A stretch of DNA of 64,000 nucleotides, from positions 1 through 64,000 of the forward strand of contig NZ_BBCJ01000019.1 of assembly GCF_001311985.1 (NCBI RefSeq), read 5' to 3'. Position 1 is the stretch's first letter. Each line of letters starts with the position of its first letter. Origin of the DNA: Geotalea toluenoxydans JCM 15764. Lineage in GTDB: Bacteria; Desulfobacterota; Desulfuromonadia; Geobacterales; Geobacteraceae. The position numbers and the translations under genes are program-made. The notes under the pieces are model-generated. The model was not told the DNA's origin. It saw only the letters and a list, made by a program, of their open reading frames with translations, and did no database searches. Below are positions 1 to 64,000 of this stretch, in pieces.

Positions 1-167
1 ACTCCTAGGTTTGGTTGTATCAGTGAAAAGGCTGCTCGTTTTTCATGACGCAAATGCCTTCTCTTGCCCATTCACGGAGCCATTCTCAATTGACAATCTT
101 CAATTAAGATGGTAACTTTCGTCACTAATTTTCAGACTATCCCAGATCTGGCTCGGAAAGGTACACC

Positions 168-2718
168 GTGAATTTAAATAAGTTTTTCCGTGCTTTGCCA
201 TGCAGGACCCTCTTACCCCTTCTCCTTGTTGCGTCGCTTTTGACTACCCCCGCCTTTTGCCTTGATTCGGCAGATTCCCAGTTATTTATCACTGGCTTCA
301 ATGCCTATCAAAAAAAGGACTACCAGACCACGGTCGATAAGATGGGAACTCTGCTGAAGAGTTACCCGGACACCCCGTTGCGGGACATGGCCATTTTCTG
401 GTTGGCACGTGCCAATTACAAGGCAGGGCACAAACAGGACGCAGCCAGATATATGGCCCAATTTTTCAAAGAATATCCGGACAGTCCGTTAAAAGGGACG
501 GTGGAGGACGACCTTGTAGCCCTGGCGGGAAAATATGCCAGAGGAGAGGCAGTTGCTTCCGGTGAGAAAGCTGAAGGCGAAAGTTCTAATTCTGAAAGGG
601 TGGCGCAGGAACAATCTGAAGCTGAAGCGAGGGCTGCAGCCAAACGGGCTGAAGAAATGCGCCTGGCCGTTCAGAAGGCGGAGGCAGAGACGGCCCGCCA
701 GGAGAAAATGGCAGCGGACAAGGCAGCAGCGGAAAAAGCGGCAGCTGAAAAGGCCGCTTGGGAAAAGGCTGAAGCGGAGAGAGTCGCTGCCGCAAAGAAG
801 GCTGAAGAACTGCGTGTTGTGGCAGAAAAGGCTGCTGCCGAAAAAGCACGTCAGGAAAAGCTGGCAGCTGAAAAAGCTGCCGCCGAGAAGGCAGCGGCAG
901 AGAAAGCTGTTGCAGAAAAGGCCGCCCGGGAAAAGGCTGAGGCAGAAAGAATTGCCGCCGCCAAGAAAGCAGAAGAACTGCGCATTGCTGCAGAGAAGGC
1001 TGCTGCCGAAAAAGCGGCTCAGGAGAAAGTTGCTGCTGAGAAAGGTTCCGCCAGGACTGCTGCAGCATCGACCGGCAGGAAAAAAGAAAAATCAAAGGCC
1101 AGCAAAGCGGCAACGCTGCGTGAAAAGGCAATAACCGAATATAAATCTGTGATCGACCGTTTCCCGGGGAGTTCAGCCGCAGCAAGCGCCACAACAAAGC
1201 TCAAGGAGCTGGGCATCGTGTACCCTGCCGTTGCTGCAACCGGAGCGGCTGTTCAGGCGAAAACGCCAAGGTACTCTCCCTGGAAGTCGGGCAGTTTGCC
1301 GATCTGGATTTTACCATTACGCCACCGGCGCAATCGCTGGAAGCTGGTAAGCGCTTCACTATACCCTTTGACATTGTCAACCTGGGCAACGGCAGCGACA
1401 GTTTTTACCTGGAGTCCGGATTCCCCGCGGATTTCAATGTCCAGTTCACCTCTGCCGCTCAGCCGGTGAATCCCATAAATGTGACACCACCATTGCAAAC
1501 AGGCGAAAAATTCAGGGCACTGATGACCGTAACCATACCCAGGGGAGTGATCGACGGGCAGAAAGCAAGCTTCCCCATCAAGATCGGTTCCGGTTTTGCC
1601 CTGATGTTTCCCAATCCAAGGAAGTCAGACTCTCCTTTTCCGCTCCGTTGCTGAGGGCGGTGGTAAAGGCGGAAAAGTCACAGCTGCTTCCGGGGCAGAA
1701 AATGTCTTACCGTCTGGACCTTCTGAATATAGGTACCTCATCTGCCAGGGGGGTCACTCTCAGGCTGACTTATCCCCCCCAATATGAGCCGGTAAGTCTT
1801 GTCCCTGCCGGATTCAAACCGGAAATGAAGGCCGCTCTCGTTCTGGATGGCCTGCAGCTTAACTCCGGCGAAAGCAGGGAATTCAACCTCACCTTTCAGT
1901 TGAAAGAGGATGCCCTGGCCTTGCAGGAACTCTTTCTTCGGGCCGATGTCATCAACAGCGAACTGGAAAAAAGAGATTCCTTCCTCTCTCCTGCCACAGT
2001 CGTCCAAGGAGTCAGTGGCGTCAACGTCAAGACCAGCGCTGAAAAGCTGGTGGTGATTCCCGGCCAGACGTTGCGGGTTCCCATTGTTGTCACCAACACC
2101 GGCAACATCCGCGACGACTTCGGCATCAAGCCGCTCATTCCAGGAAATGCTTCCTATTCTTTCTATCAGGATTTGAACCGGGACGGGAAAAAACAGGACA
2201 ATGAGCCGGTGATAACCCACGTGGGCCCGCTGGCTCCAAAGGAAGAAGCTTATGTGGTTCTGGAGGTGACAACGCCGATAAATGAGGCGGACGGCTCTAG
2301 CATGCCCATAGCGGTAAATTTCGAGCCGGAAGGGGACAGGAGCAAAAGTGCTTCTTTGAACATGCGTCTGGTTTATTCACGCCCGGTGCTTGACCTTATC
2401 ATGACCGGCAAAGGGGGAAAGGTGAAGCCCGGAGAGGTTTCTTCCTTTGAACTGAGCTGCACCAATCGCGGCTCCAATCTTGCCAAGGTGGTTGATGTGC
2501 AAACGGTCCTGCCGCAACAGCTGGCCATAGTTTCTGCCGATCCCTCTTTCTCCAGCGGCACCGGTGGCGTCTACACCTGGCGCTTCGAGGACATGGGGTC
2601 CGGTGAAAAGCGCAATATCAAGATCACCTACAAGGTAAAATCCGGTGCCGTTGTTGGTACGAATATGCAGATTAAAAACACCCTGAAATACCAGGATCTG
2701 CTGGGGATGAACTACTGA
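168..2718 (+). CDS. Exported TPR / Ala-Glu-Lys coiled-coil / DUF11-like envelope protein (frameshifted)
   Basis: Signal peptide at residues 1-31, a TPR pair resembling YbgF/CpoB-type repeats, then about 190 residues of AEKAAAEKA-type heptad-like coiled coil. A further TPR (AITEYKSVIDRFPGSS) follows, then a C-terminal half of beta-sandwich repeats with the look of DUF11/CARDB domains (VPIVVTNTGNIRDDF, ELSCTNRGSNLAKVV). The frame breaks near 1253 and near 1598; restoring a G at 1253 and a T at 1598 gives a continuous product of about 850 aa. The stop overlaps the next start by one base (TGATG), so the two genes are probably cotranslated. Likely periplasmic or cell-surface structural protein; its specific role is not recognisable. 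Confidence 0.75.
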
Positions 2719-3314
2719 TGCGGTGTTTGGCGTGGGGACTGACAGGCTGGTTGCTTCTGAGCGTTTCTCCGGTGACGGTTTTTTCGGCTGATTCCCAAAT
2801 GCTCTATGTGCCGAAGCCGGCGGAATCAGGGGTTGTTCCGGCAGGCCCGGAAGAGGGAATTCTTGTGGAAGGTATTACCATCCGCAAGGGTGACACCCTG
2901 AAAGGGCTTGCCAGGAAGTATCGAGGCAGGGCTTCCTATTTCCCACAGATTCTGCTCTTTAATAAAATAGCTGATCCCGACCTTATTTTTGCCGGTTCAC
3001 GACTGCTGGTTCCGGTAACTGCCGCCCATCCCGCCACCAGGGGCGATAAAAAGAAGCGGTCTCTTTTGCGGCCTGCAAAGAGCATGGCCGAGCCCGCCGC
3101 CCCAGAGGTACAGGCTAAACCACAGCCTGTTGAAGGTGCCTCCGATCATTCCCTTCTGCAGTACGAAAGAGCTGTTGCCGCGTACAAAAAAGGGCAGCTG
3201 AGCAAGGCGTTACAGGAATTCGATAGATTTCTTGCCGATTTTCCAAATTCGCCGCTGGCTGCCGATGCAAGCCTCTATCGTGCCGACTGCCTGTTAAAAA
3301 TGTCCCGCCAATAG
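2718..3314 (+). CDS. Exported LysM and TPR protein
   Basis: 198 aa with an N-terminal signal peptide (ending about SADSQ), one LysM peptidoglycan-binding domain at about residues 50-95 (IRKGDTLKGLARKY ... GSRLLVPV), a proline/lysine-rich linker and a C-terminal TPR unit (ALQEFDRFLADFPNSPLAADA). The start codon overlaps the previous stop, so it forms an operon with the DUF11-like protein. A cell-wall-anchored scaffold partner is likely, because both genes carry the same YbgF-like TPR style. Confidence 0.8.
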   Translation: MRCLAWGLTGWLLLSVSPVTVFSADSQMLYVPKPAESGVVPAGPEEGILVEGITIRKGDTLKGLARKYRGRASYFPQILLFNKIADPDLIFAGSRLLVPVTAAHPATRGDKKKRSLLRPAKSMAEPAAPEVQAKPQPVEGASDHSLLQYERAVAAYKKGQLSKALQEFDRFLADFPNSPLAADASLYRADCLLKMSRQ

Positions 3315-3450
3315 GCTGTTGAAAACTATTGCGGGGCCGGTCTGCTGTGTTGCCGCTAATTTGGAAACTCCAAGTATATCAGTATCCGTCTCGCTTCCTC
3401 TTCGCTGGAGCCTTGCATTCCGACCGACCCATGATGTTTTTCAAGCCAGG
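3313..3450. repeat. Possible short interspersed repeat with imperfect inverted ends
   Basis: The gap between two convergent genes begins GGCTGTTGAAAA and ends TTTTTCAAGCC, giving imperfect inverted ends about 125 bp apart. No coding frame in it is convincing. It resembles the small palindromic elements scattered through Geobacter genomes, but a second copy is not present here, so the call is tentative. Confidence 0.35.
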
Positions 3451-3458
3451 TAACCCTC

Positions 3459-4502
3459 TTATCTTTGATCTGTTTCCTTGCGTTCCAGTAGTTCAGCCGT
3501 CAGAGCGGCGACAGGTATTTCGGTCAGCAGAATGAGTCGTGGCGGCGTCGTCTCCCTGGTGAAGAGAAAACCATTGAGGCTTGTGCTGGTGCGGTTTCTA
3601 TCGTTAAGCAAAACCGCATGCTCCCCATAACTGAAGGAAATGTCCATTGCGGAAAGAATGGATGTTGCCACCTGTTTAAGATCGGCATCCCGATTAATCC
3701 TGATAAGCTTGATACCTTCAAGCTCCAACAACCGGTAAACCGTGTAAGCAAAAGGATCTGCCGCAGAGAAGCTGACCATGAAATGCTTACCATTGCTTTC
3801 GAAAAAGCGATCGACCTTGGCGCTCAAGCGTAATGCCTGCTGGGTTGCCGACGACGTTTCGACAAAATGGTCTTTGCCCGGCTTGACGGCAAGTATGTTA
3901 AGGATTGAGTCGGCGACTTCGGAAGGATCTTTGCTCGTTACGGAACGTACAGCTATGGCAGCGCTGACTGGCGCTTCAATTGGTTGAACCGTGGAAAACC
4001 GCTGTTGAATTGCAGGTTCCGCTGCCGAAGAGGCCGAAAGAGCCGCCTCGGCTTCTCTTTTTTTCTTATGAGCAACTGCAGTATGTGACAGTCCGGTTGG
4101 TATCAGGATCGTCTGGCCGATATTCAATTTCCGGATGTCCGCGATTTTGTTGAGACTAACAACTTCGGGAATAAGTTTTTCAGCTGCTGCGTTAGTCATG
4201 CCGAAATGCTTCATCAATATCTTGAAGATATGATCGCCATTTTTGACCGTGTAGCTCATATGGCCGCTTCTTGATAATGGCTTCCGCTCTCTTTGGTCGC
4301 CTTTCCTTTGGTCAATGGCTTTGGCTGCTGCAGGATGAGGGGGCTTGGCGGCAGAGACTCTCTTTTTTGACGGGGCAGGGGTCGTATTTCTATCAAGCTC
4401 TCTGATATCTATTTCAAAGGGAGAATCCCCGGCAACTCCCGCTCTGGCGGAAAGCACGACAAAAATGGCGGTGGCAATTAATCCTAGTCTTAGTCTTATC
4501 AT
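3459..4502 (-). CDS. Exported LysM-domain protein
   Basis: About 347 aa from the ATG giving MIRLRLGLIATA, which starts a clean signal peptide; a start 24 bases further upstream is less likely. After a basic linker it carries one LysM domain (YTVKNGDHIFKILMKHFGM ... LNIGQTILIPTG, about residues 85-140). The C-terminal half (about 170 aa) has no recognised domain, and the protein may act at the cell wall. It lies just downstream of a membrane protein gene on the same strand, so the two are probably one operon. Confidence 0.8.
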   Translation of the reverse strand: MIRLRLGLIATAIFVVLSARAGVAGDSPFEIDIRELDRNTTPAPSKKRVSAAKPPHPAAAKAIDQRKGDQRERKPLSRSGHMSYTVKNGDHIFKILMKHFGMTNAAAEKLIPEVVSLNKIADIRKLNIGQTILIPTGLSHTAVAHKKKREAEAALSASSAAEPAIQQRFSTVQPIEAPVSAAIAVRSVTSKDPSEVADSILNILAVKPGKDHFVETSSATQQALRLSAKVDRFFESNGKHFMVSFSAADPFAYTVYRLLELEGIKLIRINRDADLKQVATSILSAMDISFSYGEHAVLLNDRNRTSTSLNGFLFTRETTPPRLILLTEIPVAALTAELLERKETDQR

Positions 4503-4578
4503 TTCTTTCCCATCTTCCGCTGTCACTGAAAATACAAGACAAATGCCTTCATCTGCCGATCAGATTTTCGCCTGTAAA

Positions 4579-5640
4579 CTATGACACTGGCTTTGCCGGT
4601 GACGCCTTTTTCAATGATGTAATTTCCTTTTGCTTCGGTGGAGGTAATGGAATAGCTGACGGCCGCGGCACTTTCATGGAGACATTCCGGACAAATGATC
4701 CGGAAAGCCCCTTGGCGCTGCGGTCGATGATCTGCAGTGCGCTGATCACACCATTTTTCCTGAAGACCTTGAACTCATTGCTGCTGTCCAAGTAACGTTC
4801 CCATCCTGGATGTTCTTTGCCGTAGGCAAGATCAGGCCTGCTGGTGGGGATGAATGCGGGCAGCCTGGTCATGCCCGGGCCGGTCGCTGTTCGGGGGGCA
4901 GTGGCGGATGTCGTGGAGGGCTTTCGGTTCACCTGCAGTTTTCCGCCGATGAAAAAGTAAAGTGAGGCGGCAAAGACAATGGAGACCCCCAGGTAAAACC
5001 AGACTCGTTGTCGTGGCGCCTCTTCCTCAATAACAAAGTCGCCCGCCCGTTCCGCGTAATGGGATTCCGATTGGGGGGAAGTCCGGTCCTGGATCGGGAA
5101 CGGCTCAAGATCGGTAAGAGCGCCTTCCAGCTTATCGAGAAAAGGGGAATCTACAGTCGCTTTCTGCTGCAGGCTGATTTGGCCCCCGGAGAGGGAGACA
5201 CGGTCAGTCACCTCCGTCGCAGGTTCAGGTGCTCCCGGTCCTCCAGCGATAGCCATGTCTGGGGTATTTGATCCTGATTTGCACATATGGTTGTTCAGGG
5301 CCTCGGTTACCCTCAGTGCAACTTCAGCATCACTTTGGTTCAAGTCTATGCAGTCATCGACAAATTTAAGTGCTTGGGGAGAATCGCTGGTGTCAGCGCT
5401 GAGGAGAATGACGGATCCGGCCTCAGAGCTGAAGAAAGTGCGCAGGTGTCTGGCAAGGATGTCGCCGGAGAGACCGGAAAGACGATTCTGGATAAAAATA
5501 ACTGCAGGCGAGCCAGATTTGACTTCCTCAGGAATATTCAGGCTGACGAAATGATGAACGTTGGCATTGCATGCTTTGGCGGCCGAGATGACGATTTGCT
5601 CCAACCGTACCTGATCTGCTATGAGGAGGACGTTAATCAT
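4579..5640 (-). CDS. Receiver-like N-domain protein with one membrane segment
   Basis: 353 aa. Residues 1-115 have the alternating pattern of a response-regulator-like fold (MINVLLIADQVRLEQ ... VILLSADTSD), but I cannot place a full phosphoacceptor triad. A polar linker follows, then one membrane helix (VWFYLGVSIVFAASLYFFIG, about 219-238) and a basic C-terminal region of about 110 aa. The topology suggests a cytoplasmic N-domain and a periplasmic C-domain, making it a candidate signalling partner for the downstream LysM protein. Function unknown. Confidence 0.7.
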   Translation of the reverse strand: MINVLLIADQVRLEQIVISAAKACNANVHHFVSLNIPEEVKSGSPAVIFIQNRLSGLSGDILARHLRTFFSSEAGSVILLSADTSDSPQALKFVDDCIDLNQSDAEVALRVTEALNNHMCKSGSNTPDMAIAGGPGAPEPATEVTDRVSLSGGQISLQQKATVDSPFLDKLEGALTDLEPFPIQDRTSPQSESHYAERAGDFVIEEEAPRQRVWFYLGVSIVFAASLYFFIGGKLQVNRKPSTTSATAPRTATGPGMTRLPAFIPTSRPDLAYGKEHPGWERYLDSSNEFKVFRKNGVISALQIIDRSAKGLSGSFVRNVSMKVPRPSAIPLPPPKQKEITSLKKASPAKPVS

Positions 5641-6196
5641 GCTTTCCTTTGCCTTATGAAATGATAGCCATTTTATGTGACAGCGCCCTTATAATCAATA
5701 GCATTAATGTTGTCGAAAGATTTTTAATGCATTCGGCGGCCAGACGCAAGTGTACAGGGATGTCCATCTGGACAGGCAGATGGTCCTTTGATCTTCGGCA
5801 GGCCATTTCGACCTGTATTTAATAACTATTGATTTTATGTGTAGCCAAATCGAGGCACCGTTTTGCTTGCGATATTTAAATAAAAACTTGCATCCCTGCC
5901 GTTTCCGTGTATATTGAAGAGTCTGTTCAATTGGGGACCTGTTTCTTTCATTGCTTCTCAGTCTTTCCCATCCCCTGTTTCATCGCTCACTAACCCCCAT
6001 CTGCATATTCAGCACTCCCATGAAATGCAGTAGCACATATGGTTGGCGACGATGTAGTTGAGCCGGTCATACGTGTTATTGCCGTCATTTATGCGTCGCA
6101 ATGGTTGCCGCAACGGCGTTTCGCGTCTCATCTTCAGCCGTTTCCGGCACAGGATCGCTGTTTGCAGCTTCCCGTCCGAAAACCAAAGGAATTCAC
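5641..6196. other. 556-bp intergenic / long leader region
   Basis: No supported gene. It lies between divergent genes and would carry the promoters for both, plus a long 5' leader of the helicase gene. The AT-rich stretch at about 5830-5900 is the best promoter candidate, but no clear consensus box could be assigned. Confidence 0.5.
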
Positions 6197-7550
6197 ATGT
6201 CATTTGAATCATTGCAGTTGTCTCCTCTTATCCTCAAAGCCATTGCCGCCTGCGGTTACACGACGCCCACACCTATTCAGGAACAAGCGATACCCCTGGC
6301 TCTCGAAGGCAAGGATCTCATTGCCTCTGCCCAGACCGGGACAGGTAAAACGGCAGCATTTACCCTGCCTGCCCTGGAGCGGCTGAACGTTCGTTCCCCG
6401 ATCCCCGGCCGCGGCCCACGCATCCTCGTCCTCACCCCTACCCGCGAGCTGGCCAACCAGGTCACCGATGCCGTTCGCAATTACGGTAAGTTCATGCGCG
6501 TCACCAGCGGCGCCATCCTCGGCGGGATGCCATACCGTGAGCAGTTGCAGCTTCTGTCACGTCCGGTCGACCTGATCGTAGCAACTCCGGGGCGCTTGAT
6601 CGATCACCTTGACCGGGGCAGAATCAACCTTTCCCGCCTGGAACTGCTTATCCTCGACGAAGCTGACCGGATGCTGGACATGGGATTCAGCGAAGACGTG
6701 GACAGGATAGCCGCCGCCGCTCCGGCCAACCGTCAGACATTGCTCTTTACGGCGACCATGGACGATGTCATGGCCAAGCTGGCCCAGAGACTGTTGAAAG
6801 ATCCGGTACGTATCGAGATCGCCGGCAAGAAAACGACCCATGAGCAGATTGAGCAGCGCTCCATGTGGCCGATAATCTGCAGCACAAGACCCGCATGCTG
6901 CAGCACCTCATTGCCGATGGCGACGTTACCAAAGCCATAATATTTTCAGCCACCAAGCGGGATGCCGATCTTCTGGCACGTGACCTTCACGCCCAGGGAC
7001 ATGCCGCTGCAGCCCTCCATGGCGACATGACCCAGAATGCCCGCAACAAGACCATTCAAAACATGCGGCGCGGCAAGATCAGGCTATTGGTAGCCACCGA
7101 TGTGGCGGCCCGTGGACTGGACGTCAACGGCATCAGTCACGTCATCAATTTCGATCTGCCAAATTTGCCGAGGATTATGTTCACCGGATCGGCAGAACGG
7201 GAAGAGCGGGGGCTACCGGCATCGCCATCTCTTTCGCCTCGTTGAACGACCTGAATTACCTTGATCGGATCGAACGGTACACCGGCCAGACCTTGCCGAT
7301 GCATGTGATTCCCGGCCTGGAGCCAACCCGTCCCCTGCGCCGTCTCAGCACTTCAGGGAAGCGCAGCCAGCCCGGAAACGGACGCGGCAAGACTCCCTAC
7401 GCCGGCAACGGTCGCCGTCAAGGCAAGGATGACACAAAGGGTGGCGGTTTTGCCCAGGCTCGGAAAAGCGCTGCTCCCAGGGCGAGAAGCTCCCAGCCGG
7501 TTGTGGAATACCGCAGTCTTAAAACCGGCCGCGATGCGCGGCACTCATAA
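6197..7550 (+). CDS. rhlE: DEAD-box RNA helicase, RhlE type (frameshifted)
   Basis: ATP-dependent RNA helicase for RNA remodelling in the cytoplasm. Start at [10 protein letters not shown] with AAAGGA upstream. Visible motifs in order: Q-motif ([10 protein letters not shown]), Walker A (AQTGTGKT), DEAD (LDEADRML), TAT, and [12 protein letters not shown]. Motif [12 protein letters not shown] is recovered when a single A is restored in CCAAATTTG near 7165. A second break near 6859 is repaired by one C (CGCTCC to CGCCTCC). Restored length is 451 aa with a basic Gly/Arg-rich tail, as expected for RhlE-like proteins. The breaks look like consensus errors. Confidence 0.88.
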
Positions 7551-7584
7551 TGGCGATTTGACAGCAGAATAACATTAAAGCAAC

Positions 7585-7613
7585 GACGCCGGGCAACCGG
7601 GCGTTTTTTTTTA
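7585..7613 (+). terminator. Intrinsic terminator after the RNA helicase
   Basis: ACGCC-GG stem with CC-GGCGT partner and a very short loop, followed by a run of nine T. It lies about 35 bp after the helicase stop. Confidence 0.7.
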
Positions 7614-7687
7614 CCGGCCAATCTTGCCTAATGAGCCCCAATTGGGTATTATTTTTTGACTTCAAATGCATTTACAAGGAGTTAGCA

Positions 7688-8874
7688 ATGGCAGAAATTT
7701 TCGAGATCAAGCCTGACATTTTCTGGATCGGGGTAAAAGACCCGGAACTGCGCACCTTTGACGACCTCTTCCCCACCGAACACGGTACGACCTATAACTC
7801 CTACCTGATCAAGGGGAGGGACAAAATTGCCGTCGTCGATACCGTCAAGGGGAAAAGGGGTGAGGAGTACCTGGAGAAAGTCAGGCAGCTGGTAGATCCT
7901 GCCGATATCGATTATTTCGTCGTCAACCACACCGAACCGGATCATTCCGGCTCTCTTGCCTTTATGCTCAAGCATTGTCCAAAGGCAAAGGTTGTCTCGA
8001 CCCAGGCCGCCCATACCTTTCTCGGCAATCTGATCCATACCCCATTCCCCTCGCAGATTGTCAAGGATGGGAGGTAATCGATCTGGGAGGCAAGCGTCTG
8101 CGTTTTCTGGTCGTGCCGTTCCTGCACTGGCCGGACACCATGTTCGCCCTGCTTGAGGAGGACGAGGTAGTCTTCACCTGTGACGCCTTCGGCTCACATT
8201 ACTGCGGCTCTTCCATTTTCAATGACGAACTTCCCGATTTCAGCGCCGACATGCAATTTTACTTTGATACCATCATGCGTCCCTTCAAGGACAAGGCGCT
8301 GACGGCTATCGACAAGATGAAAAACGAGAAGATCGCGGTAATCTGCCCGAGCCACGGCCCGGTGCTGCGCAGCGATCCCTGGAAAACGGTGGGACTTTAT
8401 GAAAGCTGGTGTCGCCCCGAAGCAGGGGACAAAAAGATCGTCCTTTTTTACATTTCTCCCCATGGCAATACGCAAAAAATGGCGGCCAGCGTGGTTAGGG
8501 GAGCGGCGGCAGCCGGCGTTCAGGTTGACTGCCGGCATATTAATGAGCTTACGGCAGCAGAGATCCGGGATCTGATGGAAGTTGGGGATGCGCTGATTTT
8601 CGGCATTCCCACCATTAATCGAGATGTGCCAAAGCCCATGTGGGATGTTCTTGCCTATCTTTCAACCGTCCGCCTCAAAACCAATATTGCCGCAGTTTTC
8701 GGCAGCTACGGCTGGAGTGGTGAGGCCTGCCGTCTGGCCGAAGAAAGGCTCAAGGGGCTCAACTTTAAATTGCCGGTATCCTTTGTCAGGGCACCGTTCA
8801 CACCCCGGGCCGAGGCGCTGGAGCAGTGTGAGGCACTGGGACGGGCCATTGCCGAGGAAGTGCTGAAGAAATAG
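7688..8874 (+). CDS. Flavodiiron protein (FprA/ROO-like, frameshifted)
   Basis: Oxygen or NO reductase of the A-type flavoprotein family. The N-terminal metallo-beta-lactamase-like domain carries the diiron ligand segment NHTEPDHSGS, and later D and H ligands sit in VFTCDAFG and CPSHGP. The C-terminal flavodoxin domain begins about residue 255 (ILFYISPHGNTQKMA; FGSYGWSGEA). Start at MAEIFEIKPD with AAGGAG spaced 7. One break near 8068 is repaired by one G (GATGGGAGG), giving 395 aa, the usual family size. Probably an oxidative-stress defence gene, transcribed alone between two terminators. Confidence 0.9.
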
Positions 8875-8893
8875 TTTCAAACCATGTACAGTT

Positions 8894-8934
8894 AAAAAGC
8901 CGGAAAAGCCGTCATGAATTTTCCGGCTTTTTTG
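8894..8934 (+). terminator. Intrinsic terminator after the flavodiiron gene
   Basis: Perfect inverted repeat AAAAGCCGGAAAA / TTTTCCGGCTTTT with an 11-nt loop and a T run. The symmetric A/T flanks mean it could work in both directions. Confidence 0.9.
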
Positions 8935-8997
8935 CGTCCCTGTTTTCGGATATTCAATTTGACACGGTCCCTTGCCGGTCCCATAATGTCGGTCATC

Positions 8998-11258
8998 ATG
9001 ACAGAGCACCACGCCTTGAAAATCATAGAAGTTGCGGTACCGCTCCCCCTTGATGCCACCTTTCATTACGGAGTGCCGCCGGAGCTGGTTTGCCGGATGA
9101 AAACGGGGGTGCGGGTGCTGATCCCCTTCGGCAGGCGCAAGATCACCGGCTATATGATCGGCAATGTGTCTGAGAGTGCTGAAGAAATCAGGGAGATTAT
9201 CGACGTTCTTGACGAGGAGCCGCTCTTTACGGAAAAGGAGCTGGATTTCCTGCGCTGGAGCGCCGGCTATTATTTCCACCCGCTGGGGGAAGTGATCAAG
9301 GCGGCACTGCCTGCCGGTATCAATCTTGCCAGCCGGACACGCAGTGTGGAATCGGCAGACGGAACACTGAGCAGAGAAGAAGTGCTCAAGGGGGGACGAA
9401 CGGTAAAAAGGGAGACCTTTTACCGGGCACTACCTGATGTGGAACTGCCGGTTAACCTGCGTGGCAAGGGGTTGCGTCTGCTGGAATATCTTCGCCGGGT
9501 TGACGAAGCGCCGGCAGGGCTGCTTCGCCGTGAGTTCGCTGCCACAGCGGCCAATTTCCACCGTCTGCAGGACCTGGGGCTGGTTGAAGGCTCCGAGCGT
9601 GAAGTCTACCGTGATCCGTTCCGGGAAGAGGTTTTCACCCACGATACGCCGCTGGTACTCAACTTCCATCAGGCCGCGGCCCTTGAACAACTGTCAGCTG
9701 CCGGGATCAAAGAGCAGTTCGCCCCTTTTCTCCTCCATGGCGTAACCGGCAGCGGTAAGACAGAAGTCTATCTGCAGGCCATTGCCCAGGTGCTGGAAAG
9801 GGGGCGAACCGCCCTGGTTCTGGTGCCGGAGATTGCCCTCACACCGCAGCTGGTAAGGAGGTTCAAGAGCCGTTTTCGTTGCGGCATTGCCGTTTTGCAC
9901 AGCGGTCTCTCCGATGGTGAGCGCTATGACGAGTGGCGGAGGATCAGGCGCCGGGAGGTTTCCATCGTCATCGGAGCCCGTTCCGCCCTGTTTGCTCCCC
10001 TCTCCCCCATGGGGATCATCGTTGTCGATGAAGAACACGAATCCTCCTACAAGCAGTCGGAAGGCTTCCATTACAATGCCAGGGACCTGGCACTGGTTCG
10101 GGGCAAGATGGAGGGGGCGGTCGTGGTTCTCGGGTCGGCAACCCCCCTGGTAACCACCTACATGCGGTACAGCAGGGAAAAATCGGCTATCTGCAGCTTC
10201 CCGAAAGGGTCCGTAATCTGCCGATGCGGGAACCGAGCTACTGGATGCCCGCGGCCGGAAAGGCGCCACCTTCCTGCCGGAGTTGATCAAATCGATCGGC
10301 GACAACCTGGCAGCTGGCGGGCAGACGCTTCTCTTCCTCAATCGCCGCGGTTTTGCCACCTATCTGGTCTGCGAAGAATGCGGCACCGTGCTCAGCTGCC
10401 CCAATTGTTCGGTGACCCTTACCTACCATCGCCGTCGCGAGCGCCACTTCTGCCACTATTGCGATTACTCCATTCCCGCCCCGTCCGTTTGCCCCAAATG
10501 CGACAGCCAGTCCATCGCCCTGCTGGGGCGAGGAACGGAACGGGTCGAAGAAGAGGTGCGGGAGATTTATGCCGATGCCAGAATTGGCCGCATGGACCGG
10601 GATACCACCACCGGCCGTGGCGGGCATGCCAGGGTGTTGAAGGGACTTGAAAACGGCACCATCGATATTCTGGTCGGCACCCAGATGATCGCCAAGGGGC
10701 ATGATTTCCCCGGCGTGACGCTGGTGGGGGTAATATCAGCCGATGCCACGTTGAACATCCCGGATTTTCGCAGCAGTGAGAGGACCTTCCAGCTGATCAG
10801 CCAGGTAACCGGGCGGGCGGGGCGCGGCGACGCACCGGGAAAGGTCCTGATACAGACTCTCAATCCGGAGCATTATGCCATAACCCGCGCTGTTGCCCAT
10901 GATTTCGCGGGATTTTACCAGGACGAAATCGGTTTCCGGAAAGAAATAGGCTATCCTCTTTGCTTACCTGGCGGTGCTGGTATTCTCTGGAAATTCTGCC
11001 CCGGAGGTGGAGAAGGGGGCGACGACAGCAGCAGCATTACTGCATCGTCTGAAGAGGGAAGCCAAAAGCAGGGTGGAGATCCTGGGACCGGTTTCCTCGC
11101 CCCTGGCCATGATCCGTGGCCGCTACCGGCGGCAGATCCTTCTCAAGTCAGGGCAACGCCCGGAGCTGCACCGCATGATCGCCCGGTTCAGGGGGCAGGT
11201 CAAGCTGCCGTCGGTTGTCAGGATAACAATCGATATTGATCCGCTGGATATGCTGTAG
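8998..11258 (+). CDS. priA: Primosomal protein N', replication restart helicase PriA (frameshifted)
   Basis: Superfamily 2 DNA helicase that reloads the replisome at collapsed forks. N-terminal 3'-end-binding domain (VPLPLDATFHYGVP), Walker A (GVTGSGKTEVYLQ), DEEH box (VVDEEHESSYKQ), a zinc-binding array (CEECGTVLSCPNC, CHYC, CPKC) and C-terminal helicase motifs (GTQMIAKGHDFPGV, QVTGRAGRG). Breaks at about 10180, 10237 and 10957 (the last a two-base loss) are repaired by adding bases to homopolymers, giving about 754 aa. Start is at MTEHHALK or MSVIM twelve bases earlier. An essential-type gene, so real inactivation is unlikely. Confidence 0.92.
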
Positions 11259-11270
11259 CAGGATTGCTTT

Positions 11271-11459
11271 ATGGAGACTGAAATGGAAACAGGGACAGAT
11301 AATGCCGACGCACATCTCAAACGAACCGTCATGGACCGGGAAGTGGTAGTTGCCGTGTCCGGCGGCAAGCTGGATCTGGGTCCATGGGAGCAGGTCTTCT
11401 ATGGCGAATTCGACGGCAAACGGCGCAAGCGGGTCCTTGTGAAGATCATCGGAGAATGA
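11271..11459 (+). pseudogene. yjbQ: YjbQ/UPF0047 C-terminal remnant
   Basis: 62 codons matching only the last half of the YjbQ (UPF0047, secondary thiamine-phosphate synthase) fold: [11 protein letters not shown], then [18 protein letters not shown] and the typical end RVLVKIIGE. Family members are about 135-140 aa; the first about 75 residues, including the conserved TTAAVTINE-type segment, are absent. The preceding 12 bases are the priA-yjbQ gap, so sequence seems to have been deleted here. It keeps an AGGA and an ATG, so it may still be translated. Its stop overlaps the next start (ATGA). Confidence 0.7.
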
Positions 11460-12298
11460 CCATGCTGACCAGAACCTTCTGTCATATTCCCGGGGTCAGC
11501 ACCGCCATGGAAAAGCAGTTGTGGTTGCAGGGCATCCATTCATGGGACGCATTTCACGCCCAGACCAGGCCGGTTTTTTCTCTGACCAGGAATCATGCAG
11601 CTCTTCTCTCCCTGGACGAGTCGGAAAAGTGTCTGCTGCAGCCGGATCCCGGCTACTTCAGTAAGCTGCTGCCGGCCAGGCTTCACTGGAGGCTGTTTCC
11701 CAGTTTTCGCGATGGCACTGCCTATCTTGACATAGAGACCAGCGGCCTTTCCCGTCACAGAGACATTATCACCACCGTTGCACTTTATGACGGGAAAGAG
11801 GTACGCTATTACATACACGGACAAAATCTCGCTGACTTTCGGGAGGATGTCGCCAAGTATCAGGTGTTGGTCACCTACAACGGCAAGGCCTTCGACATCC
11901 CCTTCCTGGAGCATTACCTGGATATGTCCCTGCCCCAGTCCCACATCGACCTGATGCATGTGCTGCGCAGTCTCGGTTTCAAAGGGGGGCTCAAAGGATG
12001 CGAGAAGCAGTTGGGGCTGGTCCGTGAGGGGCTGGATGGTGTCGATGGCTCCTTTGCGGTGCGCCTGTGGCGTGATTATGCAGTCAACGGGAATACTAAA
12101 GCACTGGAAACCCTGCTGGCCTATAATATGGCGGATGCAGTCAATCTGGAAACCTTGATGGTAGAGGCCTACAACTTGAAACTGAAGGAGACCCCCTTCT
12201 TCGACAGCCTGAGGCTCGATCTGCCAAAGCGCCGGCAACTGCCCTTTTCTCCAGATTATGCTACAATTGAGCGGCTGAAACAACGTTCCTACCCCTAA
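11456..12298 (+). CDS. YprB-type ribonuclease H-like exonuclease
   Basis: About 280 aa, matching the YprB/RNase_H_2 family of DnaQ-like 3'-5' exonucleases. Acidic metal ligands are visible in [10 protein letters not shown] (DxE), in [15 protein letters not shown] and in the late [14 protein letters not shown] aspartate. The N-terminal about 90 residues precede the nuclease fold and resemble the helical lead segment of the family. The start overlaps the yjbQ remnant stop (ATGA); an alternative ATG lies two codons later. Substrate is not deducible. Confidence 0.82.
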
Positions 12299-12323
12299 CC
12301 GATGGGGGCAACAAGGTGAGTTT

Positions 12324-13576
12324 ATGCCGGGTTTATGGCCAAAACCATTCCGTTACTTCGGCGATGTCAGGCTGTTCCTCCTCATCCTGTGCATCATTCT
12401 TTCGCTTTTTGTCGTCATCGTCTCCTTTTTCCTCTATGAGCGTACCGGCAATCTTCTCCTGCTGCGGGTCAGGGAACAGGCCCTTGCCTATGCAGACCTT
12501 ATCGACCACACCAAAATGTGGAACTATGATTATGGCGGCGTATATGTGGAGAAAAGGAAGGGGATCGAGTCAAACGATTACCTGCTGTGGATCGGGGTAA
12601 AACCGGATTTGAAGACTACAGACCGCAGGACCCTGACCCTGCGCAACCATGCCATAATGATCAAGGAGATCTCTGTTCGTAGCGAGCAGCAGGAGGGACC
12701 AAGCTTTCGCATCGTCAGCGCCCATCCACTGGACCCTGCCAATACTCCTGATGCCATTGAAATGACGGCCCTCCGCAAATTCGGACAGGGGGATCGTGAA
12801 ATGTCGCAGATGGTGCTTAAAAATTCATCCGGACCTATTTACCGTTACCTGCTCCCCCTCCATGCTGATAAATCCTGCCTGGAATGTCATGCCACCAGGA
12901 TCGGCGATGTCCTGGGCGCTCTCAGCATAACGCTGACCATCTCCGAACTGGTCCGCCAGACCCGTCTCAGCCAGCTGTTGATCGTGCTGGCGGCAATCCT
13001 GATTATCGGCCTGGTGGTAGGCATCACCTATTTCCTTACCTGGCGTCTCGTCATAAACCTGGACGAGGCTCAGCAGCGTTTGAAACGATTGGCCTCCACC
13101 GACGAATTGACCGGTCTGAGAAACCGGCGGCACATCATGGGGCGGCTGGAAGAGGAATTCGAGCGCTCTAACCGCCTGGGCGAGCCGCTCTGCATCATTA
13201 TGCTCGACCTTGATCTCTTCAAGAAAATCAACGATACCTGGGGACATCCCTTTGGCGACCATGTGCTGAAATGGGTGGCCAACCGCATGAATGAGGTGGT
13301 GCGGGCCTATGACGTGGTCGGCAGGATCGGCGGCGAGGAATTTCTCATCATTCGCCAAGTACGACCCTTGGTGAGGCGGTCGTCCTTGCCGAACGACTGC
13401 GGGAAACCATCGAGCAGGAAACCATCAATCATGGCGGGACGGTCATCCCCCTTACCATCAGCGCCGGAATAGCCCTCATGGGCAAAGCCGACATCAACAG
13501 CGACGATCTGATCCGCCGCGCCGATGCAGCCCTCTACCGGGCCAAGCAGGCAGGGCGCAACCGTGTCGTGCTGTGA
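12324..13576 (+). CDS. Diguanylate cyclase with periplasmic heme-motif sensor domain (frameshifted)
   Basis: Membrane-bound c-di-GMP synthase. TM1 at about residues 16-38, then a periplasmic domain of the Tll0287/DUF3365 style with a CLECH c-type heme motif at about residue 188. TM2 (LLIVLAAILIIGLVVGITYFL) is followed by a GGDEF domain (STDELTGLRNRR, DLDLFKKINDTWGH, GRIGGEEF). The frame breaks near 13352; restoring one T (ATTCTGCC) continues to the terminal ADAALYRAKQAGRN, giving 417 aa. The heme motif suggests sensing of redox state or a gas ligand. Confidence 0.88.
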
Positions 13577-13591
13577 AAAATTCCCCAGCAA

Positions 13592-14106
13592 CTAATCCCT
13601 GTTCCAGAACACGCGGACAAAGTTTTCATCATGGCCCCACCGGTAGCGAAGGTCCCCACTATGGGCCTTATGGATTTCCCGCCCCAGTTTCTGGGCCAGC
13701 TTGTCTTCCGTTGTCGTTATTGAAATCTCATCCTGTTCCTGCTTTATCTCCATGATGCGCCCCAGTGGGTTTTTCGCCCGTGAATGCGCTTCGGTATTTC
13801 TTATTGCATCCATAATCGAGGCCTTATGCTTTTTCAAATAATGGCCCGAAAGCGTTACGACCGCGGCCGGGGTGCCTTGCTCTATCATCAGGCAGGCGGG
13901 GCATTTTACCTTCTGAATGGCAGTATCGCCACCTGCCTTTTGCAATTCCGAGTCGTCCATGTACCAGCGTTTGTTGTGGTATAACGCACCGCAGATGGTG
14001 CAGAGAGCATCCTGTTTAGGCTGAATGTAAGCCTGGGGATTGCGCCCGGCTCTTTGCCCTTTTTCCTCGACGCTGATGCGACGATTCACTTCTCCGGAGA
14101 CTGCAT
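13592..14106 (-). CDS. BCAM0308-family zinc-ribbon protein
   Basis: About 171 aa, recognised as the BCAM0308 family from CTICGALYHNKRWY, CPACLMIEQG, TLSGHYLKKH, NTEAHSRAKNPLGRIMEI, TTTEDKLAQKLGREIHKA and the ending ENFVRVFW. The two CXXC pairs suggest one zinc site. The best start is the ATG at 14106, preceded by AAAGGAGGG; it needs one G restored in GAGAAGTGAATC to join the main frame, giving MQSPEKVNRR. Function of the family is unknown. It is convergent with the GGDEF gene and only 15 bp from it. Confidence 0.78.
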
Positions 14107-14238
14107 AGGAATTCCCTCCTTTATTGTTGGAGTACCTTAAGTATAGCACCCCCTGTTGTTATTGCCAGAGTAGGAGGGGGGTGGGTTTTGGACGGGTATC
14201 TCGTTTCAAAAGGGGGGCGGCAAAGGAGGCTCCATATG

Positions 14239-14278
14239 AAAAGAGGCCGCGCCCTGTGTCGGGAACGGCCTCTTTTTT
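14239..14278 (-). terminator. Bidirectional intrinsic terminator
   Basis: AAAAGAGGCCG / CGGCCTCTTTT stem with a 16-nt loop and T runs on both strands. It would end the small membrane-protein gene on the minus strand. Confidence 0.8.
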
Positions 14279-14299
14279 GCCGGTGGGAACGGATCGGGC

Positions 14300-14467
14300 C
14301 TATCTGCGTTTATAAGCCCGGGAGTATACCCTGGCGTAGCGCAGGTACCAGCGATATTTGTCGCTGAGCATGGTGATCAGGCTGAAGCCCATGATGAGAA
14401 TGAAGAAGGACCAGAAGATGAGGACACTGATAATCTTGGGTGCTGCAGGTTCGTGAAACATATTCAT
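14300..14467 (-). CDS. Small single-span membrane protein (55 aa)
   Basis: Encodes 55 aa beginning MNMFHEPAAP, with one strongly hydrophobic helix (SVLIFWSFFILIMGFSLITM) and a basic, tyrosine-rich tail (SDKYRWYLRYARVYSRAYKR). A GGGGGTG ribosome site sits just before the ATG and a terminator follows the stop. Positive-inside logic puts the tail in the cytoplasm. No family recognised; similar short proteins often accompany membrane complexes, but no partner is evident here. Confidence 0.6.
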   Translation of the reverse strand: MNMFHEPAAPKIISVLIFWSFFILIMGFSLITMLSDKYRWYLRYARVYSRAYKRR

Positions 14468-14576
14468 TCACCCCCTTCTGTATTAAAAAGCTGACCGAAA
14501 ATCAACCTGTCTTGATGCTAATACAGATCGGTTCGATTTGGCAAACACTTTAATTAGAAAGGTGTCTTTGCCGGTC

Positions 14577-15112
14577 TTACAGCCGGAAAAAATAGAAAAG
14601 ACCGGTGGCCAGGCAGCCATAGAGCAACAGCCCCGCCGGGCTGGAGCAGGCGACCTTCAGGTCCTTCGTGGAGGGGACAGAGCTGTAGCAAAAAAGGTAG
14701 ACGGCAGCATAGAGGAGGATGGTGTGGAGCGTGTCGGCGGGAAACCAGGCAAACCAGTGGCGGTACAGGTACCAGGCGATGGCGATCAGGCCAAGGGGCG
14801 CCAGAGCGGTCGGCACTGTGGAAAAAATGCCGGCATTGCCGAAAGAAACGGAGCCGAGCACCCACAGGCGGCGAGAAGAGCCGTCGGCAATGGTGCAGTA
14901 TTGACGGCGCGGGATGATGCTCAAGCCGTGGGGTCTGCCGCCGGTGATGAGGCGACGACAAAATGGGCCAACTCATGGAGAATGGTGCCGGGCAGAGCGA
15001 AAAGTATCAGCCGGAAAGAGCCGGCCCGGCCGACACGCTCCTGCATCGTGGCAAGAAAGATCGTCAGCAGGATACCGGCAAAATGGTTGGTCTGCGGATC
15101 GTTGGCAAGCAT
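14577..15112 (-). CDS. M50-type membrane metallopeptidase (frameshifted)
   Basis: Integral membrane zinc peptidase of the site-2-protease style. HELAHFVVA gives the HEXXH zinc motif in the first third. Several hydrophobic segments follow (VLGSVSFGNAGIFSTVPTAL, LGLIAIAWYLYRHWF, TILLYAAVYLFCYSSVPS, LLLYGCLATGLFYF), and SVPSTKDLK may carry the later metal-ligand Asp. One C restored near 14930 joins the two halves, giving 178 aa (VALITGGRPHGLS). It is shorter than most S2P enzymes and lacks a PDZ domain. Substrate unknown. Confidence 0.7.
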
Positions 15113-15286
15113 GGGTCCCCCGTGCACCGCAGAGAATATATCAATTCAATCGGGGGCGCAACAGCCGAATCCAGATATCCGTCTGCCCCGGAGTTGCCGT
15201 TTTTGCCTGCGTCTGCTATAACTTAACACCATCCATGGCTGGGCATCATGCGAAGCTTTGGTACCAATATCGACAATGGGGTTGCC

Positions 15287-18200
15287 ATGAAAAGTCATGA
15301 TCTGGATCCATCCGGGCTGGTTCCTGAAGAACGGGATGCCTGTGCCATAATCGGCTATATCAACAAAGGCGCACAGCCAACCCACGGCAACCTGCAGCGC
15401 ACCATCGAGGCACTGGTCAAGATGGGGCACCGGGCAGGAGAAATCGACGGCGAGGGGGACGGCTGCGGCGTCCTCACCGACATTCCCCGGATATTATGGC
15501 AGGAGATCCTGTCGGAGAACGGCCTTGACCCGGCACTGGCGGAATCGCCGGCCTTTGCCGTAGGTCATCTGTTGCTTCCTAAAGATGAACTGCAGACCGA
15601 CCCGGCTCTCAGGGAAAAAGTGGTCCGGCGTATGGAGGATGCCGGTCTAAAGGTTCTCGTGGAGCGTCCCGGCGTGGTGCGGAGCACGGTGCTTTCAACC
15701 AGTGCCCGGCTGGGGGAACCCCTCTTCTGGCAGATTGCCCTTATGTGCCCGGAAACGGCAAAGGCGCCTGAGATCCTTTTCAATCTCCAGGTGGCCTTGG
15801 AAGAGGAATTTCCCGTACATGTCGCCTCCCTTTCCACCCATGTTGCCGCATACAAGGTGCACGGGGCGCCGGAACTGCTGCCCCGCTATTATCCGGAACT
15901 CAAACGGCGCGATTTCCTTTCCAGCATCACCATCGGCCACAGCCGCTATTCCACCAATACACTTCCTACGGTGCTCCGCGCCCAGCCCTTTTCCCTGCTC
16001 GGTCACAACGGCGAAATCAACACCATCGCCCGCCTCCGGGAAGAAGCACGAATGCTGGGCATCGTCCTGCCTGCCGGCGGCAGCGATTCTCAGGACCTCA
16101 ACCGCACCCTGGAGGGCTGATGTTCCGCTTTGGACTGTCCCTCTTCGAAGCCATGGAAATGGTCTTTCCTCCCATTTTCAGCGAAATGGAGAGGATGCCG
16201 GCCGAGCTTTCATCCATGTATACCTGGTTCCGCCGTTTCCTCACTGCCTCCGCCCAAGGCCCCGCAGCAATCATTGCCCGGCACGGCAGCCAGTGTGTCT
16301 TCAGTGTCGATGCCATGGGGCTGCGTCCCCTCTGGTTCGGCGAAACGGAGAAGGAGCTCTTCATATCCTCGGAGTTGGGAGTGGTGCCCCACGAGGAGAT
16401 CATGTCCGACCCGAAACCCCTGGCTCCGGGGGAAAAGGTTGGCCTTGAGGTGATGCCCGGCAAGGGTGTGCGGGTGCTCTTCCATCCCGAACTGCGGCGG
16501 CACATTCATGAGCGATTCCGCAAAAGGACCAATCTTTCTGCCCACAGCAGGTCATGTGTCAGGGTGGTGCCCTGCCGGAGTCCAGTGGCGCCGGGGATAA
16601 GAGGTGGAGCCGAAACCAGAGGCTGGTGCTGGAAAACCTCATGTCGGCCCTGGCCTGGAAAAGCAGCGATGTGCAGAATTTGCGGGAGATGGCACGGTCA
16701 GGCAACGATCCCATTGCTTCCCTCGGGTATGACGGGCCCCTGGCGGCCCTCTCCCTGTCCCGGCAGAACCTGTCCGACTATTTCAAGGAACAGGTGGCGG
16801 TTGTCACCAACCGGCCATCGACCGGGAGCGGGAGTCCGAGCACTTTTCCATTCGCGTTTACCTGGGGGCAAGACCACGTTTCAAGGGACCGACGCAGCAG
16901 GGAATCGATCTTACCGTTCCCCTTCTCACCGGGGGAAGGCGTAGCGGGGTGGAGGCAACGGACGCTGCTGTCGCACGGCACTTCGGCACCTGCACATTGG
17001 AATCTCTGCTGGGGGTGTTCGGGGGGCGGAGAAACCGCCTGCTCTCCTGCGTCATGCAGCAGAATGAGTCGATCCAGCAGGCCCTGGACCGGCTGAAAAG
17101 CGAGGCCGTCTCCGCTGCCGGAAACGGCGCCCGCCTGTTGGTGCTGGATGACAGTGCCGCTTTCGGCCCCGGCAGGAGTTTTCTCGATCCATATCTTGTG
17201 GTGGCGGTGCTGCACAAGGCGCTCAAGGAGGAAACAGCCGCAGGGGGCGAGTCCCTGCGCCGTGGCGTGTCGCTGGTAGTCCGTTCCGGTGCCTGCGCAA
17301 CCTCCACGACCTGATTTTCGCCCTCGGCATGGGGGCCGATGCCCTCTGTCCCTACCTGATCTGGGAACAGGCCGATGCCGAGGAGATGGGGCTGAAGAAC
17401 CTTCTTTCGATCCTGGGCAAGGGGCTGGAGAAGGTCATCTCCACCATGGGAACCCACGAAATCGGTGGCTACGGTAAATACTTTGCCTCGATCGGCCTCT
17501 GCCGTCACCTGGCCGAGATTTTCGAGACTCCCAACTTTTGCGGTTCAGGTCATGGGGGCCTGACGCTTGTGCGACTCGAGGAGGAAAACCGCAGCCGGAC
17601 AGCTGTGGCTCGCAGCCGGGAAAAGCAGCCGGTCCCGGTGCAGTTCCGCCTCTATCCACGGATCTGGAAGATGGTCGGCGCCGTGGCCAAGATGGATGAG
17701 ACCTATGCCGACCTGTCGCGCCTGATCCGCCAACTGGAGGGAGAAAATCCCCTGGCCATCCGTCATCTCATCGACTTCCGCTTTCAGGAAGAGCTGAGCG
17801 TCGACCCCGACGAAGTTGATACCACCGTCGGCAGCCACGACTTGCCGATCCTCTTTTCCGCCATGAGCTTCGGTTCCCAGGGGGAGACCCCCTTCCGCAT
17901 CTATGCCGAAGCGGCACGCCGCCTCAACATCGTCTGCATGAACGGTGAGGGAGGCGAAATCGCAGACATGCTGGGGCGCTACCGGGAAAACCGCGGCCAG
18001 CAGATCGCCTCCGGACGGTTTGGCGTCAATATGGATTTTCTCAACTCCGCCGATTTTCTGGAGATCAAGGTGGGGCAGGGGGCCAAGCCGGGCGAGGGGG
18101 GGCACCTGCCGGGATTCAAGGTGACGGCAAAGATCGCCGCCGCGCGCAATGCCACACCTGGGGTGAGCCTCATCTCCCCCTCCAACAACCACGATATATA

Positions 18201-19810
18201 TTCCATCGAGGATCTGGCCCAGATCGTCGAGGAACTGCGGACTGCCAACCCGCGGGCTCGCATCTCCGTCAAGGTGCCGGCGGTGGCCGGTATTGCCACC
18301 ATCGCCCTCGGCATCGCCAAAGCCGGTGCCGACATCATCACCATCAGCGGTTATGACGGCGGTACCGGCGCTGCCCGCCGCCATGCCATCAAGTTCGTCG
18401 GCTTGCCGGCAGATATCGGTGTCAGCGAGGCCCACCGGGCACTGGTGGAAGCAGGCATGCGGCACAAGGTGGAGATCTGGGCCGACGGCGGGGCACGCAC
18501 GGCCGGGATGTATTGAAACTGATGCTGCTGGGGGCCAACCGGGTCGGCTTCGGCACCATGGCCATGGTCATCATCGGCTGTACCACTTGCCGTGGCTGCC
18601 ATCTTGGCACCTGCCATGTTGCATTGCCTCCCAGATCGAGACCACGGCAGAGGCCGAGGCCAAAGGGCTGAAACGTTTCGTCCCACGGGTGCTGGAAAAC
18701 GGCGTCATCTACGAGACCACCTTTTTCCGCGGCATGGCCAGGGAGATCCGCATCCTTACCGCAAAACTGGGCGCCAGGAGGACCCAGGACCTGGTGGGGC
18801 GGGCAGACCTGCTTTTCCAGGAGCGGGGGCTGGAAAACCTGGATCTGTCCGATCTGCTGACCCCGGCAAAGCTTCCTGCCGCGACGGAGATGGAGGACAA
18901 TGTACGCATCATCCGCAAGCCCCTCAACTACCTGACCTCCCTTATCTCCAATCTGGTCCATAATGCCTTCCTCAGCGGTGAGACCCGGGTCCGGTACGAC
19001 GATACCGACGCTTCCAGCTCCGATCGGGCCATCGGCACCCATCTGGCCGGAGTCATGGTCCGGGATATTCAACAGGGTCGGCTGTCCGGCCAGGAGCAGG
19101 CGCTGCTCCATTTCCAGCGCGACTCCATTCCCGGCAATGGTTTGGGTGCCTTCAACATCCCCCGCCTCACCATGCGGGTGGAAGGGGGAGCACAGGATGG
19201 GGTTGGCAAGTCGGCCCGTGGCGGAAAGATCGTCATCCTCAAGGGGGAAAACCGCAATGGGGTCCGAGTCGGCGGCTCAGTGGGCAAGGGGTTGGCCTAT
19301 GGCGCCCAAGGGGGCACTTTCATCATTCAGGGTGATGCCGACAGCCGGGCCTGTATCCGCCTTTCCGGTGCCAATGTGGTCCTTGGCGGAAGGATCCGTT
19401 CACCGCTGGACGACGCCGTTGGCAACTGGGCAGGCAGGGCTAATCTGAAGGGATTTGCCTTTGAATACATGACCGCCGGCAGGGTTGTCGTCCTGGGCGA
19501 TCCTGGCCCCTGGATCTGCTCCGGCATGACCGGCGGTATCGTTTACTGCCATCTCGATCCGGAAATGGGCATGACCAGGGATGCCCTCCGCCGCCGCATT
19601 GCCGCCGGAGCAGGGGTGGAAATCCGCGACCTGGAAGAGAATGATATTACCAATGTGGAGGAACTTCTGCTCCAGTACCATCGGGAACTGATCCGCTCCC
19701 AGCAGGAAGTGGAGGCGGACTGGGTGGAGGGTGCCGTTGCTTCCTGCCGCAACCGCTTCGTCAAGATCGTCCCGGAGAAGGTCGTGGTGACGCCGCGGAG
19801 TACTGAGTGA
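15287..19810 (+). CDS. gltB: Glutamate synthase large-chain-like protein (frameshifted)
   Basis: Glutamine:2-oxoglutarate amidotransferase-type protein of nitrogen assimilation. Domains in order: class II glutaminase with its likely catalytic Cys at about residue 19 ([15 protein letters not shown]); central domain; FMN-binding synthase domain ([37 protein letters not shown]); a 3Fe-4S cysteine cluster ([13 protein letters not shown]); and a C-terminal GXGXG helix domain. Six breaks, at about 16115, 16543, 16813, 17301, 18506 and 18617, are each repaired by one base in a G or C run, giving about 1509 aa, normal for GltB. No small (GltD) subunit is next to it. Confidence 0.92.
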
Positions 19811-19864
19811 TGCTTTTTGTTGTCGAGCATGGCACTAATGCTAAAGAGAGGAATCCACCCGGTA

Positions 19865-20681
19865 ATGACTTTCGTTAGAGAATCCTGGCGCCTTATTGAC
19901 ACTGGCCCATTGGACGGTCCGGCCAACATGGCCGTCGATGAGGCGCTGCTGGAGCATTTCGACCCGGAGACCTCTCAACCGGTGCTGCGCCTCTACGGCT
20001 GGCATCCGCCCGCCTTTTCCCTGGGCCGTTATCAGCAGGCTGCAGAGGTGCTCGATCTGGAGCTCTGTACCGAGCGGGGGGTGCCGGTGGTGCGTCGCAT
20101 CACCGGTGGAGGCGTCATTTACCATGCCGAGGAGCTCACCTACAGCATCGTCTGCGCACCGAAACATATTGCCAAAGCCGGCACCGTCAAGGAATCCTTT
20201 GCCCGGCTCTGCGGCTTCCTCATTTGCACCTATGGGAGGCTTGGCTTAAGGCCGGATTTGCCGTGGATAACGCCCTGGCCGGTACCAGGCTCGGCGGAAG
20301 GACCGCTTTCTGCTTTGCCGGCAAAGAGGAATACGATGTCGTAGTTGCCGGTCGCAAGTTGGGAGCAACGCCCAGCGACGGACCAAAAGGCTGATCTTCC
20401 AGCACGGTTCCATGCCACTGCGACCGGCCCTATCGTCGGCGATCCCATTCCTGCGGGAGAAGATGTCCGCCCTGGACAAAAGCACCGTCAGTCTGTCCGA
20501 ACTTGGCGTGGCAGTGGACGAGGAGGCTCTGAAGCAGACGGTGGCAGAGTGTTTTGCCGAAACCATGGGGGTGGTCCTGCAAACGGACGCCTTGACGGCC
20601 GGGGAACTGGAGACTGGGCGCCAGCTGGAAGAGAAGAAATATGGCAGTTTCTCCTGGAATGCCCACGGAATCACTGGGTGA
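19865..20681 (+). CDS. lplA: Lipoate-protein ligase A family protein (frameshifted)
   Basis: Biotin/lipoate A/B protein ligase fold, about 272 aa after repair. Motifs: WRLIDTGPLDGPANMAVDEALL, VRRITGGGVIYHAEELTYSI, and the restored KLGGNAQRRTK.LIFQHGS signature. The breaks near 20258 (one A) and 20363 (one G) are single-base losses. It sits directly upstream of the lipoyl synthase gene, which fits a shared role in lipoate attachment to dehydrogenase complexes. Whether it uses free lipoate or octanoyl-ACP cannot be read from the sequence. Confidence 0.88.
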
Positions 20682-20786
20682 GCGAAATCACCGGAAGTGC
20701 CCTCTACCCTTGATTTATCGTTCCTGTCCCAGTAAAGTGTCAGTGTGTTGTCGCCTGTTTTTCTATGGAAAGAAACCGGAATAATC

Positions 20787-21671
20787 ATGAAAATCACCCG
20801 TCGCCCCGAATGGCTGCAGAAAAAGGTCTCCCCCGCTGCCCATGCCGACATGGAACGTCTGCTGGGAGATCTGCAACTGCATACCGTCTGCCAGGAGGCC
20901 CACTGCCCCAATATCTCGGAATGCTTCCGCCAGCGCCAGGCGACCTTTCTTATCCTGGGCAAGCTCTGTACTCGTCTCTGTTCCTTCTGCAATGTGACAA
21001 AGCAGACACCTCTGGCAGTGGATCAAGCCGAGTCGGAGCGGGTCGCCACGGCGGTGGAGCTGTTGAAGCTGACCCACGTAGTTGTCACCAGCCCCACCAG
21101 GGATGACCTTGCCGACGGTGGGGCCGCTCTCTATGCCGCAACAGTGGCGGCAATCCGCAATGCTTCGCCCCAGACGAAGATCGAGCTCCTTGTTCCGGAT
21201 TTTGCCGGCAATCAGGAAAGCATAGCCGCAGTCGTCTCGGCCTGTCCCCATATTCTCGGGCACAATCTGGAGACGGTGCCGCGACTTTATTCAATCCGCT
21301 CCGGCGCCGATTATCGGCGTTCGCTGCTGGTGCTGGCAATGATTCGTCGGCTTAACCCGGCAATGAAGACCAAGACCGGCCTCATGCTCGGCCTGGGGGA
21401 GACGGAGGAGGAGCTTTTCCAGGTTCTCCAGGACCTGCGCCGGGTGGACTGTTCATACTTGAGTCTTGGCCAGTACCTGGCGCCGAGCCGCAGCCACTAT
21501 CCGGTACATGATTACCCGTCGCCGGAAACCTTCGACCGCTATCGGGAGCAGGCCCTGGCCATGGGGTTCGAGCATGTGGAGAGCGGGCCTTACGTGCGCA
21601 GTTCCTACCATGCCGAACATTACGGGACTGGCACGGGGCATGCAAAACTTTCCCATGCCCCTGCCGATTGA
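20787..21671 (+). CDS. lipA: Lipoyl synthase
   Basis: Radical SAM enzyme that inserts two sulfurs into protein-bound octanoyl chains. Both iron-sulfur sites are visible: the auxiliary cluster cysteines in CQEAHCPNISEC and the radical SAM CX3CX2C in CTRLCSFCNV. The C-terminal LGQYLAPSRSHYPV and RSSYHAEHY segments are characteristic. 294 aa, complete and unbroken. Start at MKITRRPEWLQKK with CCGGA upstream. Confidence 0.95.
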   Translation: MKITRRPEWLQKKVSPAAHADMERLLGDLQLHTVCQEAHCPNISECFRQRQATFLILGKLCTRLCSFCNVTKQTPLAVDQAESERVATAVELLKLTHVVVTSPTRDDLADGGAALYAATVAAIRNASPQTKIELLVPDFAGNQESIAAVVSACPHILGHNLETVPRLYSIRSGADYRRSLLVLAMIRRLNPAMKTKTGLMLGLGETEEELFQVLQDLRRVDCSYLSLGQYLAPSRSHYPVHDYPSPETFDRYREQALAMGFEHVESGPYVRSSYHAEHYGTGTGHAKLSHAPAD

Positions 21672-21709
21672 TTTGGGGAAATCAGCTGAACAGGGGTTTT
21701 AGGACAAAG

Positions 21710-22312
21710 ATGGACAGAACGGGTATGAAAAAAATTCCTATTTCAATGAAAATTTTGCTCTTTTTGGCCATGGTCATCCTTGGCCAAGCGCCGGCATCAT
21801 CCTTAGCCGCAGCCAGAAAGTCACCGGTCGACGGCGGATTCATCACTTCCGGCGTCGGTTACCGCCCGGACCCGTTCGGCAGCGGCCGCATGGTCTATCA
21901 CAACGGCTACGACATCGCCGTGCCCCTCGGTACCCCGGTCTATCCCACCCAGGCGGGCACCGTCTATTTTGCCGGCTCATACAAGGGCTATGGCAACCTG
22001 GTGGCAGTGGACCACCAAAACGGCTATGTCACCTTTTATGGCCACAATTCAGAGGTAAAGGTAACGGTGGGGCAGAAGGTGGATACAACCACCGTGATTG
22101 CCCTGGCCGGCAGCACCGGCAGGTCCACGGGTCCCCATGTGCACTACGAGGTACGGCAGGTGCCGGGATATGCCAAACAGCGGCGCGAACAGCTGGAGGC
22201 GGGGTTGAAGCAGGCGATGCAGGAAAAAATAGACGGGTGGGTTGAGGATTACGTTGCCGGCAAGGGGGGACCCGAACCGGAGAAGATCATGCCTGAGGAT
22301 GCGGCCGAATAG
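21710..22312 (+). CDS. Exported M23-family peptidase
   Basis: 200 aa with a signal peptide (ILLFLAMVILGQAPASSLAAA) and an M23/LytM endopeptidase domain. Zinc ligands are visible as HNGYD (HxxxD) and HVHYEV (HxH); GVGYRPDPFGSGRMVYHNG and YGNLVAVDHQNGYVTFYGHN are typical. Likely cleaves or regulates cleavage of peptidoglycan cross-links. A charged C-terminal helix of about 50 aa follows the domain. Start at MDRTGMKK with AGGA spaced 5. Confidence 0.88.
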   Translation: MDRTGMKKIPISMKILLFLAMVILGQAPASSLAAARKSPVDGGFITSGVGYRPDPFGSGRMVYHNGYDIAVPLGTPVYPTQAGTVYFAGSYKGYGNLVAVDHQNGYVTFYGHNSEVKVTVGQKVDTTTVIALAGSTGRSTGPHVHYEVRQVPGYAKQRREQLEAGLKQAMQEKIDGWVEDYVAGKGGPEPEKIMPEDAAE

Positions 22313-22331
22313 CGCCCCGTTGCAACGTTGG

Positions 22332-22709
22332 TTATCGCAGTAATTCTTCTTTCACTTTTTCATCGATCAAACTATCTTCAATGGCTTCCCGGGCCCAGCT
22401 GTCCCTGCTCTGGGCGATGACCCGCGCCGCTCCCTCGGCCACAGCCGGAACGGGGCTCCACAAAGCATTGCGAATGATGCGCAGCTCATGGTCTTCCCCC
22501 TTCTTGCCGACGGCCAGTTGTCGACAGTTGCTGCAAAGCAGCGCCACGTCTTCTTGGGTCAATTCGGCCCGGTTTCCGTATTCCCATGGGCGCAGGTCTT
22601 CCTTTCCCTCGCACCATTCGCAGGCGAACTTTGCCCGCTTGGCCAAGGCCTTGCCCATGGCGGCGATGATCTCCTGCCGTTCCTTGTTTGACTGGTACCC
22701 TTTGGCCAT
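22332..22709 (-). CDS. PhnA-like zinc-ribbon protein
   Basis: 125 aa. The N-terminal half, MAKGYQSNKERQEII through CEWCEGKEDLRPWEY and LLCSNCRQ, matches the PhnA zinc-ribbon style with two CXXC pairs. The C-terminal half is helical (VAEGAARVIAQSRDSWAREAIEDSL). GGAAGGAGCATC precedes the ATG. Despite the family name there is no phosphonate gene nearby. Possibly nucleic-acid or metal binding. Confidence 0.72.
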   Translation of the reverse strand: MAKGYQSNKERQEIIAAMGKALAKRAKFACEWCEGKEDLRPWEYGNRAELTQEDVALLCSNCRQLAVGKKGEDHELRIIRNALWSPVPAVAEGAARVIAQSRDSWAREAIEDSLIDEKVKEELLR

Positions 22710-22725
22710 GATGCTCCTTCCGCTG

Positions 22726-23070
22726 CTATTTGCAGCTGCAGTCGAAGTCCCAGGTGCATGAATTGTAGGTTTTGATGCAGTTGCCGTTCTTGTCGTAAAC
22801 GAGGCATTCGGGTGTGCAGCACATGCAACCCTGCAACTTCATGCTTGCGCCTGACGGCTGCTTCAGCTGAATATCGTTGGCGAAGCGAGCCACTTCACGT
22901 CCATCCTGGTCGACGATGGCATTGCCGTCGGCGGAGATGCGCAGTTCCTTTTTTTCCACCACCTGTTTTGCTGTAGCCGGTTCTGCAGCAATGGCCCATG
23001 ATGCTCCCACACAAAAGACGAAGAGTGCTGCAATCATCATTATGCCCATCGAAAAGATCTTGTTGTTCAT
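22726..23070 (-). CDS. Exported cysteine-rich small protein
   Basis: 114 aa with a clear signal peptide (IMMIAALFVFCVGASWAIAA) and a C-terminal cysteine knot-like segment: GCMCCTPECLVYD, NGNCIKTYNSC, DFDCSCK (nine Cys in about 34 residues). The middle resembles a short repeat of the GNAIVDQDGREVARF kind. The ribosome site is GAGGGAGAGGAAAC. No family recognised; the cysteines could bind metal or form disulfides in the periplasm. It lies 16 bp upstream of the PhnA-like gene on the same strand. Confidence 0.65.
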   Translation of the reverse strand: MNNKIFSMGIMMIAALFVFCVGASWAIAAEPATAKQVVEKKELRISADGNAIVDQDGREVARFANDIQLKQPSGASMKLQGCMCCTPECLVYDKNGNCIKTYNSCTWDFDCSCK

Positions 23071-23201
23071 GTTTCCTCTCCCTCGTTAGAATGATTGGTC
23101 TTACATGAAAAATCGCTTACCTTCATATACCCCGGGGACCATGGTGTCAAGAAGTTCTAAGGAATGGCCCTGTTGGTCAAGCAGCTAAATCAGGGTCATC
23201 G

Positions 23202-24322
23202 TTAAGTGTTCCTTGTTTCATGGTCTTTTTCCGGGCTTGTGGCTGCATCATCGGCTTCGTTTTCGGCGGCCGGAGCGGCAATTGCTTTGAGAAGCTCGGT
23301 GAAGTCTACGACATTGTCCTGTCCCGGTGCCATGGTAAAGCTTGGTGCGCCGTAATTGCTGAAGGTGCTCACATTGGCGATTCCCACGCGATAGAGCCCC
23401 TTCCGGTCAGCCACGTCGTATTGCCCCTCCACAAAGGACACATGCCCCGACGAAGCAACGCCCACATCGAAGCGGGCAGTCAGGGAGAATTTTTCCATGA
23501 CATCACCCATCATCTTCGGGTCGGTGAAGGTAAGCAGGACGTTGTAGATGTCGTTGGAGATAATCTCCTGTTGATGGAGCGCCTCGGCGACACTGGCCAT
23601 AGCTCCCAACCCCAAGGCGACGGATTCTGCATAGCCCAGCTGCACCCGAATGCGCCGGGTCACCCCTGCCTGCTTGTCCTGGTCGGAAAGGGCCTGATCG
23701 CTGAAGCAGCTATCCTTAAGTTGCGGCAGTTCCTTGAGCACGGCAGCCTTGATGGCCTCGTTGATCAAATCCATGTTTTTTCCGCTGAGGAGATCAAGGC
23801 CGACAAGGTTGGCCAGCTGGGGTTTCCTGGCGGCTCCTTCCTGCAAAAGTTTGTTGAGGTCGATGCGGACCAGCTTCCCTTTGGTTGATGGAGCCTGCGG
23901 GAAGAGGGTTTCCAGGACTGTTGTGTAGATAGAAGTGCCCACATAGACCGTCTGTGTCCCGTAATCCACCAGCATCGGCACCTTGATGGCGAATTCCACG
24001 TTGTCCCTGTCGTAGCGCAGGGCGTAGAGCACCTGGGACTTCTTTGCCTTCATGTCCACGGCCCCATCCACGTTGATGGAGAGGCTGCGGATCACCTCGA
24101 CGCCCGTCTCGAGCGCCAGCTTGGTTTTCTTGGACGGAGTTACGGACGGCACTTTCTCGGGCAGGGTCAAATCGGTGATCCGGCTTTTTGAGCTGTAGTT
24201 GAACCCCGGGGCCGAGAAGCTCTTCGTGACCGCCTGGGTCAGGTCCTCGCGGGGGGCAGGGTGTGGGCACATCCGCCGATGCAGATTGCCGATAATAAGA
24301 TGCCGATCAGGTGTTTTTGCAT
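23202..24322 (-). CDS. Lipoprotein of unknown function (frameshifted)
   Basis: The true start is the ATG at 24322 giving MQKHLIGILLSAICIGGCAH, a lipoprotein signal with lipobox IGGC. A break near 24255 in a C-rich run joins this to the long frame (LTQAVTKSFSAPGFNYSS...). The product is about 373 aa, with no recognised domain; segments such as VEFAIKVPMLVDYGTQTVYVGTSIY and SLTARFDVGVASSGHVSFVEG look beta-rich. The tail is acidic. It lies downstream of another exported protein on the same strand. Confidence 0.65.
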
Positions 24323-24363
24323 GTGTGTCCTCATTGGCCTTGAATGGTTTTGCTGCTGCTCGA

Positions 24364-24927
24364 CTATTTTCTTCTTGCTCCCCCTGGGGCTTTGGCCGGA
24401 TCGTCCGTAAAGACGAGCGTGCCGCTCTCGTCTGTTCCGGCATACACGTCGGTCTGACTCCGGGAGCGAGCGCTCGTGGGAGCTACGTATACGCCAGTCG
24501 GATTCCAGGAGGGAGCCGGTTCGGGGGCTACGGGTAAGTCAGTCTGATTAAATGAGGGAGCCATCTCGGGAGCTATGGTTTCGACTTCCGTGGGTGCAAC
24601 AGGCGGTTCGCCGGCCCGGGAGACTCCGGGAACGAATCGGATTTCCGGAAATAAACGGTCCAGGCTATTGGAGCGGAAGTTCGGTAGAGGGGGACAATCC
24701 TGATACGATATCTGCTCGCCAATATCCAGCCGTGTCAGCAAAACCCCAAGCCAAGTTTCCCGTGACCCCTCCCGACAGCGAATGAAAGAATAACCGCCGG
24801 AGTCCAGGACTTCTTGTACGGTGCAGGTGCGGATGCCGTACCGCTCCCCGGCAGCAGCGTTTTGTGCCAGGAAGAGCGGAAGGATGATGAGTAGGGCCAA
24901 TGCGTTCAGAATGTTTGTCTTGGTCAT
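24364..24927 (-). CDS. Exported OB-like / DUF4124-like protein
   Basis: 187 aa from MTKTNILNAL, with AAAAGGA upstream and a signal peptide. The first mature segment (CTVQEVLDSGGYSFIRCREGSRETWLGVL) has the pattern of NrfJ-like OB-fold domains found beside cytochromes. A proline-rich linker contains repeated units (VAPTEVETIAPEM, VAPEPAPSWNPTG, VAPTSARSRSQTD), and the end (GTLVFTDDPAKAPGG) resembles a DUF4124 motif. Periplasmic; role unknown. Confidence 0.6.
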   Translation of the reverse strand: MTKTNILNALALLIILPLFLAQNAAAGERYGIRTCTVQEVLDSGGYSFIRCREGSRETWLGVLLTRLDIGEQISYQDCPPLPNFRSNSLDRLFPEIRFVPGVSRAGEPPVAPTEVETIAPEMAPSFNQTDLPVAPEPAPSWNPTGVYVAPTSARSRSQTDVYAGTDESGTLVFTDDPAKAPGGARRK

Positions 24928-25009
24928 GGGCAATCCTTTTGGGGAGCAGCTTTGCCGGCCGCCCCTGTTTCTTCTTTCACTCAAGGTGGGGAGGCAGCGC
25001 GGGCAGATC

Positions 25010-25522
25010 TTACAGAGCATGCTTTAAAGGGTCGAGTGTACAGGGCCGGCACGCCATCACTTTTAAAGGCAGATAAACATCCGTGATCATCTCTTCTTCC
25101 CTCACATTTGGCCCCACGTTCACATAGTGAAATATCATCGGGAAATCACCGACCGACTCGCCGCTTTGAGGCAACCACGTTTCATAGATATAGCCGGCGG
25201 CCTGGTTGTTCAAGCGGGACCCTACGTTTCTTGCGCGGGCGCAACGCATGGCCGGGATCAGCTTTTTCCTGATGCCGTAAGGATTGGGGCCGACGTCTTC
25301 TTCCACCGAGAGGCAGAAATCCACATGGTGCATTGACGCCGGCGTGTTACGCGGGTCGGCGTAGTGAAGTCCATAGTTACGGTACTTCGACTGATCCAGC
25401 AGACGGTTTTCGAGCTTCCACGCGATCAGCTTTTGCGCAGTCTCGTGTTCGAGCGCCGGTGGGCCGTGATGCTCTATAAAAGCAACTTTTGTTTCAGGAA
25501 ATGTGACTATTTCTACTTTCAT
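25010..25522 (-). CDS. GyrI-like small-molecule-binding domain protein
   Basis: About 170 aa from MKVEIVTFPETKVAFIEHHG, a typical SbmC/GyrI start, continuing to AAGYIYETWLPQSGE and an aromatic-rich FHYVNVGPN. This is the stand-alone effector-binding domain seen at the end of AraC/MerR-type regulators; no DNA-binding part is present. It may sequester or detoxify small molecules. The final about 15 residues (MACRPCTLDPLKHAL) are not typical, so the true end may differ. Confidence 0.75.
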   Translation of the reverse strand: MKVEIVTFPETKVAFIEHHGPPALEHETAQKLIAWKLENRLLDQSKYRNYGLHYADPRNTPASMHHVDFCLSVEEDVGPNPYGIRKKLIPAMRCARARNVGSRLNNQAAGYIYETWLPQSGESVGDFPMIFHYVNVGPNVREEEMITDVYLPLKVMACRPCTLDPLKHAL

Positions 25523-25563
25523 GCAGTAACCTCTCATAGGTATGCCAGCAGGGGCTGTAGCGT

Positions 25564-25773
25564 CTATACCTCAGGCGAATTTACATATTGTGTCTTTGGC
25601 AGTTCCTTTAGATCAAGGAGTGAAAATCCAGCAATGGAATAGGTGGCAGAATACCCGATTTTGTTCTTCTGATAGATTAAAAGAAGCTTGTCGTTGCCGA
25701 TTTGAGAAACGTTTATAAATCTGTCGACTTTAGGAGCAATGACCTTAGACGCGACCCTTTTACTTGTCCCCAA
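25564..25773 (-). CDS. Short hypothetical ORF downstream of Shedu gene
   Basis: 69 codons (TTG start) in AT-rich sequence downstream of the defence nuclease. The translation (DRFINVSQIGNDKLLLIYQKNKIGYSATYSIAGFSLLDL) looks protein-like, with beta-strand pattern, and may be the end of a truncated gene brought in with the island. No family recognised and no clear ribosome site. Confidence 0.3.
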   Translation of the reverse strand: MGTSKRVASKVIAPKVDRFINVSQIGNDKLLLIYQKNKIGYSATYSIAGFSLLDLKELPKTQYVNSPEV

Positions 25774-25871
25774 AATCGTCAGGGTCTATTTTTGCCCTTG
25801 ACGGACGGGGGGCTTATAAGGGTTGAATTGTTCTTTGCGGCAATTGCACTTAGATTTACCTCGCAATGTCA

Positions 25872-27329
25872 TTAAAACAAGTCTTGTGTTTCTTCCTCCT
25901 TCGCTTTACCTGCAACAAACAACTGATGAATTTGCCTGACCTTATCCAGCATCTCATCGTAGGTGATGATCTGCACATCCTTGAGAGAATGTCTTATAAA
26001 CTCAAAAGATTTCTTTTCATGGTTGTCTGCTGGGGATCTACCTATGATCACAACGCATTGAACGTTGAATGCGTGAAAGTCATTCCACCCCGATTGATAT
26101 GCCAAATTAGTAAAGTTGTTCTGTAACTGAAATTTTTGGTCTTGTACTTGGGCAATCGCACCGCCCAATTCCTTGCTATTTCGAAAGAGATTTGTACGAT
26201 ATTCGACGCTGCTGAGGAGAGCTGAGTCTGGCTTCTTGATTTCAAAGACTGCGAGATTTCCGGTAAATCGATTCGAAACTAAGAAATCAGTGATTTTGGT
26301 GCCAATGCCACGAATGTCGGCTCCTCCGACATGGGCCTGATCTTGAACTAGGGTGACGGGATAAGAAAATGCGAGAGTGAGGACAAAGCTGTTATCCATG
26401 AAGAATTTTTGCCAGTGAGTCTCGGACAAATTCTTAGAAAGCATTTCTTCAATAGTGGAAATAATCTGACCCAATGTGACAGATTCAATATCTGTTTTTA
26501 ACTGGAGCAATGCATTGTGATGATCTTTCACAAGTTCTTCTTTATTACCCTGAACCAAGCGGATCATTGATTCTTGATCTCTTTTGCCAAGCTTAACCTT
26601 GTTATCCAAAGAATTTAACAATTCATAGATGGCACCCGCCTTAGGCCTCTTTGTCTGTATCGGGTATTTTTGAGGATCGTGTTTACGAAGAATATTTGCG
26701 TAACACAACAACAGCTTGTCGCCGCGTGCTTCCCTTTGATATCGCCTAGAAATGTTATCAATTGTACGCCGCAGGGTCTGGTAATCTCTCATGTTAAAAA
26801 AGTAGATATCACCTTCCGCTCGCGTTATCTCGGTCTTGGAGAAAACAATATGTTCTATGCCTTCAATGTTTGCTATGCTTTCGATCAGAAAGCGGTATTC
26901 CCATTTTAGCCCAAGGCCATACTGAAACTGCTTTGAAAAACCTTCTGGGAAGTGTTCCAACATTTCTTTAACTGCTTCAGGCTCCTCTATCCAGCCTTGG
27001 TCGAACCAGTCCAACGTCAAACTTGTTATACGACCGTACTTCGGTTGAAGATAGTCAGGTTTGTCTCTGCGAACGTTAATCGGATAGGTCACGACAAAAC
27101 TTTGAAAAATTTCGATTATAAGAATTTTATCCTTATTGGCCTCACTCCATGAATGCCCCTCAGCTAGCGAATCTTCATTGATCGCCACGAAATAAACCCT
27201 GACAGAAGGCGGCTCTGTGTCCTCTTCCACCAACATCACAGGTTCCCAAGGGTTTTCTGGTTCTGTCCTCTCCTGCAAAGCGGGTATTATAGGGATACTG
27301 CTTTCAATAACTAGGTTTTCCGGCATCAT
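25872..27329 (-). CDS. sduA: Shedu-type (DUF4263) anti-phage nuclease SduA
   Basis: 485 aa, uninterrupted. The C-terminal third carries the DUF4263 PD-(D/E)XK nuclease pattern that defines the single-gene Shedu defence system: TDFLV (Asp about 348), FEIKKPDSALL (Glu about 363, Lys about 365), the YRTNLFR segment and QVQDQKF (Gln about 394/396). The N-terminal about 300 residues are a divergent sensing region. GGAGGG precedes ATGATG. Base composition is clearly more AT-rich than the flanking genes, which suggests horizontal acquisition. Shedu proteins are known phage-defence nucleases; which phages this one targets cannot be told. Confidence 0.85.
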   Translation of the reverse strand: MMPENLVIESSIPIIPALQERTEPENPWEPVMLVEEDTEPPSVRVYFVAINEDSLAEGHSWSEANKDKILIIEIFQSFVVTYPINVRRDKPDYLQPKYGRITSLTLDWFDQGWIEEPEAVKEMLEHFPEGFSKQFQYGLGLKWEYRFLIESIANIEGIEHIVFSKTEITRAEGDIYFFNMRDYQTLRRTIDNISRRYQREARGDKLLLCYANILRKHDPQKYPIQTKRPKAGAIYELLNSLDNKVKLGKRDQESMIRLVQGNKEELVKDHHNALLQLKTDIESVTLGQIISTIEEMLSKNLSETHWQKFFMDNSFVLTLAFSYPVTLVQDQAHVGGADIRGIGTKITDFLVSNRFTGNLAVFEIKKPDSALLSSVEYRTNLFRNSKELGGAIAQVQDQKFQLQNNFTNLAYQSGWNDFHAFNVQCVVIIGRSPADNHEKKSFEFIRHSLKDVQIITYDEMLDKVRQIHQLFVAGKAKEEETQDLF

Positions 27330-27414
27330 TCCCTCCGCAGAGAAGCTTGATCAATTAAGGTTTGTCTTTGAAGAAGTGATCGTTCAACTAGTCATTGAGC
27401 AACTAGCGCCATCT

Positions 27415-27440
27415 ACATCTATATCGCCCAATATAGATGT
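27415..27440. repeat. Perfect inverted repeat upstream of the Shedu gene
   Basis: Two perfect 10-bp arms, ACATCTATAT and ATATAGATGT, around a 6-nt centre, about 85 bp upstream of the nuclease start. Just before it the heptamer CAACTAG occurs twice, 15 bp apart (27385 and 27400). Could be an operator or a hairpin; the surrounding 220 bp contain no gene. Confidence 0.6.
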
Positions 27441-27553
27441 AAATGGTTTTTCTATACAAGATACCCCTAAGCAGGCGGGCGGTGGTTAAAGTTCTTTTGC
27501 TTCATTAGCCGTCCTTCTTGTAACATTTTTAGCTCTTCATTACCACCACCCAA

Positions 27554-27923
27554 TCAGCAACTCAAACCTACTGCCCCAAATTCCCCCACATCCCCCCCAC
27601 GCACCTGAAACGAAACCCTGTCATGCCTTGTCCCACGCTCATCCGTAAGCACCAGCTCATATCTGCCCGCAGCAGGCTTCCAGCGTCGTCCTTCCTCCCC
27701 GGCCGACAGTAGACGTCCATTCAGCGACCATCTGAGGTCGCTGCTGTTGCCGTTTTCCACTTCGAAAAAGACCAGCTGGTTTTCCGGCGGGATGTCCGGA
27801 TCGATGGCGATGATGGTCCCTTCGGGGGGTAGCTGGGGGGGCATGTTTCCCGGAAGTTATCGGCTGTGCCGGTTTGGCCCCGGCCATGATGCGCTCGGCC
27901 AGCCGGTGATAGCGATTGCTCAT
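27554..27923 (-). pseudogene. pbpC: Penicillin-binding protein 1C C-terminal remnant
   Basis: Only the C-terminal domain of PbpC (BiPBP_C-like) remains: PPEGTIIAIDPDIPPENQLVFFEVE, LRWSLNGRLLSAGEEGRRWKPAAGRYELVLTDERG and HDRVSFQVRGG. The transglycosylase and transpeptidase domains (over 600 aa) are missing, because an unrelated gene starts 230 bp upstream. A second break sits in a C-rich run at about 27838. Its position beside the AT-rich Shedu island suggests the gene was destroyed by insertion or deletion there. Confidence 0.65.
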
Positions 27924-28154
27924 CAGTCAAGGGGCATGAACCACTGCCTCGTATCCTCTGAAAGGATCAGCGTGATCAATGCTCGTATGGTTGATGACGG
28001 TAAACATTTTCACAGCCAATGAAAGAGAAAGCCTGGCCACGACTAAAGATAAAACCATTATGAACTTTTATCAATCGCTACATCTCATTAGCTGTGCCCA
28101 CGGCAAAGGATGTTAGACTTTCCATAGGTAAGAAAAGTTAACGGGAGGAACCCC

Positions 28155-28955
28155 ATGGCCAAGGTACAGATCGGCTGCAGCGGCTTCAATTACAACCACT
28201 GGCGCGGAAATTTCTATCCTGAAAAGCTGCCCCAGCGGCTCTGGTTTGCCCATTATTTCTCCGTCTTCTCTACCGTGGAGCTGAACGTCACCTTTTACCG
28301 GCTGCCCCAGCTTTCGGTTTTCCAGCACTGGCGGGAACAAACGCCGGATAATTTCCAGTTCGTCATCAAGGGGAGCCGCTTCATTACCCATATCAAAAAG
28401 CTGAAAGAGGTTGAGGAACCCCTGCAGCGTTTTTTTGAGGCGGCAGCGGGGCTGGGCGACAAGCTGCGGGTGGTGCTCTGGCAGCTGGCGCCCTCCTTTT
28501 TCCTGGATCTGGAACGACTTAGCCGATTCCTTGAGTTGCTGGACCGTTACCCGGTGCGCCATGCCTTCGAGTTCCGCAATGAAAGCTGGTTTAACGATCA
28601 GGTGGTGGAGCTCTGCCGTGCCCACAATGCGGCCTTCTGTCTGGCCGATTGGCCCCAGTATCTATACGAATGGGCGCCGACAGCCGACTTCATATATCTG
28701 CGCCGGCATGGCCATGGGGGGGACTATGCCGCCGACTATAGCGATGAGGAAATCGCTCTTGATGCGGAACGGATCCGGGGCTATCTCAAAGACGGGCGGG
28801 ATGTGTTCATTTTCTACAATAACGATGCCCTCGGGTTCGCACCGAAAAACGCTGTGCGGCTGGCGGAGATATTGAATATTTCGAAAGTTTCAACGCCTGC
28901 CTCCCGGCCGCGGCAGGCAAAATCCATTGGAAAATCGCGGCAATTTGTGTCTTAA
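28155..28955 (+). CDS. DUF72 (YecE-like) protein
   Basis: 266 aa, complete. A TIM-barrel-like DUF72 protein, recognised from VQIGCSGFNYNHWRGNFYPEKLPQ, STVELNVTFYRLP, FQFVIKGSRFITH, AFEFRNESWF, DFIYLRRHG and the late VFIFYNNDALGFAPKNA. Strong ribosome site CGGGAGG. The biochemical role of the family is unsettled. The last about 20 residues are basic and probably unstructured. Confidence 0.88.
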   Translation: MAKVQIGCSGFNYNHWRGNFYPEKLPQRLWFAHYFSVFSTVELNVTFYRLPQLSVFQHWREQTPDNFQFVIKGSRFITHIKKLKEVEEPLQRFFEAAAGLGDKLRVVLWQLAPSFFLDLERLSRFLELLDRYPVRHAFEFRNESWFNDQVVELCRAHNAAFCLADWPQYLYEWAPTADFIYLRRHGHGGDYAADYSDEEIALDAERIRGYLKDGRDVFIFYNNDALGFAPKNAVRLAEILNISKVSTPASRPRQAKSIGKSRQFVS

Positions 28956-29004
28956 TGTTGAAGCTTTCCCAGTTACCTGCATACGCAAGAGGAAGAAGAA
29001 AGTC

Positions 29005-30063
29005 ATGAACGTTGAGCAGATGAAAACGGTTCTCAAGGAAATTCTCACCAAGACCGATCTCACTCCCTGTGTGGTCGGCCATCGCGGCGTCGGCAAGACC
29101 GCCGGCATTATCCAGCTGTGCCGGGAGCTGGGGCGCAGCTATGTGCCCCTTCGCCTGGGGCAGATGGAGGTTGGGGACCTGGTGGGGATTCCCTACCGGG
29201 AGGGGACGGTGATGCACTGGTCGTGCCCTTCCTGGTGGCCGGAAGACGATGGAGCGGAGACGATCATCCATTGCGACGAGCTGAACCGTGCCCAGCAGGA
29301 GGATACCCTGCAGGCCATCTTCCAGTTTGTCGAACCGCCTGCGGAGGGGCAGCAACGCGCCCTGCATACCCATAAACTGGGACTGCGCCACAAGGTGGTG
29401 GTTACCATCAATCCCCCCGACGGCACTTACCAGGTGGCGACCCTGGACCGGGCTCTGATCGACCGTATGGTCATGCTCTATGTGGAGAGCGATTACCAGT
29501 GCTGGGCCCGCTATGCCACGGCAAGGGAACTGGACGGCAGTGTCCGGGGCTTTCTTGCCGGCAATCCCGCTTTCCTGGCCCGGCAGGGGAGTGCGCTGGA
29601 TATGGATGTGGAGCCGACGGAACGTGGCTGGGAAATGGTCAGCACCCTGCGCCGGCGTTGTCGTCTCCCTCGCGAACTGGAGATGGAGGTCTATGCCGGT
29701 ATCATTGGCAAGGAGGCAGCCGTTTCCTTCCTGCGCTGGTGTGTCGACCAGGCAGGGCGGCCGGTACCGGCAACGGAGGTGCTTGATAACTGGCCGGCAG
29801 TGGTTGATGCCATCTGCAAGCAGCGGGACGATGCCCAGGCGGCGACCATGAACGAGCTCTTGGGCCTGCTCCAGGTATCACCCTCCCTGACGCTCCCCCA
29901 GGAAGAAAATCTGGTTGCCTACCTGGCGTGCCTCCCTCGCGACATGCGCTTTGCTACCATAAAATCTCTGCTCAAGATCCCCCCCGTGGCTCTTGCCATC
30001 AGCCAGGACAAGTACGATACGGTGGTGCTGGACGCCATCCGTGCCATGAGCGCGGAAGCATAG
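29005..30063 (+). CDS. MoxR-type AAA+ ATPase
   Basis: 352 aa. Walker A GHRGVGKTA at about residue 28, Walker B/sensor region IIHCDELNRAQQEDTLQAIFQF, sensor-1 region VVVTINPPDG and an arginine-finger-like ATLDRALIDRM. MoxR proteins work as chaperones that assemble or activate protein complexes, usually with a VWA partner; the next gene, four bases away, is exactly that. Start at MNVEQMKTV with AGGAAGAAG upstream. Confidence 0.88.
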   Translation: MNVEQMKTVLKEILTKTDLTPCVVGHRGVGKTAGIIQLCRELGRSYVPLRLGQMEVGDLVGIPYREGTVMHWSCPSWWPEDDGAETIIHCDELNRAQQEDTLQAIFQFVEPPAEGQQRALHTHKLGLRHKVVVTINPPDGTYQVATLDRALIDRMVMLYVESDYQCWARYATARELDGSVRGFLAGNPAFLARQGSALDMDVEPTERGWEMVSTLRRRCRLPRELEMEVYAGIIGKEAAVSFLRWCVDQAGRPVPATEVLDNWPAVVDAICKQRDDAQAATMNELLGLLQVSPSLTLPQEENLVAYLACLPRDMRFATIKSLLKIPPVALAISQDKYDTVVLDAIRAMSAEA

Positions 30064-30066
30064 ACG

Positions 30067-31245
30067 GTGACCGATCGGGTCCTGGAAAATGCCATCATCC
30101 GCCTGCTGAAGCAGTATCCGTTCTACGGGCAGTTCCTCCTCAATTTCCGCCGGGAAAGCATGGCCTGCAATGAGCCGCTGGGGGTGACCATCCGTTCGGG
30201 CCTGCCGGTCCTGACGGTGAACGGCGAGAAATTGGCTACCTTCACGCCCATGGAGCAGGAGGGGCTGTTGCGGCATGTGGTCGTGCATGTCCTACATCTG
30301 CACATGCTGCGGCGCAAGGGGCGCAACGGCCACGATTGGGATATGGCCTGCGATCTGGCGGTCAATCCGGGGATCGAAGGTCTGCCGGCGGAAGCGGCAT
30401 ATCCGGCCCAGTATGGTCAGCCCGATGGTCTTGCTGCCGAAGAATATTACGCCCGCCTCACCTCCCCCTTTGATATGGGGAACCTGGCCGGAGGCGGTAT
30501 CGGTAATGCCGCACAGGACAGGGGGGGACATGCGGGGCCGGACGCAAGGGAGGAAGCAGCTTGCCACAGGGGCGCCACCATCGACAGCCATGCCTCCTGG
30601 CATGAAGCGGACAGCACGCCTTTCAAATTGGGGGAGGAAGTGGTGCGGGGGCTGGTCAATGGGGCGCTGAAGGCTGCTGATGGGGCGGTGCCGCCTGAGC
30701 TGCGCCAAGTCGTCGCAGGATACCTGAACCCTTCTCCTATCCCTTGGAAACAGGTGCTGCGCCAGTTCATCGCCACCGCCGGGCGGGCTGGCCGGCAGAC
30801 GACCTGGAGCCGCGAGCATCGCCGCTTCGAACACACGACGCCGGGAACCAGGAAGCATCGCAAGCTCAACTTGCTGGTGGGGGTGGATGTGAGCGATTCC
30901 ACCAATGCGTCCGTGTTGCGGGAAGCCTTCGCGCGGGAGCTGCAGCAGATAGCCCGCGGCCGGGAAACAACCATCACTGTGGTCTATGCCAACAGCCGCA
31001 TCCGGAAGATCGAACACTTGAGCGGCAGAGGAGTGGTGCAGAGCTATCACGGCGGCGGCTTTACCGACCTGCGGCCCCTCTTCGATCATGCCCGCGCCCT
31101 GCAGCCGCGACCGGCGGCGGTCATCTATCTTACCGACGGATTCGGCGAAGCGCCGGATACCATGGAGTTTCCAACCCTGTGGGTCCTCACCAAAGAGGGG
31201 GAAAAGCCGGTGCCGTGGGGAGTGGAACTGCGGCTGGATATCTGA
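30067..31245 (+). CDS. DUF2201-type VWA-like protein with degenerate peptidase motif
   Basis: 392 aa, GTG start four bases after the MoxR gene. The N-terminal half has the DUF2201 putative metallopeptidase layout (LRHVVVHVLHLHM ... WDMACDLAVN), but the expected HEXXH reads HVVVH, so the catalytic Glu is replaced by Val. The C-terminal VWA domain has a MIDAS start DVSDSTN and late GGGFTDLRPLF and IYLTDGFGEAP. Works with the MoxR ATPase as a metal-dependent adaptor (inference). A glycine/histidine-rich linker joins the halves. Confidence 0.85.
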   Translation: MTDRVLENAIIRLLKQYPFYGQFLLNFRRESMACNEPLGVTIRSGLPVLTVNGEKLATFTPMEQEGLLRHVVVHVLHLHMLRRKGRNGHDWDMACDLAVNPGIEGLPAEAAYPAQYGQPDGLAAEEYYARLTSPFDMGNLAGGGIGNAAQDRGGHAGPDAREEAACHRGATIDSHASWHEADSTPFKLGEEVVRGLVNGALKAADGAVPPELRQVVAGYLNPSPIPWKQVLRQFIATAGRAGRQTTWSREHRRFEHTTPGTRKHRKLNLLVGVDVSDSTNASVLREAFARELQQIARGRETTITVVYANSRIRKIEHLSGRGVVQSYHGGGFTDLRPLFDHARALQPRPAAVIYLTDGFGEAPDTMEFPTLWVLTKEGEKPVPWGVELRLDI

Positions 31246-31262
31246 AATTAGGTGGTGGCGTG

Positions 31263-31439
31263 GGCGGTTGCCGTGACTTCGTCCATTCGCTCGGTCGCCG
31301 CAGCTGCGGACCTTGCGCCGTCTCTCAATCCTCTCGTCCGAAATGGTAGTTTGTCAGGGTAATGCCCTGTTCATCTCCTGGCGGATGTCCGCTCGCCGCT
31401 GCGGCTCGGTCACTCACTCCCGAAGCCACGACAACCGCC
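31263..31439. repeat. MITE-like palindromic element
   Basis: About 177 bp with 19-bp terminal inverted repeats at 31263-31281 and 31421-31439 that match at 17 of 19 positions (GGCGGTTG...GTGACTTCG type). Inner parts are also partly complementary, around CGCAGCTGCG. No ORF. It fills the gap between the VWA gene and the next hypothetical gene. Confidence 0.55.
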
Positions 31440-31469
31440 GGAAATTTGTAGGGCAGAAAAGGATAAACC

Positions 31470-31869
31470 ATGGAAGAATATCAACCAATGTCCGCAGAAT
31501 CGGTGGAAGCGCTGCTGCGGGAAGCGGGTGCAGAGACCATGATCAGGGCCGGCCGCTCTGAAAGCTATGGCGCTCCGCGGGACTTTTCCTTCGAGGTTAA
31601 GGGTGTCTTCGGCAATGGCATGGGACTGCACGTGGTTGCCCGCCAGTTCAATTATCGTGACCCATGGGAAGCGGAAGGGCGAGTCAACGACATGGTGGAT
31701 GTGTCTCTTCTGCGGGACGGAAGCTATTCCCCACTGCCCAAGGGGTACCCCTTTTCCAGGAGACGGATCTGGAGGAGGGGGTGGACGAGGAACGGTTGCG
31801 GAGATCATCCTGGTGGTGCGGGACCTGAACCCGAAGATCTACCTGCTGCAGGAATTGACCGGAGGTTGA
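31470..31869 (+). CDS. Hypothetical protein (frameshifted)
   Basis: Starts MEEYQPMSAESVEALLREAG; about 133 aa if a two-base loss near 31755 is restored, ending VAEIILVVRDLNPKIYLLQELTGG. The sequence is alpha/beta in pattern, with a conserved-looking GVFGNGMGLHVVARQFNYRDPWEAEGR core. No signal peptide. Family not recognised. Confidence 0.5.
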
Positions 31870-31930
31870 CCATCTATGGGAATATGCCGCCGGGGTGATA
31901 CACTAAAAGGAAAAACCGAGGTGTGTCGCC

Positions 31931-32113
31931 ATGGTAAAATTTTACGATCCGAAAAACGAAGAAGAGCTGGCGCGGGTGGAAAAGGTGCTGAAGGCGGAAG
32001 GGATAGAATATTTCCTCTCCCGGGAACCGGAAAAGGGGCTGTCGCTCCAGGTGCAGGTGGCCGAGGAGGACCTGCCCAAGGCCAATGAGCTGATCAAGGA
32101 AATTAGGAATTGA
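31931..32113 (+). CDS. DUF2007-type small protein
   Basis: 60 aa: FYDPKNEEELARVEKVLKAEGIEYFL ... LQVQVAEEDLPKANELIKEI, which is the DUF2007 (putative signal-transducing, PII-like ferredoxin-fold) pattern. Complete. The next 150 bp are a palindromic repeat rather than genes. Confidence 0.7.
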   Translation: MVKFYDPKNEEELARVEKVLKAEGIEYFLSREPEKGLSLQVQVAEEDLPKANELIKEIRN

Positions 32114-32126
32114 ATACTTCAGTTTG

Positions 32127-32231
32127 CTCCCTCCCCCTTGATGGGGGAGGGTTGGGGAGAGGGAGAGATCTTCTGCTTCGAAGGAGTTCAATTCACCCTC
32201 CCCCTCGCCCCCTCCCATCAAGGAGGGGGTA
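32127..32231. repeat. C/G-rich REP-like inverted repeat
   Basis: Two inverted copies of a pyrimidine/purine-skewed unit: CTCCCCCTTGATGGGGGAGG at the left and CCTCCCATCAAGGAGGGGG at the right, separated by about 50 bp. Each unit is itself palindromic around TTGATGG. Noncoding, located between convergent genes, as is typical for REP elements; it could also act as a transcript end. Confidence 0.7.
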
Positions 32232-32262
32232 ACATCCAGACTCACCCTCCACCCTTTTCCCA

Positions 32263-32774
32263 TCACTTTGTATCCCTGATAAACCGCTCCACGAGAAAAT
32301 CGGCCACGGCAAGGTAATCGTTCAGGTCCAGCACCGGCACGTCCAGGGCCAAGGGCTGATCGCTGGCAACGGCCACCAGGTCGGGTCGTTGTTCTCCCCC
32401 CGGCAGATGAGGGTCTCGCTCCGCTCTTTCCGGTTCAGCTCGATCTTCGGCATCCCTCCCATTTTATATCCTTCGGTGATAACAATATCTGCGTCGGCAA
32501 AATAGGTTGCTACCAGCTCTTCCACGGTGGGGGCTGTTTCGTGCTGCTTGACCATGGCCAGTTTCTGGGGGGAACAGATGAGCATGGTGTCGGCGCCGGC
32601 GGCAGTTAGCCGGTAGCTGTCCTTTCCCGGATGATCGATGTCGAAGCGGTGGGCATCGTGCTTGATCACCCCCACCTTGTATCCGCGCCGTTTCAGCTCG
32701 GCAATGACCTTTTCCAGCAGGGTTGTCTTGCCGGTTCCCGATTTTGCCACGAAAGAAACAGCTCTTTTTTCCAT
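32263..32774 (-). CDS. mobB: Molybdopterin-guanine dinucleotide biosynthesis protein MobB (frameshifted)
   Basis: GTP-binding adaptor of molybdenum cofactor maturation. P-loop AKSGTGKTTLLEKVI near the start, GVIKHDAHRFDIDHPGKDSYRLTAAGA and IVITEGYKMGGMPKIEL are diagnostic. One break near 32385 joins to DVPVLDLNDYLAVADFLVERF, giving 170 aa. It follows mobA by 11 bp. Relevant to the two molybdoenzymes further along the window, which need this cofactor. Confidence 0.9.
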
Positions 32775-32785
32775 ATGGACCTCGC

Positions 32786-33381
32786 TTACTGTTTTATCTG
32801 TAACTGTTGCATGTCTTCCGGGGTGTTGAGGTTGCAGAAACACCGATCCGCTCCCGCTATGGAGGCCAGCTCCGCCGGGGTTACGGTGCGGGTGGTGATT
32901 CGGGGAAAGAGGTCGAGTATGCAGGGATTACCATCTTCCAGTTGCAGGCGCATTGCCTCCTGACAACCCTTGCCATAGATGGCGAACAGCGGCTGGAGCG
33001 CATTGTCGCTCTCGGCGACCACCGCGTCAAACCCATGGCGCAGGGAGAGGAGATGGTCCATGACCATGCCTGAAGGGTAGGGGATATCGCAGGCGGAGAC
33101 GAAGATGTAAGGAGTCTCGGCGACGTATAGACCGGTGTAGAGCCCTCCCAGGGCGCAGCTGGGTAAATATCCGGGTGATGGCGGACGTTATATCCTGCAA
33201 AACGTTCCGCTTCCCCACCGATGACGAGGACAGCGGCGAATCTGCCGGCAAAGAGCCCGATGATCCGTTCCACCATGGGGAGCCCGTCGATGGGGATGAA
33301 TGCTTTGTCCCGCCCCATGCGGCGACTTTTCCCGCCGGCAAGAACGACGCCGGTCACTGAGTGATGAAATGTGTTTTCCAC
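32786..33381 (-). CDS. mobA: Molybdenum cofactor guanylyltransferase MobA (frameshifted)
   Basis: Transfers GMP to molybdopterin. The nucleotide-binding start GVVLAGGKSRRMGRDKAFIPI is typical; FVSACDIPYPSG and ALQPLFAIYGKG follow after restoring one base near 33160. The start is probably the GTG at 33381 (VENTFHHSVTG). 198 aa. In an operon with mobB on the minus strand, just downstream of the LysR gene, so it may be co-transcribed with the regulator. Confidence 0.9.
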
Positions 33382-33397
33382 AATGGCAGCCTGTGAT

Positions 33398-34336
33398 CTA
33401 TGAGGCAGTGAGATAAGCCGTGGCAAGTGATTCGGGTGGGTCGACATCCAGTGCCCGATAAATACCGAGGATGAAGTCGAGCAGGATGGGGTCGATCTTG
33501 TGCTGCTCGTTCAACACCAGGCTGCGGGCCCTGGCTGGTGCGAAACCGGTGGCGTGGTGGGCCACCAGAGAACCCTCTTCCAGATATTTAGCCACCATGC
33601 TCCGGGAGATGAAGGTTATTCCTTGCCCCGCCACGACCTCGTCGATGATGAACGGAATGTCGTCGAAAAAGACTGTATTAGCAAAGTCGGTGCTGTTTTT
33701 CCCCAGCCCCAGCATGCTTTTGTCCAGAAATCGCCTGGCGCAGCATCCGGCCTTCTTGCAGTAAAGCCGTTCCCCGAGCAGCAATTCGATATCGACAGAG
33801 GGAGTGGACAGTCCCAAGTTTGGTGAGCTGACGAAGATCATCTCATCCTCTGGCAAGGAATATGCCTTGAATGCTCCCAGATTCAGGTCCTCACAGTATT
33901 CGATCAGCGCCAGGTCGAATATCCCCTCCTTAAGTCCCTGCAGAGCCGTTTCGGGCATCTCGAAGACGAATTTGAGGTCGCTGGTTTCGGAATGATTGGC
34001 CATGAAATCTTTGAGAATTCCCGGCAGATAGCTCGTGCCAAAGGGGAACGTGCAGCAAAAGCTGATCTTGCGACGTCCTTTCTGCGCCTGAAGCTCCTCC
34101 AGTATCTCCCGTTCTATGTTCAGCACCTGTTGAGCTTTTTCCAGCAGGATCAATCCGGCCGGCGTCGGTTTCAGGACCGGTCCCGACCGTTCCAGCAGCA
34201 GTTGGCCGTAGTGCTCCTCCAAAGCCTGAATCCTTCTGGATACAGCCGATTGGGTGACGCACAGGTTCAGGGCGGCTTTGGAAAAACTGCCCACCTTGGC
34301 CAGGACGAGAAGTGTTTTGAGGTAGGTAAAATCCAC
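33398..34336 (-). CDS. LysR-family transcriptional regulator
   Basis: About 312 aa. I place the start at the GTG giving VDFTYLKTLLVLAKVGSFSKAA, the canonical LysR beginning, because a TTG 33 bp upstream would overlap a palindromic operator. Winged helix with CVTQSAVSRRIQALEEHYG, then an effector domain with an unusual CKKAGCCARRFLDK cysteine cluster (three Cys). Divergent from the rhodanese gene cluster, with a matching dyad in between, so it probably controls that cluster and itself. The cysteines could sense a thiol-reactive ligand (inference). Confidence 0.88.
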   Translation of the reverse strand: MDFTYLKTLLVLAKVGSFSKAALNLCVTQSAVSRRIQALEEHYGQLLLERSGPVLKPTPAGLILLEKAQQVLNIEREILEELQAQKGRRKISFCCTFPFGTSYLPGILKDFMANHSETSDLKFVFEMPETALQGLKEGIFDLALIEYCEDLNLGAFKAYSLPEDEMIFVSSPNLGLSTPSVDIELLLGERLYCKKAGCCARRFLDKSMLGLGKNSTDFANTVFFDDIPFIIDEVVAGQGITFISRSMVAKYLEEGSLVAHHATGFAPARARSLVLNEQHKIDPILLDFILGIYRALDVDPPESLATAYLTAS

Positions 34337-34361
34337 GGTTTTTGCCTGTAGAATGCGGTGT

Positions 34362-34376
34362 ATGCGCAAAGCGCAT
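34362..34376. promoter_or_regulatory. Putative LysR operator, site 1
   Basis: ATGCGCAAAGCGCAT, a perfect dyad with ATGC-N7-GCAT and the T-N11-A pattern typical of LysR boxes. It lies 25 bp upstream of the proposed LysR start and about 145 bp upstream of the divergent rhodanese gene. Confidence 0.6.
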
Positions 34377-34521
34377 GGAGCCGATGAGAATGTTTCGTTT
34401 GAATATATTGCAGATATTCCGGTAGATTACAAGTCTAAAGTTGCTTGTTCACTGGACGAAGACAACGCCCGCCATTCTTTGGCGAAAAGATTCAAATAGT
34501 ACAAATAGAAATGGAGGTTGT

Positions 34522-35946
34522 ATGTGGGGGCGTATTAATAAAAAGAAGTTCGTTACTCTGACTGCCTTGCTTGGCATAGGGGGGGCGGCAATGCCATCGG
34601 CAGCAGTTGTCTCTGCGGAAACCCCTGCTGCACCGGCAAGGCCGGTCATGGGCAAGATCTGCATGAATTGCCACAAGCCCGAAGGGAATAACGTCATTCG
34701 AGGCTATCTGGATGGCGTCTCTTTCAAGGCGAAAATGCTTCAGGTGAAGTTGGACGACCGGGTCGAGATCTTCAATTTCGACAAGAACACCATTCAGGTG
34801 GTCAATGAGCAGCGCAAAACCGGCTCTGGGGAGTTGCTCCAGAACAACCTGATCAGAAAAGGACATGAGATCAGGGTGGAATTCAGTCAAACAAATGGCG
34901 CAAAGACTGCCGTTAAATTGACTGCCAAGCCACCGGTGGAACTGCCCGCGGAGATGCTCATTTCGACATCTGAGCTTGAGAAACTGGTCAGGCTCGGGCC
35001 GGAAAAGGGGGGCTATTTTCTCTATGATTCCCGACCTGCCCAGCGTTTCCAGGAGGGGGCAATACCCGGCGCCGTGAATCTGCCGTTCCCCGCCTTCGAC
35101 AAAATGGCGGAAAAACTGCTGCCTGCGGATAAAAAGGCCCTGCTCATCTTTTATTGCTCCGGTCCCGTTTGCAACATGAGCCCCGGCTCGGCGGCAAAGG
35201 CAAAAAAGCTGGGCTATGGCAACATCAAGGTTTACAAGGACGGGATGCCGGGGTGGACGGAGAAGCATTACGCCGTTCTGACTCCACAGTCGCTGAAGGA
35301 GGCCTGGTTGGACAAGGATATGAGCCACGTGCTGCTGGATGTGCGTTCAACCGGCACCAACAGGTTCATCAATGGGGCGATCAGCTTTCCGGCCGGCCAG
35401 GCGAAGCGCCTGGTAAAGGGGCTTGATCTGAAACTGAAGAAAGCGCCGCTCATCCTCTATGATGCCGGTAAGGACAGGGAGGCGGTAACCGTTGCCAGGG
35501 CGCTGATCAAGGCCGGTTACAGCAACGTGAAAGTGTTGACCGGCGGCTTCAAAGGCTGGGAGTCTGCGGGATTTCCCACTGAAACCGGAAAACGGTCAGC
35601 CAAGATCGTCTATATACCGAAGCTGAAGCCGGGCGAGGTGGCCCTGGACCTATTCAAGCAGTATGCGGCGGTTTTGCCTGACGGCTTTGCCATTGTCGAT
35701 GTCAGGCTTCCGGCGGAAGTTAGTGTCGGCAAACTGAAAAACGCCATTGCCATTCCTCTTATGGAGCTTCGTGATCGCCAGGCGGAACTGCCCAGGGACA
35801 AGACGATCATCCTCCATTGCAATACCGGGACTCAGGCGGAAATAGCCTATAACATGCTGAAAGACCTGGGGTACATGAACGTCAGATATTTCAACGGTAA
35901 GGTGACCTTCGAGAAAGGCGGGAGCTATTCCATTACCAAGGATTGA
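34522..35946 (+). CDS. Exported triple-rhodanese protein with one c-heme motif
   Basis: 474 aa. Signal peptide ending near VVSAE, a CMNCH motif at residues 47-51 (possible monoheme site), a beta-rich segment, then three rhodanese-like domains. Domain 1 has active-site-loop Cys 212 (YCSGPVCNMS, second Cys 217). Domain 2 lacks the Cys (LILYDAGKDRE). Domain 3 has Cys 433 (HCNTGTQA). Ribosome site GGAGGTTGT before ATG is identical to that of the next gene. Rhodaneses carry persulfide or perselenide on the loop Cys; coupling to a heme in the periplasm suggests redox sulfur/selenium handling (inference). Confidence 0.85.
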   Translation: MWGRINKKKFVTLTALLGIGGAAMPSAAVVSAETPAAPARPVMGKICMNCHKPEGNNVIRGYLDGVSFKAKMLQVKLDDRVEIFNFDKNTIQVVNEQRKTGSGELLQNNLIRKGHEIRVEFSQTNGAKTAVKLTAKPPVELPAEMLISTSELEKLVRLGPEKGGYFLYDSRPAQRFQEGAIPGAVNLPFPAFDKMAEKLLPADKKALLIFYCSGPVCNMSPGSAAKAKKLGYGNIKVYKDGMPGWTEKHYAVLTPQSLKEAWLDKDMSHVLLDVRSTGTNRFINGAISFPAGQAKRLVKGLDLKLKKAPLILYDAGKDREAVTVARALIKAGYSNVKVLTGGFKGWESAGFPTETGKRSAKIVYIPKLKPGEVALDLFKQYAAVLPDGFAIVDVRLPAEVSVGKLKNAIAIPLMELRDRQAELPRDKTIILHCNTGTQAEIAYNMLKDLGYMNVRYFNGKVTFEKGGSYSITKD

Positions 35947-35980
35947 GGTAGTTAAAGCAAGGACGTCCCTTGTGGCCCAG

Positions 35981-35999
35981 CTATGCGTATAAAGCATAG
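35981..35999. promoter_or_regulatory. Putative LysR operator, site 2
   Basis: CTATGC-GTATAAA-GCATAG, containing the same ATGC-N7-GCAT, T-N11-A dyad as site 1. It lies in the 220-bp gap before the rhodanese lipoprotein gene, upstream of a sigma-54-like promoter. Confidence 0.55.
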
Positions 36000-36059
36000 A
36001 GGCAATGAAAATTAATCATTGTAATAAAATTAATAATTTCCGATACAGCTAGGGTCGGA

Positions 36060-36075
36060 TGGCGTCTGAATTGCA
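36060..36075 (+). promoter_or_regulatory. Sigma-54 (RpoN) type promoter
   Basis: TGGCGT-CTGAA-TTGCA has the GG and GC doublets at the spacing needed for a -24/-12 promoter. It is 94 bp upstream of the rhodanese lipoprotein ATG. Would need an activator protein; none is encoded in this window. Confidence 0.5.
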
Positions 36076-36168
36076 ATGGTGAAGTTGTAGAAGCCATTAA
36101 ATATGTAAAGGAGGGTGATGTTTTTTTGATGACAGGAAAGATAAATTGATTTCACAAAAGGAGGTTGT

Positions 36169-37543
36169 ATGTCGGAAAAGGTGATGAACAGGAGCAGATT
36201 GATACTGGTTTCGCTGTTGGGCGTTTTTGCAATAGCAGCACTTACCATCTGGGGCTGCGGGACGAGCGGGTATGAAAATCCGTCCACCGATGCGGTGACG
36301 ACGAAAACCGCTACCGCCCTGATTCAGGCTTCAGATCTGAAGCAGTGGTCAGAAGCAGGGCTGGTCAACAAGACCGGCGGTTATGACCGGGTGGTGGTTC
36401 TGGACGTAACCAGCAATCCTGCGGCAACATCAGCGGACAATATGACAAACACCTACTACACCGTTGGTCACATTCCCGGCGCCCAGCTCATCGCCGGCGC
36501 CAATGCCGCCAACAGTTTTCAGGAAACCCGGCCCGAGGGACCACTGGATGCCACCGGCAGCATGGTCTTCGGCGGTGCCGCCATGGATAGCCTGATCCAG
36601 AACTACGGCATTGACGGGAATACGACTATCGTCTTGACCACCGGCGGCACTGCTCCCCTCAATCTGACCAGGCATATGCCACCTTCCGCTACTGGGGATT
36701 CCCCAAAAACCGCATCAAGGTCCTGCAGGGGGGCAACGCGGCGTGGACTGCCGCAGGTTTCGCTCTGACCTCTGCCGTGCCGGGCATCAAGAAATCCTCA
36801 TACGGAGTTGCCCAGAATGGCACCACCAACGTCAATACGGATATGCGCGTCTCCCTCCGGGAGATGATCGCCCACGTCAAGGGGATCGTTGGCGGCAATG
36901 CCGACAAGGTCTACATCCTCGATACCGTGCGCCCCGCTACGCAAATATCCGCCACGACAGACCTGCTGGCTACGGGTTATACCCCTTTTGACGGAGCGGT
37001 AAAAGGCTCCTATCGCTTTCCGCTGGCAGGGGTGGTGACCGGGGTGACCTTCAAGACTGCGACGAGATACGTGCTGCCATCAGTGCGGCAGTAGGAAGCG
37101 ATAATGTTACGACCATCGGCGACGCCAATCGCAGCGCGGCAAAAACGATCATAACCATGTGCCGCGCCGGCAACAACGCTTCCCAGGCCTATTTCGCCCT
37201 GGATGGCATCGCCTACTACAATTCCGATGTGGACATCAAATGGTATGACGGCTCTTTGGGGCAGTGGAACCTGATGGCCTCTTCCGACCACACCGCAGTC
37301 AACGGGGCCAATGCCGGCGGCAAGCTGAAGGTGGGCTCCATCTGGGATACCACCAGCCTCATGGACAACCTCACCTGGAACGTGGACCGGGCCTTCACCA
37401 TTGTCGACTATAGCGCACGGGTCCTGGGTGTGGAGCCGAGCTTTGCCGATGGTGACCAGCTCGAAGCGGCCGACCGGGCATATCGCAGCACCGTTACCGG
37501 TACATCCGGCGGTGGTGGCTCGGCGGGCGGCGGCGGATGCTGA
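36169..37543 (+). CDS. Rhodanese-family lipoprotein, ExtH-like (frameshifted)
   Basis: 458 aa after repair at about 36672 (G) and 37060 (C). Lipoprotein signal with lipobox Cys 30 (LTIWGC). Two rhodanese-like domains: the first has TTGGTAP in place of an active-site loop Cys, the second keeps CRAGNNAS. The C-terminus is a Gly-rich tail ending in Cys (GGGGSAGGGGC). Followed by a porin and a multiheme cytochrome, as in the extHIJKL conduit of G. sulfurreducens, so I read it as an ExtH equivalent at the outer membrane (inference). GGAGGTTGT ribosome site. Confidence 0.82.
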
Positions 37544-37562
37544 GCGGTGGCAAAGCGTGACA

Positions 37563-37582
37563 CCTCCTGCCCCGGCAGGAGG
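37563..37582 (+). other. Intercistronic hairpin
   Basis: CCTCCTGCC / GGCAGGAGG, nine perfect pairs with a minimal loop, 20 bp after the lipoprotein stop and 27 bp before the porin start. No T run, so it is more likely an mRNA stabiliser or processing site than a terminator. Confidence 0.6.
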
Positions 37583-37609
37583 GAAACCTGACAAAAAAGG
37601 AGTGCATGC

Positions 37610-38814
37610 ATGATAAAGATTACCAAGGCAGGGAAAATATCGACAGTGGCTGCCGGATTGCTTCTGGTTGCCGGCACCGCCTTTGCCGGGCCGCGGATGA
37701 CTTTCGGCCCCAACGAGGAAGGCGCTCTTCAGATCGATTACAAGGGGCAATTCCAGATGACGGTCCGGGACACCGGATCGGGTGAGAACAACGACGATAC
37801 CACCACCAACTTCAACTTCCGCCGAAACCGGCTGGCACTGATGGGCAAATACGGCGACATGCTCAGCCTCTATGTCCAGACCGAATTCACCGAGGACCAG
37901 AACATAACCACCCTCGGTGTCGCCAATGCCAATCAGGGAACCGAATTCCAGCTCCTTGACGCGGTGATGCGCTTCAAACTCCATGACAGTTTCCGGCTGA
38001 ATGCCGGTAAATTCAAGTACAACCTTTCCCGTGAGAACCTGGAAGCTTGCGAAATGCCACTGACCCTCGACCGGTCGCTCTTTATTCGTACCGCCTATAC
38101 CACCACCCGCGACACCGGTGTAGCCGTGTGGGGAAACCTGTTCGACGACATTTTCCAGTACCGCATCGATGCCATGGAAGGGCGTAAGGCCGTGTCCGGC
38201 GAGACCTCGCCCAGTTCCAACTTCCGCTACTCCTTCCGCGGCCATGTATCCCTGCTCGATCCCGAGAATGATTACGGTTACAAGGGTACCTATCTTGGGA
38301 AAAAGAAGGTCCTGACCGTCGGCGGCGCCTATCAGTTCGAACCGGAGATCGCCTATGGCGATACGGTAGCCAGGACCGACAAGAAGGATTACCAGGCCTG
38401 GACTGTTGACGGCTTCTTCGAGTATCCCCTCGAAGGACTCGGCACCGTCACCGCATCCGCTGCCTATGAAGATGTGGATCTGGATGACGCCTATAAAGGC
38501 GCCAGCCCCGACGCTGGGGTCATTGGTATCAATGGGCAGAAGAACGTTGGTACGCCAAGGCCGGTTACATGCTCCCCAACCTGCCGCTGCAGTTCTTCGG
38601 CCGTTATGAGAAGTGGCGGTTCGCATCGCTCAACAACATTTTCGACCAGAAAGTGGACTGGTACGGTGGCGGCGCCAATTACTACTTCCGTGGCCAAAAC
38701 CTGAAGCTGACCATGGAACTATCCCGCACCGACTTTAACAACGAAGGGACCGTTAATGGACTGACGAGCAAAGACTTCACCAGCTTCGTCACCCAGCTGC
38801 AGCTGATATTCTGA
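37610..38814 (+). CDS. Outer-membrane porin, ExtI-like (frameshifted)
   Basis: 401 aa with a signal peptide (ISTVAAGLLLVAGTAFAG) and alternating beta-strand sequence throughout (GALQIDYKGQFQMTVRD, LALMGKYGDMLSLYVQTEF, YFRGQNLKLTMELSRTDF), ending in the aromatic LQLIF typical of outer-membrane barrels. One G restored near 38547 joins the halves. Ribosome site AAAAGGAG. ExtI-type porins form part of an electron conduit, and ExtI of G. sulfurreducens has been linked to selenite and tellurite reduction (from memory); assignment here rests on gene order and fold. Confidence 0.82.
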
Positions 38815-38828
38815 TAATTCCGGACAAG

Positions 38829-38853
38829 GCGGCGGTCTCCGGACCGCCGCTTT
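38829..38853 (+). terminator. Weak terminator or attenuating hairpin after the porin
   Basis: GCGGCGGTC / GACCGCCGC with a 4-nt loop followed by TTTAG. The T run is short, so partial read-through into the small-protein genes is likely. Confidence 0.5.
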
Positions 38854-38889
38854 AGATTCGCTTCCTCGGGAAGCATGGGAAGGAAAGCG

Positions 38890-39210
38890 ATGAGAATGAA
38901 AATCCGGGCACTCCTTTTTGCCTGCATGGCTCTGGCAGGAGGCGCCGCCCACGCAGACCAGATGGTCATAGAATACCGATCCGGCAATGTGCAGACACTG
39001 CGCCTGGACGAACCGAGCAGCACGATCGTTGGCATCAGCTATCAGGAAGACAGAGCATCGACAGCCGAATCACCTTCCTCCCGCGCGGCAGAGGCGGATC
39101 CCATGGGAAAAGCCGCTGAAACGGCGGTGTCAAACCAGAAGATTACCGGCACATCTCAAACAAACAACAAGCCGCAAGTTCGCATAGAATGGGCACAGCC
39201 CCTGGAATGA
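38890..39210 (+). CDS. Small exported protein of unknown function
   Basis: 106 aa from MRMKIRALLFACMALAGGAAHA (signal peptide) with GGGAAGGAAAG upstream. The mature part starts QMVIEYRSGNVQTLRLDEPSSTIVGISY, a beta-hairpin-like segment, and ends in a disordered polar tail. Lies between the porin and the small ExtJ-like gene; may be a periplasmic accessory of the conduit. Confidence 0.65.
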   Translation: MRMKIRALLFACMALAGGAAHADQMVIEYRSGNVQTLRLDEPSSTIVGISYQEDRASTAESPSSRAAEADPMGKAAETAVSNQKITGTSQTNNKPQVRIEWAQPLE

Positions 39211-39260
39211 TTATTCCGGGCATCGGGTTGTGCAACTACTAACCCTAAAGGAGATTTGTA

Positions 39261-39578
39261 ATGAAAAGAATGATTACGAAACTGGCCACCATCTTCGCCT
39301 TGGCCGCCTTTGCGACGGCCGCCTTTGCTGCCGGATCCGTTACCGGAAAGGTAACCGCCATCGACGGAGAAAAGGTGTCGGTGACGGTAGAAAAAGAACT
39401 CCCCGCCTGGGTGAAGAAGGGTGACTCTGTTCAGGCCATGGGTGGGTCCCCCACCGTTGTCGACGTCAAGGGAAACGTGATCGTACTGAAATTCGGCAAG
39501 GCCAAAGCGGCAAAGATCAAGGCCGACAGCAAAATGACCATCAGCGAATCGGCCGGCGACGAGCTCCAGGGATGCTGA
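39261..39578 (+). CDS. Small periplasmic OB-like protein with Gly-Cys end, ExtJ-position
   Basis: 105 aa: signal peptide (LATIFALAAFATAAFA), then SVTGKVTAIDGEKVSVTVEK, LPAWVKKGDSVQAMGGSPTVVDVKGNVIVLKFGKAKAAKIK, ending GDELQGC. Small beta-barrel (OB/SH3-like) pattern. The last residue is Cys. A close paralog lies at 43343, heading the next cytochrome cluster. Strong AAAGGAG site. Position corresponds to ExtJ between porin and cytochrome. Confidence 0.75.
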   Translation: MKRMITKLATIFALAAFATAAFAAGSVTGKVTAIDGEKVSVTVEKELPAWVKKGDSVQAMGGSPTVVDVKGNVIVLKFGKAKAAKIKADSKMTISESAGDELQGC

Positions 39579-39631
39579 AACCGGTAGAAAAAAGCTTTGC
39601 ACCCAGCGTATGATCTATTTATGGGGAGAAT

Positions 39632-40987
39632 ATGATGAACCAATGCTCAATTGGCGCCCTGGTCCTTCTTGCGGCGGCTGCCCTTCTGGCCGGCCCGGCA
39701 TCTGCCGGCGGCAAGGCGGGAATCGGCTTGCAGGAGACTATTGTCGCAAAATCGGGCAAGGCGAAAACCCTTGCCCAACTGGCAAAGATGTACGACTCCA
39801 GCTCTTGCATCGAGTGCCATCAGGATAAACACGACGAAGCACAGAAGTCCATACATTCGCGCTCCATTTACGGAACGGGAAGAACGGCGTCGACCATAAT
39901 GTCCGCCATCGAGAATGGCCTTATGGAACAGCCCTATTCGGGAGTCAAGAGCCCGAAGGACGTCAAGGTGGAGCACCTGATGGGGTGTGCCAAGTGTCAC
40001 CTGCCGCAGCTGTCCGATGCCGAAGACTCGGTGGCCCAGGAGCTAGTCAGCACCCTCTACAGCTGGAAGGATGCCCTGAAGAAGAAGGACAAGGCAGCGG
40101 CCAAGCGCGAGGAAGACAAACTCAAGAGTGTCAACATCAACTGTCTGGTCTGCCACAATCGCAATGCCATCACCCACAAGTGGCAGGACGGCTATCCCAA
40201 GGCGGGAGTGGTCTACGGGTCGAAGGACGGTGATCATCCTTCGGACAAGTTTCCCAAGATGGCAATCAGCCCCATCATGAGCGAATCGATCCAGTGCGGC
40301 CAATGCCATGGTATGGGTCCGAATATGGAGCTCGATGAGCCGACCCAGTGCTGTACTTCCTACGGCAGTTATCTCTGGTCCTACAAATCGGAAGGTGGTC
40401 AGGAGAGCTGCCAGGAATGCCACATGAAGAAGAGCAAGCTCGGCCACAACATCCAGTCCTACCGTGATCCGGCCATGGCCAAGGCAGCGGTGGATTTCAA
40501 GATGGAATCCTACGGCTATCACTGGCGCGACGGCGCTGAAATTAAGCCGAAGGCGGTGGTCAAGGTGGAAATGACCAACCGAGCCGGACACTCCATCCCC
40601 GATGGCTGACCGACCCCCAACCGACTGGTTCTGTCGGTCATAGCAAAAACGAAGGATGGCAAGGAAGTTTTCAACCAGGAAAAAATCTATATGCCGGTTC
40701 CGCAGCAATTGGGCCGGGGTGACCGGATGGGGCGCGGCCCCTACGAGAAGAGCGGCATCATCGAGGATACCGGCTTACCGCCGGGGAAAACGGTCCATGA
40801 AAGATTCGACATCATGTTCCCCCTTGAGGAGATGGAGGTTGACGGCAAATTTGTCAACAAACCGACCGCCTACGACCTGGATGTGACCGTTCAGCTCTGG
40901 TATCTCCCCTTCGGCACAAAGAAAACCGATCCGTTCCTCTGGCACGAAGCGAGCAAGACAATCAGCATCAGCAAGAGCGGCAAGTAG
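39632..40987 (+). CDS. Five-heme c-type cytochrome with in-frame TGA (probable selenoprotein, ExtKL-like)
   Basis: 451 residues if TGA at 40607-40609 is read as residue 326. Signal peptide, then CIECH (about 59), CAKCH, CLVCH, CGQCH and CQECH. The frame is identical before and after the TGA: RAGHSIPDG-(TGA)-PTPNRLVLSVIAKTKDG, and a further 125 residues of protein-like sequence continue to KTISISKSGK. Breaks checked elsewhere in the window are base losses that shift frame, so this in-frame stop is of a different kind. A stem-loop begins at the TGA. ATGATG start with GGGGAG. Equivalent in position to ExtKL of the ext conduits (inference). Confidence 0.8.
40607..40640 (+). promoter_or_regulatory. 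SECIS-like stem-loop at the in-frame TGA
   Basis: TGACCGAC pairs perfectly with GTCGGTCA (40633-40640), so the TGA forms the base of the stem as in bacterial SECIS elements. An inner stem AACC/GGTT closes a GACT loop beginning with G. The distance from TGA to the apical loop is 13 nt, a little below the usual range, so folding and SelB binding need checking. Confidence 0.55.
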
Positions 40988-41017
40988 CAACAATCGTTGT
41001 ACCTCCTTCCTTGTAAT

Positions 41018-41048
41018 GGCCGGCGAACCGTTCGCCGGCCTTTTTTTT
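41018..41048 (+). terminator. Strong intrinsic terminator after the selenocytochrome gene
   Basis: GGCCGGCGAA / TTCGCCGGCC, ten perfect pairs with a 3-nt loop and eight T. It closes the rhodanese-porin-cytochrome cluster. Confidence 0.92.
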
Positions 41049-41165
41049 GGCCTTCGATGGACAGAATGCCCGTGGGAATCCAGGGGACGCGTGCAAAGCG
41101 AGAGACGACGGAGATAGGGAAAATTGCAGCTCGACCAGGAGTACGGCCCACTCCCGGAAATGTGT

Positions 41166-41194
41166 AAACAAGAAGGCCGCCCCAGGGGGTGGCC
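41166..41194 (-). terminator. Terminator of the chemoreceptor gene
   Basis: On the minus strand, GGCCACCCC / GGGGCGGCC with one mismatch and a 2-nt loop, followed by TTCTTGTTT. Placed 20 bp after the chemoreceptor stop. The 120 bp between it and the previous terminator hold no gene. Confidence 0.6.
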
Positions 41195-41214
41195 TCGTAA
41201 TAGTGTCGGTGGTT

Positions 41215-42849
41215 TTATGATGCCAGATGAAATTGGCCGATGAGATGCTGAAGCTCGCTGGAGAGGTTGGAGAGTTGGCGGGCCGCAGCCGCAGTTTCCT
41301 GGGCGCCCCGCGCCGTACTCTGAACAACGTCGGTGATCTGCTGGATGTTGCCGCTGATTTCGGCTGTGGTGGCGGTTTGCTGCTCGGCGGCAGTAGCCAT
41401 CTGATTGACCTGCATGGTAACGCTCCCTACCTGCTCCAGAATTTTTTCAAGCGCCTTACCAGACTCTGCCGCCTCGGCAGTGCCACGCTCCACCTCATTT
41501 ACCTCCTGTTCCATGAATGTGACGGCGCTCTTCGTCTCCTGCTGAATCGCCTTGATCATGGCGCCGATTTCCTTGGTCGCCTTGGTGGTCCGTTCCGCCA
41601 GAGCCCGAACCTCGTCCGCCACTACTGCAAAGCCCCGTCCTTGTTCGCCGGCCCGGGCTGCCTCAATGGCGGCGTTCAGCGCCAGGAGGTTCGTCTGATC
41701 GGCAATATCCTCAATAGTACCGATAATCTGGCCGATCTGGTCGCTACGGGTGCCAAGGCCCCCCACCGTTTTTGCTGTCTCACGAACCCGCTCTGCAATT
41801 CGGGCCATCTCACCGACAGTATGCCTGATTACTTCCGAACCTTTACCTGCTGTATCGCATGCACGGCGAGCCTCTTCGGCTGCGGTTGAGCAGTTAACGG
41901 CAATTTCCGTCGAGGTAGCGGCCATCTCCTCGCTGGCGGTGGCAACGGTGCCGGTTTGGGCGGCAACTTCTTCGGCCCCTGTTGCCATCTGCTCGGCATT
42001 GGCGGTGAGTTGCCCTGCGGCCGCCGCTACCTGGGTGGCGTTATCGGCTACGCCGGCAATGAGGCGGTTGAGACGATCGGCCATGGTGTTCACTGCGTCG
42101 GCCAGTTGCCCGGTTTCATCCTTCTGGTTCATATGGAGGTGATGGGCCAGATCTCCCTGGGCGATGGCCCGGGCGAACTCGACCACTTTCAGGAGAGGAG
42201 CGGTAATCTGCCGCGCCATGAACAGGCCGAAAATAACGGCGATGACCATGCCGGCAATGGCGAAGACGGCCATCTGTATGGTTGCACTGCGGGCCGTGGC
42301 TGCATTCAGTTCGTTACGTTGCTCTGCCACCGCAATCTTCATGTCGAAAACCTTTTTGATCGCTTCATCGATCTTGCGCTCATAGGCAAGCCCTTGGGTC
42401 CGCATGATATCCAGGGCGGTTTCACGGTCGCCTGCAAGGGTTGCCGTGACAATATCGTCGCGTACCGGGCCATACTCTTTGATGAGGTCTCGAAGGATGG
42501 CGAACTGCTTTTTCCCTTCGCTGGTTTCCAGGGTCTTTTCAAATTCCGTCAACTGTTCGTCGATTTCCCCGTAAAGCTTTGCGATGGTTTTGGCGTTGGC
42601 CTGCGCCCGCTGGGGGCTGTCGTCGAGGATCATGCCCCGGACGTTTACCCGTGCCTTTTGGAAGGCAATTCCCACCAGGCCGAAGGTCCCGAGGGGCTCG
42701 GTGTTGTAAGTGAACATCTGTTCGGCCTCATGTGCCAGTGTATTTATCTTCGACGTTCCGATGAAGCCGACGATCCCGGCTATAAAGGCTACCAGAACGA
42801 AGCCTGATACCAGTTTTCTGCTGAGACGAGCATTCCGAAGAAAATTCAT
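41215..42849 (-). CDS. Methyl-accepting chemotaxis protein
   Basis: 544 aa, uninterrupted. TM1 ([18 protein letters not shown]), a four-helix-bundle ligand domain (about 35-190), TM2 ([19 protein letters not shown]), HAMP ([20 protein letters not shown]) and a signalling domain with the hairpin tip [36 protein letters not shown]. No c-heme motif in the sensor. Inserted on the opposite strand between two cytochrome clusters, so it may steer cells toward the acceptor those clusters use. Confidence 0.92.
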
Positions 42850-43342
42850 AATGAGGCTCCTTGCTGCAGTGTTAGTAGAGAGTGCGGACAGCCAAAGATT
42901 GAGCCGCCATACCGCCTTTTTACATATTTATCGGCTAATACGGCCTTAAGTTTAAGATTGTTCATAAAAAATGTAGTTGGTGAGTGATATTTATTGCAAT
43001 TGCCTGTTCGGGGTCCTTGACCTGCGTGTGTCAATGATTTGACCTTGCATTGATGATGTGCTGAACCTTATAAAGAAACATGAATTAAAGCGGGTGTTTG
43101 TTGCTGTGGGTAATGTGTCGTTGGGTGGCACTGGGATTGCAAGTACATAGCTCTTTAGATGCTTTGGTAGCTGCACAGTATGCCTGTCAGCGGGACAAGG
43201 ACTATACTTGGGCAGAACCTGAAGTGCTTGCGGCAGAACCAGCCGGTCGACTTTTGCAGGGGAGTGGGCTGAGCATACAACCTTAGTGATTCGGCTCCAC
43301 TCCAGGGCGGAGCAACATAAAACAACACAGGAGGAAAACAAA
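42850..43342. other. 493-bp intergenic region with divergent promoters
   Basis: No supported gene. It separates the chemoreceptor (minus) from the small Gly-Cys protein (plus). The left half is AT-rich around 42940-43000; the right half carries a sigma-54-like promoter (listed separately). Confidence 0.5.
43126..43141 (+). promoter_or_regulatory. Sigma-54 (RpoN) type promoter
   Basis: TGGCAC-TGGGA-TTGCA, a near-ideal -24/-12 match, about 200 bp upstream of the small periplasmic protein that heads the 12-heme/10-heme cytochrome cluster. Confidence 0.65.
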
Positions 43343-43656
43343 ATGAAAAAAATCATGATGTCCATCTCGGCGGCCCTCGTCGCTCTGTCCATGGCGGCGA
43401 TTGCGTTCGCCGCCGGCTCCTTTTCAGGCAAGGTCACAAAGGTTGACGGCGAAAAGATTACCGTCAAGGCCGACAATGTGCCCGCCTGGGTAAAGAAAGG
43501 TGACAACGTTCAGTCCATGGGCGGTTCTCCCAAGGTTATCAGTGTGAAAGGGGACGAGGTAGTTCTCAAGTTCGGCAAGCTAAGGCCGCCAAAATCAAGG
43601 TCGACTCCTCCCTGCGGGTTAGTCAGCCCGCAGGCGACGAGCTCCAGGGGTGCTAA
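43343..43656 (+). CDS. Small periplasmic OB-like protein with Gly-Cys end (paralog, frameshifted)
   Basis: 104 aa after restoring one G near 43580. Signal peptide, then FSGKVTKVDGEKITVKADNVPAWVKKGDNVQSMGGSPKVISVKGDEVVLKFGK and the ending PAGDELQGC with TAA. Closely similar to the protein at 39261 (WVKKGD.VQ.MGGSP, VVLKFGKAKAAKIK). Ribosome site ACAGGAGG. A strong terminator follows directly, so this paralog is probably made in excess over downstream genes. Confidence 0.75.
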
Positions 43657-43663
43657 CACGAAT

Positions 43664-43698
43664 GCCTCCCCGCTCTAAGCAGGGAGGCTTTTTTTTTC
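43664..43698 (+). terminator. Intrinsic terminator after the small Gly-Cys protein
   Basis: GCCTCCC / GGGAGGC with a 12-nt loop and nine T. Confidence 0.88.
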
Positions 43699-43776
43699 GC
43701 ATGCCGGGCAAGCAACTGGATATTTCTGCATGGTTGAATTATAGTGACCCATCACCAAAGCGTCTATCCACAGGCC

Positions 43777-45630
43777 ATGTCAATCAAACCAAACAATACC
43801 GGCAAACTGGTTCCACTGATCTCCCTCATGCTGCTTCTTCTGCTTACCGGATGCGGCCGTGGGAGGTCAACCTGCGAATCGTGTCACCGGGGAATCGAAA
43901 AGACCTCCGCCAGCCACACATCCTGCATATCTTGCCACGGTGGGGATGACAAGGCACGAAACAAAAATATCAGCCACAACACCATGTTCGGGCCGAAGAA
44001 TCCCGCAGACCCGGAACATTGGGAGAGAACCTGCGGCGCCTGCCATGCTTCGCAGCTGGGGCGCGTGCGGTCGAACCTCATGTACACCAACACGGGGATG
44101 ATCAAGAACATCCAGCTGACCTGGGAGGGGGAGAACGGGCGCCTCTACGGCGGCCGGGGCGACAAGGTCTTTGATGCCGCCGGTCGAGAGCGCCTCTTGC
44201 ACGGGGTCACCGGCCTGGACCACATCTCGGGGGAACTGTACCGGAAATTCTGCTCCCAGTGCCACGTGGGGATCGAGACCAGCGGAGTTTTCGGCGCCGG
44301 CCACGGGTCGGGCTGCACCGCCTGTCACTTCCCATACAACGACCAGGCCACCTATGAGGGGAATGATCCGACCGTCAAGGGGAAGAGCCCCTATTCGGAC
44401 ACCCATGCCATGGAAAAACTCCCCGGCAACCAGGTCTGTTTTCGCTGCCACAACCGCAGCGGTCGCATTGCCCTTTCCTATCAAGGGTTGTACGACGGCA
44501 ACAATGGACTGGTGCCGACCAGGAAGGGACTGCCGGGGCCGGTGCAGGCGAGTGGCGGGCGCAACCTTGTTCATATTGCTCCCGATGTCCACTTCGCCGC
44601 CGGCATGGACTGCATCGACTGTCATACCTCCCGCGACGTCATGGGAGATGGCTATGCCTATGAAAACATGTACCAGCAGACCGAAATAAGCTGCGAAGAC
44701 TGCCATGGGGGGGCGAGCAGGCCACGCTGGCAGACGATCAGCCGGGAAAGCGATGCGGCCTTAAGGGAATCGAAAAGCTACCGGATGCAGATGCGCCATG
44801 GCATGCACATGGTGCTGACCGCCAAGGGTCGTCCCTACTCCAATGTTTTTTATCAGGACGGGACGGTCTACGTCCTTGGGAAGAGGAGCGGCAAATTGTT
44901 CAAGAGCAAGGTGATAACCGGTACTGCGGAACATGCTGTAATCGGCCACCAGCGCATGGAATGCCATGCCTGCCATTCCCGGACCGTGGTTCAGTGCTAT
45001 GGTTGCCATACCACCTACGATAAGGGGGAGATGGGCACCGATTTCATCCGCCAGGAAGAAACTCCGGGTCGGTTCACTGAAAAGGAAGACTACCGCATGC
45101 TCTATCCCTTTCCCCTTGCCATCAACCAGCGGGGGAAGATCTCCCCGGTTACGCCTGGTTGTCAGACCTTCATCACGGTGGTCGAGGAAACAAAGCTGAA
45201 GTCGAAGGATGAGTATGTTGCCCGCTATAAGGGCAAAAACCAATTGCGCTTTGCCCCGTTCTATTCCCACAATACGGGTAAAAAGGCCATCGGCTGTACG
45301 GAATGCCACGGTAATCCGGCCTTCCTCGGCTTCGGTCAGCATGTTGTTGAGGGCAGCAGCATCGACGGCACCCTGATCTGTGAGAAATCCGCAGATAAGC
45401 CATTGGACGGTTTCCTGGCACTGCGACAGGGAAAGGTAAAGGCGTACTCTGCAATCACCCGGGAGCGTTCCAGGCCCCTGAACGGCCGGGAGGTGAAGAG
45501 AACCCTTGCCGTCAACCTTTGCCTTGTATGCCATGGTAGCGCCAAGGACCCCATTTATCGAAAGGAGTTGGATTATCGTGCGCTGGATGATGCCCTTCAT
45601 CGCCGCTTGCTTTCTGATAGCAGCCGCTAG
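43777..45630 (+). CDS. Twelve-heme cytochrome c lipoprotein
   Basis: 617 aa, uninterrupted. Lipobox LLLLTGC near residue 26, then twelve CXXCH motifs: CESCH, CISCH, CGACH, CSQCH, CTACH, CFRCH, CIDCH, CEDCH, CHACH, CYGCH, CTECH, CLVCH. Start at MSIKPNNTG, with a GTG 33 bp upstream as alternative. First gene of a run that continues with a 10-heme cytochrome, Rieske protein and cytochrome b, so it is probably the electron-accepting periplasmic part of a quinol oxidoreductase like the Cbc complexes of Geobacter (inference). Confidence 0.9.
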   Translation: MSIKPNNTGKLVPLISLMLLLLLTGCGRGRSTCESCHRGIEKTSASHTSCISCHGGDDKARNKNISHNTMFGPKNPADPEHWERTCGACHASQLGRVRSNLMYTNTGMIKNIQLTWEGENGRLYGGRGDKVFDAAGRERLLHGVTGLDHISGELYRKFCSQCHVGIETSGVFGAGHGSGCTACHFPYNDQATYEGNDPTVKGKSPYSDTHAMEKLPGNQVCFRCHNRSGRIALSYQGLYDGNNGLVPTRKGLPGPVQASGGRNLVHIAPDVHFAAGMDCIDCHTSRDVMGDGYAYENMYQQTEISCEDCHGGASRPRWQTISRESDAALRESKSYRMQMRHGMHMVLTAKGRPYSNVFYQDGTVYVLGKRSGKLFKSKVITGTAEHAVIGHQRMECHACHSRTVVQCYGCHTTYDKGEMGTDFIRQEETPGRFTEKEDYRMLYPFPLAINQRGKISPVTPGCQTFITVVEETKLKSKDEYVARYKGKNQLRFAPFYSHNTGKKAIGCTECHGNPAFLGFGQHVVEGSSIDGTLICEKSADKPLDGFLALRQGKVKAYSAITRERSRPLNGREVKRTLAVNLCLVCHGSAKDPIYRKELDYRALDDALHRRLLSDSSR

Positions 45631-46826
45631 TACGGTGATGGCGGAAGAAAATTGCCGGGTCTGCCACCGGGTCGCTACCAGCGGTATCCATGCCGCCCTT
45701 GCCTGCAAGGACTGTCATGGCAATGATGCGACAACGACTCCCGATCCGGCCTCTGCTGCACATAAGGCCAAAGGCTGCACCAGTTGCCACAACGGTTACG
45801 GCCGGCTGTTCGACCACGCCATGGCTACCCGGACCAGGGAAAAGCAGTTTGTAGAGAAGACTTTCGCCAAGGCCGACCCGCATTTTTTTGACAAGAACTG
45901 TCAATCCTGTCACCTGCGAGGGTGCACCGACTGTCATGGCGGCAGCGGTCATTCCCTGGCCCAGGCACGTGACAGGAATTGCTTTGCCTGCCATCGGGGA
46001 TACTTTGTCGGCAGCGAATATTACGGCATGGCGCCCAGAGAGGACAGTCTCCGCTATCAGCGGGGGGAGACAGCTATGGGGAGACTTTCCTCAAGATGCT
46101 GCCCGATGTCCACGCCGAGGCGGGCATTGCCTGCAGCAGCTGCCATACCATGCAGAGCCTGATCGCGGGGACCAGGACTGCAAAAGTCTGTCGCGACTGC
46201 CATAAACCCAGTGACAAGGTGCTGGAACACCGGATAAAAGTACACCTGGAGCGGATGGAGTGTTACGCCTGCCACTCGGCATGGGGGGCGCAGGAATACG
46301 GCACCTTCTATCTGCGCTTTACCGGTGGCCAGTCCCAGCAGCATTACCGACTGAAGACGGTCGATGGCAATTATGTGAAGAGCGCCTACCTGAAAAAACA
46401 GGATGCGCCGCCACTGGGGGTCAACGCCAGGGGCATGGTCAGCCCGATACGCCCCCAGTTCATCGCCTACTTCAGCGATATCCGCAACGACATGGTGGTG
46501 GGAGAGGAAAACCGGTTACTGACGGCGTCATGGAAGGCGTTTTTTCCCCATACGGTGCGTCGGGGAACTGTCATGTGCGATGGCTGCCATGACGCACCGC
46601 GGCGCTTTATCATGGAAGGAAAAGAGGACCGTATCTATCGGCTGCAGGATGATGGCATGAAAATTCCATCCTTCTGGGACAGGACCGGTCAAAAGGTCAT
46701 GAACGGGGATTTTTCAGCCCCGCCCGCTACCGGGCCATGACGGAGAAAAGCGCCGCTTATCAAAGGGCATACGTGGAAAAATGGAAAAAACTGACCGATC
46801 GCGTCGAAAATTCATCATTGCCCTGA
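45578..46826 (+). CDS. Ten-heme cytochrome c (frameshifted)
   Basis: About 416 aa. GTG start at 45578 with AAGGAG spaced 10, overlapping the end of the previous gene by 53 bp. Signal peptide (MMPFIAACFLIAAASTVMA) and ten CXXCH: CRVCH, CKDCH, CTSCH, CQSCH, CTDCH, CFACH, CSSCH, CRDCH, CYACH, CDGCH. Breaks near 46075 and 46711 are single-base losses; the end overlaps the Rieske gene by 46 bp. Partner of the 12-heme lipoprotein in the same complex (inference). Confidence 0.87.
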
Positions 46827-47178
46827 TCTCCCTTTTTGCGGGTTTTTTCATCCTGAGGAAATACCTGGTGACTGGGCTGGCGCGAAAAAAAGTGCTGCTT
46901 TCCGTTGCCAAGGCCGATATCCCCTCCCATGGAGCCCTGGTCTACAAGCAGTCGAGGGTTGCCGTCATCAGGGGGATGACCGCATTACCGCCATAAGCTT
47001 GGTATGCACGCACCTGGGGTGCACGGTGACGGTGACCCCCAGGGAATTTGCCTGCCCCTGCCACGGCAGCGCCTTCGACCGGCAGGGCAGGGTAATCAAG
47101 GGGCCGGCTGATCGCCCCCTGGCCCATTTGCCGGTTGAGGACCGGGGCGACCATATCGTAGTTCTGGCAGGGAGTTAG
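46781..47178 (+). CDS. Rieske iron-sulfur protein (frameshifted)
   Basis: 132 aa after restoring one G near 46977. Twin-arginine start SRRKFIIALISLFAGFFIL forming an N-terminal anchor, then the 2Fe-2S binding motifs CTHLGC and CPCHGSAFD. Typical high-potential Rieske subunit of bc-type quinol oxidases. Genes overlap on both sides or touch, indicating one translationally coupled operon. Confidence 0.92.
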
Positions 47179-47179
47179 C

Positions 47180-47799
47180 GTGGTCAAGGAATTTCTCAAG
47201 CATCTCTTCCCACGGGTTGTGCTGAAGGACAACCTTCGCCTGACCTACACCTTCTGTCTCGGCGGCATGGCTTTCACCGCCTTCTCCTTACTCATTGCCT
47301 CCGGGATGCTGCTTCTTTTTTACTACCAGCCATCCCCGGACAAGGCCTTCGGTTCCATTCTCTTTCTCGAATCATCGGTCTATGGCGGCCGCTATTTGCG
47401 TAGTCTGCACCGTCTTGCTTCCCATTTCTTTCTCGTGCTCATCTTTCTCCATACCCTGCGTGTCATTCTCACCGGCGCTATCAAAAACCACGGCACCTGA
47501 ACTGGATCGTTGGCTGCATTCTGCTCTGTCTGTCCGTTTTTGCAGCTTACACCGGCTATCTTCTGCCCATGGACCAGCTTGCCCTCTGGGCAACCCAGAC
47601 CGGCATGGAACTTCTTAATACGGCATATTTCGGCGGAATGATCAGGGATATCCTCGTTCCTGATGGGGTCGGCCAGCCCCTGTCGCTGCTTCGCTTCTAT
47701 GTGCTGCATATTGTGCTGGCGCCGCTGGCCATTCTGCTTCTCTCGTTTCTCCATTTTTACCGTATCAGGAAAAACAAGGGAATCCTGCCTTACCTGTAA
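47180..47799 (+). CDS. Cytochrome b (b6-like N-terminal part, frameshifted)
   Basis: 206 aa after restoring one A near 47491 (IKKPRHLNWIVGC). Four membrane helices. Helix B has His-X13-His (LHRLASHFFLVLIFLH) and helix D His-X14-His (LHIVLAPLAILLLSFLH), the b6 pattern for two b hemes. GTG start one base after the Rieske stop. It is the quinol-oxidising membrane core of the complex. Confidence 0.9.
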
Positions 47800-47821
47800 T
47801 CCGTCACTATTGGGGGAAGTC

Positions 47822-49024
47822 ATGAAGGAATACGTGAAGAGTTCGCCGCAGTTCTTTCGCCTCATTAAAATATCGACCGCCGTTGTCGTCGCGGTGATTT
47901 CGCTCCTGGCAATCCTTATCACTGCCCCCCTTCAGGAACCAGCTGACTTGGCCAAAGTGCCCAACCCGGTCAAGTCGGCCTGGTTTCTCCTCTGGATCCA
48001 GGAACTGGTCAGCTATTCCAAATACCTGATCTATGCAGTTGCCCTGACAGCCGTCTTTTTCTTCATCCTTCCCTGGTTTCCTTCCGGTAGCACGGCGGAA
48101 AAAGCCCGTTGGTTTGCCACGGGGCAGACGGCGGTGAACGTCATAACTATCATCGTCTTCACAGCCATAACCGCTCTCACCATTATCGCCATGTTCTTCA
48201 GAGGTGCCAACTGGTCGCTGGTCGTCTTTTCATAATCCTTGCCCTGATGCTGCTCTTTCCTGCCATGGTATCGGCGGGCCGGAAAAGTGCCTGTCTGACC
48301 TGTCATCCACCCCACCATGCCGGCCGCGGCAGCTGCACCGGCTGTCATCGAGGAAACGATCGTAGCGAGAGGAAAAATATTGCCCATCACGGCTGATCGG
48401 CGGCCGCTATGCCCACTTCACCATCCAGGGCAGTAAGGTTGTAGAAGAGGGCAAAAAACTGATCGGTGCTGCAGACTGCCGGCGCTGCCACACGACGGGA
48501 GATCGCGGTAATCGGCTGGCTGCCGATCTGGACAAGCTTTTTCCGGACGCATCCCCCGAGGATGTCTTCAAGGCGATCAAAAACCCGGTGCTTTACATGC
48601 CTGATTTCCATTTTGTCGATACCGAAATCGTCTCCCTGGTCAATGCCATTGCCAGCGGCGCCAGGCAGGAAACGGATCGCCAGAGAGAAACGGTGCAGGT
48701 GGTTCATTTTATACCTGATGGCTTGGCCAGGGAAAACAGCTTCGTCAGGCTGTGCGGCTCCTGTCATAAGCTGTTAAGCCACCGCTACGGCGGCTTGGCA
48801 ATGGCACTATGGGGCCTAGCCTCTCGGGGCTCTTTAGCGAGTTTTATCCCGCCACCTTTGCCGGCAAGACCAGGTGGCGGGAGGAGAGCCTGAAAAGGTG
48901 GCTGAAAAACCCCCGCAAGGTGCGACCAAATGCTTTGATGCCACCTGTTGCAGTCACGGCAGCCGAGTTGGAACAACTGACAGACGCCATGGTTGTCCCC
49001 CACCAGGAAAAGAATTCACGCTAA
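47822..49024 (+). CDS. Subunit IV-like membrane protein fused or coupled to a tetraheme cytochrome c (frameshifted)
   Basis: If one T is restored at 48232 the frame runs from a subunit-IV-like part (PNPVKSAWFLLWIQELVSYSKY, three helices to about residue 140) into a helix LALMLLFPAMVSAG and a cytochrome c part with CLTCH, CTGCH, CRRCH and CGSCH, about 401 aa in all. Two further one-base losses lie near 48391 and 48798. Alternatively two genes are present, the second starting about 48247. A QcrC-like fusion is known in other bc complexes; I favour fusion because the second part has no good start signal. Confidence 0.7.
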
Positions 49025-49147
49025 AATCAAGCAGAATGAAGACCTGTTCCCGAATTGACAGCAAGTTGTCAATTATTAAACCCGTGCTAATCTTTCTGTA
49101 GCAGGCTGATGATAATCAATAAAATAATTTTGGGCGGAGGTTGAGCT

Positions 49148-49342
49148 ATGGCAAAAATAGCGTGGGTCGATGAGGACGTCTGTATCAGCTGCGGTCTGTG
49201 CGTCAACAACCTTTCGGGGGTGTTCCGCTTCAATGATGACGGCAAGGCCGAGTGTTACAATCCTGAAGGCGCAGCGGAAGATGAGATCCAGCGGGAGGCC
49301 ATCGATGCCTGCCCGGTTTCATGCATCCATTGGAAAGAGTAA
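49148..49342 (+). CDS. Small [4Fe-4S] ferredoxin
   Basis: 64 aa, complete. CISCGLC and later CPVSC give one 4Fe-4S site of the mono-cluster ferredoxin type (WVDEDVCISCGLCVNNLSGVF). Strong site GGGCGGAGG. Cytoplasmic electron carrier; relation to the neighbouring periplasmic complexes is unclear. Confidence 0.9.
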   Translation: MAKIAWVDEDVCISCGLCVNNLSGVFRFNDDGKAECYNPEGAAEDEIQREAIDACPVSCIHWKE

Positions 49343-49390
49343 CCGGGCGACGGAAGACCGGCAACTCAAGCTGTCAAGGAGACGACGTTT

Positions 49391-49555
49391 ATGGAGACGG
49401 CGAGGATCAATGAAGTCCTGGCGCAGCAGATAGCAGTAGTAAGGGGACAGGCGGACCGTCTCGATAACAGGGACGTGCCGCGGTTGCGGATTGAGGTTGC
49501 GGAGATGGAGAAGTCGGTGGGCAGGCTGAGGGAACTGGTCGATGCATTGCCTTGA
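49391..49555 (+). CDS. Small coiled-coil protein (54 aa)
   Basis: 54 aa beginning METARINEVLAQQIAVV and ending SVGRLRELVDALP, all predicted helix with heptad-like Leu/Val spacing. AAGGAG spaced 9 before the ATG. Ends before a terminator, so probably in one transcript with the ferredoxin. No family recognised. Confidence 0.55.
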   Translation: METARINEVLAQQIAVVRGQADRLDNRDVPRLRIEVAEMEKSVGRLRELVDALP

Positions 49556-49616
49556 GCCGGTTCCGGCGCCGGCGGGGCAAAGGTAGAATTAACCGCAACG
49601 GACGAAGAATAAACGG

Positions 49617-49642
49617 GCGGGACAGCAATGTTCCGCTTTTTT
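49617..49642 (+). terminator. Intrinsic terminator
   Basis: GCGGGACA / TGTTCCGC (one G-T pair), 4-nt loop, six T. The following about 295 bp up to the ArsR gene contain no gene. Confidence 0.78.
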
Positions 49643-49938
49643 CTTATTGTGATACGAACGGAAACCTAATCAGCCCCAGCGACCATCCCCCGCGAGGGCC
49701 ACAACACCTGCTGATCCGTTTGGCCCATGCCGAAAGTTAACTGCCCCCTCTTGCCGATTTCACAAACGCAACGCTCGCCATGGCGGAGGAAATCCACAAT
49801 CTGCGGACAGGTTTAGTGAGCGCCTTTAAAATTTTCGCTCTGTGCGCAGCCCTTTCATTCCTGGAAAAATACTTCCTTTTGATCATTCTAATTTTCTTGC
49901 AATATTCGTATTCGCGGATATACTGTGGCCAAAAAATT

Positions 49939-50277
49939 TTACACGCAGCGGTTATCGGCGCAAAAATCTGCTAATGCCTCGCGGTCTGTCAGAGACACTT
50001 TGGCATTGAGAAGTTGTTTTTTGAGGAGGGGAATGAGATCTCTGTGGTGCTCGTCGGTTTCTCTTATGGAATAGTAAATCCAGAGGCCGCATCGGCGGTC
50101 GTTGACCCACCCTGCTTTCCTAAGATGAGCCAGATGGCGGGAGGTTGTGGACTGGGGCAATTTCAGCGCCCCGATAATGTCACAGACACAGAGTTCGCCT
50201 TCGGCAAGAAGGAGAGCCAGAATACGTAAACGTATCTCGTCTGCCAAGCTTTTATATATCTGCACATTTTGTTTCAT
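49939..50277 (-). CDS. ArsR-family metalloregulator
   Basis: 112 aa winged-helix protein. ELCVCDI (Cys 30, Cys 32) is the metalloid-binding motif of arsenic-type ArsR repressors; QSTTSRHLAHLRKAGWV is the recognition helix. A third Cys pair lies near the C-terminus (ADFCADNRCV). Divergent from the c7/FeS/molybdoenzyme operon, with a dyad between them, so it is the likely repressor of that operon. Binding of As(III), Sb(III) or a soft metal is possible. Confidence 0.88.
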   Translation of the reverse strand: MKQNVQIYKSLADEIRLRILALLLAEGELCVCDIIGALKLPQSTTSRHLAHLRKAGWVNDRRCGLWIYYSIRETDEHHRDLIPLLKKQLLNAKVSLTDREALADFCADNRCV

Positions 50278-50286
50278 GACGAAACT

Positions 50287-50306
50287 ATATCCGCCTAGAA
50301 AGATAT
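50287..50306. promoter_or_regulatory. Putative ArsR operator
   Basis: ATATC-N10-GATAT inverted repeat just upstream of the ArsR start and 56 bp upstream of the divergent triheme cytochrome start. Confidence 0.45.
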
Positions 50307-50361
50307 GGTCAAGTGTGCCAGCTGCAATCTACTGAATTAAACAACCAGGGAGGGAGAGTGG

Positions 50362-50676
50362 ATGAAAAAGTTCAGGTTTTTCTTAACCGGCTTCACCGCA
50401 TTGGTGTGGCTGGGGAGTGCGTTTGCCGTAGTTGGCGGTGGTGAAGTTACCATCAAGGGTGGAACGGCCGGAGATGTCCGTTTCAGTCATGAGGTGCATG
50501 TGGAAACGGCTGCCATGGGCTGCAAGGAATGCCACCCCAAGCCCTATCTGGACACGAAGCAGCACAAGCATGTGACCATGAAGGAGATGCAGAAGGGGAA
50601 ATCATGCGGAGCGTGCCATAACGGCAAGAAGGCTTTCAGTGTCAAAGGCGATTGCGCCAAGTGCCATAAGAAATAA
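50362..50676 (+). CDS. Triheme cytochrome c7-like protein
   Basis: 104 aa: signal peptide (FLTGFTALVWLGSAFA) then GDVRFSHEVHVE, CKECH, KSCGACHNGKKAF and CAKCHKK. Three hemes with extra His residues, as in the periplasmic c7 family. Immediately upstream (10 bp) of the FeS subunit, so probably the dedicated electron donor to the molybdoenzyme. Ribosome site AGGGAGGGAG. Confidence 0.88.
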   Translation: MKKFRFFLTGFTALVWLGSAFAVVGGGEVTIKGGTAGDVRFSHEVHVETAAMGCKECHPKPYLDTKQHKHVTMKEMQKGKSCGACHNGKKAFSVKGDCAKCHKK

Positions 50677-50686
50677 GGAGGGGTAG

Positions 50687-51442
50687 ATGGAAAAGGACAT
50701 TTTGATCGTCATGCAGGAAGATCTTGAGCGTGCCCTGAAAAAACCTGCGGAAGAGCGCCGTTGGGCAATGCTCCTTGACCTGCGCAAGTGTGTTGGCTGT
50801 CATGCCTGCACCATTGCCTGCGTTTCGGAAAACAAGCTGCCGCCAAAGCTTTATTACAGGCCGGTTTTTGAATACGAGCAGGGGAAATACCCGAAGGTAA
50901 ACCGCAGCTATCTGCCCAAACCGTGCATGCAGTGCGACAACCCGCCTTGCGTTGCCGCTTGTCCGGTGAAAGGCCCGGATGGCGCCACCTGGAAGGAAAC
51001 CAAGGGGATCGGCAACGGCATCGTTCCGGTCAATTACGCCAAATGCATCGGCTGCGGCAAGTGTGTTCCCGCCTGCCCCTATCAGGCCAGAACCATGGAC
51101 GACGGTTCCTATCACACGGCAGGCACTCCCCAGTTGCAGGTCTACGAAACCCTTCCCTCCTTCGAGTACGGCAAAAAATGGCCGCGCAAGGGAAAGGACC
51201 AGCCCATCGGCAATGCCCGTAAGTGTCACTTCTGTATCCATCGCCTGGCCAATGGCATGCTGCCCCAGTGCATCACCACTTGCATCGGCAGGGTCGGCTA
51301 CTTCGGCGATGAGAGTGATCCAAAAAGCCTGATCGCCCAGGTGAAGAAGGGGAACAAGATTCAGATCCTGAAGAAAAAGCTCGGCACGGCGCCTCGTGTT
51401 TACTATATCGCCAATGAGAAGCTGGAGGTAATCTATGGATAG
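50687..51442 (+). CDS. Four-cluster iron-sulfur subunit of molybdoenzyme
   Basis: 251 aa of the DmsB/TtrB/NrfC type. Cysteine groups: CVGCHACTIAC, CMQCDNPPCVAAC, CIGCGKCVPAC and CHFC ... CITTC, enough for four [4Fe-4S] clusters. No signal of its own, so probably carried out by the Tat signal of the catalytic partner that follows. Its stop lies two bases before that partner's ATG. Confidence 0.9.
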   Translation: MEKDILIVMQEDLERALKKPAEERRWAMLLDLRKCVGCHACTIACVSENKLPPKLYYRPVFEYEQGKYPKVNRSYLPKPCMQCDNPPCVAACPVKGPDGATWKETKGIGNGIVPVNYAKCIGCGKCVPACPYQARTMDDGSYHTAGTPQLQVYETLPSFEYGKKWPRKGKDQPIGNARKCHFCIHRLANGMLPQCITTCIGRVGYFGDESDPKSLIAQVKKGNKIQILKKKLGTAPRVYYIANEKLEVIYG

Positions 51443-51444
51443 GC

Positions 51445-54400
51445 ATGAAGATAAAGAACTTCTTGAAAATAAAAGGCATGAGCCGCAGAAAATTTCTCAA
51501 GACCAGTGCCATGGTCGGTTGTGGCGCGCTGGTGGCTGCCCAGCTGGACTTTGCAAGGGGCTGATAGCCCGTGTCGAAGCAGGCGAAATTACCGAAGCCG
51601 AGGCGTACGAGCTGATGAAGGCGGAAAACACTCTCTACACGGTTTGTCTCAATTGCAACACCGGTTGCGGCATCAAGGTGAAGATTCTTGAGGGGGTGGC
51701 GGTCAAGGTGGATGGCAACCCGTACAACCCTTTTACTCTCCATCCGCACCTGGAGATGAAAGAAGACATCGCCAGGGGAGCCAAGATTGATGGCGCCATC
51801 TGTCCTAAAGGGCAGTCAGGCCACCAGGGGGCATACGATCCCTACCGAATCCGCCAGGTCTTGAAGAGGGCCGGCAGGAGGGGAGAGGGAAAATGGCAGT
51901 CGGTTCCCTTCGATCAGGCGGTCAGCGAGATCGTCAATGGCGGTCTCCTCTTCAGCCATGTTCCCGGAGAAGAAAACCGCCACGTGGACGGTTTGAAATC
52001 CCTCTATGTCCTCACCGACCACAAGGTCTATGAGGAGATGGGGAGCGATGTGGTCAAGATCCGCAAGAAGAAGATGACGGTTGCCGAATTCAAGACCAAG
52101 CATGCCGCCAATCTGGATAAGCTCATTGACCCCGACCACCCGGATTTCGGCCCGAAGAACAACCAGTTCGTCTACTGGTGGGGACGGAAGAAGGGAGGCA
52201 GGAGCGATTTCGCCAAGCGCTTTACCGAGCAATTCGGCACAGTCAACACCCACGGCCATACCACCGTCTGCCAGGGCTCCCTCTACTTTGCCTGCAAGGC
52301 CATGAGCGAGCAGTACGTGGGGGACACTTTCAAGGACGGCCAGAAATTCTACTGGCAGCCCGACCAGGAGAACTCCGAGTACATCCTTTTTGTCGGCTCC
52401 AACCTCTTCGACGGCAATTACGGACCTCCCAACCGGACACCCCGCATGACCCAGCGTATGGTGGAGGGAAAACTGAAGACCACGGCCGTCGACCCGCGCT
52501 TCACCAAGCTGGCTGCCAAGGCGAACCGCTGGCTGCCGATCCAGCCGGGCACCGATGCCGCCCTTGCCATGGGCATGACCCGCTGGATTCTGGAAAACAA
52601 GCGTTTCGACGCCAAATATCTGGCCAATGCCAACAAAGCAGCTGCCGCAGCCGACAAGGAGACCACCTGGAGCAACGGCGCTTGGCTGGTCAAGCTTGAC
52701 AAGGATGGAAAACCGGGGGTTTTCCTCCGGGCCTCCGAAATCGGCCTGAAGGCCAAAGAGGTACGCAAGGACAAGGATGGCAAGGACTTCGATTTCGAGT
52801 ACCTGGTGGCCATGAAGGACGGCAAACCGGTTGCCTTCGATCCCAATGACGAGAAAGAGGCCGTGGAAGGGGAGCTGTTTGTTGCCGCCGAACTTACGGA
52901 CAAGGCCGGCAAGCCGGTCAAGGTGAAGAGCGGCCTGCAGGTAATGCTGGAAACTGCCAAGGAGAAAACCCTGGCCGAATACGCAAGATTTGCGGCCTTG
53001 AAGTCAAGGTCATCGAGGAGGTGGCGAGGGAACTGACCAGCTATGGCAAAAAGGCTGCCGTCGATGTTCACCGCGGCCCGGCCCAGCATACCAACGGCTT
53101 CTATAACATTGCTTCTCTGATGAACCTGAACCTGCTTCTGGGCAACTTCGACTGGAAGGGGGGCATGATCGTCGCTTCCACCTATAATACCGACGGCACC
53201 AAGAGCGAAAAGCAGCCTTTCAACCTGAAGAAGATCAGCCCGAAAGGGGCAAAACCCTTCGGACTGTCCATTATCCGTCACGATGCCAAATACGAGGAGT
53301 CGACCCTTTTCGAGACGGCCAAATATCCGGCCAAGCGCAACTGGTGGCCGCTCTCTTCCGACGTTTATGAGGAAATCCTCCCTTCCATGGCCGATGCCTA
53401 TCCCTATCCGGCAAAGGTAGTCTTCTCCTATATGGGTGCGCCATCCTACTCGCTGCCTGCAGGCCACACCATGATCGAGGCGCTGGTCAACACCGACCGC
53501 ATTCCCCTCTACTTCGCCAGCGATATAACCATCGGTACTACAACCATGTATGCCGACTATATCTTCCCCGACCTTCACTACCTGGAGCGTTGGGAGATGC
53601 AGGGCTCGCACCCCAACATGCCGGTCAAGGTGCAGCCGATCCGCCAGCCGGTCATTCCTTCACCCAATGAGGTGGTCAAGGTTTTCGGCGAGGAGCAGCC
53701 CATATCCTATGAGACTCTGTGGCTGGCCCTGGCCGAGAAACTGGGACTGAAGGGATTCGGTCCCAACGGCTTCGGTGAAGGGAAGCCCCTTACCCGTCCC
53801 GATGATTTCTACATCCGAATGGTCGCCAACGTGGCTGGAGACAGCAAGGAGCCGGTGCCTGATGCCGGTGCGGCGGAGATCGAGACCTTCCTCAAGGCCC
53901 GAAGCACCTGCCGAAGAATGTTTTCGATGTGGATCGCTGGCAGAAGATCGCCGGACCCGCCTTTGCCAAGGTGGTGTATGTGCTGAACCGTGGCGGCCGC
54001 TTTGATAGCCAGGCCAATACCTACAAGGGAGACCATGTGGCCAACAAGTACGGCAAGCAGATCAACCTCTACCAGGAAAAAACCTACAAGTGCAAGGATG
54101 CTTTCACCGGCAAGCATTACTACGGCATGGCCCGTTACATGCCGGTGGCAGACACTCTTGACCGGCTGCCGGTGGAGCAGTCGAAGGGGTACGACCTGCA
54201 CCTGATTACCCAGCGGGACATTCGCATGACCAAGTCCCGCACCATCACCAATCAGTACCTGACCGACTCCATCCCGGAAAACAGCATCATCATCCACACC
54301 AAGGACGCTAAAAGGCTGGGCCTGAAGGCCGGGCAGAAGGTGAAGGTGGTTTCGGCCACCAATCCGGCAGGGGAGTGGGATCTGAAGAACGGGACGAAAG

Positions 54401-54665
54401 TGCCATGGTCGGCAAGGTGCAGATTACCGAGACCATCCGCCCGGGTGTTGTAACCTTTACCCTTGGCCACGGCCATTGGGCTACCGGCGCCAGCGATGTG
54501 ACCATCGACGGCAAGGTGATCAAGGGCGATCCCAGGAGGGCTGCCGGCATCCATGCCAATGCAGCCATGTGGATCGACCCGCACCTGAAGAACACCTGCA
54601 TGATCGACAAGGTTGGGGGAAGCGTGTCATTCTATGATACAAAAGTGAAGCTGGTGAAAGTTTAA
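51445..54665 (+). CDS. Tat-exported molybdopterin oxidoreductase, TtrA/ArrA-like (frameshifted)
   Basis: About 1074 aa after restoring four single bases (near 51561, 53000, 53905, 54400). Tat signal [14 protein letters not shown], then [4Fe-4S] motif [14 protein letters not shown] ... ICPKGQ and a probable Mo-ligand Cys in [21 protein letters not shown] and [26 protein letters not shown] follow. The length and HTNGFY...NFDWKGG segment fit tetrathionate/arsenate/selenite-type periplasmic reductases. A frame starting at 51435 has the better ribosome site but lacks the Tat signal. No NrfD-like membrane subunit is near; the c7 replaces it. Confidence 0.85.
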
Positions 54666-54696
54666 CGATCGTCAAGGAATTTTCTGTGTGATTACA

Positions 54697-54730
54697 AGCG
54701 GGCTGCCGGAAACGGGAGCCCGCTTTTTTT
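54697..54730 (+). terminator. Intrinsic terminator after the molybdoenzyme operon
   Basis: AGCGGGCT / AGCCCGCT with a 12-nt loop and seven T. Confidence 0.88.
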
Positions 54731-54811
54731 GGACCAGTTCATGAAATCAGCTAAAGGGTATACCTCACATGCCGATACGTTGGAACATATGCTATCTAAA
54801 GGAGGATACTG

Positions 54812-55584
54812 ATGAAGAAGACATGTGCTGTGCTATGCGGAATTGCTCTGATAACTCTGGGGGGCGCGCTTGCCCAGGCTGAGGTCGTCAAGCTCCACGG
54901 TTCGACTACCTGCCAAAAGCGGATCTTCGAACCGGGCAAGGATGCCCTGAAAAAAGCCACCGGTATCGATCTCGAACTGGTGGGTAACGGTACCGGCAAC
55001 GGCCTTGAAGACCTGGTAGCCGGCAAGGCGGATGCTCCATGGCCTCTGAAGAATTGGCCGATGCCGTAGCCAGCATGAAGGCTGCCACCGGTAAGGATGC
55101 ACCCGCTGACCTGAAACCGGGTGTCATCACAACTGACGTCATCAAGGTTATCGTCAACCCGGCCAATCCGGTGAGCAAACTATCCAAGGACCAGCTAAAG
55201 GGGCTTCATACCGGCGCCATCGACAACTGGAAGTCGCTTGGCGGGCCTGACCAGCCGGTTATTGTCGTTACTTCCCATTCGGGGTCTGCAACCCGGAAAG
55301 TATTCTCCAAACTGATGATGGACAACGCCAAGTATGTTGATGGCGCCATCGAGGTGAAGACCACGAGGGAGGAAATAGACAACGTCGGCCAGCTCCCCGA
55401 GGCAATCGGCGCGGTCAGTATGGGGTTCATCAACCTGCCGGGCAACAAGGAAAAAGTAAAAATTGTCGAGACACCGGAAATCAGCCGTCCTTTGATGCTG
55501 ATAACCCGTGGCGAGCCGTCGGCCAAGGTGAAGAAGGTGCTTGATTTCTTCACCGGTGAAGGAAAGAAGTATATCAAGGACTAG
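54812..55584 (+). CDS. PstS-like periplasmic binding protein 1 (frameshifted)
   Basis: 257 aa after restoring one C near 55030. Signal peptide, then VVKLHGSTTCQKRIFEPGKDALKKATGIDLELVGNGTGNGLEDLVAGKAD, the N-terminal oxyanion-binding loop layout of PstS-type proteins (GSTT in place of GSST), and TSHSGSATRKVFSKLM. No ABC transporter genes follow; a chemoreceptor does, 230 bp downstream. The stop codon lies inside the left end of a MITE. Ribosome site AAAGGAGG. Confidence 0.82.
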
Positions 55585-55747
55585 GAGTCTGTCGGACTTA
55601 GGGATCGAAGCGAGAGAATGGAAAATCGAGGACGGATATTTGGAAATTTGAGAGCGAATAGTGGACCTATTTGTCGAAAATTTACGGAGATCCGGACCGA
55701 TTTGCCATTTTCGCAGCCGATTCATTCTAAGTCCGACAGCCTCCTAG
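55581..55747. mobile_element. MITE with 21-bp terminal inverted repeats
   Basis: 167 bp. The ends at 55581-55601 and 55727-55747 are inverted repeats matching 20 of 21 positions, with core CTGTCGGACTTAG, and CTAG at both outer ends. No ORF inside. It inserted at the very end of the binding-protein gene so that its CTAG supplies the stop codon. Probably mobilised by a full insertion sequence elsewhere with the same ends. Confidence 0.75.
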
Positions 55748-55759
55748 CTTTTACTCAAT

Positions 55760-55784
55760 AAAAGGGGGGTGTAGGCCCCCTTTT
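55760..55784 (+). terminator. Hairpin downstream of the MITE
   Basis: AAAAGGGGG / CCCCCTTTT with a 7-nt loop. Likely the original terminator of the binding-protein gene, now displaced by the MITE. Confidence 0.6.
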
Positions 55785-55814
55785 CTACCCTGCTGAAGTG
55801 AGGACATATCTCGC

Positions 55815-58298
55815 ATGACCATCAAGACCAAACTCTTTGCCAATATGTTTCTGACCATTGCCGGTATTTTAATTATTGCCGGTTTCAGCCTGGGGGGCAT
55901 GCGGTTCGTGCAGAGCAAACTGGCTGTTCTCACGGAGAAGTCAACCCCCTATCAATTGAAGACCATTGAGCTCCAACGGGCAGTGCAGGAGCACACTTCG
56001 AACCTGCTCAAGCTGGCTGCCGCGACAACGGCCCAGGAACTGACAGCAGCACGCGGGGAGCTGGAAAAAACATTGGCGGATGTGAAGAACCTGTCAACGG
56101 AACTTTCATCATTCAAAGGGAGCAATACTGCCGATGGAGCAGAAAAGCGGCACCTTGACGAACTTGCCTCCATCACTGCCGAATTGGTCCGAACTGTAGA
56201 TGAGAAACTGAAAGCCAGGGATGAGGCAAAAAAAGCCGACACCGAGACGAAAGGGAAGTTGCAGCAGATCGGCCAGAAGCTGAAGGAGATGGACGGGGCG
56301 ATGAAGAAGCTGCAGAAGGGCTCCATGGGGCAACTCTCCACCTCCAACGAAAGTGTCAAGCAGATCAGTCAACGGGTCAAGATTGTGCAGGCGACGATGA
56401 ATTCCATCAATGATGTGAAGATTTCGCTCCTCGAGATTGCCGCCGCTGAAAACAAGGCCGGCGTAACTGTCGCCCGCAGCCACTTTACGGTAGCTTCACG
56501 CTGGATAACGACCGGCGCCCTGGCCAAAGCCGAAAAAGACAGCGCTGCGGTGAAGAGCCTCATCGATGGCATTGGCGAAATAACCAGGCAGGTCACCGGC
56601 GCCGGCGGGCTGATCGAGACCAAAAATGCATTGCTTGCCACCCCGACCGATGACCTGAGAAAGCAGTTCAGCGAGACGAATGCTTCCGCCATGCAGAAAC
56701 TTGCCCAGATGACGGTCCTGATGGGCGACCAGGTGGAAAAGGCTGCCGAGACCAATACCTCGGAAAACAAACGGTTTGAAGAATCATTGAAGGGCTCGGA
56801 ATCAGCCAGTACCGTCATGGGGATGAACTCGGACCTGGTGGGCATAGGTGGTGACATTCGCAGTCTTACCAAAGAACTGTTCGATGCCGACAATCCCCAG
56901 GAACTGGATACCATACGGAGCGAACTGGAGCAGAAGTTTGCTCAGGCGGACGGGGTGCGAAACCGGATGCGCTCGGGCAAGAAAGGACAGGAACTGCGCC
57001 AGCTCGGCCAGGTGACGGCTGCGCTGCAGGAAATCCGCGGGCTGCTTCTGGCCAAAGACGGTGTGGTGGCAAAGTTGAAGCACTCCCTGGAGGTTACGCG
57101 ACAGGCGCAAGCCCTCAACGAAAAGTTGAAAGGTGTCGTTGCTGCCCAGCGCGAAGAGGGTAAAAAAGGGATGAGTAGTGCTCAGCAGGAACAGAGCAAG
57201 GCGGTCAAATCGGTGAACAGGGTCTTCAAGACCAGCATAACCTCTGTTACCCTCATCGCCTTGGCTGTTCTCGTGCTGGGTATCGTTTTCAGCACCGGCC
57301 TGGTCAGATCGATCACTGCCCCTATCAAGGAGCTGACAAACATTTCCGAGAAATTCGGCAACGGCGATTTCAGCAGCAGGCTGGACGAAAAACGCAAAGA
57401 CGAATTTGGTACCCTTGCCGTACATTTCAACCAGGCCACGGTCAAACTGAAGGAGATAACATCCCAGATACGGGGGGCCATCGGCAACCTTGCCCATAGC
57501 GCCAATGCGCTGACGACAACGGCCGAGGAGCTCAGCGCCGGTGCCCGCCAGCAGGCTACCCAGACAGATCAATCGGCTTCAGCCATGATCGAGATGAGTC
57601 AGACCATTCAGGATGTGGCACGCAATGCCCATGAGGCGGCCGCCGAAACGAAAAATACCCTTCTGTTGGCGGCGAACGGGCAAAAAACAGTGGGTGAAAC
57701 GGTGCGCGGCATGGAGGAAATAGCAAGCTCCGTGAAGGAAACAGCTGATACGATACGGCAGCTTGGGGAAAATTCAGCGAGAATCGGTTCGGTTGTGGAT
57801 GTCATTAACGAAATTGCCGACCAGACCAACCTGCTGGCTTTAAATGCGGCCATAGAAGCGGCACGTGCCGGTGACGCCGGTATGGGGTTTGCCGTTGTTG
57901 CCGACGAAGTAAGAAAGCTTGCCGAAAAAACGGCCGAGTCCACCAAGGAAATAGCCCAGATGGTGGCCCAGATACAGGCAAACACCAGCAAATCGGTGGT
58001 GGCGATGGAAAAGGGCACGGTGAAGGTTGAGGAGGGAATGCAGCGGGCGACTGAGGCGAACCGATCACTGGATGAAATCGTCAATGCTTCAGATAAAGGT
58101 GTTGCCATGGTTCAGACTATTGCCACAGCTTCTGAAGAGCAATCGGCAGTCGCCGCAGAGGTCTCCACCAGCATGGAACACATTGCATCCATAACCCGCG
58201 CAGCGGAGACGTCAACCAACGACATTACCCGCTCCGCCGAAGAACTAAACCGCCTTGCTGAAGACTTGAATAACATGGCTGCCTGGTTCAAGGTTTAA
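55815..58298 (+). CDS. Large methyl-accepting chemotaxis protein
   Basis: 827 aa, uninterrupted. TM1 at about 10-30, an unusually long, mostly helical periplasmic domain of about 430 aa, TM2 ([20 protein letters not shown]), HAMP ([20 protein letters not shown]), and a signalling hairpin [37 protein letters not shown]. The long extracytoplasmic domain would suit binding of a partner protein, such as the PstS-like protein encoded just upstream (inference). Confidence 0.92.
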
Positions 58299-58321
58299 GG
58301 TGAAAATGCCGGAAAGGCAGG

Positions 58322-58353
58322 AAAAAGGGCTGCGGACAACGCAGCCCTTTTTT
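58322..58353. terminator. Bidirectional terminator between two chemoreceptor genes
   Basis: AAAAGGGCTGCG / CGCAGCCCTTTT around GACAA with T runs on both strands, exactly between two convergent genes. Confidence 0.92.
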
Positions 58354-58355
58354 GC

Positions 58356-60586
58356 TCAGGCCCTTTCGGTGAGCACCACCGTTTCGTCGCCAATGTCCTC
58401 TATATTTTCTGCAATGTCAGTCTCATCTTCCATTTTAAAGACATTCATCTCTTTTTGCAGGATATCGGTCTGGTCTGAGAGGCTGGAGACAGCGGTGTTG
58501 AGGATCTGGGTCGCTTCAAGGTTCTTCCCGGTCGACTTTTCTATTTTTGCCACAGCCTGAACTATTTTGGCACTGGACTCGGTCTGGACGTCGCAGGCGG
58601 ATTTGATGCTGCTGATCATCTCCGTCATGCTTTCAGTGGATTTGGCGATGCTGCTGCTGGCTCTTGCCTGCTCCCTGGTGGACGAACGGACCTGGTTGGC
58701 GAAACCGGTCATGCGTTCCACCGTTGCGACGATGAAATCGCTGACCTTGGCCTGTTCCTTGGTTGCGCTGCCGATCTGCTGGACCATGGAAGAAACATTT
58801 TCCATTGCTTCATTGATGACGCGGCTGCCCCCGGCCTGTTCCACGGCTGTGCGGGCGATGGCACGCATGCGGTCGGTGGACTGTTTGACGCCGCTGACAA
58901 TCTTTTCCAGGGCCTCCCCGGATAGTCTGGAGAGATGTGCACCTTCCTGGATGTACTTTTCTGCAGAGCCTATTGCACTTACCGCCTTTTCGGTCTCCAG
59001 TTGCACACCCTTGATCAACGTGGTTATCTCTCCCGTAGAGCTCTTGGTTCTTTCGGCAAGCTCCTTTATCTCATCGGCGACAACGGCGAAACCCTTGCCG
59101 TGTTCACCGGCCTGGGCGGCAATAATGGCGGCATTCAGGGCCAGCAGGTTGGTCTGTTCAGTCACATCATCGATAACCCTGATGATGGCCCCGATGTTCT
59201 CTGTTTTCTCCGAAAGGGCGGTTATGACTTCTGCTGTAATAAGCGATGCGGAGCGGATCTGATCCATGCCGGCGATGGTTGCCTCTACAGAATCCTTGCC
59301 GGTTTCTGCGTCCTTCAAGACTTCCGCGGCGATGGAAGCTGTTTCCTGTGAGTTCCTTTCGATCTCCTTTATGGAGGAGTCCATCTGGGAAACGGAGGAG
59401 GCCGTTGCCGCGGATGTATCCATCAAGGCCGATGCACTTTCACTGATCTGTTTTATGGCAGCGGCAATTTCGGTGATGGAGGAGCTGACTTCCACCACCG
59501 ATTCGACCAGAGATTCCATGTTGCAGCAACTTCTTCAACGCTGGCTGCCATTTCCAGAATGGAAGAGGATGTCTCGGAAGCTGAAACGGACAGGCTGTCC
59601 ACGCCATGGGCCACGTCCTTCACCGAGGTATTGATGGCCTGTACTGCCAGGGACGTTTCTCCGATGTCGTTTGCCTGCAGGTCTGCAGATTCCGATACGG
59701 AGGTGGATGCCTGGTAGATGTGGCTGGACACTGTGGCCAGATCGCGAGCAGAGGCGCTGATCCTCTTTACCATGTGGCTCAGGCTTGCCACCATCCTGTT
59801 GAGCGCTGCGGAAAGTTCACCGATCTCATCACTGGAATCGACGGCAACTGTTTCGGAGAGGTTGCCTTCTGCCACCGACTGGGCAAAGTTGACACCCTTG
59901 ACCAGTGGACTGGTAATGGAACGGGCCACCCAGGTGATCGACAGGAGTACTACCAGGAACAGCCCGGCGCTGACACTGCCGGCAATGATGATCTTTTGTC
60001 TGATAAGTTTTGCCGTAACGGCCTCACGTTCCTCGATCTCCATACGCAGTGTGTCTACAGTGCTGCCGACCTGCTCGATAAAGCGGTCATAGCGCATTTT
60101 CTGCACATTCTGGGCAAGTTCCAGGGCCATGGATCTGTTGGCCTGTCGAGCGGCAGGAATCTGTTCATTCTGCATGGTATCCAGAAATTCCTGCCAGGTT
60201 ATTTGCGCATCCTGAACGGCTAGCTTTTTCTCTTCAGAATCCAGCTTTTTGATAATGGCGCCGAACTGATCGTTTATTTCGGTGGTGATTTGCTGGATAT
60301 CGCCGACAATACTTTCCTGCTCATCGGTATTGGTCTCGCTGATCAGGCTGATCAACTCGGCCCTTACCCGGTTAAGGTCGGATTTGAGAAAGGCGATCTG
60401 TTCTATGGTGTCTTTGGAGTTCTTGATGTCCGTATAAATTCTGCTGCCAACCTTTATCTGGTTGATGGTGTAGTAGCTCATGCCGAGGGAGACGGCAAAA
60501 CCGAAAAAGACAACTGCCATGATAAACAGCATCTTGGTTTTTATTTTCATGTGGCCGATGAAATTCAACCTCTGTCCCAGTTTCAA
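58356..60586 (-). CDS. Methyl-accepting chemotaxis protein (frameshifted)
   Basis: 743 aa after restoring one C near 59518. TTG start with AAAGGAG. TM1 ([20 protein letters not shown]), a four-helix-type ligand domain, TM2 ([20 protein letters not shown]), HAMP ([20 protein letters not shown]), and signalling tip [37 protein letters not shown]. The tip differs from the other two receptors, so it may belong to another signalling class. Downstream of the second PstS-like gene on the same strand. Confidence 0.9.
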
Positions 60587-60610
60587 GGTTTGACTCCTTT
60601 TGCAATATTA

Positions 60611-60640
60611 AAGCGCCGCACAGATAGCATGCGGCGCTTC
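60611..60640 (-). terminator. Weak terminator between binding protein 2 and chemoreceptor
   Basis: AAGCGCCGCA / TGCGGCGCTT with a 9-nt loop. On the minus strand only a short T-rich tail follows (TTTAATATT), so read-through into the chemoreceptor gene is plausible. Confidence 0.6.
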
Positions 60641-60654
60641 TGGGGTGAAATTGG

Positions 60655-61475
60655 TTATTTTACCTTCCGGACCGGGACGAAATTTTTGCCGACAATCGTC
60701 TGACCTTCGCTGGAGAGCATAAAGGAAATAAACTCTTTGACTTCGCCTTTTGCAACGCCTTTAGTCACCAGGTTAAGGGGCCTGGAGATGAGATAGGCGC
60801 CGGAACGGACGTTCTTGTCATCCGGGGCGGTGTTGTTGACGGAGATAGGCTTCACCTTTCCCTTGATGTCCCCTGGAAGGGTGGCATAGAGGCCGAGGCT
60901 GACGCTGCAGACGCCATTTTCATCCTTTGCCACTTCAATGATCTGATCGCGGGGAAGGTCGATCTGTTTGAACTTGGCGTGGGGGGCGCCATCCAGGACG
61001 TGCTCCTGGAACATTTCGATGGTGGCCCGCTTGCATCGAGAATCTCCGTATTGGGAACGATGGGCGCATTTTTCCCACCGACTTCCTTCCAGTTTTTGAT
61101 CTTGCCGGTAAAAATGCCCTTGAGCTGCTCCTTGCTGAGGTTTTTGATGGGGTTGTTCTTATGGACAAAGACGGTAACGGCATCATAACCGATGGTGGTG
61201 GAAGAAAGTTTTTCCTTCTTCTCCTCAGGCTTCAGGGGCCTGGATGCCCCGGCCACCATGACCTTGCCTTCGATCAGGGCCTTTACCCCCTTACCGGAAC
61301 CGGGAATTTCGATAGAGGCCAACTTTTTACCGGTTTTGTTTGCAAAGGCGTCTGCTGCGCCGGCTTTCAGTATGCCGGTGCCGATGGTGGACGAGCCGCT
61401 GTAGGTGATATCTGCCAAGGCCAGGGTGGGAAGAATGAAGAGGGCGGAAAGGACGATACAAAACTTTTTCAACAT
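60655..61475 (-). CDS. PstS-like periplasmic binding protein 2 (frameshifted)
   Basis: 273 aa after restoring one base near 61033. Signal peptide, then ITYSGSSTIGTGILKAGAADAFANKTGKKLASIEIPGSGKGVKALIEGK, MVAGASRPLKPEEK and AVTVFVHKNNPIKNLSKEQLKGIFTGKIKNWKEVGG, all typical of phosphate-type (PstS) binding proteins. No transporter genes nearby; the next gene is a chemoreceptor. Divergent from the second molybdoenzyme. Ribosome site CAGGAGG. Confidence 0.85.
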
Positions 61476-61492
61476 GAAAACCTCCTGAGGAT

Positions 61493-61590
61493 AAAATGGT
61501 GCAGATAGTGAAATATATCGATTTCACAGTTGATTCTAATCGTGTTTTCTGCTCAACAATACTGCTGATGAGCAATAATTGCACCATTTT
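61493..61590. repeat. Nested inverted repeats in the binding protein 2 leader
   Basis: Outer arms AAAATGGTGCA (61493-61503) and TGCACCATTTT (61580-61590) are perfect; inner arms TGCTCA (61550) and TGAGCA (61569) are 13 bp apart. It starts 18 bp before the gene, overlapping the expected transcript leader, and could be an operator pair or a leader hairpin. The rest of the 356-bp divergent gap to the next gene holds no ORF. Confidence 0.5.
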
Positions 61591-61831
61591 TATTAAAGTT
61601 CACGTTTACGGATAAATAGCCGATGCTGCAGCTACTTGCCCATTTCCATGGCCGCCAGGGTCACTGGGCAGATGACGTAATTGCAATATTGGAGTGGGTA
61701 ATAACACTATTTTGTTCTGCCAGGGCGCAGGCAAAAGTCTTTGGTTGTCTTTATCGGCTATTTTGCTATCTTAAACTTGGTTCTGGTGGCGTTGCCATGG
61801 GCATCATCAATATCTCAGCCGGGGTACATGC

Positions 61832-64000
61832 ATGAGTGAAGAGAACAGGAGACAAAAAGGTTTCGGCATCACCCGCCGCGAGTTTCTCAGGAACAGCGCC
61901 CTGATCGGCTGCAGCGCCCTGGCGGCATCGCAACTGGAATTCATCCATGGTCTCATTGCCCGGGTCGAGGCCGCGGAATTGACCGCAATGGAGGCCTATG
62001 AACTGATGCGAGCGGACCGCACCCTCCACACCGCCTGCCTTAACTGCAACACCGGCTGCGGCCTTAAGGTGAAGATGATCGAGGGGGTCGTTGTCAAGAT
62101 CGACGGCAATCCCTACAACCCTTTTACCCTCCATCCCCATCTCCCCATGTCGGTGTCGCCATATAAAACCTCTAAGACCGATGGCGCCATCTGCCCTAAA
62201 GGTCAGTCTGCCCACCAGGGGGCATATGACCCTTACCGGATTCGCAAGGTTCTGAAACGGGCTGGCAGGCGGGGCGAGGGGAAATGGATTTCCATTCCCT
62301 TCGCCCAGGCTGTCACTGAGATTGTCAACGGCGGGTTTCTCTTCAGCCAGGTGCCGGGGGAAGAAAAGCGGCAGGTTACCGGTCTCAAGGAACTCCATGC
62401 CATGCAGGACCTGTGACATTTGCGGCGATGGCCGGGGATGTGGAGAAGATCTGCAAGAAGAGGATGACCGTTGCCGAGTTTAAAGCCAGGCACGCCAAAG
62501 ACCTGCATCTGCTCATCGATCCCGACCATCCCGATTTCGGGCCGAAGAACAACCAGTTTGTCTATTTCTGGGGGCGGATCAAGGGGGGGCGGAGCGATTT
62601 CGCCCGGCGCTTCACCGATGCCTTCGGGACGGTCAATACCCATGGACATACCACCGTCTGCCAGGGGTCCCTCTACTTTGCCTGCAAAGCCATGAGCGAA
62701 CAGTACGCCGGCAACGGCTTCAGGGGAGGGCAGAAATTCTACTGGCAGGCGGACCAGGAACATGCGGAATATATACTCTTTGTGGGCGCCAACCTGTTCG
62801 ACGCCAACTACGGCCCCCCCAACCGCACGCCACGGATGACGGAACGGCTGGTGACGGGAAAGCTGAAGATGACGGTCATCGACCCGCGCTTCACCAGGCT
62901 TGCGGCCAAGGCCCAGCGCTGGGTGCCCATCAGGCCGGGGACCGATGCCGCCTTTGCCATGGGGATGACCCGCTGGATTCTGGAAAACAAGCGCTTCGAT
63001 GCCACCTATCTGGCCAATGCAAACCGGCGGGGGCGACCAAGGATCAGGAACCGACCTGGAGCAACGCCACCTGGCTGGTGAAAATTGACGGTAATGGTGA
63101 GCCCGGCGCCTTTCTCCGCGCCTCGGAGATAGGATTGAAGCCGAAAGAGGTGCGCAAGGACAAGGACGGCAGAAGCTTCGAATTTGAATTCCTGGTGGCG
63201 ATACGGGACGGGGAGCCGGTTGCCTTCGATCCCAATGATACCAGATTGCGGGTCAGGGGAGAACTATTCGTCGATACCGTGCTCAAAGGGGAGCATGGCC
63301 CGGTAAGGGTGAAAAGTTCCCTGCAACTCATGCTTGAGGCGTCACGGGAACGGACGCTGGCGGAATACGCGGCCATATGCGGCATCGAGCCGGGAATAAT
63401 AGAGGCCGTGGCAAGGGAGTTCACCTCCCACGGCAAGAAAGCCTGTGTCGAGGTTCACCGCGGCGTCGCCCAGCATACCAATGGCTTCTACGCCGTTTCG
63501 GCCCTGATGAACCTGAATCTGCTCATGGGCAATTTCGACTGGAAAGGGGGCATGATTGCTCCTGCCGCCTTCAACTATGACGGCAGCAGCAACGACAGGC
63601 AGCCCTATAATTTGAAAAAAATGTCGCCGAAAACCGGCAAGCCCTTCGGCCTGTCCGTCATCCGCCATGGCACGGCCTATGAAGAGTCGACCATCTTTGC
63701 CGGCTATCCGGCCAGACGCAACTGGTGGCCCCTTTCTTCCGACATCTACCAGGAAATTCTTCCCTCCATCGCCGACGCTATCCATACCCGATCAAGGTCC
63801 TGTTCTCCTACATGGGGAGCCCATCCTATGCCCTTCCCGCCGGAGATGCGGGCATTGCCGCCCTGACCGATCTGGAGCGGGTGCCACTCTACTTTGCCAG
63901 CGACATTACCATCGGCAGCACCAGCATGTATGCCGACTATGTTTTTCCGGATCTTCATTTCCTGGAACGGTGGGAATTCCAGGGTTCTCACCCAATATGC
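61832..64000 (+). CDS. Second molybdopterin oxidoreductase, partial (window edge, frameshifted)
   Basis: Paralog of the enzyme at 51445, cut by the window end after about 725 codons. Tat signal [89 protein letters not shown]. Breaks near 62413, 63035 and 63780 are consistent with small base losses. Similarity to the first copy is high over the whole visible length, pointing to gene duplication. Here the gene stands alone, without an adjacent FeS subunit upstream. Confidence 0.85.

Follow-up and report, generated by a model that had tools for sequence, protein, structure and literature searches.

The gene extKL of Geotalea toluenoxydans JCM 15764 very probably encodes a selenoprotein, a pentaheme c-type cytochrome in which UGA codon 326 would be decoded as selenocysteine (Sec) via a downstream bacterial SECIS hairpin (bSECIS), and which would work as a periplasmic, heme-wired redox centre. 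The gene lies in the window, namely the whole stretch of 64,000 nucleotides analysed here (contig NZ_BBCJ01000019.1, positions 1 to 64,000), and four observations of this analysis carry the assignment: relatives without the TGA have one frame across the site, TGA and Cys exchange at it, the RNA that follows is constrained, and the gene stands in an ext-type operon. Since the ExtKL family, its Sec site and a structure were known before, the novelty is low, and the observation, though well founded, is not a new one; what is added are the RNA and substitution evidence, which address both gaps left in 2007, i.e. no SECIS and no non-Sec homologues.

The extKL gene and its product

39632..40987, + strand: extKL, pentaheme c-type cytochrome and predicted selenoprotein of 451 residues, Sec at 326 (NF040886; PDB MccSep relatives)
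40607..40609, + strand: TGA taken as selenocysteine, residue 326, within GHSIPDG-U-PTPNR (TGA/Cys exchange in homologues)
41020..41048, + strand: intrinsic-terminator-like inverted repeat, then a T run (read from the sequence alone)

The sequence-only reading that drew attention to this gene had described five CXXCH motifs, an in-frame TGA and 125 further residues, and all of these are seen in the frame: the motifs begin at residues 59, 119, 171, 222 and 260, and the 125 residues of a conserved tail lie between TGA 326 and the TAG stop codon (40985-40987). The N-terminus is signal-like, as judged by eye; as for the strong terminator that had been claimed past the gene, its inverted repeat and T run are there, and its assignment was again made by eye. 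Open frames of more than 100 codons on each side of a TGA are not rare in themselves, with 21 such places in the window, the extKL site included. The continuation of protein-like sequence across the TGA was confirmed by the profile NF040886, "(seleno)protein ExtKL", which matched on both sides, with 604.3 bits for the joined frame against a cut-off of 250 (residues 27-446 on profile positions 16-422 of 423); by halves, it gave 437 bits 5' of the TGA and 134 bits 3' of it, the latter below the cut-off when taken alone.

The five c-type heme sites are within the first ~270 residues, and the C-terminal domain is beta-rich in an AlphaFold model (27 sequences; mean pLDDT 76.3); pLDDT falls below 50 at residues 220-224, 228-233 and 236-256 (Cys240 is in the third of these segments), so that no Sec-Cys240 or Sec-heme distance was drawn from the model. 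Foldseek against the PDB returned 16 matches at E ≤ 0.001 for this model; the 50 matches listed were mostly beta-domain look-alikes and large helicases, with no MccSep entry among them, unlike the sequence search, by which the MccSep entries were located.

In the alignment of 27 sequences, from which L077 and L078 were omitted because their matched stretch overran a stop, there is no variation at G319, H320, P323, D324, G325 or position 326 (one symbol standing for both Sec and Cys), and Sec326 comes after the GHxIPDG motif, six residues past His320. The same alignment has one invariant non-heme cysteine, Cys240, which is Cys in all 165 rows covering the position. A Sec326-Cys240 pairing was considered and downgraded: Cys240 is retained in the Ile and Val forms described below, and it also aligns with a cysteine of PDB 5ze8, whose Sec column is Ala. 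Because rows devoid of Sec keep this residue, Cys240 is not tied to Sec and is probably no obligate partner of it.

The codon at position 326 in homologues

The alignment of homologues suggested with the sequence-only reading places TGA or Cys at the Sec column of nearly all 167 distinct homologous 45-mers: 153 have TGA, 12 Cys, one Ile and one Val, after removal of four matches to other cytochromes (L027, L028, L031, L032), four stretches that fell short of residue 326 and 32 repeats. Relatives thus carry the TGA at the same place as extKL, and the homologues extend past it instead of ending there. When 58 genomes (own included) were searched, 19 matches from 18 genomes exceeded the NF040886 cut-off, each with exactly one TGA, and single-contig genomes are among those whose ExtKL holds it; the family is patchy, as 40 of the 58 genomes had no match over the cut-off. 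Among 395 genomes of the phylum there were at least 50 such matches, at least 43 with one TGA, at least 6 with no stop and at least 1 with TAA; these counts are lower bounds, four candidates per genome having been scored, and the second piece of one gene (genome G167) was left uncounted.

Cys occupies the Sec column in, among others, L073, L075, L136, L080, L139, L140 and one of the two tandem L137 copies; Ile and Val are found in the other L137 copy and in L138, both with PDS for PDG. Cys, Ile and Val homologues span the site as one frame, and L140 has a TAA elsewhere in its frame. Selenoproteins are classically recognised by just such an exchange of TGA and Cys in frames otherwise uninterrupted.

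Several loci have unusual arrangements. The two adjoining ExtKL copies of L137 (genome G083) are both devoid of TGA; L138/L126 (genome G255) likewise has neighbouring copies without TGA, and in L138 the other copy is truncated before the Sec site; and genome G002 (C1:515966-522937) has two copies ~4.4 kb apart with one TGA each. ExtKL with TGA also seems to occur outside the phylum of the window, as the records L054, L057, L058, L059 and L067-L069 are labelled Nitrospiria, Nitrospirae/Nitrospirota and Terriglobia in their titles. Extra in-frame TGA codons in L158 (query position 217) and L171 (position 87) were considered as second Sec sites and rejected, not being conserved; they are perhaps sequence errors.

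These data bear on whether the TGA is a true stop that separates two genes of one operon, extK (the pentaheme part) and extL. The question was left open in 2007 because no SECIS was found then (PMC1914089, section 8), and the Geobacter sulfurreducens counterparts GSU2937 and GSU2936 do carry separate numbers. Against this, the Cys, Ile and Val homologues cross the site as one frame (with the TAA of L140 lying elsewhere), the residues right after the TGA are highly conserved, the listed open reading frame start past it, ATG 40691, would lose 27 of those conserved-tail residues, and the PDB chain records continue through the site. Two separate genes are therefore very unlikely, and Sec at position 326 is the preferred reading.

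Selenocysteine machinery and quality of the assembly

G000:C36:26997-27917 and G000:C30:50003-50788: pair of selD-type genes, of which one holds a TGA within its frame

As for the decoding machinery, whose absence would have spoken against Sec, its genes are present in the genome, although selA and selB are in pieces. The tRNA-Sec scored 77.4 bits (gathering score 47), and selD 392.2 bits, over its cut-off and with an internal TGA, next to a second selD-type gene of 331.7 bits; selA was split between two neighbouring frames that both exceed the cut-off, at 316.8 and 285.4 bits, and selB was found as three frames, none over its cut-off, the best piece having 194.1 bits versus 242.25. In relatives, selB was over the cut-off in four of five; in the control genomes, loose searches matched selB, selD and tRNA-Sec in 14 of 14, and matches over the cut-off were obtained in 2, 2 and 5 of them, respectively.

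In the relative G003, selB is in one frame, and the selB studied here lacks a single base at two internal positions; for these reasons its frame breaks are read as base loss. That other breaks in the window are base losses had been proposed from the sequence, and the comparison agrees with it: over 18,302 aligned columns, there are 32 single-base gaps in the window versus 15 in G003, which is why the frame breaks are taken as assembly errors. Window positions 30000-55000 show many one-base gaps when set against G003. The broken frames of extH, extI and the extN/extO-type gene there, and those of selA and selB elsewhere in the genome, are probably assembly errors.

In an assembly of this quality, the TGA itself might be a sequencing error or a pseudogene lesion, given the many single-base differences nearby and the fragmented extH, extI, selA and selB. 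The neighbouring breaks are frame shifts, whereas extKL has an in-frame codon, and the TGA recurs in all 19 matches over the cut-off among the 58 genomes; an error or lesion is hardly credible here, and the TGA of extKL is treated below as a genuine codon.

The hairpin downstream of the TGA

40620..40638, + strand: probable bSECIS hairpin, stem ACCGAC/GTCGGT, loop TGGTTCT, 16 nt past the UGA (published bSECIS criteria)
40607..40640, + strand: alternative fold, AACC/GGTT inner stem within an outer stem of 8 bp, loop 13 nt past the UGA (sequence-only reading)

Two mutually exclusive folds can be drawn after the TGA. In the one first proposed, the outer stem pairs TGACCGAC (40607-40614) with GTCGGTCA (40633-40640), and the inner stem pairs AACC (40619-40622) with GGTT (40627-40630). 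This pairing does exist in the window and is the lowest-energy fold of its 34 nt (-14.9 kcal/mol). All eight pairs of the outer stem are kept in only 5 of 153 distinct TGA forms, and its inner 6 bp in 22 of 153. Covariation cannot separate both folds in the 21 close forms, because the ACCGAC/GTCGGT pairs are invariant there.

The second fold, the ACCGAC/GTCGGT hairpin, fits the bSECIS criteria as laid out in the relevant part of PMC13188914 (upper stem of 4-16 bp, loop of 3-9 nt with G in its first two bases, spacing of 16-37 nt, and minimum free energy of at most -7.5): it has a 6-bp stem, the loop UGGUUCU with G as the second base, a spacing of 16 and, when isolated, -8.1 kcal/mol. These criteria are loose, being passed by 140 of the 153 TGA forms and also by 7 of the 14 non-TGA forms, while in five recoded sets 56 to 82 of 153 pass.

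Codon usage also points to constraint on the RNA. Among 22 homologues more than 75% identical, synonymous diversity in nine-codon windows has its minimum, 0.020, at starts 325-327, against a mean of 0.338 over 384 windows; the windows starting at 325 and 326 count the TGA as a conserved stop codon, and that starting at 327 excludes it and gives the same 0.020. For 21 homologues 33-60% identical (two Cys forms included), the minimum was 0.287 at start 329, with a mean of 0.549 over 344 windows. Folding relative to synonymous recoding, scanned at every second residue from 40 to 398, was lowest at residues 324-326. With a mean z of -1.07 (n 48, of which three are Cys forms) this is a modest effect, and values nearly as low, -0.80 to -0.89, were obtained at residues 246-252.

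The minimum of synonymous diversity past the TGA is attributed to two hairpins. The first, ACCGAC-TGGTTCT-GTCGGT, is found in 19 of 19 TGA forms more than 75% identical, where resampling of codons would give 0.7 (and at most 4 in 2000 draws); over the whole first set, 21 of 81 TGA forms have it. The second, GTGGTC-CTGGAAGT-GACCGC, counted on its inner four pairs, is found in 55 of the 60 remaining TGA forms (9.4 expected, maximum 20 in 2000). Either hairpin was thus present in 76 of 81 TGA forms of the first set and in 0 of 8 non-TGA forms (0.4 and 0.1 expected). With the rule unchanged, a second set of newly fetched genomes (30 auto-loci and 40 chosen regions, from a longer list of matches) gave 70 of 72 TGA forms, where synonymous resampling led to expect 12.0 and did not exceed 24 in 1000 draws; among the non-TGA forms it gave 1 of 6, for an expectation of 0.16. 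When both sets are joined, 146 of 153 TGA forms carry a hairpin, as does 1 of the 14 non-TGA forms, counts that come from a rule framed after viewing the first set, are uncorrected for shared descent and include only 14 non-TGA forms. From observed versus resampled counts, the TGA forms are far above chance, and the non-TGA forms are at chance. Paired changes were also seen, with G-C replaced by A-T twice in one pair, and C-G replaced by T-A and by G-C once each in another. The Rfam scan of the 64-kb window at gathering scores gave no match.

On balance, these data favour a Sec-insertion hairpin set in clade-specific registers over nearly one protein motif, and absent in the Cys, Ile and Val forms. 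On this moderately probable reading, the Geobacter relatives would use ACCGAC-UGGUUCU-GUCGGU, with the loop 16 nt past the UGA, and most others would use GUGGUC-CUGGAAGU-GACCGC, with the loop about 21-23 nt past it. If true, the ExtKL family would offer a ready-made series in which to study SECIS shift and loss, in a protein that retains a second invariant cysteine independent of Sec.

The hairpin also weighs on which residue is inserted, since the sequence of extKL alone is compatible with readthrough of the TGA as Trp or Cys. The 14 replacements in homologues are 12 Cys, one Ile and one Val, with no Trp; moreover, a tRNA-Sec is present, a SECIS-type hairpin follows the TGA, and the PDB mutant of the solved relative is named U325A. 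Insertion of a residue other than Sec is thus highly improbable, and Sec326 is retained for what follows.

The operon and the neighbouring genes

33398..34369, - strand: multiheme-cytochrome-associated LysR regulator (NF041036, 363 bits, cut-off 210)
34441..35946, + strand: several rhodanese stretches in one protein (top models NF006444 and NF041203, every match under its curated cut-off)
36169..37543, + strand: extH, rhodanese-like, in three frame-shifted pieces (NF040901, 189.4, 56 and 123.5 bits, none reaching the cut-off of 200)
37610..38814, + strand: extI, outer-membrane porin, in two frames (NF040900, one piece with 562.9 bits and the other with 121.7)
39261..39578, + strand: extJ (NF040942, 72.9 bits, cut-off 52.5)
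43286..43678, + strand: second extJ-like gene (NF040942, 71.2 bits)
43744..45630, + strand: extM, multiheme cytochrome (NF040943, 1072.8 bits)
45506..46740, + strand: extN or extO, in two frames (NF040967/NF040968, near-equal scores)
47663..48235, + strand: extQ (NF040970, 188.3 bits)

The genes extH, extI, extJ, extM and others accompany extKL in a search that covered extH, extI, extJ, extKL, extM, extN, extO and extQ. The operon type is that which PMC5877670 and PMC6148476 describe as extHIJKLMNOPQS in G. sulfurreducens; the latter also places a LysR gene upstream of such clusters, on the opposite strand. Within extI, there is an apparent base loss near 38545. The two rhodanese-type genes that had been noticed upstream of the cytochrome, 34441-35946 and extH at 36169-37543, are recovered, with matches that are all below the cut-offs. 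The second extJ-like gene directly precedes extM, and a reverse-strand gene (41215-42849) stands between it and extKL. The product of this gene would resemble a methyl-accepting chemotaxis protein. Farther along the window (50687-53036) are iron-sulfur and molybdopterin reductase genes, similar to tetrathionate/arsenate reductase subunits, all below curated cut-offs.

Proposed mechanism and function

Regarding its synthesis, SelB and tRNA-Sec would decode UGA 326 as Sec because the downstream bSECIS hairpin recruits SelB, and a single product of 451 residues would be exported, with its pentaheme part followed by the beta-rich end domain. On its periplasmic side, the outer-membrane conduit formed by ExtH and ExtI would be served by Sec326, which probably acts as a selenol(ate) redox centre wired to the hemes. 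His320 may serve a heme, and Sec326 would be close to that heme for this reason. The leading candidate substrate, as yet unproven, is selenite or an oxyanion like it; on selenite, the literature reports a phenotype for extI, and PMC5877670 mentions preliminary work on extKL. Electron-flow direction and a need of the conduit for Sec are likewise inferred features of the scheme.

The conduit role of the cluster is supported by the genetics of G. sulfurreducens, which address the cluster and not Sec. According to PMC6148476 (Table 1), the extHIJKL cluster alone sustains partial Fe(III) and Mn(IV) reduction: relative to wild type, the strain having only extHIJKL reached 52.1% with Fe(III) oxide and 23.8% with Fe(III) citrate, and the strain without all five clusters 0.1% with either. 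In that work, deletion of extHIJKL alone left 95.8% of wild type on Fe(III) oxide, 97.9% on Mn(IV) oxide and 66.3% on Fe(III) citrate. The Cys forms, for example L073, L136 and L139, and the Ile/Val copies L137 and L138 lend themselves to comparison in asking what such a selenol, linked to five hemes, does at the outer membrane of metal-reducing bacteria.

Comparison with known systems

The placing of Sec at residue 326 of a periplasmic conduit cytochrome, first made from the raw sequence alone, is supported by the homologues, the Sec machinery, the RNA constraint and the solved relatives; the cue was borne out. The accompanying remark that no well-studied Sec-containing multiheme cytochrome was known does not hold, for the family was predicted in 2007 and MccSep is in the PDB. 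A selenoprotein was proposed in 2007 for GSU2937+2936 (PMC1914089), with no SECIS found and no non-selenocysteine homologues for this family (section 8); in 2018, passages of PMC6148476 and PMC5877670 named ExtKL and discussed it as a possible selenoprotein, and in 2026 a table in PMC13188914 listed the ExtKL family among prokaryotic selenoproteins, along with a GSU2204-type family and an octaheme tetrathionate-reductase-type family. The word SECIS is absent from PMC5877670, and a published account of the ExtKL-family SECIS was not found in our literature search, which is not proof of its absence.

As for the structures, PDB entries 9wt8, 9wta and 9wtb, "Multiheme cytochrome c selenoprotein (MccSep)", match the profile with ~642 bits, and the match runs through the Sec position, where the letter X at 325 is taken as Sec; 9wt9 and 9wtc, the MccSep U325A mutant, also match with ~642 bits and have Ala at 325. 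A literature search by name found no paper on MccSep.

A more distant likeness is that of PDB 5ze8, a cytochrome c552 that we take to be from Thermochromatium tepidum, with a weak profile match of 63.8 bits: one of its cysteines aligns with Cys240 and its PHxMPTG with GHxIPDG, and it differs by an alanine at the Sec position. PMC11976967 links the Thermochromatium tepidum cytochrome to the cable-bacteria pentaheme cytochromes of the ExtKL family.

Finally, the protein described here shares with ExtKL of G. sulfurreducens (GSU2937+GSU2936) the whole-length NF040886 match, the five hemes, the single TGA and the operon type; the differences are species-level ones in sequence and the presence, here, of the reverse-strand gene and the second extJ-like gene between extKL and extM.
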